Shown here in pieces: positions 1 through 38,271 of a DNA stretch of 38,271 nt. The translations under genes were made by a program, and so were the position numbers. The notes beneath the pieces were generated by a model. It was given only the letters and a program-made list of their open reading frames with translations. It had not been told where the DNA came from and made no database searches. How positions within the stretch are numbered: position 1 is the first letter of the stretch; the number at the start of each line of letters is the position of its first letter. Source of the DNA: Nodosilinea foveolarum (lineage in GTDB: Bacteria; Cyanobacteriota; Cyanobacteriia; Phormidesmidales; Phormidesmidaceae); assembly GCA_003242035.1 (NCBI GenBank), contig QBMC01000023.1:1-38271 (forward strand), read 5' to 3'.

Positions 1-1
1 G

Positions 2-9
2 GCGATCGC
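2..9. repeat. HIP1 octamer GCGATCGC, first of many
   Basis: The palindrome GCGATCGC occurs here and again at 119-126, 1271-1278, 1472-1479, 6413-6420, 6437-6444 and at many later places, both inside codons and between genes. This frequency is the hallmark of HIP1 in cyanobacterial genomes. It is the main base-composition evidence for the taxonomic assignment. Within the three tandem GT2 genes the octamer or a near copy falls at the codons for the conserved YGDRI motif. Confidence 0.9.
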
Positions 10-1404
10 TCAGAGAAGGACACTTCTCTCTTCTGTTGATTCACGCAACAAAGCCCCTGCTTTGCGCAAAAACTGGACTCGGTTGTTGGTTATCTGTGGC
101 ACATCTCCCAGGCTTTCGGCGATCGCGACAATGGTGAGATCGCTGTGCATCATCAGCGAATAGAGTAGATACATATCGGACTGACTCAGCTCTGGTAAAG
201 ACGGTAGCTTGGGCGTAACCGTCACTAGTCGGCGATTATCTTTGATCTCTGGTCTGATCGTCTTGTCTTCTATCCCATCTGGATCTAGCTGCGGGGGGAT
301 ATCGCTGAAGATATCCGGCTTTTCTGCTCTCTCTTCTTCCACGATTTTGTAGCGCAGCGACTTGATAAATACCTGAAGAGCAACAATTGCCACGCCGTCT
401 GAGATGTCTGCGAGCCGGTCAAAGTAGTCTCGTTTGACGCTCTGGTCTTCGTCCGTATCTTCTGATGAGAACACCTCTTCTTTAAGAGCGCGGATGGAGG
501 AGTGAACCGTGGCGCTGACTTCTTGAGTGAGATCTGAGATGGCTTCGGCTGGGTGCTCGATTGATTCTTTGGCCTCTGACAATAGACTTTGGGCTTGCTC
601 TATCCGCTTGTGAATAGCAGCGTCAGAAAATACGATCTCAAACTTTTCGATCAGGGGCATTAGCCAGTCTTTAAGTTGCTCTCCGGTGAGGGCAGGGAGC
701 GCCGTTACCGAGCCGCAGTAGGCGTTTAGCTTGAGCGTGGAGTTGAGATAGTCCCAGCCCACCTGACCGCTGCCAATAATCCAAAATTGGGACCTATCGC
801 GCAGCAGCGTATCTTGCAAATAGTCGATGCCTTCTAGCCCTTCAACGCTCCGCAAAAAACACCAGCTCAAGTTGGGAATAATCGCCAAATTGAGGGCGGA
901 CATGTCCTCTTTGCTAATGTCGCTACCGTCTTTGTAGTCGTCTACATCTTCGTGCTCTGGCCGACCTAGCTTTTGCTTAATTTGTTTGGCAATGCTGTTG
1001 GTTTTAGGCGGTCGCTCTATCCAGTCGAGCAGATTGACGCCTAGCGCTCCATCGTCACCCTGACTTTCTTCTTCAACGTTGTATTTTTCAATACCGCTGA
1101 GCAAAATGCGAGAGATTGAAGAAATGGGATGACCTAAAACAACAACTGAATTGGGCACCATCGCGGGCCGTTTTTTCCATTGGGAGATGGTTTCTTTTAG
1201 CTTTTTGATAATAGCTGCTTCGTATTGAGGAGGCACCGGCAAATGGTCGGTTTCGGCGACGATATGATTGGCGATCGCCTTCGGTAAATTAGCCAGCGCC
1301 TCTTCAGGCTCGGGCAAAATCTGTTCGTCTTTTGCAAACCAGGCAATTCTAAAGTAGCGCTGTTTGATGAGCCATTTTCTAAAGCTGAGAATTTTGCTGG
1401 CCAT
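10..1404 (-). CDS. Hypothetical protein, possible degenerate AAA/STAND-like ATPase with C-terminal winged helix
   Basis: A complete 464-aa ORF that I do not firmly recognise. Residues 85-110 (VVVLGHPISSISRILLSG) sit where a P-loop would be expected but lack the GKT/S signature. Residues around 170-250 resemble the sensor and small-domain region of STAND/AAA ATPases (NLAIIPNLSWCFLRS, then FWIIGSGQVGWDYLNS, then LPALTGEQLKDWL). The middle is charged and helical. The last 60 residues (from LSQSDMYLLYSLMMHS) look like a winged helix. No signal peptide or membrane segment is seen. It lies 43 nt downstream of the MscS channel on the same strand, so the two may be co-transcribed and functionally linked. 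The ATPase assignment is inference from motif spacing. A nucleotide-free regulatory protein is equally possible. Confidence 0.6.
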   Translation of the reverse strand: MASKILSFRKWLIKQRYFRIAWFAKDEQILPEPEEALANLPKAIANHIVAETDHLPVPPQYEAAIIKKLKETISQWKKRPAMVPNSVVVLGHPISSISRILLSGIEKYNVEEESQGDDGALGVNLLDWIERPPKTNSIAKQIKQKLGRPEHEDVDDYKDGSDISKEDMSALNLAIIPNLSWCFLRSVEGLEGIDYLQDTLLRDRSQFWIIGSGQVGWDYLNSTLKLNAYCGSVTALPALTGEQLKDWLMPLIEKFEIVFSDAAIHKRIEQAQSLLSEAKESIEHPAEAISDLTQEVSATVHSSIRALKEEVFSSEDTDEDQSVKRDYFDRLADISDGVAIVALQVFIKSLRYKIVEEERAEKPDIFSDIPPQLDPDGIEDKTIRPEIKDNRRLVTVTPKLPSLPELSQSDMYLLYSLMMHSDLTIVAIAESLGDVPQITNNRVQFLRKAGALLRESTEERSVLL

Positions 1405-1447
1405 GCGGGTAAGGCTAGAAGATTAATTAATGTTTGTCGAACTTTGC

Positions 1448-2449
1448 TTAGGCGTTGTCCGACTGGCCGTTGCGATCGCTATCTCTTTGGGCCTTTACCA
1501 TTGTCAGCATAGAGCGAGAGAGATTGAGCGCTCTGGGCGACTCTTTATCAGGGTTCGCAGGCCAACCTTCTCTCTGACGAGATCGGTCGCCGTCGGTCTC
1601 TTCGGTTTGGTCGTGTAGCAGAATCTGCTGCGTGGGAAAAGGTAGATCAATGCCAGCGGCTAAGAGCCGGGTGCAGATATTTTCTAGCACCCAGTCGTAA
1701 GAGGCAATGGTATCGGCTTTACGCGGGGGATCGACCCACCAGCGGGCGCGAATATTAACGCTGCTGCCCGCTAAATCGACGACAATCGCTTCTGGATTGG
1801 GATTCTCTAAAATTTTGCCATGCTCGGCTAATACTTCTAATATAATTTTTTTAGCTTTTTGAATATCGTCGCCGTAGCCAATGCCGATGTCGTACTGTAG
1901 GCGGCGGCGATCGTAGGCCGTGTTGACCATGACCGAATTAGTAAACAGTTCGGCGTTAGGAATGACCACTCGGCGACCGTCGTAGGTACGGATGCTGGTG
2001 GCCCGAGTCTCAATTTGCTCTACGGTGCCTTCGTAGTCTTTAAAGATAATCTGGTCATCAATTTGAAAGGGTTCGGTCAGCAGAATGAGAATGCCTGCTA
2101 GAAAGTTTTGCAAGATGTCTTTAAAGGCAAAACCAATGGCGACACCGCCAATACCGAGACTAGCAAGTAAATCGGCTGGCTTAAAGCTAGGGAAGATGAC
2201 AATCGCCGCAACCAGAAAACCCAGGATAGCCAAAACACCTTGGGTGAGTCGTCCTAGAACTAAGCCGATATTGCGAGTTTCTCGATCTTTTGTACGGCTG
2301 CGGATAAAGCTACGAATGAACTTTCCCAGTATCCAAAAGACAATGAGGACAATGACGCCGATAACGATGTTGGGGAGAAGCGCGATCACTCCTTGCAGCC
2401 ATCCTTGAATGGTCTCCGTCGCTCCCGACAGCGTTAAATTTCCTTCCAC
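1448..2449 (-). CDS. Small-conductance mechanosensitive channel, MscS family
   Basis: This is a membrane channel that opens under turgor to release solutes. About three membrane segments occupy the first 115 residues. The pore helix is glycine/alanine-rich (DLLASLGIGGVAIGFAFKD), followed by the classic beta-domain start QNFLAGILILLTEPFQIDD and a cytoplasmic alpha/beta domain ending near DLPFPTQQILL. The last 55 residues are a polar, probably disordered tail. The open frame reaches a TTG at 2464. I prefer the GTG at 2449 because AGGGGA lies six bases before it. It precedes the 464-aa gene by 43 nt and follows the Wzc-like gene after a short gap. A link to the polysaccharide genes is not evident, and osmotic protection is the family role. 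Confidence 0.9.
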   Translation of the reverse strand: MEGNLTLSGATETIQGWLQGVIALLPNIVIGVIVLIVFWILGKFIRSFIRSRTKDRETRNIGLVLGRLTQGVLAILGFLVAAIVIFPSFKPADLLASLGIGGVAIGFAFKDILQNFLAGILILLTEPFQIDDQIIFKDYEGTVEQIETRATSIRTYDGRRVVIPNAELFTNSVMVNTAYDRRRLQYDIGIGYGDDIQKAKKIILEVLAEHGKILENPNPEAIVVDLAGSSVNIRARWWVDPPRKADTIASYDWVLENICTRLLAAGIDLPFPTQQILLHDQTEETDGDRSRQREGWPANPDKESPRALNLSRSMLTMVKAQRDSDRNGQSDNA

Positions 2450-2573
2450 AACATTTCCCCTCAAAAAGACCTAGCTTAAATAAACCACCGCAACCTTACA
2501 GGGGTATAGATGTTTTCCATGTCTATCTGAAGGTAGGAGTCTATGAACGTCAGGATGCACCGCCGCTTGCCAC

Positions 2574-2608
2574 TCATAATTCATCACTCATAATTCATCA
2601 CTCATCAC
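2574..2608. repeat. Five tandem heptamers (TCATAAT/TCATCAC)
   Basis: Five consecutive 7-bp units (TCATAAT, TCATCAC, TCATAAT, TCATCAC, TCATCAC) run from 2574 to 2608. Heptameric tandem arrays (STRR type) are known in cyanobacterial genomes. The last unit touches the stop codon of the Wzc-like gene (2608-2610 on the minus strand), so the repeat forms the junction at that gene's 3' end. Confidence 0.75.
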
Positions 2609-4791
2609 TACTCCCTAGTCACCAACCCAAGCACATTAATGTCCGCAATCTGTAGCTGCTCCATCGCCCGATCCAGCAGAGACTGCTTAATTTTACCGGG
2701 CTGAGTGACTAGCAGCAGACCGTCTGCATGGTTGGCCACGATATAGGCATCCGACTGGCCTAGTAGCGGCGGCGTATCGTAAATAACCAGATCAAACGTC
2801 TTTCTCACTTTCTCTGTAAAGCGCTTCATGCTGCGCGATGAGAATAGGCGAGCGGGGTCGAAGGGCGCTGAGCCTGCCGCAATCACGTACAGGTTGGGTT
2901 CAGGCAAAAACTTTTGAATCAGCGCCGGGTTAGACTCACCCGAGAACAGATTAGTCAGCCCTTTTTCGTTAGAGATGCCAAGATATTTGTGAATCTGTGG
3001 ATTTCGCAGGTCGGCATCTACTAGCAGCACTCGTTGCCCCATCGCTGCTGCTGCCTGTGCCAAATGAAGGGCCACGGTCGATTTACCTTCGCCAGGCATG
3101 ACTGAACCAACCGCTACCGATCGCGTTGGGTGGGTGGCGTTGATGAGACGAAGGTTTGTATACAGCGATCGGAAAGCCTCTGAAAACGGATTGTTTCCAT
3201 AGGCTAGGCTTGTATGTTCGACACCATTGAAGGAAGGCGCAGAGTCTCTACCGTTTTGCTCAGAACGAATCGTCGCTCCAACATACTGTAAGGACTCTGC
3301 CATACTCTCCTGCGCTAACTCCATCTCGCTAAAGTCTTGTCTGGGAATTCGACCGAGAACAGGCAAACGCGTTAAGCGACGAATTTCTTCATCGCTGTAA
3401 ATGACGCCGCCAGATTTGTCTAGCAGCAGAGCTACCCCAATACCCATCAGGGTTCCCAATATGCCCCCGAGCAACAGATTCTGAGGCAGGCTCGCAAGCT
3501 GAGGGCGAGGTTCAGTGGGCGGTGTCACGACTTCCCAAGGAATTTCTCGCTGGGCAGAGTCAATTTCTAGCGCTTCTCGCTTGGCCAAAAACTGGGTTAG
3601 ATTTTCAGTGGCTACCGTCAGCTCTCTTTGAATATCGGTGTAGTTGCGCGATATACCCGAAAGGTCGTCAATGCCAGCGTTGAGATTTTGAATGGTGTCT
3701 TGAATGGCTCGTTCTCTAGCCTCTAGTTCGCGAATTTGGCTGGCAATCTCTTGTTCGGACTGGCTGCCCTGCTGGGAGAGCAGCGACTGGAGGTTTTGGC
3801 GTTGTTCTCTTAAGACCTGCATATCCGGGCTACTGTCGAGATAGAGGGTAGAAGCCTCGGCGATTTGAGCGTCTAGTTCTAGTAGAGAATTGAGCAGGGT
3901 TTGATAGCGTGGATTTTGCGAGAGCGCCGATGAGGCATTGCCTTCGCCGGGTTCGCTCTGCTGTAAATTTTGATAAACGTTCCGCAACTGTTCTAGCTCT
4001 ACTTGCAACTCCTTTTGTTCTTTAGAAAAAGCGCTGACTTGGCTGGCCAAATCGCTGCCGCGAGAGTCGGGGTCGATAATGTTGTTATCGAGCCGAATTT
4101 TTTGTAGCTGACCTTGCAGGGTATCTACTTTTTTGCGCAGGTCGGGAAGCTTTTGATCGACAAATTTTACGCCTCGGCGGATGTCTGACTGCTTGGAGGA
4201 CAGTGAATAGGCCAAGTAGGCGTCAGATACTGCGTTTAGCAGCGCTAAAGCTCTATCCGGCTCCGGGCTGCTAGCAATGACCTGAATAATATCGGAGTCT
4301 TTGCCGAGTGCATCTACCTGGAGCGATTGTCGAATAATCCGATAGCACTGTTCTGTTGTTGCTTCGATGAGCGCACCGTCTGCGCCAGTGCCCGAACAAA
4401 TTTCGGGATAGCGGGTGCGCATATCCGCAACCACTGGCTCTAGCAAGCTAGGGCTAATCAAAATAGCTAGTAAGTCCTGGTCTAACGGGCTGCCAGAAGC
4501 GGCTGGGGTGGCTCCTGTTAACGTTTCTGGAATGCTAGAGATGACCTCAGTTTCGGCGCTCAGCGGCCGAACCAAAATCTCTAGATTGCTAACGTAAGTG
4601 GGTTTATCGGTTATTACTTTGGCTCCGGCGGCGGCGGTTGTCGCCAGCGCAATGCCGAGAATAACCCACCATTTGCGCCGCAGGGTGCGTAAAAGTTGGC
4701 CGACGTTAAGGCCGCCTTCTAGCTCTTCTGCGGGTGGCTGGGTAGTCATGACGGGCGAGGGTGGCAATGGTAGAGCGACTTCAGATTTCAT
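2608..4791 (-). CDS. Wzc/GumC-type polysaccharide copolymerase with BY-kinase domain
   Basis: This 727-aa inner-membrane protein regulates polymerisation and export of a polysaccharide with the outer-membrane exporter. It has an N-terminal Wzz domain with a membrane segment at about 39-57, a long periplasmic coiled coil (about 190-410), a proline-rich stretch and second membrane segment at about 425-460, then a cytoplasmic P-loop domain. Walker A is at 562-572 (GSVMPGEGKST), Walker A' at 588-596 (VLLVDADLR), and Walker B at 668-675 (LVIYDTPP). The protein stops right after VLGLVTRE, so the tyrosine-rich tail that BY-kinases autophosphorylate is absent. It lies 96 nt downstream of the SLBB exporter gene on the same strand, a typical wza-wzc pair. 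Many cyanobacterial GumC homologues also lack the tail, so loss by mutation is not certain. Confidence 0.93.
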   Translation of the reverse strand: MKSEVALPLPPSPVMTTQPPAEELEGGLNVGQLLRTLRRKWWVILGIALATTAAAGAKVITDKPTYVSNLEILVRPLSAETEVISSIPETLTGATPAASGSPLDQDLLAILISPSLLEPVVADMRTRYPEICSGTGADGALIEATTEQCYRIIRQSLQVDALGKDSDIIQVIASSPEPDRALALLNAVSDAYLAYSLSSKQSDIRRGVKFVDQKLPDLRKKVDTLQGQLQKIRLDNNIIDPDSRGSDLASQVSAFSKEQKELQVELEQLRNVYQNLQQSEPGEGNASSALSQNPRYQTLLNSLLELDAQIAEASTLYLDSSPDMQVLREQRQNLQSLLSQQGSQSEQEIASQIRELEARERAIQDTIQNLNAGIDDLSGISRNYTDIQRELTVATENLTQFLAKREALEIDSAQREIPWEVVTPPTEPRPQLASLPQNLLLGGILGTLMGIGVALLLDKSGGVIYSDEEIRRLTRLPVLGRIPRQDFSEMELAQESMAESLQYVGATIRSEQNGRDSAPSFNGVEHTSLAYGNNPFSEAFRSLYTNLRLINATHPTRSVAVGSVMPGEGKSTVALHLAQAAAAMGQRVLLVDADLRNPQIHKYLGISNEKGLTNLFSGESNPALIQKFLPEPNLYVIAAGSAPFDPARLFSSRSMKRFTEKVRKTFDLVIYDTPPLLGQSDAYIVANHADGLLLVTQPGKIKQSLLDRAMEQLQIADINVLGLVTRE

Positions 4792-4887
4792 GTCTTCTTA
4801 AGGTGGGGTGAGCGAGGCACAGGAGCGGGATAACGGTGACAAGATCGATAGTTATTTAAGCAAGCTGACTCAATCGATCTACTCAGA

Positions 4888-6477
4888 TCAATTAAAGATA
4901 TTCAGAAATCGGATGATAGAAAAGATGCCGCCGAGCGGGCTGGTAATTGTGCCAATAGCATCGCCAACTCTGGCTAAACCGTTGCGATTGACAATGACAA
5001 CATCGTTATTTCTCAGCAGCGGGTTGTTTGCTTCGTCGATGCCTTCTGCGAAGTCTACGTCTAATGTCGAGCGGTTAACGGTGCCGTCGTTGTTGATGCG
5101 CACTAGCTCGGCGGTGCCTCGACGGGCCCGGTTGTTAAAGCCGCCTGCGGCGAGAATGGCCTGGCTTAGCGGAGTATTGGGGGGTAGCTCGGAGAGGCCA
5201 GGCTGCTCGACCTCGCCGACGACGTTGACTCGAATCGTGTCGGGCGAGAAGCTAGCCGAGGCGACTTCGCCTAAATCTTCTGGCGAAACCTCTGCGGCCA
5301 GCGGGACGAAGACCGTATCGCCTTCTTGTAAAATGGCATCTTGGCCTAAGTCGCCGTCTCGCAGCAGCGCAAAGAGATCCACATCAAAAATCTGTGGAGT
5401 GCCCGTGCGAGTGGAGCGGACGACCTGTACTTGACGGATGTCGGCGTTGGGTTTGATGCCACCTGCCACTTGAATTGCTCTAGTTACGGTTGTTGGTGTA
5501 CTCGAAGATCCCGCTGCGCCTGGCGTACCGGCTTCTCCGGTGCGGACGATGCCGCCCTGAAGCGTGTAGGGGCCGGGGCGATAGACTTCGCCGATGATGG
5601 CGACGTTGACCGGCTGACTAACGTCGGTTGCAAAGCTGGCGTCGGCGAGCAGCGCTGAGTTTTGCAACCGGCTGGTGGCCGTGGGAATGAAGACCGAATC
5701 GCCGTCTCGCAGGACAACATCTTGAGCGAGGTTGCCGTTTTGAATGAGATCCCAAAGGTTGACTGTAACCGTTTGCGATCCGCTGCGCTTAACTTGAATT
5801 TGATACAGGTCGGCAGATTGAGTGATGCCTCCAGCGGTTTCGATGAGCTGGCTGAGCCTGGACGATTGGTTGCTGTTGCGCTCGACGGTGTAAGACCCCG
5901 GCCGACCCACTTCTCCGGCAATGCCGATTTGAATAGGTCGGCTGCTAATTAGGCTGAGGGTAATGATGGGTCTTCTTAGGTATTGTCCGTAGCGGTTGGA
6001 GAGTACGCTAGAGGCTTCTTCTAAGCTCAGTCCTTTAACGTTTACTTTGCCGATTAGCGGCAGGTTGAGTGCGCCATCGACTAGGACTTGAGTTTCGCCA
6101 CTGTACTGCGGCACTCTGAAGATATCGACGTTGATAATATCGCCCGAGCCTAGCGTGTAGGCTCCTTCTGGAGGGGGTGCTGCTGGGAGGGGCGCTGCTG
6201 CTGAGAGCGGAACTGCGGTGGGCGGCGTTGCTGGGCGCGGCGTAGAGGGAAGCGATAGCTGAGGTAGATCGAGGTTGGGGGAAGCGTTTGGATTCTCTGG
6301 GGACTGTAGTTGCGCCTGGGCCTGTAGTATTTGGGGTTCTTTTGTTTGAGATTCTGAGATTTGGGCTTTCGCTGGGGCTTCTTCTATTATCGCGGCTGCT
6401 ACAGATGGGTTGGCGATCGCGCTTAAAAGAAGGCTGGCGATCGCTATTTTGAAGGGCTGTGAAAGGCTGTAGAGCAT
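4888..6477 (-). CDS. Polysaccharide export protein with SLBB domains (Wza-like)
   Basis: This is an outer-envelope export channel component. The open frame begins at a TTG at 6609, but the ATG at 6477 directly precedes a good signal peptide (positive residue, then IAIASLLLSAIA, then PSVAAA). That start gives 529 aa. A low-complexity proline/alanine linker follows. Next comes the poly-export domain (from YTLGSGDIINVDIFRVPQYS) with a first SLBB repeat (IGIAGEVGRPGSYTVERN). Two more SLBB repeats follow (VAIIGEVYRPGPYTL and VNVVGEVEQPGLSELPP), and then a short amphipathic C-terminus (IFSIIRFLNIFN). No lipobox cysteine is seen at the cleavage site, unlike E. coli Wza. It is first in a minus-strand pair with the Wzc-like gene and is divergent from the plus-strand glycosyltransferase block. 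Confidence 0.93.
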   Translation of the reverse strand: MLYSLSQPFKIAIASLLLSAIANPSVAAAIIEEAPAKAQISESQTKEPQILQAQAQLQSPENPNASPNLDLPQLSLPSTPRPATPPTAVPLSAAAPLPAAPPPEGAYTLGSGDIINVDIFRVPQYSGETQVLVDGALNLPLIGKVNVKGLSLEEASSVLSNRYGQYLRRPIITLSLISSRPIQIGIAGEVGRPGSYTVERNSNQSSRLSQLIETAGGITQSADLYQIQVKRSGSQTVTVNLWDLIQNGNLAQDVVLRDGDSVFIPTATSRLQNSALLADASFATDVSQPVNVAIIGEVYRPGPYTLQGGIVRTGEAGTPGAAGSSSTPTTVTRAIQVAGGIKPNADIRQVQVVRSTRTGTPQIFDVDLFALLRDGDLGQDAILQEGDTVFVPLAAEVSPEDLGEVASASFSPDTIRVNVVGEVEQPGLSELPPNTPLSQAILAAGGFNNRARRGTAELVRINNDGTVNRSTLDVDFAEGIDEANNPLLRNNDVVIVNRNGLARVGDAIGTITSPLGGIFSIIRFLNIFN

Positions 6478-6778
6478 AGTTATGAATAGGCTAGGTGGAA
6501 ACCTATCTGTAGATGTACAGGCAATCATGCGGGAGCGACAGTCTTGCCTGTTACTTACTTGCATAGGGAAGAGGCTAGAATCCGCCACTTTTTTAATGGG
6601 CCGACGCAACTTTACACAAGCTTTAAGAACTGAGCGTGAAAGTCAGCGATCGCTCGGTTTTTCCGATGGCTTCTACGTTCGTTTTATGTGGAAGCTAACG
6701 CTATGTCGGTGAAGAGTGTATAAAGCTGATAAAAATACCGTTCTTGCACTTGTCAACTTCAGAGAGCTGTGCAACTGT

Positions 6779-6808
6779 AATTGACATCTACCAGAATTGA
6801 TATCTACC
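6779..6808. promoter_or_regulatory. Direct repeat AATTGAYATCTACC, possible operator
   Basis: Two copies of a 14-mer, at 6779-6792 and 6795-6808, differ at one base (C or T at position 7) and start 16 bp apart, about one and a half helical turns. They lie about 300 bp upstream of the Wza-like start in the divergent region. Tandem sites like this suit a response regulator or other repeat-binding activator. The regulatory role is inference. Confidence 0.3.
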
Positions 6809-7385
6809 GTAGCGTCTTTGCCAAGACCGCCTTCTAAAAAGAACCAAAATAAGAAATAGATCCACCAGGTTCGGTTTGCGAGCCTTTGTTTCAAGCATGC
6901 TGGTTTTCTTGAAAAACTAGACTTCAAGAGTCTTTTAATGTATGACGAGATGTTTAAGGCGGCTTCTTTTTAGCTGGCTTTGCGATCGCGTCATCTGCTT
7001 GCGCATCTACTAAATTATTTGCCTTCGTGATTAGTCTAAAAGAAATAGAAAAACTTGCGGATTAGCTGAGTAAGGCCCGTAAGCTTGAACAACTTATATA
7101 GATTGATTGCCTCTCTTCGTTGCTAATTCTTTTGGCAGCTACAGACTTGGTTGATAAAACGGCTACAGAGTAGCCGTCAATTACCTTGCTTTATTGCTTT
7201 CGCGATCTTTATTTCTCTGAAAACATTTTTTCTTTTAAAAACCTTTCTTTTGCTTACTTTCTTTTGCTTACAGTAGCTTGCTCTTAGCTCTCTTGCTTGT
7301 AAGAAGTCTTCCCACAAATGCAAGCCACAAACATAAAGTAAATCAGACAAAAATATCGCGTATCTCTATTTATATCAGGGTTCGT

Positions 7386-7415
7386 TTGACGATCAGCGTA
7401 ACTAGAAAACATAAT
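7386..7415 (+). promoter_or_regulatory. Sigma-70-like promoter for the WecG-like gene
   Basis: TTGACG at 7386-7391 and CATAAT at 7410-7415 are separated by 18 bp, close to the consensus. Transcription would start near 7422, leaving only about seven bases before the ATG at 7429, which has no Shine-Dalgarno sequence. If real, the mRNA would be nearly leaderless. The longer upstream region could hold another start. Confidence 0.4.
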
Positions 7416-7428
7416 AAACTTTCAGCCC

Positions 7429-8238
7429 ATGATTCCTTCAATTAGTGTTTCGAATGCTGTTCAACAAAAGGTTCCTCTGCCCGTTCAGAACGTAATTGGT
7501 TTTCCGATCTCTACTTTGTCCTTTGACGAACAGGTAGAGACAATGACGAACTGGGCAAAGGTACGTCAAAGTAAAATTGTATGTGTCTCTAATGTACATA
7601 TGCTGATGGAAGGCCACTGGCACTCTAATTTTTCTAGCGTGCTGAGTAAGGCTGACTTGCTAACACCCGATGGTATGCCGCTGGTATGGTTGGCTGGCCT
7701 GATGAAGGGCAGTGCGCAAGATCGGGTGGCCGGTATGGATCTGATGCAGGCACTGTGTCAACAGGCTGAGGTGTTGGGCGTTAGTATTTTCTTTTTTGGA
7801 TCTACAACTGAAACGCTAGTGAAAATCAAAGCGCAGCTAACGAAAGAATTTCCTGATTTAGAGATAGCTGGCATGGTTTCTCCACCGTTTCGGCCCCTGA
7901 GCTTGGAAGAAGATCAGCAGATTGTAAACGAAATTAATCGGAGTGGTGCTGGGCTGGTGTTTGTTTCTTTGGGTTGCCCTAAGCAAGAGCGTTGGATGAG
8001 CCAGCGCCAGGGAGAGGTGAAGGCCGTTATGGTAGGTTTGGGCGGCGCTTTTGCTGTGTACGCAGGTATCAAGCAGTGGGCTCCAGCCTGGGTGAGAGAC
8101 AATGGGTTGGAGTGGCTCTACCGACTAATTCAGGAGCCGGGTCGGCTTTGGAAACGGTATGCAAGTACGATTCCACCGTTTTTGTGGTTAGCCCTCAATC
8201 AAGTAGTGAAGGCGCGGCTGGGATTAAATCCTGATTGA
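7429..8238 (+). CDS. WecG/TagA/CpsF family glycosyltransferase (GT26)
   Basis: GT26 enzymes add the second sugar, typically ManNAc or ManNAcA, to a lipid-linked GlcNAc. This protein is 269 aa, a usual length. Family motifs seen include KIVCVSNVHMLMEG, the substrate-pocket LLTPDGMPLVWLA with its aspartate (about residue 83), RVAGMDLMQALC, FFFGSTTETL, FVSLGCPKQERWM and VGLGGAFAVYAGIKQWAPAW. The C-terminus (LEWLYRLIQEPGRLWKRY) is the basic membrane-associating region typical of the family. It is the first gene of the plus-strand block. Its presence suggests that a WecA-type enzyme elsewhere starts the lipid-linked unit, since no initiating phosphoglycosyltransferase is in the window. The exact sugar is unknown. 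Confidence 0.92.
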   Translation: MIPSISVSNAVQQKVPLPVQNVIGFPISTLSFDEQVETMTNWAKVRQSKIVCVSNVHMLMEGHWHSNFSSVLSKADLLTPDGMPLVWLAGLMKGSAQDRVAGMDLMQALCQQAEVLGVSIFFFGSTTETLVKIKAQLTKEFPDLEIAGMVSPPFRPLSLEEDQQIVNEINRSGAGLVFVSLGCPKQERWMSQRQGEVKAVMVGLGGAFAVYAGIKQWAPAWVRDNGLEWLYRLIQEPGRLWKRYASTIPPFLWLALNQVVKARLGLNPD

Positions 8239-9276
8239 TCTTTTCGGGAGTATTGGGTCAGCAATAGTTAGAGAAAGGAATGGTTTGGCTGAAGGCGATC
8301 GCTGAGTACGTGTTTAGTATCTCAATCAATCGCCCTCAGCCACCTGTTCAAAGTGCAAATACGCCGGACGTGGGCTACATCTGCCGAATCAGCAAGCTCA
8401 TGGCTTCTCCTTGCGCGGGCGTAATTATTAGCGATTCTTCTACTGCCATATCGTTAAGCAATATTTCACCACCAGTATCTAAAGCTAGGAAGAATCCTAT
8501 CTTACCTATCGCGCAATATAGCGATCGCATAGAGCGAGGATGACAAGCTTTAGCCTACGGGTTGCCGTAGCCACTCACTGAATGAATCGCGGTGAAAGTG
8601 TAACCTGCGAATGAACCACGTCCTCATCGTACATAAATTGTTGTCTGGACTGAGGAGCTGCTGCGAGACTGTTTGGTAAAGGCGATCGCAGTAACAGGCT
8701 AACCCAATCGGTAGTAAAAGACCTAAAAGAATACGCACTATAGGCAGAGTGCTAGCTTTATCGTTTGTGCTGCTTTTATAAAGTTTGTAGGAAATAAAGC
8801 TAGGCATTCCTGTATTTTATTGAAGCATCCGTATTCTTGACTAGGGATAGTTGAATAAATAAACATCCTCAGTACGCATTTACCGTCGAAACCTTTATGT
8901 ATCACCTAAGTGCTCTAGCCTAGATATTCTAAAAATGGGAGCTAGTAGTAGCGTTTGCAGCTAAGTCGATAGTGGTGTGCTATGGGAGCAGATTGCTTTT
9001 CAGCGACTGCTATTTGTCCAGTGGGCTACCCCAAGGGGCATATCAGACCGCTAAGAAATGGGCTAGCTTCAGCGTAAATTTTGGCGCTTTTGGTTTTGCC
9101 ACTGTTTGCATAGGCTCTGCTTTTACAACTCATCAGTATCTTACCTAAAGACTCTAAATACTGTGTTTATGCTGGCCAGCTTACTGAAGACAGTATTAGC
9201 CAAGCTTCAGTAAGCCTCGGCTGAATATTCTTGATAAACAACATGAGCTAACAGGTTGTAACCCTGTCACCCACTA
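8239..9276. other. Intergenic stretch of about 1 kb with gene debris
   Basis: No intact recognisable gene lies between the WecG-like and UbiA-like genes. The left half holds a probable frameshifted small gene on the minus strand (8326-8530). An 85-codon minus-strand frame at 8550-8807 has one hydrophobic stretch (VRILLGLLLPIGLAC) but no recognised family or clear ribosome site. From 8808 to 9276 I see no convincing coding or structured element. Confidence 0.5.
8326..8530 (-). pseudogene. Small hypothetical gene, probably broken by a one-base frameshift
   Basis: On the minus strand an ATG at 8530 opens a 51-codon frame with protein-like composition (IGFFLALDTGGEILL, then SLIITPAQGEAMSLLIRQM) that ends in TAG at 8375-8377. 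Dropping one base at that point joins it to SPRPAYLHFEQVAEGD and a TGA at 8326-8328, giving about 67 residues. The second piece also looks like natural protein, which suggests one gene with a single-base insertion rather than chance. I do not know the family. It is antisense to a plus-strand open frame that I treat as a shadow. No clear ribosome site precedes the ATG, so it could still be noise. Confidence 0.4.
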
Positions 9277-10251
9277 ATGGTTTTTTCTAAAGCAACTTCA
9301 TTTAAGATCATTAGAAAGAAAATTGAATTTAAAATTTCGGTGTATCTTCTCGCATTGCGTTATAAGCAGTGGACTAAAAATTTAATTGTCTTCGCCGCGC
9401 CGCTTTTCGCCTTTGACATTCGCTTTTCATCCCTCTTAGCGAGCCTGCTAGCGTTTGCCTTGTTCTGTTTCACCTCTAGCAGCTTCTATTTAATCAACGA
9501 CCTGTTAGATGTAGAATCAGACCGCCGTCACCCGGTTAAGTGCAAACGGCCAATTGCGGCTGGACTGGTGAGTATTCCAGAAGCCATTTTAATGGCAGCT
9601 ATCCTGCTGACGACAGCAATGGTAGTCGGATGGTGGAAATCGCCGGGGCTGGGTGCCGCTATTTTGGGATATGCCCTTCTGCAGGTTGCGTATAACCTAT
9701 CGCTCAAGCACAGAGTAATTGTAGATGTGGTGGCAATTGCCACAGGCTTCATCTTGCGAGCACTAGGAGGGGCGGCTGCGACAGGCATTGTTCTATCGAA
9801 CTGGTTTTTGCTATGTACAGCTATGCTGGCCTTATTTTTGGGAATAGAAAAGCGTAAGGCGGAATTGCGTCTCTCAGAAATTAGAGGGGAAAAGTCTCGA
9901 AAGGTACTACGCCGCTACTCTCCTGCCTTGTTAATGAGAATGGAGAGTGTCGTGACAAACGGCACTATTCTCACCTACGCACTTTGGAGCTCTGGGCCTG
10001 CTGTAGACGGTGCCTCAACGTCTTGGATGATGCTGACACTCCCTTTTGTTTTACATGGTATCTTTCGCTATCAATTGCTGAGCGATCCAAGTGAAATAGC
10101 GCGACGAAATCCAGGTATAGAGCAAGGGGGGAAGACGGAGCGTCCTGAGGAAATACTCATTAAGGACAGGCCGCTTTTATTGACTGTATTAGGGTGGGTT
10201 GGCGTAACTTTCGTCATTCTGTTTCTCAATGATCGGCAGCTAATCGGTTGA
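9277..10251 (+). CDS. UbiA-family polyprenyl-phosphate phosphoribosyltransferase (DPPR synthase-like)
   Basis: This is an integral membrane enzyme of 324 aa. By homology it transfers 5-phosphoribose from PRPP to a polyprenyl phosphate, as mycobacterial Rv3806c does. The first aspartate motif is NDLLDVESDRRHP (residues 74-86), followed by KCKRPIAAGLVS. The second is YNLSLKHRVIVD (139-150), followed by LRALGGAAATGIVLSNWFLL and EKRKAEL. The RPIAAG and LSxWFLL blocks match what I recall of the DPPR synthases rather than quinone or heme prenyltransferases. About eight hydrophobic segments are visible. It heads a set with a HAD phosphatase, a small flippase-like transporter and a GT-C-like protein, which fits a lipid-linked pentose pathway. 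A prenyltransferase acting on another substrate is the main alternative. Confidence 0.87.
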   Translation: MVFSKATSFKIIRKKIEFKISVYLLALRYKQWTKNLIVFAAPLFAFDIRFSSLLASLLAFALFCFTSSSFYLINDLLDVESDRRHPVKCKRPIAAGLVSIPEAILMAAILLTTAMVVGWWKSPGLGAAILGYALLQVAYNLSLKHRVIVDVVAIATGFILRALGGAAATGIVLSNWFLLCTAMLALFLGIEKRKAELRLSEIRGEKSRKVLRRYSPALLMRMESVVTNGTILTYALWSSGPAVDGASTSWMMLTLPFVLHGIFRYQLLSDPSEIARRNPGIEQGGKTERPEEILIKDRPLLLTVLGWVGVTFVILFLNDRQLIG

Positions 10252-10367
10252 AGGGAAGCAAGCTCACTCTAGAGATTGGCATTGCTTCATGATAAAGACG
10301 CTGCCATGCATAAAGTTTAACCTTGTCAATAAGTCGTCTCTACACCGTCATTCGCTTACTTGGAAAA

Positions 10368-10955
10368 ATGAAAAGAAAATTTATAGAACCGCATCTCAAT
10401 GGCGGTAGTCAAGAGGCTACTGTTTCAAGCCGCTATCGTTTTCCCAAGCAAATCCACTCACTCGCTTCGGTCAATCTTGAGTACCTGATCGATTCGAGGA
10501 TTCAAGGCATTATTCTTGATCTTGACAACACAATTGTCTCAGAAGATGATCGCTATTTGTCTCGCCATGCGATCGCTTGGATAGCCCAAGCTCAGCAGCA
10601 GGGGCTAAAGCTGTTTATCCTTTCAAATGGCAAGCGTCGGTATAGAGTTGACTATTGGTCAGAGCGTTTAAACATACCTGCTATCAGTCCTGCTAAAAAA
10701 CCTTTTCCGTCTGCATTTCGGAGGGCTATAAAGCATATGCAAGTTGATCCTAAACGAGTGGTTGTGATTGGAGACAGTCGCCATACGGACATTTTAGGCG
10801 CTTGGCTAGTCGGCTGTCCTAACATTCAAGTAGCGTCCTTACCGCATCCACCTCGATGGTGGGAAAGCCTACTCGGAAAATACGTTCAAATCCCTCACGT
10901 AGATAGGGAAGCGCTAGAAGACTTTCAATCCTCGCATTGCTACAATACCCCCTGA
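10368..10955 (+). CDS. YqeG-family HAD-IIIA phosphatase
   Basis: This is a soluble HAD phosphatase of about 195 aa. Counting from the ATG at 10368, motif I is IILDLDNT (about residues 48-55, nucleophile Asp in DLD), motif II is FILSNGK, motif III lysine is in SPAKKP, and motif IV is VVVIGDSRHTDILG. The frame extends to a TTG at 10323, but that has no ribosome site, while the ATG has GGA just upstream. YqeG proteins are widespread and their substrate is generally not known. Here the gene lies 116 nt after the DPPR synthase-like gene and 6 nt before the small transporter. I infer that it could remove the 5-phosphate from polyprenyl-phosphoryl-phosphoribose. It could also simply be the housekeeping copy. 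Confidence 0.85.
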   Translation: MKRKFIEPHLNGGSQEATVSSRYRFPKQIHSLASVNLEYLIDSRIQGIILDLDNTIVSEDDRYLSRHAIAWIAQAQQQGLKLFILSNGKRRYRVDYWSERLNIPAISPAKKPFPSAFRRAIKHMQVDPKRVVVIGDSRHTDILGAWLVGCPNIQVASLPHPPRWWESLLGKYVQIPHVDREALEDFQSSHCYNTP

Positions 10956-10961
10956 TTTTTT

Positions 10962-11303
10962 ATGTTAGCTGCTCTTTTACCCGGTTTATTGATACTGGTG
11001 ACTGTTGGACTCAATACTCTAGCGCAGGCTCTGCTGAAGCTAGGCTCGGGTCAAAGTCCCTTGAATCTCTATTTGTTCAGTGGGGTTCTCGTCTATGGTT
11101 TTAGCACTATCTTCTATATTTTGGTGCTCAGCAGATTTGATCTATCGACTGCATATCCGATCATTATCGGGCTGACTGTGCTCGCAACTACGATGACGGG
11201 CGCATTTCTTTTAGGCGAAAAAGTGGCTATGACTCACTGGTTAGGCATTGGATTGATGTTGAGCGGAATTTCTACAATCGCCCTTGGTAAGCCCATGCAA
11301 TAA
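10962..11303 (+). CDS. Small EmrE/ArnE-like membrane transporter, possible lipid-sugar flippase subunit
   Basis: A 113-aa protein with four membrane helices, the size of an SMR/ArnE protein. Helix 1 (LLILVTVGLNTLAQALLKLG) has no glutamate in place of EmrE Glu14, so proton-coupled drug export is unlikely. Helix 3 ends in STAYPIIIGLTVLATTMTG, and the LGEKVAMTHWLGIGLMLSG block of the last helices is typical of the DMT superfamily. ArnE/ArnF of the same family flip undecaprenyl-phosphate-aminoarabinose for the GT-C enzyme ArnT. Six bases separate it from the HAD phosphatase, implying translational coupling, and 75 bases from the GT-C-like gene. I infer that it flips the polyprenyl-phosphate pentose. 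This is not shown by sequence alone. Confidence 0.8.
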   Translation: MLAALLPGLLILVTVGLNTLAQALLKLGSGQSPLNLYLFSGVLVYGFSTIFYILVLSRFDLSTAYPIIIGLTVLATTMTGAFLLGEKVAMTHWLGIGLMLSGISTIALGKPMQ

Positions 11304-11378
11304 GGGCGATTGAGCCGCTTAAAAAACTCGTATCTCTTTTTAAGCTCCGATTAAAGTAATCCTTATAGAGACGGCAAC

Positions 11379-14300
11379 ATGATAACTCGTATAAAAGAGT
11401 CCACTAAACTCACTCACGAGCCCAACACCCCTCTCCAGATGTTTTTAAGTTGGCTGCGTCAGCGCTGGCCGGATATTTTTATCCTCGCGACGCTATTTGC
11501 GGCAGCCATTTTTTTAGTGTATCAGGGGTCTCAGCTAATCAACGCGGCCATCCTGGATAGACAAGCCCTCGATGTATGGTTTGATGCTGATCTATATCGT
11601 GTCTTCAGCAATATGACCGAGCGTAGTAGCGATCACTATCGAACTCGAGTACATCCGATTTTCTCGCTGATTGCATTTCCACCTGTTCATCTTCTTGTGC
11701 AAGGACTCAACTTAACGCCCAGCGCTGCTGTTAGAGCCGTGATGGCAGTGGTTGCTGCAATTTGGTTAGCGGCGTTGTTTGCTCTGCTCAGAATTATCGG
11801 CTGCCGCCGAGCAGATGCCATTTTATTCAGTCTGCTTGCTACTGTCAGCGCCTCCGCTATTTTCTGGTTTATTGTGCCAGAAACCTACCAGTTTGGATCT
11901 CTATCTATTCTTTTGGCGCTTGGCTTTGTTGGGTTGACGGAGCATCGTCAGTTTTCATCGTTCTGGTATATCGGCGTTAGTGCTCTCACGCTCAGCATTA
12001 CAACGACAAACTGGATGGTTGGAATTTTACTTACGGTTGTCAATTTCTCAAAGCAAAAGGCATTGCAAATTACGATCAACGCCTTTTGTTTAGTCGTACT
12101 GCTATGGGGAGTACAGAAAGCGCTCTTTTCTAGCGCTGCTTTCTTTTTGGGTGTTAGAGAAGAGAAAGCGTACATGCCCCCATTTGAGCTGACTGGGCCG
12201 ATACATGTATTCAAGGCATTTGTTGCTCATACGATAGTCATGCCAGCCATTAATTTGGCTGAAAATACGAAAGTGTTATCGCGCTGGCCTATGCTATCTG
12301 TTCAGGATTCTATTCCAGGATCGGGCAGTCTGTGGGGTGCGATCGCCGTTGTCTCATGGACTGTCCTACTGGGTTTAGGAATTTGGGGCTTCTTCTCTTA
12401 CCAGCGGCATACAAAGCTGCGGATAGTCCTAGCCCTAACGCTGCTCGGACAGCTTTTACTTCACTCCATTTACGGTACTGAAACCTTTCTCTATTCTCTA
12501 CATTTTTTACCCTTACTCATTCCGCTAGCCGCATTTAGTGTGTTCACGCGGGCTCGCCCTATCGCCCTATTACTTGCGGTCATATTGATCGTCACCGCAG
12601 GTACTAACAATCTAGCTCAGCTAGGCAAAGCTGCCCAGATAGTCAACGCTAGTGCGCCTCAGCGCTACCAGGTTCTCCACCAAATGCAACAACGGCCTCA
12701 AGATCCCTGGCCACGAGGAACAGGGCATGTCGTGCTAGCTGAGCCTGGTAGTCTAGAAGTCAACAAAGCTTACTACGAACCGGCCGGCAGCTTTAGTCCT
12801 GCTGTCGGCAGCTTTGGCGTCTCCCTATGGCTTACTGATGAATCGGGAAATCTTCAGCTCACTAGCGATCGCATTCCAGAAGATGAAATCAGCCAGCAGC
12901 TCGTCTGGAAAGAAGATAGCGCTGTTCCTGGGGTCATAGCCGATACGCCGTATTATCAAACAGAGTGGTTCATGGACGACTCCCAAGATTGGAGACTCAA
13001 GCTGACGCCCAAACAGGAAGCAGCAGAGCGATCGCAAACGCTATCACCTCAACTCGGTATCCGCAGCGTTGGGCCAGCGGGTAGCCCAATTAACGCTTTG
13101 AACTGGGATGGCCAACAGCTATTAATTAATCAGCGTTGGAGCGTAACCCCTACGCCGCCACCGGCCCACGTCTCGCTAGGAGAAGAAGGTCGGAATAACT
13201 GGGTCAATAAAACCTCCGATCTTTCTAGCTGGGAAGGCGAAAGCGGGTGGGGGTACGCCCGGTTAGCACTAGCTGAAAGCACCAACTGGAGTTTTACCCT
13301 CCACGACTTGGAGCAAGATTCATCATCATTCGCACCATCCGAGATCAGCACCGCAGATACGCGCATAACGGTTGACATTAACCTGCCCGATCCGGAATTT
13401 ACCGATAGCCTAAACGCTCAGGTCGCTCATTTGATGATGGGACTAGTCGGTAGCGAAACCCGTCCTGGAGAGCCAACCAACTATCCTTTAGCTTGGCAAA
13501 GAGACGGTGCTTACACAGTCGTCTCCCTGGCGCGAGCCGGAAAACTGCAAGAAGCCAAGGTGCTGTCTGCCGATTTTGCTGAAAATGATTTCTTCGGCGG
13601 CTTCGGCGCTGAATCCGATGCACCAGGTCTCTCTATTTGGGCCTTAGAAGAAGTTGCAACCCGTCTTAAACAGCCGACATACGACCAATACATCTGGCCG
13701 CACGTCCAGAGAAAAGCTGACTTCATCTTAGAGATGATGACCACAGATAGCCCCATTTACAAGCCTTACGTCGGCCCAGTGGTTCCGGAGCACGAAGAGA
13801 AACCCGAAGCCTATCTGGTCGCAGAACCGCCGAAAGACGGCCTGATAGTCGGTCGGATGGACTGGCAGCGGCCTCTTCTCTTTGTTAATGCCGTAAGTTA
13901 CCGGGGGCTATTAAACGCGGCTACCCTAGCAGATCGAATAAACCAGCCTGACTCAGCTCAGCGCTGGCGCGAGGCGGCTACAAAGTTGCAGAAAGCTTGG
14001 GAAAATGCGTTCATCAACTCCGCCGAAGCGGACAACAACCGAACCTATATCAGCGCGCTGTGGCCAACTTGGATTGGTGAATCTAAAAAAGAAGAGATCG
14101 CTCAGCAGTTAGAAAGTCGGTGGGAAGAAAGACGCGATGCATCAGGCAACTTCAAAGAAACGCCTCTATGGACTTACTTCGATCTTGCAGAAGCGCATCA
14201 GTGGCTGTTTGTTAATCGCCCTGAACGCCTCTGGACGACTTTACAGTGGTTTTGGAAGCATCAGTCGTCTCCTGGGCTATATACCTGGTGGGAGGGAGAC

Positions 14301-14684
14301 AGCGAAGAAAACACGTTTAATCGCTGGGAGAATGTTCGGGGCTGGGTTACCCCGCCCAACGTAACGCCTCATTATTGGACCTCTGCCGAAATGCTGTTAA
14401 TGCAGCTAGACATGCTGGCATACAGCGATTTATCAGCAGATCAGCCAACTGTGGTTATTGGTGCTGGCATCCCGCAGAACTGGCTAGAGAAATCTATGAG
14501 CGTAAGTGGATTATCCATGCCCAATGGCAGAATAGACTGGCGCTGGGACGGCCAGAAGATGTGGGTAACCATTTCTGGCAAAAGCTCTGACGAAAAAACA
14601 AAAGTACAGCTCGGCTCAGGATTTCCGGCTCAAACTCCTCTTGATGTAGCCTATCGCGCACTCGAAAATGTCAGTTTCAAATAG
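11379..14684 (+). CDS. GT-C-like membrane protein fused to a six-hairpin glycosidase-like domain
   Basis: An unusual 1101-aa fusion. Residues 32-410 form about ten membrane helices in GT-C style. After helix 1 comes an outward loop with FDADLYRVF (Asp69 and Asp71) and then RTRVHPIFSLIAFP (His92-Pro93), the type of acidic/HP motif used by lipid-phosphate-sugar-dependent transferases. From about 440 to 620 there is a beta-rich linker. From about 625 on there is an alpha/alpha-barrel glycosidase-like region with NYPLAWQRDGAYTVVSLARA, APGLSIWALEEVATRL, DWQRPLLFVNAVSYRGLLNA, PLWTYFDLAEAHQWLF and PHYWTSAEMLLMQLDMLAY. That region would lie outside the cytoplasmic membrane. The gene ends the UbiA/HAD/SMR set. 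I infer that the membrane half transfers a lipid-linked sugar and the outer half trims or remodels glycan. Family numbers for either half are uncertain. Confidence 0.8.
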   Translation: MITRIKESTKLTHEPNTPLQMFLSWLRQRWPDIFILATLFAAAIFLVYQGSQLINAAILDRQALDVWFDADLYRVFSNMTERSSDHYRTRVHPIFSLIAFPPVHLLVQGLNLTPSAAVRAVMAVVAAIWLAALFALLRIIGCRRADAILFSLLATVSASAIFWFIVPETYQFGSLSILLALGFVGLTEHRQFSSFWYIGVSALTLSITTTNWMVGILLTVVNFSKQKALQITINAFCLVVLLWGVQKALFSSAAFFLGVREEKAYMPPFELTGPIHVFKAFVAHTIVMPAINLAENTKVLSRWPMLSVQDSIPGSGSLWGAIAVVSWTVLLGLGIWGFFSYQRHTKLRIVLALTLLGQLLLHSIYGTETFLYSLHFLPLLIPLAAFSVFTRARPIALLLAVILIVTAGTNNLAQLGKAAQIVNASAPQRYQVLHQMQQRPQDPWPRGTGHVVLAEPGSLEVNKAYYEPAGSFSPAVGSFGVSLWLTDESGNLQLTSDRIPEDEISQQLVWKEDSAVPGVIADTPYYQTEWFMDDSQDWRLKLTPKQEAAERSQTLSPQLGIRSVGPAGSPINALNWDGQQLLINQRWSVTPTPPPAHVSLGEEGRNNWVNKTSDLSSWEGESGWGYARLALAESTNWSFTLHDLEQDSSSFAPSEISTADTRITVDINLPDPEFTDSLNAQVAHLMMGLVGSETRPGEPTNYPLAWQRDGAYTVVSLARAGKLQEAKVLSADFAENDFFGGFGAESDAPGLSIWALEEVATRLKQPTYDQYIWPHVQRKADFILEMMTTDSPIYKPYVGPVVPEHEEKPEAYLVAEPPKDGLIVGRMDWQRPLLFVNAVSYRGLLNAATLADRINQPDSAQRWREAATKLQKAWENAFINSAEADNNRTYISALWPTWIGESKKEEIAQQLESRWEERRDASGNFKETPLWTYFDLAEAHQWLFVNRPERLWTTLQWFWKHQSSPGLYTWWEGDSEENTFNRWENVRGWVTPPNVTPHYWTSAEMLLMQLDMLAYSDLSADQPTVVIGAGIPQNWLEKSMSVSGLSMPNGRIDWRWDGQKMWVTISGKSSDEKTKVQLGSGFPAQTPLDVAYRALENVSFK

Positions 14685-15337
14685 AGATGAGCACCTCTAG
14701 TGAACCTAATGTAAAGTTTGAGCCCCCCCGATACAGCATCAAACATAGTTGATTATTCTAAAAGAGTCGCTGACATACTTTTACTTAATTGTGCTGAAGT
14801 CATCGAACCACTACCGAGAATCAGTTTATTGATTTTTCAGACTCTTGGTTGCTTCTACTCGTTTGCTTTCACTGATAACTGCTAGAGGTGCTTCTCAACT
14901 TGTCTTAAGACTACGTCCGGCATTTACCTTAGTCGTAAGAACCTACGAAGAGAGCTTGTCTGCTTCTTACCTTGTCGCCTTTCACCGTTTTCGCCTTCAA
15001 CTGAAAACACAGGTTAACAACATGGAAATTATCTTGTAGTTTCATTCTCAAATGTTGTTTTCAAAGGCTCTGCGAAGCTTTGTTGCGCTTGATCGAGCAC
15101 AACGCTAGAGCTAACGCTTTTTATTCTTATTCAAGATTATTGAGAGATGGACGGCTCTATTTTTAAAACACTCAGCTTGCTTTTTCTCATTAGGTTGAAT
15201 CGCTATTAGCTTCAATCAATAAGGCTATTTCATATTGTTCCTATCGTTACGTTGCGAGAAAGGCGTAGCGAGCAAATCTGTCGCCCAATTTTCATTCCCA
15301 GAAGACTTACTTCTGAAAGACTTACTTCTGAAAGACT
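14685..15337. other. Intergenic stretch of 653 bp, no gene seen
   Basis: This lies between the GT-C/glycosidase gene and the lectin/dehydrogenase gene. A 64-codon plus-strand frame at 14845-15039 has no protein-like features. The only structure I can support is the tandem repeat at the right edge (15303-15337). The promoter of the downstream gene probably lies here but I cannot place it. Confidence 0.6.
15303..15337. repeat. 15-bp tandem repeat at the start of the lectin gene
   Basis: The unit AGACTTACTTCTGAA occurs at 15303-15317 and 15318-15332, with a third partial copy AGACT at 15333-15337 that touches the ATG. It occupies the whole ribosome-binding region and offers no Shine-Dalgarno sequence. 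Copy-number change would alter the spacing of upstream signals to the ATG. Confidence 0.8.
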
Positions 15338-18300
15338 ATGGCTAATTCAAACATTCTACATTTTAACAATTTTCTAGATCAATCTAACCTTTTGCTAAAC
15401 GGCAGCGCGTCCGTCGTCGATGGTCTGTTGCGCCTAACGCCAGATGAAACCTGGCAAGCAGGCAGCGCTTTTCTCAATCAGGCTTTGGCTATTGATACAG
15501 ACACCGACTTCTCGACTCAGTTTCAGTTTGAACTGAGCGGGGGGGACGGTGCCAACGGTGCTGATGGCTTTACCTTTATGCTCAATAGTAGCGGACCGAA
15601 TGCACTAGGGGCTGCTGGCAGTAAGCTGGGCTTCGGCGGCATCTCTCAAAGCTTAGCGATTGAGTTCGACACTTATAACTGGAAAGAGGTCAACGGTAAT
15701 CACGTTGCTCTACTCACAAACGGCAACACGGCTAAACATTTATCTCTCGGCACGCCTGGATTTGACCTTAATGGTAGCGGACTGCTAACGGCCTGGATTG
15801 ACTACAGCGGTCAGAGCGACAGACTCTCTGTTTACGTTTCTAATACTGAAACAAGACCTACAACTGCGCTGTTCGAGCACACCATTGATGTTACCTCGGT
15901 GCTCGGAGAAAGCGTCTATGTTGGTTTTAGCGGCGGCACGGGCGGTCTTACCAACAATCAGGACATCTACAACTGGGAGTTTAGCAGCACTGCCCTTAGC
16001 GGCGAGCACGATCACGGTGGTGGTGATGACGGTGACGGTCAGTTAGGGAACCCTAGCTATCGCGACGAGCTAGTTGTTAGTGGCTTAGTAGCACCTATTT
16101 CAATGGCGGCGTTGCCTGACGGACGTATGCTGATTCTCGAGAAGTTTGGCACCATTCGAATTACCGATCCTCGGACATCAGTACCCATCAGCAGTCCTTT
16201 CTTGACGATTCCTAACGTGGACAGCCAGGGCGAGCGAGGCCTGCTTGATATTACGCTAGACCCAGATTTTGAGAGTAACGGTCACTTTTACGTGCTCTAT
16301 TCTAGTGAGGCAACCAACCGTCTACAGGTTTCTCGCTTTACGGTTGGTCAGGACGGTCATACCGACCACGCCCATGCCTCTACCGAACAGGTAGTTTGGC
16401 AAGACAAGTTTACGTTATCTAGTACGCGAGAATTTCATCAGGGCGGTGGACTTGATTTTGGGCCTGATGGCAAAATTTATGTTTCTTTGGGCGATCGCAA
16501 GCAGCCTAATGCAACGCAAACGCTCGACAACACCGCCGGAAAAATCCTCCGCATTAACAGAGACGGCAGTATTCCAACAGATAATCCGTTCTATGACGGC
16601 AACGGTAGCAACCTAGATGAGATATGGGCCTATGGTAATCGCAATCCGTTCCGGGCCCGCTGGGATGAGCCTACTGGCCGCTTCTTTATTGGCGATGTGG
16701 GCGGTAATGTTCAAGCCGTTGCCCGAGAAGAGATTAATCTAGGCAAAGCAGGCGCTAACTACGGTTGGCCTGGTTATGAAGGCGTCAGCAATCAGCCGGG
16801 GCTAACCGATCCTCTATTTTCCTACGATCACAAAGATGTCGATCCCTTTGGAGGGTCGATTGTGGGTGGCATGGTGTATCGAGGAAACCAGTTCCCTGAA
16901 GCGTTACAAGGGGCCTATTTCTTTGGTGACTTCGTGCAGGGTTGGATTCGCTATCTGCGCTTTGATGAATTCGGTAATATCATTGATGCTGATCCCACAA
17001 CCACCAAAATCGACGCCTACGAACTGACCAGCAGCACAGGCAATATCGGGAATGATTTTGATTCAGGCAATCAGTTTTTGACGGGTAGCTTGGTTGCGTT
17101 GGAAGAAGGCACCGACGGCGCAATTTACTACTTGAATATCTACGAAGGAGAGCTTAAGCGAATTGTCTACGAGTCAGGGGTAGGCAATCGAGCACCGACC
17201 ATTAGTCAAGCCAGCGCGGATGTAACACAAGGTGGCAATCCGTTGACAGTTTCCTTCGCGGCTGTCGCTAGCGATCTAGACAACGATCCGCTGACATATA
17301 CTTGGCTGTTTGGCGACGAGAATCAAGCAACTGGAGCCGATGTCAATCACGTTTACAGCAGTGCAGGCTCCTATAAAGCCACCCTGATGGTGAGTGATGG
17401 GACGACTACGGCTCACTCTACTCCTATTACTATCCATGTTGGCCAGCCGCCCGAAGCCGCAATTTCATCTCATGCAGATGGCTACCTTTTCAGAGCGGGC
17501 GATCGAGTTTCATTTGTGGGTGACGGTAGCGATAGTGATGGCACATTAACTGACGATAGCTATGAGTGGGCAGTTAGATTCATGCATAACGAGCACTTTC
17601 ATCCTGTTATTAGCGATCAAACCGGGAGCACGTTTGTATTCAATATTCCTGATTCTGGCCATAGCTTTGCAGACGAAACGGGTTTCGAGGTTGTACTTAC
17701 CGTAACCGACGCGGATGGCCTTACAGACACAGAGATTATTAAGATTAGACCTGATAAGGTTGATCTGAGCGTTTTAAGCAACCTAGGTGGTGGCGTATCT
17801 TACGTACTTGATGAAGATGAAACGTTCTCCGGTTCATTCACCTACGATACGGCAATCAACTTCAAGCACCAGCTCAAAGCGTCAGAAACTGTTGTTTACG
17901 ATGGCATTCAGTATGCTTTTAACAGCTGGTCAAATGGAGAAACAACGCCTACCATCCAGTTCACTGTTCCAGAGCAGGATTTCAGTCTCACGACGCTCTA
18001 TCAGCCTGTAGAAAACTCTTTCGGATTTTCCTTTACGGATTTTAGCAATGAGTCAGCGCTTACGATGAATGGTTCTGCTAATATTACGGGAGGAATTTTG
18101 CAGCTAACACCGGCTGAAAATTGGCAGAACGGCAGCGTCTTCTACAATCAAGCGATTAGCATTGATTCGGATACTTCTTTCTCTACTGAATTTCAGTTCA
18201 GGCTGAGTGACGGCGATGGTATCACTGGTGCGGACGGGTTTACCTTTATGTTGCAAAGCGACAATCTTAATACTCTTGGCTTGGCAGGCAGTGGATTAGG

Positions 18301-18664
18301 CTACGCTGGCATCTCTCAAAGCCTCGCAGTTGAATTTGACACCTACAGGTGGAGAGAACTGAACGACAATCATGTAGCAGTGCTGAAGAACGGTAACAAG
18401 GATAAGCATTTGGCGATCGCAACGCCTACCGTTGACCTTAATAGTGGCGATATTCTGAATGCCTGGATTGACTACGATGGCGCGGCTAACCAGCTTGAGG
18501 TGTTCGTCTCGGGCAGCAGCGCTAAACCAGGGACATCTTTGTTGAGTTACAGTATCAGTCTAGATGCGGTGCTAGGCTCAACCGCCTATGCAGGCTTTAG
18601 CGGCGGCACTGGGAGACTGACTAATGCCCAAAACATTCTCAATTGGGAAATGAGCGTCGTCTAA
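15338..18664 (+). CDS. Giant lectin / PQQ-type sugar dehydrogenase / PKD / lectin protein
   Basis: An 1108-aa multidomain protein, probably extracellular. Residues 1-215 are an L-type (legume-like) lectin domain with ADGFTFML, SLAIEFDTYNW and FSGGTGGLTN. Residues about 235-610 are a six-bladed glucose/sorbosone dehydrogenase (VAPISMAALPDGRMLILEKF, FHQGGGLDFGPDGKIYVSLG, AYGNRNPFRARWDE, EEINLGKAGANYGWPGYEG), which should bind PQQ and calcium. Residues 615-705 are a PKD repeat (YTWLFGDENQATG, then VNHVYSSAGSYKATL). Two further beta domains follow. Residues 895-1108 are a second lectin domain, roughly half identical to the first by eye. No signal peptide is present and the start is fixed by MANSN after the tandem repeat, so a type I or unknown secretion route is likely. 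Its role may be sugar binding plus aldose oxidation at the cell surface. Confidence 0.85.
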   Translation: MANSNILHFNNFLDQSNLLLNGSASVVDGLLRLTPDETWQAGSAFLNQALAIDTDTDFSTQFQFELSGGDGANGADGFTFMLNSSGPNALGAAGSKLGFGGISQSLAIEFDTYNWKEVNGNHVALLTNGNTAKHLSLGTPGFDLNGSGLLTAWIDYSGQSDRLSVYVSNTETRPTTALFEHTIDVTSVLGESVYVGFSGGTGGLTNNQDIYNWEFSSTALSGEHDHGGGDDGDGQLGNPSYRDELVVSGLVAPISMAALPDGRMLILEKFGTIRITDPRTSVPISSPFLTIPNVDSQGERGLLDITLDPDFESNGHFYVLYSSEATNRLQVSRFTVGQDGHTDHAHASTEQVVWQDKFTLSSTREFHQGGGLDFGPDGKIYVSLGDRKQPNATQTLDNTAGKILRINRDGSIPTDNPFYDGNGSNLDEIWAYGNRNPFRARWDEPTGRFFIGDVGGNVQAVAREEINLGKAGANYGWPGYEGVSNQPGLTDPLFSYDHKDVDPFGGSIVGGMVYRGNQFPEALQGAYFFGDFVQGWIRYLRFDEFGNIIDADPTTTKIDAYELTSSTGNIGNDFDSGNQFLTGSLVALEEGTDGAIYYLNIYEGELKRIVYESGVGNRAPTISQASADVTQGGNPLTVSFAAVASDLDNDPLTYTWLFGDENQATGADVNHVYSSAGSYKATLMVSDGTTTAHSTPITIHVGQPPEAAISSHADGYLFRAGDRVSFVGDGSDSDGTLTDDSYEWAVRFMHNEHFHPVISDQTGSTFVFNIPDSGHSFADETGFEVVLTVTDADGLTDTEIIKIRPDKVDLSVLSNLGGGVSYVLDEDETFSGSFTYDTAINFKHQLKASETVVYDGIQYAFNSWSNGETTPTIQFTVPEQDFSLTTLYQPVENSFGFSFTDFSNESALTMNGSANITGGILQLTPAENWQNGSVFYNQAISIDSDTSFSTEFQFRLSDGDGITGADGFTFMLQSDNLNTLGLAGSGLGYAGISQSLAVEFDTYRWRELNDNHVAVLKNGNKDKHLAIATPTVDLNSGDILNAWIDYDGAANQLEVFVSGSSAKPGTSLLSYSISLDAVLGSTAYAGFSGGTGRLTNAQNILNWEMSVV

Positions 18665-18994
18665 ACAAAGGGCGATCAAGATATGACTAAGATTGATTGT
18701 GTAGACGGGTGGCGCTGTGAATCTCCTGAATGAATCTTCCGGATTTCACAGGTTTGCCAGGTTAAAAGCTTTAGCCCTCATTTTCTTTTGTAAGCTAGCT
18801 AGCCAACCTCATTCTTATGAAAATCTGGTAAAGCCTCCGGATAAACACTAGCTGTATTCGTTATATATGGCAGAGTTAAACAAACTCAATGACCTATCCT
18901 AATGACTTGCCTTGAATTAGTGAGTCATTTCTGCTTTGCTACTACAGCCGCACTGAAAAGCTGTTTCAGATTAATTGCAAACTATTGAGCCAGT
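18665..18994. other. Intergenic stretch of 330 bp
   Basis: No coding potential is seen between the lectin gene and the ABC transporter. An imperfect stem (TGTGAA with TTCACA, about 18715-18750) lies roughly 60 bp after the lectin stop and could be a weak terminator, but it lacks a T-run. Confidence 0.5.
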
Positions 18995-20842
18995 ATGAAA
19001 TTGAAACTGCCAAATGCCGTTCGTATCTTAATAAAAACAACCAGCTTTTGGAAGGAAAATCATTTGATTCTACGAGAGTTTAGAAACTTTCGTACAGTAG
19101 CCACTCTAGCTGTTATTTTTGCCCTTATAGCGGCTTTTCTTGAAGGAGTAACGGTTGGGTTTATTGCATCATTTCTACAGGGACTCACCAACCCTGAAGA
19201 GCCACCTATTCAGACTGGGTTGGCTTGGTTTGACACTATAGTCTTAGCTACAGAAGCTTCTGCTGCGAATAGGCTTTATCGCCTTTCTGGGCTGCTGCTA
19301 CTAGGGCTGTGGCTACGAGCGGGATTCGACTACTTAGGTAGCGTATATTCTCAGAAGGCTTCTTTGAGCCTTGTGAATTGTTTGCGCCGCAAGATTTTTG
19401 ACCAGTTAGAAAGCTTCAAGCTCAGCTTTTATTCGACTTTTAGCCCTGGTGCCCTAATTAGCACGGTTAGAGGAGAAGTTCAGCAGGTTCAGAAAGCCTT
19501 TGATCTTCTGTCTACTACCTTTGTGTTTGGTACTAAGGTGGTAGCCTATCTAGTGGCAATGCTGATGCTATCATGGCAGCTTTTCTTAACCTCTATCTTA
19601 GTGTTTGGGTTAATATCTGTAGGCCTTAGCTCTCTCACTGCTCAGGTGAGGGAAGCTAGTTTCGAAGTCCCCAAGGCCAACAAATATTTTACTGACAGTG
19701 CCCTCTCATTTATCAGTGGTATTCGTACAGTTCATGCTTCGGGTACTCAAGAGCTTGAACGGAAGCGCTACTATACTGCTACGCACGATGTATATAGAGC
19801 CGAACTCAACGTTATCAAGCTTTCGGCTTTGGTGAAACCCTTGGTGGAAGGTTCAGGCGCTACCTTGCTAGTAGGTATGGTGGTGGTTTCTTATGGACTG
19901 CTGATTTCTACAGGACGGTTGACAGCGGCTGAACTGCTTACCTTTTTGTTTGTACTAATTCGTACCACGCCGCTAGTCTCAGGACTTAATGGTACGTGGG
20001 TAGGGTTTGTTTCATCTCAGGGTTCTTTAGGAGCCGTATCTGACTTGTTGCGGCGAGATGACAAGCCTTACTTTCAAGATGGATATCAACCTTTTACAGG
20101 CTTACAGCACTCGATTTCTCTTGAGTCAGTTGATTTTTCATATAACTCTGATGAACCTGTGCTGCATGACATTACGCTATCGATTAAGCGAGGAGAAACT
20201 ACGGCTCTAGTCGGAGCTTCTGGAGCAGGCAAAACGACCCTAGCAGATTTGTTACCCCGGTTCTATGACCCAACGCAGGGGCGAATATTGATTGATGGCG
20301 TAGATCTGCGAGATATGGAAATTAACTCGCTGCGGAAAAGAATGGCAGTTGTTAGTCAGGACACATTTATCTTCAATACGACTATCCGAGAAAATATTGT
20401 CTATGGAGTCGAGGACGCTAGCGACGAGGATGTTTATAATGTTGTCCGAATGGCTAATGCACTGGACTTTATTCTTGATATGCCACTAGGATTTGAAACG
20501 GTACTGGGCGATCGCGGTGTTCGGCTATCGGGTGGGCAAAGGCAAAGGATTGCGATCGCGCGTGCCCTATTGCGAAATCCAGACATTCTGATTTTAGATG
20601 AGGCTACGAGCGCCTTAGATTCGGTGACGGAGAAGCTGATTCAGGAGTCTTTGGAGAAGCTGTCGAAGGGGCGGACGGTGATTGCGATCGCCCACCGCTT
20701 AGCAACAATCTCAGGGGCGGACAAAGTGGTAGTGATGGAAGAAGGCCGAATTGTTGAACAGGGAAATTATCAAGACTTGTTAGAAAAGCGCGGCAGGCTT
20801 TGGAAATATCATCGAATGCAGTTTGATACAAGCCGCGTTTAA
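18995..20842 (+). CDS. ABC half-transporter, MsbA/PglK-like exporter
   Basis: A 615-aa homodimeric-type ABC exporter. An N-terminal type IV exporter domain with about six membrane helices spans residues 30-330. The nucleotide-binding domain has Walker A GASGAGKTT (about 406-414), Q-loop VVSQDTF, signature LSGGQRQR (about 510), Walker B ILILDEATSALD (about 530) and the switch histidine in IAIAHRLA. There is no C39 peptidase domain. In Campylobacter, PglK, a similar half-transporter, flips lipid-linked oligosaccharide. Because a Wzy-like polymerase is present but no Wzx is seen, this protein may be the flippase for the repeat unit. Alternatively it could export the unsignalled lectin protein encoded just upstream, although no membrane-fusion partner is encoded here. 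Confidence 0.9.
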   Translation: MKLKLPNAVRILIKTTSFWKENHLILREFRNFRTVATLAVIFALIAAFLEGVTVGFIASFLQGLTNPEEPPIQTGLAWFDTIVLATEASAANRLYRLSGLLLLGLWLRAGFDYLGSVYSQKASLSLVNCLRRKIFDQLESFKLSFYSTFSPGALISTVRGEVQQVQKAFDLLSTTFVFGTKVVAYLVAMLMLSWQLFLTSILVFGLISVGLSSLTAQVREASFEVPKANKYFTDSALSFISGIRTVHASGTQELERKRYYTATHDVYRAELNVIKLSALVKPLVEGSGATLLVGMVVVSYGLLISTGRLTAAELLTFLFVLIRTTPLVSGLNGTWVGFVSSQGSLGAVSDLLRRDDKPYFQDGYQPFTGLQHSISLESVDFSYNSDEPVLHDITLSIKRGETTALVGASGAGKTTLADLLPRFYDPTQGRILIDGVDLRDMEINSLRKRMAVVSQDTFIFNTTIRENIVYGVEDASDEDVYNVVRMANALDFILDMPLGFETVLGDRGVRLSGGQRQRIAIARALLRNPDILILDEATSALDSVTEKLIQESLEKLSKGRTVIAIAHRLATISGADKVVVMEEGRIVEQGNYQDLLEKRGRLWKYHRMQFDTSRV

Positions 20843-21393
20843 TTGAGTTTCATTATTTCATTTCTTAGGGGGTCGATTTTAAATTTCTTTGTTGTGTGTA
20901 TAGTTAATTTCTGTATGATTGCGTTTATGTATAGAAAGTAGAATCTCTATTTAAAAACTTACTCGGAGTCAAAGTTTGGCTCTCCTGAGAGAATGATTAA
21001 AACTCTCACGCCAGCAGGTAAAAATAGAAAGAGTGAGAGCGGCTGTATCAAGAGTTTATCCTCCAGTTAACAAACTTACTTGGAAAGAGACAATTTTTGA
21101 AAGAGAAGGTCTCGATACATTGAATTATTTGTCTTTAGTGTTCGCTCAGTGAATTGTGTATTAGTCGTCTATTTGAGGTAACTCTCAATATTAATTCTTT
21201 TCGTTGATTAGTGATTGTTAGAGCCTGTAGAGTAAAGCTTCGAGAGTATCAATTGAGCGAGCTATCTTTATAGTTATCCTGAGATAGCACATCTTTTAGG
21301 ATGGTGAGTTTTTAAGAGAATAAAAATCTAAGATAAGTGCTCGCCTCTATCCTAAGCTGCCTAAAACCTGATATTTTGAGAGTCATTGCCTGT
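20843..21393. other. Intergenic stretch of about 550 bp upstream of the glycosyltransferase run
   Basis: AT-rich region with no gene-like frame. A 7-bp inverted repeat (CTCTCAC at 21003-21009 and GTGAGAG at 21033-21039) is the only structure found, and it is weak. The promoter for the downstream glycosyltransferase run is likely here. Confidence 0.5.
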
Positions 21394-22635
21394 ATGAAAG
21401 TTGCATTTATAGTGGAAGGGTTTCCAAAAATATCCGAAACTTTTGTCATGAGTCAGATTATAGGCTTGATAGAGCGAGGGCATGAAGTAGACGTCTACGC
21501 AGATTCTCCAGTTAATGAGGAAGTTCGTTCAGGGGACTATAAGCAAGAAGATCTATTGAACATTCACTATCTAAAGAATTCCTCTGATAAACTTTCAAAC
21601 TTATTTCATGCTTTTCGCTCATCGACTCTAAATTTTTTCAAAAACCCCAAAGCTATATCATGCGCTTGGAATCCGAAAAAATATGATGAGCCTCGCGTAT
21701 TTCCTAGATTCTTATTGCCGCTTCTAACAACAGCTTTTATTAGAAATTCAAGAGATTATGACATCATCCATTGCCATTTTGGACATAACGGATTGAAGGC
21801 AGCTTTTTTGAAGCGGATCGGCCTTATAGACAGCAAAGTAGTTACCACTTTCCACGGAATAGATCTAACAAGCTATATCAGTTCTTTTGGGCAAGATACT
21901 TACGCAAGACTGTTTGAGTATGGCAACTTATTTCTACCTATCAGCGAGCGATGGGAGCAGCGACTGATTGAGCTAGGCTGTGACCATAATAAAATCAACA
22001 TCCACCATATGGGCGTTGACTGCGAAAAGTTTGTATTTAAGCATAGAAATCTTGAAGAAAATAGTCAAGTTCGTCTGATTAGTATTGCAAGGCTAGTAGA
22101 AAAAAAAGGTATTGAGTATGCTATCCGGGCGATCGCACAGCTCGTAAAAGTCTATCCAAACATTCACTACACTATTATCGGAGATGGATTGCTAAGACAA
22201 AATCTAGAAGATTTAGCAAAAGAGCTTCAGATAGAGCAACAGGTAGATTTTCTTGGCTGGAGAGAACATCGAGAAGTGATTGATATACTCGATCGCTCAA
22301 ATATACTGCTAGCGCCTAGCGTCACTAGCCGAGAAGGCGACCAAGAAGGCATTCCTGTCACCTTAATGGAAGCTATGGCTATGGGAATACCGGTCATCAG
22401 CACATGGCATAGCGGAATTCCAGAGCTAGTGAAAGACAAAATTTCAGGGTATCTTGTCGCCGAACGAGACATTGATGCATTAGCTCAAAAAATTGAATGC
22501 CTCATAAACCAGCCTGAGGTTTATTCCTCAATGAGCTTACAAGGCCGTATGTGTGTAGAGAAGTCATATGACTTAGACAGGCTAAATGACCAACTCGTCA
22601 ATATATATACAAAGCTGCTATCTGAAGGCAAATAA
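21394..22635 (+). CDS. Glycosyltransferase family 4, WcaL-like
   Basis: This cytoplasmic retaining GT-B enzyme of 413 aa probably adds a hexose to the lipid-linked repeat. The N-terminus MKVAFIVEGFPKISETFV is the WcaL/AmsK-type start (FPxxSETFV). The C-terminal half carries the GT4 block RLVEKKGIEYAIRAIAQL, IIGDGLLRQNLE and the donor-binding EGIPVTLMEAMAMGIPVIST with its paired glutamates. The open frame extends 19 codons to a GTG at 21337, but the ATG at 21394 aligns with the family start. The next gene begins one base after its stop, so the two are co-translated. Codon usage appears more AT-rich than the upstream genes. Confidence 0.88.
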   Translation: MKVAFIVEGFPKISETFVMSQIIGLIERGHEVDVYADSPVNEEVRSGDYKQEDLLNIHYLKNSSDKLSNLFHAFRSSTLNFFKNPKAISCAWNPKKYDEPRVFPRFLLPLLTTAFIRNSRDYDIIHCHFGHNGLKAAFLKRIGLIDSKVVTTFHGIDLTSYISSFGQDTYARLFEYGNLFLPISERWEQRLIELGCDHNKINIHHMGVDCEKFVFKHRNLEENSQVRLISIARLVEKKGIEYAIRAIAQLVKVYPNIHYTIIGDGLLRQNLEDLAKELQIEQQVDFLGWREHREVIDILDRSNILLAPSVTSREGDQEGIPVTLMEAMAMGIPVISTWHSGIPELVKDKISGYLVAERDIDALAQKIECLINQPEVYSSMSLQGRMCVEKSYDLDRLNDQLVNIYTKLLSEGK

Positions 22636-22636
22636 T

Positions 22637-23623
22637 ATGGTGAACAGGCTCGCTTCTATTATCATTCCGTGTTTCAATGCTGAGCAGTGGCTGTCAGAGT
22701 CAATTGACAGCGCTCTTAAACAAACCTACTCTTCGGTTGAGATTATTGTTATTGATGACGGATCTTCAGATGGCTCCTTAGACATTATCAAAAGCTATGG
22801 CGATCGCATCATCTGGGAAACCGGGCCAAACCGAGGCGGCAACCACGCTAGAAATCGCGGATTTGCGATCTCTAAAGGAAACTACATTCAGTTTCTAGAC
22901 GCCGACGACTATCTGTTACCTCAAAAGCTAGAAAAGCAAATTCGGTTCTTAGAAACGGCTGGCGCAGATGTCGTATACGGCGATTGGCGACATCAGTATC
23001 ACCTCGAAAACGGCAAGGTTATTCTAGACGATATCAAAACTTCCGGAAATCAGCCAGACATCCTGAAGTCACTATTAGCAGACTGGTGGGTTTCCCCGGC
23101 CTGCTTGCTGTTTCGCCGGTCAGCAGTAGAGTCATCAGGCGGTTGGGACGAAACGCTTAGCGCCGGGCAAGACCGCGACTTTTTCTTAGCGGTAGTCATG
23201 AGTGGGGCTCAGGTTATCTATCAGCCAGAATGCGACGCTATCTACCGTCGATACGGCAATGTAACAGTCTCATCAGCTTCCCAAGAGCGATACTTAGAAA
23301 ATCACCTTAAAATTCTTGAAAAATACGAAGCTCGTTTAAACCAGGAGGACAAACTACTAGATAGCTACAAAGACGCTTTGGCACAGTCTTACTTTTTAAT
23401 CGCCAGAAAATATTTAGAAACCAACCCGGCACTCTACTCTCAATTTTTAGCAAAAACGCTATCCCTTTCGCCTAAGTTCCAGGCTCAAGGCTCAGAAAGG
23501 ACTTTTCTCTATAGCTTCGCTCAAAAACTCCTTAGCTTTAGGAAGTTAGAATTCCTTGTAGTAACGCTAAAGCAGCTCAGCAAAAAGCTTCGCAACGGCC
23601 CGCACAACACCCTATCGGCATAG
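22637..23623 (+). CDS. Glycosyltransferase family 2 (first of three tandem copies)
   Basis: This 328-aa inverting GT-A enzyme shows SIIIPCFNAEQWLSESIDSA, then EIIVIDDGSSDGS and the metal-binding FLDADDYLLP, and further on a DRDFF-containing catalytic region (SAGQDRDFFLAV). The start at 22637 is supported by GAAGG upstream. A longer frame from 22586 would overlap the previous gene. No membrane helices are present. Its acceptor is unknown. It shares with the two downstream GT2 proteins the block DSALxQTY and IIxSYGDRI, so the three look like paralogues. Confidence 0.88.
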   Translation: MVNRLASIIIPCFNAEQWLSESIDSALKQTYSSVEIIVIDDGSSDGSLDIIKSYGDRIIWETGPNRGGNHARNRGFAISKGNYIQFLDADDYLLPQKLEKQIRFLETAGADVVYGDWRHQYHLENGKVILDDIKTSGNQPDILKSLLADWWVSPACLLFRRSAVESSGGWDETLSAGQDRDFFLAVVMSGAQVIYQPECDAIYRRYGNVTVSSASQERYLENHLKILEKYEARLNQEDKLLDSYKDALAQSYFLIARKYLETNPALYSQFLAKTLSLSPKFQAQGSERTFLYSFAQKLLSFRKLEFLVVTLKQLSKKLRNGPHNTLSA

Positions 23624-23688
23624 TTTAACAGCTCAAACTGACCGTAAATGGTGAAGAAAACCACTCAAATAAATCTTCCATTGAGGTT

Positions 23689-24708
23689 ATGAAAACAACT
23701 CTAGAGTCCAATCCCCAGGTCGTTGTTTCTACAGCAGATCATAGCAATCCTTTAGTTAGCATCCTCATCAATAACTATAACTACGGATGCTATCTTACCC
23801 AAGCAGTTGATAGTGCGCTGAACCAAACTTATACCAATACGGAAGTTATTGTGGTAGATGATGGTTCAACAGACAACTCTCCCGAATTAATTGAAAGCTA
23901 CGGGGATCGCATTATTGCAGTTATAAAAAAGAACGGTGGTCAGGCATCTGCTATGAATGCTGGCTTTGCTGCATCAAGTGGACAAATTATTTGTCTACTT
24001 GATGCAGACGATTTGTTTTTACCAGAAAAAGCTGCATACGTAGCAGATTGCTTTCAGAAAAACCCTAACGTTGACTGGGTATTTACTGAGTCTGCACCCC
24101 TCAAACCAATAGAAATAGATAATATAGATCTGACAACTGTTTTCCGCGAAGTTCGCACTAAAAGCCTTCAAACTCAGTCAAAAGAAATCAACTTTTGCCA
24201 AGGTGTTTTGTCTGGAAAAATTCCTGATTTCCCTCCCTCCACGTCAAATCTCTGCTTCTCTAGAAGAGTGTTAGACAAAATTTTTCCATTACCTGAAATA
24301 AGGGGAACATCAGGCATGGCGATTACAGACTTGTATATTCATACGTTAGCAATAGGGTTGAGTTCTGGATATTCTACAAAGCAAGACTTGGGTATATATC
24401 GATGTCATGAAGTCAATATGAGCTTGAGTTTTCAGAAAAGGAGGAAAAGAGTCGGCGAGATAAATATTAATACTGGTTACTGGATTCAGGAAAACTTTCC
24501 ACAGTTTAGAGATATTAGTAACAAGTTTGTTTCGAAAGGATTTGCGACTTATCTAAGCAGCAACTATCTAGAATCCCGTAAAGCAGAAGTGAGCTGCGAA
24601 GAACTTTTAAAGTCTTACTTAGAAAAGGCTTCTTTCCTCATGAAACTGAAGATACTCTTAATGATTTCTTACTATTGGATTAGGTTGCGTTTCAACAAAT
24701 TTGTATGA
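23689..24708 (+). CDS. Glycosyltransferase family 2 (second tandem copy)
   Basis: This 339-aa GT-A enzyme starts at 23689, where TTGAGGTT precedes the ATG. It contains VSILINNYNYGCYLTQAVDSA, EVIVVDDGSTDNS, ASAMNAGFAASSGQ and CLLDADDLFLP. The NNYNY motif at the start of the catalytic domain is shared with the third copy and differs from IPCFN in the first. The C-terminal end is basic and hydrophobic (MKLKILLMISYYWIRLRF) and may touch the membrane. A 65-bp gap separates it from the previous gene. Its sugar donor is unknown. Confidence 0.87.
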   Translation: MKTTLESNPQVVVSTADHSNPLVSILINNYNYGCYLTQAVDSALNQTYTNTEVIVVDDGSTDNSPELIESYGDRIIAVIKKNGGQASAMNAGFAASSGQIICLLDADDLFLPEKAAYVADCFQKNPNVDWVFTESAPLKPIEIDNIDLTTVFREVRTKSLQTQSKEINFCQGVLSGKIPDFPPSTSNLCFSRRVLDKIFPLPEIRGTSGMAITDLYIHTLAIGLSSGYSTKQDLGIYRCHEVNMSLSFQKRRKRVGEININTGYWIQENFPQFRDISNKFVSKGFATYLSSNYLESRKAEVSCEELLKSYLEKASFLMKLKILLMISYYWIRLRFNKFV

Positions 24709-24741
24709 GCGCTGCACGGTAAATGCTAAACCCAAAGGGTA

Positions 24742-25827
24742 ATGCCAGATAATTTTCGACCGCTAATGAATAATACACCTGTTTGCAGCATCATTGTCAA
24801 TAATTACAACTACGAACGCTTTCTGCATACAGCAATTGATAGCGCTCTTAAGCAAACATATCTAAATGTGGAGGTTTTGGTAGTAGACGACTGCTCGACT
24901 GATGGCTCCCGAGATATTATCGCTAGCTATGGCGATCGCATCACCCCCATCCTACGCAAGAGCAACGGTAAGCAAGCCGCTGCCCTGAATGCAGGCTTTG
25001 AAAAAAGCACAGGCGATATTATTCTATTTCTTGACGCTGACGATTATCTTTTGCCGAGTGCCGTTGAGAAAATTGTCGCTGCTTTTCAACCAGAAATTGG
25101 CAAAGTACACTTCCGCCTACAAGTTGTAGACGGCGACGATCAGACCCTGGGTTACTCTATTCCCTCTGTCGGCATGAGCCTTGCCGCCGGGGAAGTATGG
25201 CGCGAGCTTTTAGAAACCAGCAGCTACGTCAGCTCCCCTATGAGCGGCAACGCCTACCGTCGCGAAACCCTTAGTCCGGTGTTTCCTATTCCAGACGAAT
25301 ATAAAACCACCGCCGACGACTATCTGATGATTTCTACTCCCTTTTACGCCGGGCAGCTCGCAGGCATAGATGAACCCATCGGCGCGTATCGGGTTCATGA
25401 TAGCAATCAGTGGGCCTTAACCAGCGTATCTGGCAGCCGGTTTCGTCGGTTTGTTAACCACGATCTTCAGAACTTTGCCCTATTGCAGCAGCGCGCCAAA
25501 GAATTTGATCAGCAGATACCCGAAGATTTGGAGCGGCGATCGCTCGGTCGCATTTGGTCGCGTCTGGCCTCTTTACGGCTAGAACCTCAAAATCATCCGG
25601 TAGACACCGATCAGGTAACGAAATTAATGATATGGGGTTTAACGGCTCTCTGGCAGTTCTCTAGCCACAACCTGCCCAAACGCTTAATCTATAGCCTTTG
25701 GTTTCTGTGGGTGGGGCTCATGCCAGTTTCCCTGGCAAAGCTAGGCATTACCTGGCTTTATGCCCCTCATCTACGACCAAAGTTCGTCGATATCACCATA
25801 ACCCGGCTACGCGCTCTAGTTAGCTAA
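24742..25827 (+). CDS. Glycosyltransferase family 2 (third tandem copy)
   Basis: A 361-aa GT-A enzyme with CSIIVNNYNYERFLHTAIDSA, EVLVVDDCSTDGS, QAAALNAGFEKSTGD and LFLDADDYLLP. Downstream motifs include TTADDYLM and AYRVHDSNQWAL, which place the catalytic region. The ATG at 24742 follows AAAGGGTA. A second ATG at 24766 is possible. The C-terminus is hydrophobic (LIYSLWFLWVGLMPVSLA) and may be membrane-associated. It is most similar to the second copy through NNYNY. GC content and HIP1 content are higher than in the second copy, so the two may have had different histories. Confidence 0.87.
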   Translation: MPDNFRPLMNNTPVCSIIVNNYNYERFLHTAIDSALKQTYLNVEVLVVDDCSTDGSRDIIASYGDRITPILRKSNGKQAAALNAGFEKSTGDIILFLDADDYLLPSAVEKIVAAFQPEIGKVHFRLQVVDGDDQTLGYSIPSVGMSLAAGEVWRELLETSSYVSSPMSGNAYRRETLSPVFPIPDEYKTTADDYLMISTPFYAGQLAGIDEPIGAYRVHDSNQWALTSVSGSRFRRFVNHDLQNFALLQQRAKEFDQQIPEDLERRSLGRIWSRLASLRLEPQNHPVDTDQVTKLMIWGLTALWQFSSHNLPKRLIYSLWFLWVGLMPVSLAKLGITWLYAPHLRPKFVDITITRLRALVS

Positions 25828-25886
25828 AACCCTTTAAGCAACCCTTAAAGATTGAGCTGTAATACACCCTATTCAGAAATACCTTC

Positions 25887-27116
25887 ATGCGTATTGCAAT
25901 CCTACGTAGAGCCCCAAAAACTTCCGTCAGTATGGATGTCTATGCCGATGGATTAATCAGCGGTCTTAAGTCTGTTCGTCCGGACTGGACAATTTCAGAG
26001 TACCATCCAGCCATAAAATTCAGTAGCCCTGATGAATTTCGATGGTTCGATGGGGTGAAGAAGTACCAGGAGCAATACTGGCGTTACCCCAGTAAACTAA
26101 GCCACATTGAGGCCGATGTTTTTCACATTATCGATCATAGCGACGGTTATTTGAGCAGATGGCTGCGAAGAACCGAACGCCTTAATGTAGTCACCTGTCA
26201 CGATCTGATCAATTTAGCTCAGCCAGACGTTTTCAAGGGATGTGCTCGCTTTCCTTGGATGAGCATGGCTTTGTGGAAGTGGGCAGTCGAAGGCATGAAC
26301 CAAGCAGATCGAGTAGTTACGGTTTCTGCCTACACCAAGCAAGACGCCATAAAGTATTTAGGGATTTCCGCTCAAGATATTACCGTAATTCCCAACGCAG
26401 TAGACAAGGCTTTTCGACCGCTACCACCCGATCAAATTCAATCCATACGCCGCCGATATCAGCTTTCAATAGAGACTTTTTGCCTGTTTAATATTGGCTC
26501 AAGCAATCCTCGAAAAAATATTTTGACGATTCTAGCGGTGGTTGCAGAACTTAAAAAGCAAGAAGTTCCCATTCATTTTTTCAAAGCTGGGGTTGACTTT
26601 AACTCAGCGCAAAAGCAGTTCATTCACTCTCACGATCTGACTTCACACGTCAGCTATGTAGGGCAGGTAGATCAAACTACTCTTATCGAGCTATATAATG
26701 CCGCCGATTGTTTGCTTGCTCCTTCTGTGTATGAGGGATTTGGATTCACTATTTTAGAGGCGATGGCTAGCGGCACGCCCGTCATTACTGCGAATGTGAC
26801 GGCCATGCCCGAAGTGGCCGGAGATGCAGCAATATTAGTAGACCCGCTAAATGTAGAAGAGATTACTCAAGCCGTTCGCTCTCTCTATACCCATCCAGGC
26901 GAGCGTCAATCACTTGTTGGTAAGGGGCTAGAGCGATCTAGTCAGTTTACTTGGCAGAGTACGGCTGAGCAGGTTGCGCGAGTTTATGAGCAAGTTTACG
27001 AGCAGGCGCGATCGCCGACGACATCTTTTTCGTTTAAGTCTGCAAATCAGTCTTCGTTAGGCGATCGCTGCAAGCAACAACCTTCTGCACAAGAAATCTA
27101 CGGAGTCAAAAAATAA
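25887..27116 (+). CDS. Glycosyltransferase family 4
   Basis: A 409-aa GT-B enzyme. The N-terminal acceptor domain starts MRIAILRRAPKTSVSMDVYA and contains VVTCHDLINLAQPDVF. The C-terminal donor domain has NAVDKAFRPLP, FNIGSSNPRKNI and the GT4 motif EGFGFTILEAMASGTPVITA followed by MPEVAGDAAILVDPLN. These features resemble mannosyl- or rhamnosyl-transferases of O-antigen clusters. The precise donor cannot be read from sequence. The last 40 residues are low-complexity and polar. It ends four bases before the next gene. Confidence 0.88.
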   Translation: MRIAILRRAPKTSVSMDVYADGLISGLKSVRPDWTISEYHPAIKFSSPDEFRWFDGVKKYQEQYWRYPSKLSHIEADVFHIIDHSDGYLSRWLRRTERLNVVTCHDLINLAQPDVFKGCARFPWMSMALWKWAVEGMNQADRVVTVSAYTKQDAIKYLGISAQDITVIPNAVDKAFRPLPPDQIQSIRRRYQLSIETFCLFNIGSSNPRKNILTILAVVAELKKQEVPIHFFKAGVDFNSAQKQFIHSHDLTSHVSYVGQVDQTTLIELYNAADCLLAPSVYEGFGFTILEAMASGTPVITANVTAMPEVAGDAAILVDPLNVEEITQAVRSLYTHPGERQSLVGKGLERSSQFTWQSTAEQVARVYEQVYEQARSPTTSFSFKSANQSSLGDRCKQQPSAQEIYGVKK

Positions 27117-27120
27117 CCTT

Positions 27121-28395
27121 ATGAGTAAAGATTTTAAGCTAGGCGTAGTGTTTACACACCCAACTCAGCACCACGGACCGCTTTGGCGAAAGCTCAGCGA
27201 ACAGCCAGGGCTCTCTCTAAAAGTGCTGTATCTTTCTGATGAAAACCAGAGCAGCGGAGATAGTCTTTTGGGTGAGGGTGCAAAAGCCTGGGATGTCGAT
27301 CTGACGAGCGGTTATTCTCACGAATATCTCAAGGATCTCTCGGCTAAAGTGCCCACAAAGCAGTCCAAAACGGTGATTAGTCCTGGGCTGGTTAGCCAGC
27401 TCACCAGGCAAAACTTTGACGCTATTTTTATGCAGAGCTTTGTCAATTACTCTTATCGGCTGACGGCGCTGTTGTGCAAGCTACGCGGCATTCCGCTGAT
27501 TATGCAAAATGATGCTAGCATGATGTCGGATGCTCGCTACAGCAGAAATCGGCTGATTGCGATGGCGTTCCTCTATCCATGGATGAACAACTTAGCTGAC
27601 TACTGGCTTTCCTGCGGCGATCACAACGAAATTCATCTGCGTCATTACGGCGTTGCCGACGAGAAAATCGTTCGCGGCTGTCATCCTATTGATGGCGATC
27701 GCTTCACTCAAACTGTTGCTGCTCATCCCGAAGAAATTCAACAGATTCGCCAAGAACTCGGCTGGGATGAAAACACTATTCTCTACGGGTTTATGGGCAA
27801 GTATATTGAGCGTAAGAATCCTTTTGAGTTTATTGATGCGATCGCCCAGGCCCATCAGCGCGATCCCCGCGTGCGAGGCGTTATGTTTGGCGGTGGCGAC
27901 TTGGAAGCGCCTATCAACGAGCGAATTGCTGAGCTAAATGGAGAAGTGATTAACTACGGCTTTGTTAACCAGTCTAAAATTCCGCTTTATTTTGCAGCGT
28001 TAGATGTGTTTGTTGTTTCTTCGTGGATTGATCCCCACCCGCTGGTGGTCTCAGAAGCAATGACGGTAGGAACTCCACCAATTTTGAGCGATCGCTGTGG
28101 TAACTGGGGCTATAGCGATACGGTGCGTCACCGAGATAATGGCCTGGTGTATACCTGTGGTAAGCCCGCAGCCCTGGCTGAAGCCATGCTTGAAATGACC
28201 GACGCTGAGACACGCCTGCGATATAGCGATCGCTCTAAAGAAGTCTTCGGCGAACAAGATCTCTACTGCGAAGTCAACGCCTTTCTGGAAGTGATTAAGC
28301 GGATTAAAGCTAAAAACGGCATGACAACAGCCCAGACACTCACCGCTGTCACATCGTCAAAACCAGCAGACCGCATTCCTGTAAATACTCCCTGA
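27121..28395 (+). CDS. Glycosyltransferase family 4
   Basis: A 424-aa GT-B enzyme. The start LGVVFTHPTQHHGPLWRKL is typical of a GT4 subset found in cyanobacterial exopolysaccharide clusters. The donor domain includes YGFMGKYIERKNPFEFIDAI, VMFGGGDLEAPINERIAEL and SSWIDPHPLVVSEAMTVGTP, in which the usual EGFP motif is replaced by DPHP while the second glutamate is kept. Only four bases separate it from the previous gene. Its stop codon lies in an 11-bp tandem repeat. The acceptor is unknown. Confidence 0.85.
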   Translation: MSKDFKLGVVFTHPTQHHGPLWRKLSEQPGLSLKVLYLSDENQSSGDSLLGEGAKAWDVDLTSGYSHEYLKDLSAKVPTKQSKTVISPGLVSQLTRQNFDAIFMQSFVNYSYRLTALLCKLRGIPLIMQNDASMMSDARYSRNRLIAMAFLYPWMNNLADYWLSCGDHNEIHLRHYGVADEKIVRGCHPIDGDRFTQTVAAHPEEIQQIRQELGWDENTILYGFMGKYIERKNPFEFIDAIAQAHQRDPRVRGVMFGGGDLEAPINERIAELNGEVINYGFVNQSKIPLYFAALDVFVVSSWIDPHPLVVSEAMTVGTPPILSDRCGNWGYSDTVRHRDNGLVYTCGKPAALAEAMLEMTDAETRLRYSDRSKEVFGEQDLYCEVNAFLEVIKRIKAKNGMTTAQTLTAVTSSKPADRIPVNTP

Positions 28396-28422
28396 CATCT
28401 CAATGACATCTCAATGACATCT
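28393..28422. repeat. 11-bp tandem repeat TGACATCTCAA overlapping a stop codon
   Basis: Two exact copies at 28393-28403 and 28404-28414 are followed by a partial third copy at 28415-28422. The TGA of the first copy is the stop codon of the upstream glycosyltransferase, so each added or lost unit leaves the protein unchanged. It looks like slippage in the short gap before the next gene. Confidence 0.8.
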
Positions 28423-28446
28423 ACGACTCAAGAAGGTTAACGAAAC

Positions 28447-29685
28447 ATGAAAGTACTGATGTCTGCCTATTCCTGTGAGCCGGGTCAAGGCTCAGAGCGA
28501 GGCGTTGGCTGGAATGTCGCCTGCGAAGTGGCCAAACGTCATGAAGTTTGGGTGCTAACTCGGCCTGATGAGAGTAAAGCGGCCATCGAAGCCGAACTCT
28601 TTGCCAATCCAAACCCTAACCTGCACTTTGTCTATTTCACCTTACCCTTTTGGCAAGACAGCGTCCGCTGGGGTCAATCGGGAGCCATGCAGATTCACTA
28701 TTACCTGTGGCAAATTCAGGCATACTTTGTTGCTCGAAAGCTGCATCGAGAGATCGGGTTTGACGTAGCGCATCATGTTACCTTCGTGAAATATTCTACG
28801 CCTAGCTTTTTATCTTTGCTCCCTGTGCCTTTTATCTTTGGCCCGGTAGGTGGAGGCGAGTCTACGCCGAAGGGTTTTGGCCGTGATTTTAGCCGTAAGG
28901 CTAAGCTTTATGAGGGGGCGCGATCGCTCTCTCGGTGGATAGGCGAACAAGATCCCTTCGTCCGCCTCACTCTGAGGCGCAGCGCATTTACCCAGGCGAC
29001 CACCGACGACACAGCCAAACGCCTCTCTCGGCTTGGGGCCAATCAAGTCGAAGTGAGCCCTGCCATTGGGCTGTTTCCAGAACAGATTCACCAGCTATCT
29101 CAGTATCGGCTACCAGAAGATGCGCCTATCCGATTTGTCAGCATCGGGCGACTGCTGCACTGGAAAGGGTTTCACCTGGGCCTAAAGGCATTTGCTCAGG
29201 CCGGTTTGACCGATGCAGAATTTTGGATAATTGGCGATGGCCCCGAACTCGACCGGCTGCAAGCGCAGGTTAACCAGGACGGAATTGCTTCGCAAGTCAA
29301 GTTTTGGGGCCTGCTCTCCCGCTCAGAAACATTTGAGAAACTAGCGCAATGTCACACTTTGGTACATCCTAGCCTTCACGACTCCGGCGGTTGGGTATGC
29401 CTAGAAGCAATGGCCGCAGGGCGATCTGTGATCTGCCTGGACTGGGGTGGCCCAGCTGTTCAAGTAACAGACCAAACTGGATTTAAGGTAGCTGCACAGA
29501 AACCAGAACAGGCAATTCAAGATGTAGCTGCTGCTATGCAAAGGCTTGCCAATAACCCTGACCTGCGGATAGAGATGGGTAAATCTGGTCGTCAGCTAGT
29601 AGACGAAAACTTTAGCTGGACCATTGTCGGCGAACGATTAGATGCACTTTATCAGGTGACAACTGCTAAGCCAGTCCCTGAATAG
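28447..29685 (+). CDS. Glycosyltransferase family 4
   Basis: A 412-aa GT-B enzyme starting MKVLMSAYSCEPGQGSERGV, a family start common in cyanobacterial exopolysaccharide loci (SCxPGxGSE...GW). The donor domain has FVSIGRLLHWKGFHLGLKAF, WIIGDGPELDRLQAQV and HPSLHDSGGWVCLEAMAAGR with its catalytic-region glutamate, then VICLDWGGPAVQVT. AAGG precedes the ATG by about 10 bases. The gap to the following gene is 260 bp and contains a perfect palindrome, so the transcription unit may end or be re-started here. Confidence 0.88.
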   Translation: MKVLMSAYSCEPGQGSERGVGWNVACEVAKRHEVWVLTRPDESKAAIEAELFANPNPNLHFVYFTLPFWQDSVRWGQSGAMQIHYYLWQIQAYFVARKLHREIGFDVAHHVTFVKYSTPSFLSLLPVPFIFGPVGGGESTPKGFGRDFSRKAKLYEGARSLSRWIGEQDPFVRLTLRRSAFTQATTDDTAKRLSRLGANQVEVSPAIGLFPEQIHQLSQYRLPEDAPIRFVSIGRLLHWKGFHLGLKAFAQAGLTDAEFWIIGDGPELDRLQAQVNQDGIASQVKFWGLLSRSETFEKLAQCHTLVHPSLHDSGGWVCLEAMAAGRSVICLDWGGPAVQVTDQTGFKVAAQKPEQAIQDVAAAMQRLANNPDLRIEMGKSGRQLVDENFSWTIVGERLDALYQVTTAKPVPE

Positions 29686-29881
29686 CTTATAGACGAAGCG
29701 GATATAGCTTATCTCAGATGACCTGGCGTTTTCCTTGGATATAGAACAAGTATTGAATCAGACACCTATGCTGTTTTCAATCTGGATGACCACCCCTATT
29801 CCATCGCGCTGAATTCAGAAAGGTAACTACTTTGAGATTTAACAACGATTGAAGGGGCTTCAGCATCGAGAAAAATATCAA

Positions 29882-29901
29882 GTTCTGAACGCGTTCAGAA
29901 C
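29882..29901. promoter_or_regulatory. Perfect 20-bp palindrome, candidate operator
   Basis: GTTCTGAACG at 29882-29891 is followed without spacer by its exact reverse complement. Each half is itself a near-palindrome (GTTC-T-GAAC), so the site could hold two dimers. It lies 44 bp upstream of the GTG start of the GT14 gene, a natural place for a repressor or activator. With no loop it is unlikely to be a terminator hairpin. The binding protein is unknown. Confidence 0.5.
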
Positions 29902-29945
29902 CGATAGAAAAAATAAGCAAGGTCGAACGAAAAGGATTTTCAAAA

Positions 29946-30863
29946 GTGGAATATGTAAAAGATGAACTAAAGGTAGCGTATCTGATCCTGGCGCACACAG
30001 ATGCCAAGCATCTCGAAAAGCTAACTCATACAATTAGCTATAAGGCTCGCATCTTTATTCATTTGGATAAAAAAGTAGGGATGTCGAAAGATTTTTCAGA
30101 TATAGTGCTTCCACAGTCGGCAGAGTTTATAAAAGAAAGAGTCAAGGTCTATTGGGGAGGGGTCTCCATGATTAGGGCTACAGTAAACTTGATTGAAGCA
30201 GCCTTGGCATCAGGTGAAAGTTTCTCTCATCTGGTGCTTTTATCAGGCTTAGACTACCCTATTAAGCCACCTCAAGAAATTTACACCTTCCTCACCAGCC
30301 AGCCAAGTAGGCAGTTTATTCGGTTCATTGATTTAGCAGACTCGCCAGTTCCAGAAACAGGTCGTCTATCAAGATACTGGTTCATGGAACCCATTTTTCC
30401 ATTCTTTGATGACACCTTAATTAGAAGAGTTCTCCGGAAACTGTTTGAATCAGATAGATTACAAAGAAAGCTTAATGAGGATAGAAAGCTAGCGTTTGGT
30501 AGCCAATGGTGGGTGATTACGCCTGAATGTGCCACTTACATTCTTGAGTTTGTTAAAAATAATCCGTACCTCTGGAACCTTTACAAGTATTCACATGCTC
30601 CAGACGAGCATTTTTTTCATACTATTGTCGCAAACTCTCCTTATATAGAGCAGGCTGGTGGATTTTCTGTTGGCATAAAGTGGCCTCACCACCTGTCAAA
30701 CTTACACATCGGCTACCTTAATAAGCTGTATTGCGAAGAAAATTTTGAATATCTAAAAGAGTCTGATAAGTTCTTCGCTAGAAAATTCACATCTAACAAA
30801 TCGTCAAAGCTAATAAACCTGATAGATGCACATTTTAATTCCTGCGCTTCATCGACCCTCTAA
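29946..30863 (+). CDS. GT14-type branching glycosyltransferase (core-2/I-branching family)
   Basis: A 305-aa protein related to beta-1,6-N-acetylglucosaminyl- and xylosyl-transferases. It begins with the family block KVAYLILAHTDAKHLEKL and IFIHLDKK, then YWGGVSMIRATVNLIEAAL, LVLLSGLDYPIKPPQEI and FGSQWWVITPECATYIL, and APDEHFFHTIVANSP, which carries the conserved DE pair. The start is GTG at 29946 with AAGGA nine bases before it. The gene overlaps the next by 38 bp in a different frame. The family adds branches, so this enzyme may add a side-chain sugar to the polymer. Its codon use is AT-rich compared with its neighbours, which may indicate a separate origin. Confidence 0.87.
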   Translation: MEYVKDELKVAYLILAHTDAKHLEKLTHTISYKARIFIHLDKKVGMSKDFSDIVLPQSAEFIKERVKVYWGGVSMIRATVNLIEAALASGESFSHLVLLSGLDYPIKPPQEIYTFLTSQPSRQFIRFIDLADSPVPETGRLSRYWFMEPIFPFFDDTLIRRVLRKLFESDRLQRKLNEDRKLAFGSQWWVITPECATYILEFVKNNPYLWNLYKYSHAPDEHFFHTIVANSPYIEQAGGFSVGIKWPHHLSNLHIGYLNKLYCEENFEYLKESDKFFARKFTSNKSSKLINLIDAHFNSCASSTL

Positions 30864-31998
30864 ACCAACTGGCGTTTGTAGACATGCCGTTAACCTAGCT
30901 CAGTGTCTGGCGGACACCGAGCAGGTCAGCCGGGCCACGCTGGTCGTTGGCGAATGGCAGCGCGAGTATTTTGAGAGATCGTTTAAGCTTGAGTCGCCTA
31001 AGATTCAGTTAGTCACGGTTGATATTAAAAATAGCGCTCTTGCTCGAAATCAGTGGTTTATGTTTGGGCTACCCAGACTTGCCAAACAGCTCAAGCCAGA
31101 CGTTATCCATATGTCTTTTCCATTTCCTTTCATCCGGCAGTGGTTCGAGGTGCCGGCGATCGCCACCATTCACGATCTCTACCCTTACGAGTGCCCTGAG
31201 AACTTTGGCTATCCGCAGGTCTGGTTCAACCAGCTCTTTTTGCGGCAGTGCATCCGCAGCAGCGACGGCCTCACCTGTGTCTCAAAATGTACGTTAGAAG
31301 CGCTTCATGCCCATTTCCCCCAGGTTAAAAACAAGGCAACTGTCGTTTACAACGTCGTAGAATTTTCAGGTAATGAGTCTATTGTTCCTCAGCAACTAGG
31401 CGAGCATTTCTCAAATCCTTTTCTGATCTCGGTTGCTCAGCACCGTAAGAATAAGAACCTGGATTTGCTCATTCGAGCCTTCGGCACTTTACTCTGCGCT
31501 GATCGGCTGCGGCCCCATACCCAGCTAGTGCTAGTAGGTAGCACAGGCCCAGAAACTCCCCACCTTACCCAACTCGTGAAAGATCTCGATCTTAAAGATA
31601 ACGTCATTTTCCTATCAGGGTTAGAAGACGAAGAACTGCGTTGGCTTTATGAACAGGCCGATCTGTTTGCGATCCCGTCTTCTACTGAAGGCTTTTGCTT
31701 GCCCCTGGTAGAAGCCTTGACGCTATCTTGCCCAGCGGTATGTTCAGATATTCCGATCTTTCGTGAGGTTGGCTCCTCACAGTGCCGATACTTCGAGCTG
31801 AACCAGCAGGCCTGCGATAATTTGACTGAGGCAATTTCAGATGAGCTAGCCCATAGGCAAGGACGAGAGAGTCCTGTGAATTTGCGATTTTCTAGAACAG
31901 AAATATCCCGACAGCTGCTGAATTTTTATGAACTAGTTAGTGAACATAAGAGTGAAAAGTACCTGGATGGCATAGGGGTGACCAAGCGCGATCTATGA
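30826..31998 (+). CDS. Glycosyltransferase family 4
   Basis: This 390-aa GT-B enzyme starts MHILIPALHRPSKPTGVCRH, which reads as a typical GT4 N-terminal beta-strand, so the ATG at 30826 inside the upstream gene is credible. Motifs include AIATIHDLYPYECPENFGYP in the acceptor domain, then FLISVAQHRKNKNLDLLIRA, VLVGSTGPETPHL and the donor motif STEGFCLPLVEALTLSCPAV with SDIPIFREVG. It overlaps the GT14 gene by 38 bp and the next gene by 4 bp (ATGA), so three genes are translationally coupled. The transferred sugar cannot be inferred. Confidence 0.88.
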   Translation: MHILIPALHRPSKPTGVCRHAVNLAQCLADTEQVSRATLVVGEWQREYFERSFKLESPKIQLVTVDIKNSALARNQWFMFGLPRLAKQLKPDVIHMSFPFPFIRQWFEVPAIATIHDLYPYECPENFGYPQVWFNQLFLRQCIRSSDGLTCVSKCTLEALHAHFPQVKNKATVVYNVVEFSGNESIVPQQLGEHFSNPFLISVAQHRKNKNLDLLIRAFGTLLCADRLRPHTQLVLVGSTGPETPHLTQLVKDLDLKDNVIFLSGLEDEELRWLYEQADLFAIPSSTEGFCLPLVEALTLSCPAVCSDIPIFREVGSSQCRYFELNQQACDNLTEAISDELAHRQGRESPVNLRFSRTEISRQLLNFYELVSEHKSEKYLDGIGVTKRDL

Positions 31999-33419
31999 AT
32001 AGCTATTACCAGATGCTTGCAGAGGGCAAGCGCAAAAGCAGTGGGCAGGTTAGGAACTCGACGCTGATCCTGCTAGGGTTTGCGACTGCTTTCTTTCCAC
32101 GGCTACTAGTCTCAATGGGGGCACCTTCTGTCATTAACTTTGCGCATTTTGGCATTGTTCCCATTGTTTTTCTCATTGCTATTTTGACTACTAAAACTCG
32201 CGATCGCAAAAGAACTCGTCTCGTCTGGCAGATGCTAACCGGCATATTTATTCTCCTCATCTGCATGCTAATCAGCGCGCTGATAAATGGATCAGGCGTC
32301 GTCAATATTGCTTTGCAGTTTATGTTTCAATCAGAGCCTTTTATGTTCGTGGCTGCTATCGTTGCAGTTCCTATGGGAGGAGAGAAGTTAAAAAAGTTTC
32401 AGTATTGGCTGCTGGGTTTTGCCTCGTTCAATTGGCTGCTGGCGATCGCTCAATCTATTTTGCTACCTCTAGGCATTTATCCAAAGCCCGAGGGAGGAAC
32501 GCTAGAGGACAATATTGGCGGGGTTTTTGGCGGCGGCGGCGGCAGCGCTGCCAACTACATAGCTTGCACTGTATCGATTTATTTTGGCCTATACTTTTTC
32601 AATCAGTTCAAAGAGCTGTCCATCTGGCTGCGAGTCCTGCCGCTGATAGGCGGTGTATACCAAACTCAAGTTTCTGACTCAAAACAAGTGTTTTTAGCGC
32701 TGGCCGTCGGTTGGGGATTGCTGGCTGTCACAAAGGTCAAAAGACCAGTGAGGCTGATTATGTATACGACTGTTGGGCTAATTGCTATTCTCACCTTTAG
32801 GTGGGCGCTCCTCAACTCAGACGCAGCCTTCCTATCTCCCTACCAGAACTGGATAAACCGACCGATTTGGGGTTGGGATGGACTAGCGGCTGAAACTAAA
32901 TTTGCGGGTTTCCAAATTATCCCTTCGTATTATAAGAGTCCTTTGAACTGGCTTTTTGGCTTAGGGCCAGGTCACACCGTAAGCCGATTAGGGGGCTGGG
33001 TCTTCAGAGACTATGCAGATCTGCTGCTGCCACTAGGCGCTACCGTTCATCCGGCAACAGCAGCGGTATGGGAGGTAGTCGATACTAGCTATCTGCCCAA
33101 TGAATCTACCGTATACTTTCCTTTGTTTACATGGATGGGGCTTTGGGGAGATTTAGGAGTTGTTGGCATAGGCGCTTATTTGTATCTTGGCTTTATTATT
33201 TGGCAAAAAGTTTGCATAGACGACTTTTGCAGGTTTCTCTTGCTTTCTACGGCTAGCTTTGGCTGGATTTTAACCCAAATGGAAGAACCTGGCCATATGC
33301 TGACCGTTGCTTGTCTGCTCGCCCTACAGTGGCAAGCAGCTCGGGAGAAACAGCTCATTCAGCGAGCACAGGCACCTGATAAATCGCTATTAGTCTCTTC
33401 AAAACTTATCCGCACTTAA
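31995..33419 (+). CDS. Wzy/O-antigen-ligase-like membrane protein
   Basis: A 474-aa integral membrane protein with about 10-12 hydrophobic segments. A long loop follows the VSDSKQVFLALAVGWGLL helix, running through SPYQNWINRPIWGWDGLA to WLFGLGPGHTVSRL and then to ESTVYFPLFTWMGLWGDLGV. This layout, with a large external loop in the second half, is that of Wzy polymerases and WaaL ligases. It is the last gene of the plus-strand run, starts with a 4-bp ATGA overlap, and is followed by a bidirectional terminator. Within this locus it most likely polymerises repeat units at the periplasmic face. Ligase and polymerase cannot be told apart by eye. Confidence 0.82.
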   Translation: MNSYYQMLAEGKRKSSGQVRNSTLILLGFATAFFPRLLVSMGAPSVINFAHFGIVPIVFLIAILTTKTRDRKRTRLVWQMLTGIFILLICMLISALINGSGVVNIALQFMFQSEPFMFVAAIVAVPMGGEKLKKFQYWLLGFASFNWLLAIAQSILLPLGIYPKPEGGTLEDNIGGVFGGGGGSAANYIACTVSIYFGLYFFNQFKELSIWLRVLPLIGGVYQTQVSDSKQVFLALAVGWGLLAVTKVKRPVRLIMYTTVGLIAILTFRWALLNSDAAFLSPYQNWINRPIWGWDGLAAETKFAGFQIIPSYYKSPLNWLFGLGPGHTVSRLGGWVFRDYADLLLPLGATVHPATAAVWEVVDTSYLPNESTVYFPLFTWMGLWGDLGVVGIGAYLYLGFIIWQKVCIDDFCRFLLLSTASFGWILTQMEEPGHMLTVACLLALQWQAAREKQLIQRAQAPDKSLLVSSKLIRT

Positions 33420-33590
33420 ACACATATAGAGTGGTCTTATCTTTATAGGCATAGTCAGATCGTGGGCAGACGAGAACTTGTGCCCATGATTGAATTTTAT
33501 CGAGAAAACTATAACTTTCCAGGCGAGCTGCCTGGCGCTCACCCGTTTTTGAAACATAGCAGGTGCTCATGATGTTCTCTCAAAAGTTGA

Positions 33591-33625
33591 AAAACAGCAC
33601 TCACCGATAGGTAGGGTGCTGTTTT
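33591..33625. terminator. Bidirectional intrinsic terminator
   Basis: A perfect 10-bp stem pairs AAAACAGCAC (33591-33600) with GTGCTGTTTT (33616-33625) around a 15-nt loop. The plus strand continues TTTTATTT and the minus strand ends in a run of five Ts. It sits between the convergent Wzy-like gene and the truncated PTPA-CTERM gene, so it can end both transcripts. Confidence 0.85.
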
Positions 33626-33663
33626 ATTTAAAGCTCCAAAGCTTACCAGAGAGCAGAGAGTTT

Positions 33664-33990
33664 CTAGGCTTCTTGACCTTCTCTTACCTGCTTTCGCTTT
33701 CGCAACGCAGCTACGCCCATACCGATTAGACCGGGTAGAAGGGCTGGTGTTGGAACAACACCAATGTTGTCAATCTTAAAGCGACCATTTCCACTCTTTT
33801 CCCAGACGACACTTGTAATGCTCCCATTAAGACCTGCAACGAGGTCAACATACGCACTGTCTTCCTGCTTGCCAAAAACGGCGTCGGTAAATGACCGGGT
33901 CTGAGCAACTTCAAGACTATTCAAAAAGCTTACTGTTACCCTATCGGTTGAATCAGTGTAACCCCAGGCAAAACCAAGATATTTAGCTAG
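33664..33990 (-). pseudogene. 5'-truncated PTPA-CTERM surface protein gene
   Basis: The minus-strand frame runs from just after a TAG at 33991-33993 (inside the last codons of the exosortase gene, in another frame) to a TAG at 33664. It encodes about 108 residues. It begins mid-protein (KYLGFAWGYTDSTDRVTVSF), lacks a signal peptide, and ends with VPTPALLPGLIGMGVAALRK, a PTPA-CTERM sorting signal. A TTG at 33924 would give only 86 aa. The absence of a start region and signal peptide means that it cannot be exported as it stands. It is most likely the remaining 3' end of a larger PEP-CTERM-type protein whose front was removed when the exosortase gene came to lie next to it. The intact protein at 36133 has the same tail. 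Confidence 0.7.
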
Positions 33991-34910
33991 CTAGAAGAAT
34001 TGGGCCGTGCCTTAACCAATGCCTCGACGGTGTAATAGTAAAGCGTAAAGAGCACACCAGAGAAAATTTGCCCGCCCCAAAACCCGTGCCAAAAATTAAA
34101 CCACCACGATCCCCAATAGACGTGAGCAATTGTAACCAGCATAAGGCGAGGAATATTAGCAATTAGTGCAATGACAGCCGCCGCCCCAATCAGCCAGATC
34201 ATTTGTTTGCGGGGTTGCCGATACAGCAAACCCATAAAAAGTCCGGCGGCGGCAATCGTAATGGCCATATCTAAGCCATTGCATCCCCAGCCTACCTCTA
34301 CGGCCCCCTCCGGAAATGTAATGAACACTCCCTGCTGTGTGGCTGGAAAGCCAATAGCTTTCATGGCTAGTGTTCCGCCCCAGGCCATCGTTTTTTCTAA
34401 AAATTGTGGCGGTGTGAGAAGTTCCCATAAGAATCGCGATATGAGACCAATGCGAGGATATACCGTCAGCCCAATGAAGAAAGCAGGCATAAAAAAATTG
34501 CTAAAGACGCTCAATCCCCAAGTGCTCATTGCAATACCGACCAAAATGAGCAGCCAGAGTAAAGCCTGAGGCCATAGGGCGTAGCGTAAAAAGGGAAACA
34601 GTCCTACGCCTGCGAAAATGAGTAAATGCCCAATTAGACGATCTTCTTCAGAAGCAGACAGGGTATTTAAGACTTTTCTTTTACTCCAAATTTCTAAGCC
34701 CGCTAAAAATAGCATGCTTAAAATCAAGAACCAGCCAATTTTACCTTTTAGTGCCTGGGGAATAAGATAGCCCAACCACATGGGTAAATAAGCGAGTCCG
34801 GCTACTAACCCTAGTAAGACAATGCGACCGTGATGAGTCTTAACCGCTTTTTGCAATAGCTCAAAGACCGACTTCGACCCAGACTGTTTTAGCCACCGCT
34901 GGAATAGCAT
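33987..34910 (-). CDS. Cyanoexosortase (exosortase/PEP-CTERM-type transpeptidase)
   Basis: A 307-aa polytopic membrane protein with about eight helices. Exosortases cleave PEP-CTERM-type tails and attach the protein to a surface lipid or glycan. The catalytic set is visible: Cys210 in VEVGWGCNGLDM, Arg255 in ANIPRLMLVT and His275 in FNFWHGFWGG. Its targets here are presumably the PTPA-CTERM proteins encoded next to it. By memory of NCBI names it best fits the cyanoexosortase C group, which pairs with an HpsJ-like partner, but I could not check this against A and B. Its stop codon region abuts the truncated PTPA-CTERM gene. A terminator separates it from the HpsJ-like gene upstream, so it should have its own promoter. 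Confidence 0.88.
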   Translation of the reverse strand: MLFQRWLKQSGSKSVFELLQKAVKTHHGRIVLLGLVAGLAYLPMWLGYLIPQALKGKIGWFLILSMLFLAGLEIWSKRKVLNTLSASEEDRLIGHLLIFAGVGLFPFLRYALWPQALLWLLILVGIAMSTWGLSVFSNFFMPAFFIGLTVYPRIGLISRFLWELLTPPQFLEKTMAWGGTLAMKAIGFPATQQGVFITFPEGAVEVGWGCNGLDMAITIAAAGLFMGLLYRQPRKQMIWLIGAAAVIALIANIPRLMLVTIAHVYWGSWWFNFWHGFWGGQIFSGVLFTLYYYTVEALVKARPNSSS

Positions 34911-35009
34911 AAGAAAAACGCTTTGTACTATTTACTACACGCAAAATAGAAAGATAGATGATGCGCGATCGCCTGTTGCGACATTCGCAGATAGGCTTTA
35001 CGGAACAAA

Positions 35010-35039
35010 CAAGCCTCCTCGCAACTAAAAGGAGGCTTG
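35010..35039 (-). terminator. Intrinsic terminator for the HpsJ-like gene
   Basis: A perfect 10-bp stem pairs CAAGCCTCCT (35010-35019) with AGGAGGCTTG (35030-35039) around a 10-nt loop. In minus-strand orientation it is followed by TTTGTT. It lies about 80 bp after the stop of the HpsJ-like gene and 100 bp before the exosortase start. Confidence 0.75.
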
Positions 35040-35120
35040 CTAATTAGCAAAGCAGGGAAACTAAAGTATGAGTTCTAACAAACGAGAATGGTTTTATTTC
35101 TACATTTCACATAGAAGAAA

Positions 35121-35762
35121 TTAATTACGCTGAGCTTTTCGAGCGCTAGTCAATCCAAATCTTCCTAGCCCAATCAGACCCATTCCAACAACAATTAAGT
35201 TGCCAATACTTGCTAGTCCAGATTTTGTAATTCCGTTCCGCGTATTTTGTTTCAGTTGTTCGGCCTGCGTTGTAATCTGCTGCGCCGCTTGGTCAAGCTG
35301 TTCTGGCGTGACGCCGGGAGGCAGCGCCGAATTACCTCTACTATCTTCGATCTGAGTCTGAATCTGCTGTTCTTGAGTGCTAATGTTGTTAATCGTTTGG
35401 TCTCTTAAGATCAAGCTATCGCGAATGACTAATACAGACGACAATACAAAGGCAACACCGATGCTTAGAAGAATCAGGGATAGCGGTCGGGTCAAGCGAC
35501 GGTTGCCTAGCTGACTGTAAAGCAGTAGGGCAGTCCCGAACAGTAAGACAATGCTCCGATCGCCCATCTGCTGCAAAAAGCCTATCCGCCAAGGCAAGTC
35601 AAAAGGGTTGGGTGGCATACCAATTGCTAACATGTCTACAATAAACCCGGCCACACAAACTAGACCGACAATAAAACAAATTTGTTTGGCACCAAAGCTA
35701 ACTCCGTTAGCATTCATAGTTTGGTTTTGATAGGGGCCTCGAGGCTTAGAAATACCAGTCAT
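35121..35762 (-). CDS. HpsJ-like protein, exosortase-associated
   Basis: A 213-aa membrane protein. Hydrophobic segments lie at about 27-49, 68-84, 92-113 and 183-203. Between the third and fourth is a polar, glutamine-rich stretch (STQEQQIQTQIEDSR, then PPGVTPEQLDQAAQQITTQ) that probably forms a coiled coil outside or along the membrane. The start motif KQICFIVGLVCVAGFIVDML and the block DLPWRIGFLQQMGDRSIVLL are what I recall from HpsJ-type proteins of hormogonium polysaccharide clusters and their cyanoexosortase-associated relatives. It lies 210 bp upstream of the exosortase gene on the same strand, with a terminator between. A scaffold role in the sorting complex is inference. Confidence 0.72.
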   Translation of the reverse strand: MTGISKPRGPYQNQTMNANGVSFGAKQICFIVGLVCVAGFIVDMLAIGMPPNPFDLPWRIGFLQQMGDRSIVLLFGTALLLYSQLGNRRLTRPLSLILLSIGVAFVLSSVLVIRDSLILRDQTINNISTQEQQIQTQIEDSRGNSALPPGVTPEQLDQAAQQITTQAEQLKQNTRNGITKSGLASIGNLIVVGMGLIGLGRFGLTSARKAQRN

Positions 35763-36012
35763 AGTTGGTAGCAGTTGCGACAGAACAATAGGTGAAACGG
35801 AGCCTGCCGAAACAATCAGTGACGTCAGGCAGTCTGAATAAGGCAGTGAGAGCAGATCTTGCTGACCTTGAGTACGAGCTAGAAAAATCTACGTTAAAAG
35901 ATAGATAGCCTAGAACGCATAGAAGTAAGTAGTTTTACTTGTCAGTAGACCTACTTTTTAACTTACTGATCGCTATCTATAGCATCAGGACGAAAGCCCT
36001 TTAAGATTGGAA

Positions 36013-36042
36013 AAGCGCTGATTTCTTCATTCTTCAGCGCTT
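36013..36042 (-). terminator. Second stem-loop, possible backup terminator
   Basis: AAGCGCTGA (36013-36021) pairs perfectly with TCAGCGCTT (36034-36042) around a 12-nt loop. On the minus strand it is followed by TTCC, a poor T-run. It lies 27 bp beyond the stronger terminator of the PTPA-CTERM gene. Confidence 0.4.
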
Positions 36043-36068
36043 GAGTTCATCTTTCCTTTAAACACAAA

Positions 36069-36100
36069 GGCGGGGTGAAGTCTGCCCACTTCACCCCGCC
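36069..36100 (-). terminator. Intrinsic terminator of the PTPA-CTERM gene
   Basis: A perfect 12-bp GC-rich stem (GGCGGGGTGAAG at 36069-36080, its complement at 36089-36100) with an 8-nt loop. In minus-strand orientation it continues TTTGTGTTT. It begins 33 bp after the stop codon of the PTPA-CTERM gene. Confidence 0.85.
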
Positions 36101-36132
36101 TCACTACTCTACAAACTGTAGAAGCAGACTGT

Positions 36133-36774
36133 TTACGCTTCTACAGCTTCCTCTTCTTCTGACTTCCGCTTACGAAGCGCAGCGACACCCATGCCAACTA
36201 GACCAGGTAGCAAAGCAGGGGTAGGAACTTCTTCGCCTGCTGTGATGTCAGCAGAGAAGGTTGATCCACCAGGGTTGAATGCCAGTCGTCCTTGAGCTGT
36301 GAATCCACCTGTCCCACCCAAGTTAGAAGGACGGAATATGCCTGCTATATCGGCTTCAAAAGCTGTCCCAGTAGAACTGATAATTCTCTCTAAGTTGAAA
36401 GCACTAAGATCGAAACTAACACTGTTATCCATACCGGTCAACCAATTAGTTATTGGCATAGAGGCTAGTTCCCAAGTATTTTCCCCAGTCTTTTTAAGAC
36501 CAAAATCTTGAACTGTAATAGCAGTATTAACAGCTCCAAAAATATTACCAGAACCAAAAGGAATACCAATTGTCCCTAACGAAGCATCTGAAAAATCAGA
36601 AAAATTGAGTCGGCTAGTGCCTCCAATAACTACATTTGGGTTTTCCAGGCGAGTAGTTCCACCAAGCCCTAGCGTTTTTCCACCAATGGAGGCTGCTTGT
36701 GCAGGAGCGATCGCGACGATAGCGGTAGCAGTGCCCATTAGCATCGCACTTAAACTAATTGATTTAAAGTTCAT
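36133..36774 (-). CDS. PTPA-CTERM sorting-domain surface protein
   Basis: A 213-aa secreted protein. Residues 1-27 form a signal peptide ending ...APAQA-AS. The body is beta-rich with glycine/threonine repeats (GKTLGLGGTTRL, then VVIGGTSRLNF) and has no recognised enzymatic domain. Residues 183-213 are the sorting region: VPTPALLPGLVGMGVAALRK, a membrane segment, the arginine-lysine cluster RKRK, and an acidic tail SEEEEAVEA. The neighbouring exosortase should cut at or near the PTPA motif and anchor it. The gene has its own terminator and a long upstream region, so it is probably an independent, highly expressed unit. AGGT lies about 10 bases before the ATG. Confidence 0.88.
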   Translation of the reverse strand: MNFKSISLSAMLMGTATAIVAIAPAQAASIGGKTLGLGGTTRLENPNVVIGGTSRLNFSDFSDASLGTIGIPFGSGNIFGAVNTAITVQDFGLKKTGENTWELASMPITNWLTGMDNSVSFDLSAFNLERIISSTGTAFEADIAGIFRPSNLGGTGGFTAQGRLAFNPGGSTFSADITAGEEVPTPALLPGLVGMGVAALRKRKSEEEEAVEA

Positions 36775-37486
36775 GAGTAAACTTACCTAAAAGTGAACGA
36801 TTTGATTGAATGCAAAAGTGACTAAACTAGATTGTCTCGCAGGAGTAATTGCTAGATTGTGTCGTCACTTTGGCAGTGCACCTTTGGTAGATGAAGCATT
36901 AATTCGTCTATATCTAAGCTATCCTTCAGAAAATTTGTCTGTGCTAAATCACTCAAGTCAATCAAACAAACGCAGAACTTGACCTACAGGTGTTTACAAA
37001 GTTCTAACGAAATCGTGGTGAAATAAAAAAAAGCGATGAAGACCTTTTCAAAACTGAAGGATAAACCCTAATGCAGCAGATTTCGAACGGATGGTAGAAG
37101 CTATATAAGGATTAGAATGAATGTTTTTCACATCATCATTTAATCCATTGCACCAGAATGGAAGGTTGCAAGATTAGCGCTTCCTAAGCATTCTTAATTC
37201 ATAGTAGTAACCGTACAGTGATATTGCAACTGCGATCCCAGTAGTTTACCGTAGCTTCAAACAAAAATTCTTCCGTAAAATCGAATTCAAGGATCTACCC
37301 GTCCATACCTTACCGATTGTTCGTTTCGTCTAAGTAAACCTACGTAGCTGAACAAATAGACCCAAGCCCACCTCTACATATACATATAGGATATAGCTTT
37401 GCTAAAAAACCGCAATTCCTATAGCACTTTTTACACAACGCCGAGCACGGAGAACTGTGCTTCATGTGGAATCTTTTCTCCTTAGT
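36775..37486. other. Intergenic stretch of about 710 bp, nothing recognised
   Basis: This lies upstream of the PTPA-CTERM gene and downstream of the decayed LamG-type gene. It is AT-rich and has stops in all frames I followed. The PTPA-CTERM promoter must be in the right-hand neighbourhood of 36775 but has no clear consensus boxes. Confidence 0.5.
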
Positions 37487-38224
37487 CTAGGCAAAGCCTT
37501 CAACCTCACTGCCAGTAAGCGCATCGTTAAATATCATCACATTGTCTACCACGCCAGCGAACCCACTACCGCTATTAGCCCATCATGAAAGCGCGTACCG
37601 CCATTGATGTTGCCAATGGCGGTACGCGCTTTCATGGTTCCAAAGCTGCGAGCCATTGCCACTACCAAACTGCCCACCATTCAAATATCCTCGAATAGCA
37701 CCTTTCCCAACCTGAGAGCCACCATTTAACACCAGGTCAGTTTTAAACCGCAGCGAAATGGTTCTTTCATCGTGCTGCCCGGTATTGATGTCGCTAGAGT
37801 TCTTGAGTTGAACCGCATCCTTTTTACCATCGAAGACAATGGTATCTAGCTGTACTTCTCGCATTCGTTCGGCATTACCTACCAACGTTCCAAAGTTGTT
37901 GTGACCCTGGGTTGAACTATCTTTTGCCAACCTACCTTCGCTCTCATCAAACTTGAGATGAGAAACTAACTGCTTACCTTTAGACGTTGAAAAAGGAGGG
38001 CTAGCTACTGAGGGAGCAACCGTAAGCTGAGCCGTAATGGAAGCTACTTTAGTTGGCATCGCATTAGAAGAGGTGGCGAATTCGAGATTGCCGCCGCCGT
38101 CTTTCACCTGAAAGCCAACCTGATTTTGCCGGTGGTCTTTCTTAGCCCTGTTAACTGCAAGAATTGAATTTTTTAGCGTTACATTGTGATTTTTGCTGAA
38201 CCAGATTCGTTTTTTAGTAATTGC
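37487..38224 (-). pseudogene. Decayed LamG/cadherin-type surface protein gene
   Basis: The minus strand carries the remains of a large adhesin-like protein. From 38224 the frame reads NHNVTLKNSILAVNRAKK and QVGFQVKDGGGNLEFATS, like a CSPG/cadherin-type repeat. It then reads LVSHLKFDESEGRLAKDSS, IVFDGKKDAVQLKNSSDI and TISLRFKTDL, the front of a LamG (concanavalin-like) domain. That frame ends in TGA at 37583-37585. The typical LamG end is still present but split: AIGNINGGTRFHDG in another frame at about 37575-37620, then ANSGSGFAGVVDNVMIFNDA back in the first frame down to TAG at 37487. The central strands of the LamG fold appear shortened. No start codon or signal peptide is seen: a TGA at 38225-38227 precedes the frame. 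The gene is therefore broken several times. Confidence 0.75.
37584..37636. repeat. Perfect 23-bp inverted repeat with 7-nt loop
   Basis: Bases 37584-37606 (starting CATGAAAGCGCGTACC) are exactly complementary in reverse to 37614-37636, with ATGTTGC between them. In the minus-strand reading, the arm at 37584-37606 still encodes LamG residues (NGGTRFHD) in one frame, while the other arm does not fit the domain. One arm is therefore probably an inverted copy of the other. There is no T-run, so it is unlikely to be a designed terminator. Confidence 0.9.
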
Positions 38225-38271
38225 TCAACTCCCCCCAAAAAGGTATGCGAAGAAGGAAGAAAGGTCTTAGT

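Follow-up and report, generated by a model that had tools for sequence, protein, structure and literature searches.

The closest described system to the locus reported here is the "three-component" pentofuranose pathway of Citrobacter youngae O1 and O2, whose enzymes were shown to synthesise polyprenyl-phosphate ribofuranose and to attach the sugar outside the membrane (Kelly et al. 2024, PMC11127046). Homologues of DprE1/E2 accompany arabinofuranose and an SDR epimerase (ORF13) accompanies xylofuranose in the loci that the study describes, and its ORF15, ORF14, and ORF12 are the precedent for the cassette presented below; cyanobacteria go unmentioned in its main text (PMC11127046). A second relative is the mycobacterial decaprenyl-phosphoryl-arabinose pathway, and the structure of its first enzyme, Rv3806c, has Asn73 and Asp77 binding Mg, Gln135 binding the ribose, and Lys28 binding the 5′-phosphate, with a pyrophosphate site whose residues include Lys87, Arg90, Tyr138, and Lys143 (PMC10994848). 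The ArnE/ArnF-ArnT system, which handles 4-amino-arabinose on lipid A, likewise combines a small four-helix transporter with a GT-C architecture. From the product side, the polysaccharide of Nostoc commune and related Nostoc carries pendant D-ribofuranose (PMC5635763).

The window, by which we mean the whole stretch of 38,271 nucleotides analyzed, corresponds to contig C155 in a draft genome of a cyanobacterium (4.75 Mb, 99.85% complete). Four open reading frames are present on the + strand in the order and places given by an earlier note on this DNA: a predicted UbiA-family polyprenyl-phosphate phosphoribosyltransferase of the Rv3806c/ORF15C type (9277..10251, 324 aa), a HAD phosphatase of the YqeG/TIGR01668 family (10323..10955, 210 aa from a TTG start codon, with an in-frame ATG at 10368), an SMR/ArnE-like four-helix membrane protein that is the putative flippase (10962..11303, 113 aa), and a 1101-aa GT-C/glycosidase-type protein (11379-14684). 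The gap of 6 bp between the HAD and transporter genes was confirmed. A scan of the cassette region for promoters and terminators returned counts not above those of shuffles. A donor synthase, a phosphatase, a small flippase, and a GT-C protein would be encoded together, as in the three-component system, and the arrangement recurs in relatives. The likeness to Citrobacter extends to a UbiA-type polyprenyl phosphoribose synthase, a HAD phosphatase, a four-helix EmrE/ArnE-like transporter, a GT-C protein with an extra extracytoplasmic domain, a setting within a polysaccharide locus, and a change of sugar that would come with the gain of an epimerase.

Given the homologies and the Citrobacter precedent, we consider it probable that the four genes form a synthesise-dephosphorylate-flip-transfer cassette for lipid-linked ribofuranose. 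The UbiA protein would move ribose-5-phosphate from PRPP to polyprenyl phosphate on the cytoplasmic side, a dedicated YqeG-type HAD would remove the 5′-phosphate, the SMR/ArnE-like protein would flip polyprenyl-phosphoryl-ribofuranose outward, and the GT-C protein would transfer ribofuranose to the polysaccharide of the surrounding exopolysaccharide genes, which the glycosidase-type outer domain may bind or trim. We infer the acceptor, the sugar, the order of the second and third steps, and every reaction, the reactions from homology and from the Citrobacter enzymes of Kelly et al. 2024 (PMC11127046). That the set might be a complete route of this kind had been suggested in the earlier note, which did not cite the Citrobacter work, and the grouping of the UbiA protein and the conserved linkage of the genes both speak for it.

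The UbiA protein passes the NCBIfam family model NF008978 (decaprenyl-phosphate phosphoribosyltransferase) with 253.8 bits against a cut-off of 207, and among solved proteins Rv3806c matches it best (PDB 8j8j, E 3.7e-46). The motifs NDLLDVESDRRHP, RPIAAG, and LSNWFLL previously read in it were all found, and the residues K28, N73, D77, K87, R90, Q135, Y138, and K143 of Rv3806c are all kept, as Lys34, Asn74, Asp78, Lys88, Arg91, Gln136, Tyr139, and Lys144, respectively. Across an alignment of 103 loci, K34, N74, D75, D78, D82, K88, R91, Y139, and K144 are invariant and Q136 (Q135 in Rv3806c) is kept in 89, while K208 of Rv3806c is present in the window protein but not conserved in the other loci. 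Five other UbiA genes occur in the host genome, three of which were placed in a tree that left out the two paralogues without the motif used for picking; cassette-type UbiA proteins and Rv3806c split from these three with a support of 0.98, and the three, when aligned, are each missing at least one PRPP-set residue among K28, K87, R90, Q135, and K143. The phylogeny, which could have placed the protein with quinone or chlorophyll prenyltransferases, instead grouped it with Rv3806c and apart from the three paralogues, and we reject a reading as a quinone/chlorophyll prenyltransferase in view of the family score, the residues, and the tree. By homology, then, the window UbiA is a polyprenyl-phosphate phosphoribosyltransferase. 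UbiA phosphoribosyltransferases 43-45% identical were also seen in Melainabacteria/Obscuribacterales (L170-L176), with neither HAD nor SMR nearby. The homologous first enzyme with its conserved PRPP site and the predicted use of a lipid-phosphate pentose by a GT-C protein outside the membrane are features in common with the mycobacterial pathway, from which the cyanobacterial locus differs in that its genome is without the DprE1 of the DprE1/DprE2 pair, in having a HAD in place of Rv3807c and another flippase, and in a GT-C protein that is related by fold only.

For the second gene, the HAD protein passes TIGR01668 (YqeG) with 155.8 bits (cut-off 89.1), and its motif residues D66/D68, S101, K126, and D151/D156 are at least 98% conserved. 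The host genome carries a second YqeG gene (C34:12055), and among 16 genomes examined, two YqeG copies were found in all ten with the UbiA-HAD set and a single copy in all six without an adjacent HAD. Identity to the window HAD is 58-70% for cassette copies elsewhere and 24-33% for other YqeG proteins, and the cassette HADs stand in a clade of their own, apart from housekeeping YqeG (support 0.998). The paired copies and separate clades point to the cassette HAD being a dedicated paralogue, which is proposed to strip the 5′-phosphate from lipid-linked ribose; as the genome's housekeeping YqeG it is ruled out by the second copy and the separate clade. It is an unfused YqeG-type protein, unlike the Citrobacter HAD, which is fused to UbiA. 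YqeG relatives include lipid-phosphate phosphatases, and the UbiA fold is broad, so that the pair might be read as a phosphatidylglycerophosphate-type phosphatase and a quinone, chlorophyll, or lipid prenyltransferase with no pentose pathway at all. We regard this as extremely unlikely, the tests of family and residues having largely refuted it: a separate housekeeping YqeG and five other UbiA genes exist in the genome, and the residue set of the phosphoribosyltransferases, present in the window UbiA, is incomplete in the three aligned paralogues.

The transporter passes PF00893 (SMR) with 29.0 bits (cut-off 23.7), and a sequence search of the PDB gave no match to a solved protein. Its best NCBIfam match is ArnE (E 1.6e-9), with 37.9 bits where the cut-off is 92, which makes it only distantly similar to the ArnE/ArnF proteins of a system whose donor synthesis is also different. 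The glutamate of EmrE is absent, as had been noted: counted from the conserved Lys, Asn18 stands at the place of Glu14 of EmrE, and Asn occupies this place in 96% of the 58 homologues aligned. On family resemblance and linkage, the protein is proposed as an ArnE-like flippase.

The fourth gene had been described as that of a GT-C-like membrane protein, which holds for residues 1-445 (11379..12713) and misses a glycosidase-type extracytoplasmic half, residues 446-1101 (12714..14681). No Pfam family scored above its cut-off for the 1101-aa protein, the GT-C half included, and comparison of the two halves with the PDB by sequence yielded nothing useful, such that their relatives were found by fold comparison only. 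The AlphaFold model of residues 1-445 (pLDDT 85, pTM 0.87) has top Foldseek matches that are nearly all GT-C proteins, among them ALG12, Pmt4, ALG9, ArnT, and AftA, at a TM of about 0.55 and a marginal E of about 1e-3. All 20 sequences compared keep Asp71, which lies in the first outer loop. As modelled, this half is a GT-C fold whose first outer loop bears an acidic residue. The model of residues 446-1101 (pLDDT 73) combines a beta-sandwich with (alpha/alpha)6 helices and matches GH94 phosphorylases (Foldseek E 3.9e-12), then GH78, GH15, and GH63. It shares its fold with the (alpha/alpha)6 enzymes of GH94, GH15, and GH78 and differs from them in its identity of about 10%, its scores below Pfam cut-offs, and its being joined to a GT-C domain; the match to PF00723 (GH15) reaches 17.6 bits (E 0.0019), below the cut-off of 22, and the likeness is one of fold only. 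Of 15 members, 7 have weak Pfam matches to GH15 and 4 have such matches to the rhamnosidase six-hairpin domain. Glu1004, within HYWTxAEM, does not vary, and 14 of 15 members have Asp or Glu at position 828; these two residues may be the base and the acid, respectively, of an inverting glycosidase.

This fusion of a GT-C and a glycosidase-type domain is the most unusual part of the cassette, and it distinguishes the protein from ORF12 of Citrobacter, in which the extra domain is a CBM. Because shorter relatives lack the glycosidase-type half, we take that half to be an accessory of the GT-C part. A bolder reading, which we hold to be possible but doubtful, is that the 1101-aa protein is the founder of a new glycosyltransferase family, its GT-C half adding pentofuranose from a lipid donor to a polymer that its glycosidase-type half cleaves or phosphorolyses; if true, a single chain would couple side-chain addition and polymer editing outside the cyanobacterial membrane.

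The occurrence of the set was surveyed in 242 genomes of the class, 42 of which have a cassette-type UbiA. The earlier note had called for a check of co-occurrence in cyanobacteria, and the UbiA-HAD-SMR linkage proved to be kept in 21 of the 40 UbiA loci read (HAD in 24, SMR in 23), all on the same strand. Among 56 loci of a named cyanobacterial set, which partly overlaps the genomes of the 242-genome set, HAD occurs in 43, SMR in 35, and DprE1 in 6. The recurrence of order and strand in many genomes places the four-gene set far beyond chance, and marks the cassette as real and conserved. The 1101-aa GT-C protein was found in 20 of the 242 genomes, 19 of which also have the UbiA (Fisher p 1e-15), the sole exception being G105; in several genomes it is unlinked to UbiA, on other contigs or far off. 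This distribution bears on whether UbiA, HAD, and SMR make and flip a lipid-linked ribose while the 1101-aa protein is a mere neighbour that uses another lipid-linked sugar. Many UbiA-HAD-SMR loci have no such protein nearby and are followed by other membrane proteins, including an acyltransferase (L042), and G105 has it without the UbiA. In favor of the cassette, GT-C proteins of other families take the place after SMR in further loci, GT87 in L050 and PMT_2 in L150, L158, and L167. We judge a chance neighbour to be quite unlikely given that the 19 genomes pairing the two proteins include several in which they lie at unlinked places, and we retain the GT-C protein as the probable transferase of the cassette.

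The donor sugar is addressed by the distribution of DprE1 and DprE2. Eleven of the 40 UbiA loci have DprE1, ten of these with DprE2, and none has the YqeG HAD or SMR; the exclusion between HAD and DprE1 has a Fisher p of 2e-6, computed on loci that are not phylogenetically independent, and the HAD-type and DprE1 loci of the named set do not overlap either. Fourteen of the 242 genomes have DprE1, all of them with UbiA, and in G015, the only HAD-type genome among them, the gene belongs to a second UbiA locus. A sample of the heterocyst-forming family has UbiA in 16 of 99 genomes and DprE1 in one, adjoining its UbiA. The UbiA proteins of DprE type occupy seven separate positions in the tree, a scatter that suggests repeated module exchange in which the phosphatase and flippase parts would be exchanged together with the epimerase. 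Two locus types emerge, one with YqeG-type HAD and SMR and without DprE, the other with DprE1/DprE2 and a HAD that is joined either to UbiA or to a flippase-like domain; they agree with the pattern of DprE1/E2 or SDR and sugar in PMC11127046 and may supply a rule by which ribose or arabinose can be predicted from sequence.

The host genome holds no DprE1 at E ≤ 1e-40. The best candidate, an FAD oxidase at C224 (L081), was rejected at 89.8 bits against a 500-bit cut-off and about 363-545 bits for genuine DprE1, its best-matching stretch being the N-terminal FAD part. The absence of DprE1 and DprE2 reported for the window is thus borne out, and for DprE1 it extends to the whole genome, from which the likely donor is polyprenyl-phosphoryl-ribofuranose, in keeping with the earlier preference for ribofuranose over arabinofuranose. 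An epimerase encoded elsewhere could still act on polyprenyl-phosphoryl-ribose before flipping, in which case the cassette would add xylofuranose or arabinofuranose: an SDR epimerase gives xylofuranose in Citrobacter O2 (PMC11127046), the host genome has a distant DprE2-like SDR (76 bits), and a close GT-C relative is linked to DprE1 in Leptolyngbya sp. SIO4C5 (G176; L067/L169), a relative of the window's family. That genome has DprE1 and a HAD-flippase fusion beside UbiA, together with a version of the 1101-aa protein that is 53% identical (DprE2 was not recognised in this fragmented genome), so the GT-C type need not be ribose-specific and the same transferase may there serve a different sugar. 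Nevertheless, the host genome is without DprE1, epimerase genes adjoin the UbiA gene in loci that have them, and the window itself yielded no epimerase family; we consider another pentofuranose unlikely and favor ribofuranose.

Two further arrangements were observed among DprE-type loci. The HAD forms one protein with a flippase-like LPG_synthase_TM domain at L147:13996-15591 (PF12710, 134 bits; PF03706, 155 bits), L045:10057-11598, and L067:3047-4672, and in L146, L166, and L169, and such a fusion could be a single dephosphorylate-and-flip protein. In small-genome cyanobacteria (L074, L075, L077-L080), a HAD-UbiA fusion, a GtrA-like protein, DprE1, and DprE2 stand in a row, a predicted compact arabinose-donor operon.

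The route itself is known (PMC11127046), and what is new is its cyanobacterial version with an unfused YqeG-type phosphatase, the exchange with an epimerase module, and the joining of a GT-C protein to a GH94/GH15-like domain; lipid-linked pentofuranose chemistry would thereby extend to cyanobacteria, for which the literature searched held no description. The cassette lies among exopolysaccharide genes, with a Wza homologue, a Wzz-kinase homologue, and a WecG-type transferase upstream and, on the downstream side, an ABC exporter of HepA type and many glycosyltransferases, and hence the acceptor is probably that polysaccharide. Several Nostoc genomes (L138, L150, L155, L167) have the epimerase-free cassette, making it a candidate for the genes behind the ribofuranose side groups of Nostoc polysaccharide, whose genetic origin is therefore directly testable. 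Directly downstream of the cassette, 15338-18664 encodes an 1108-aa protein in which a glucose/sorbosone dehydrogenase domain and a single PKD domain accompany two domains of the legume-lectin type. The HepA-family exporter, of a family named for heterocyst envelope polysaccharide, lies at 18995-20842 (951 bits, cut-off 725) and is followed by the row of glycosyltransferase genes, and an exosortase-family membrane protein (PF09721, 108 bits) is encoded at 33987-34910 on the − strand, at the end of the polysaccharide cluster.
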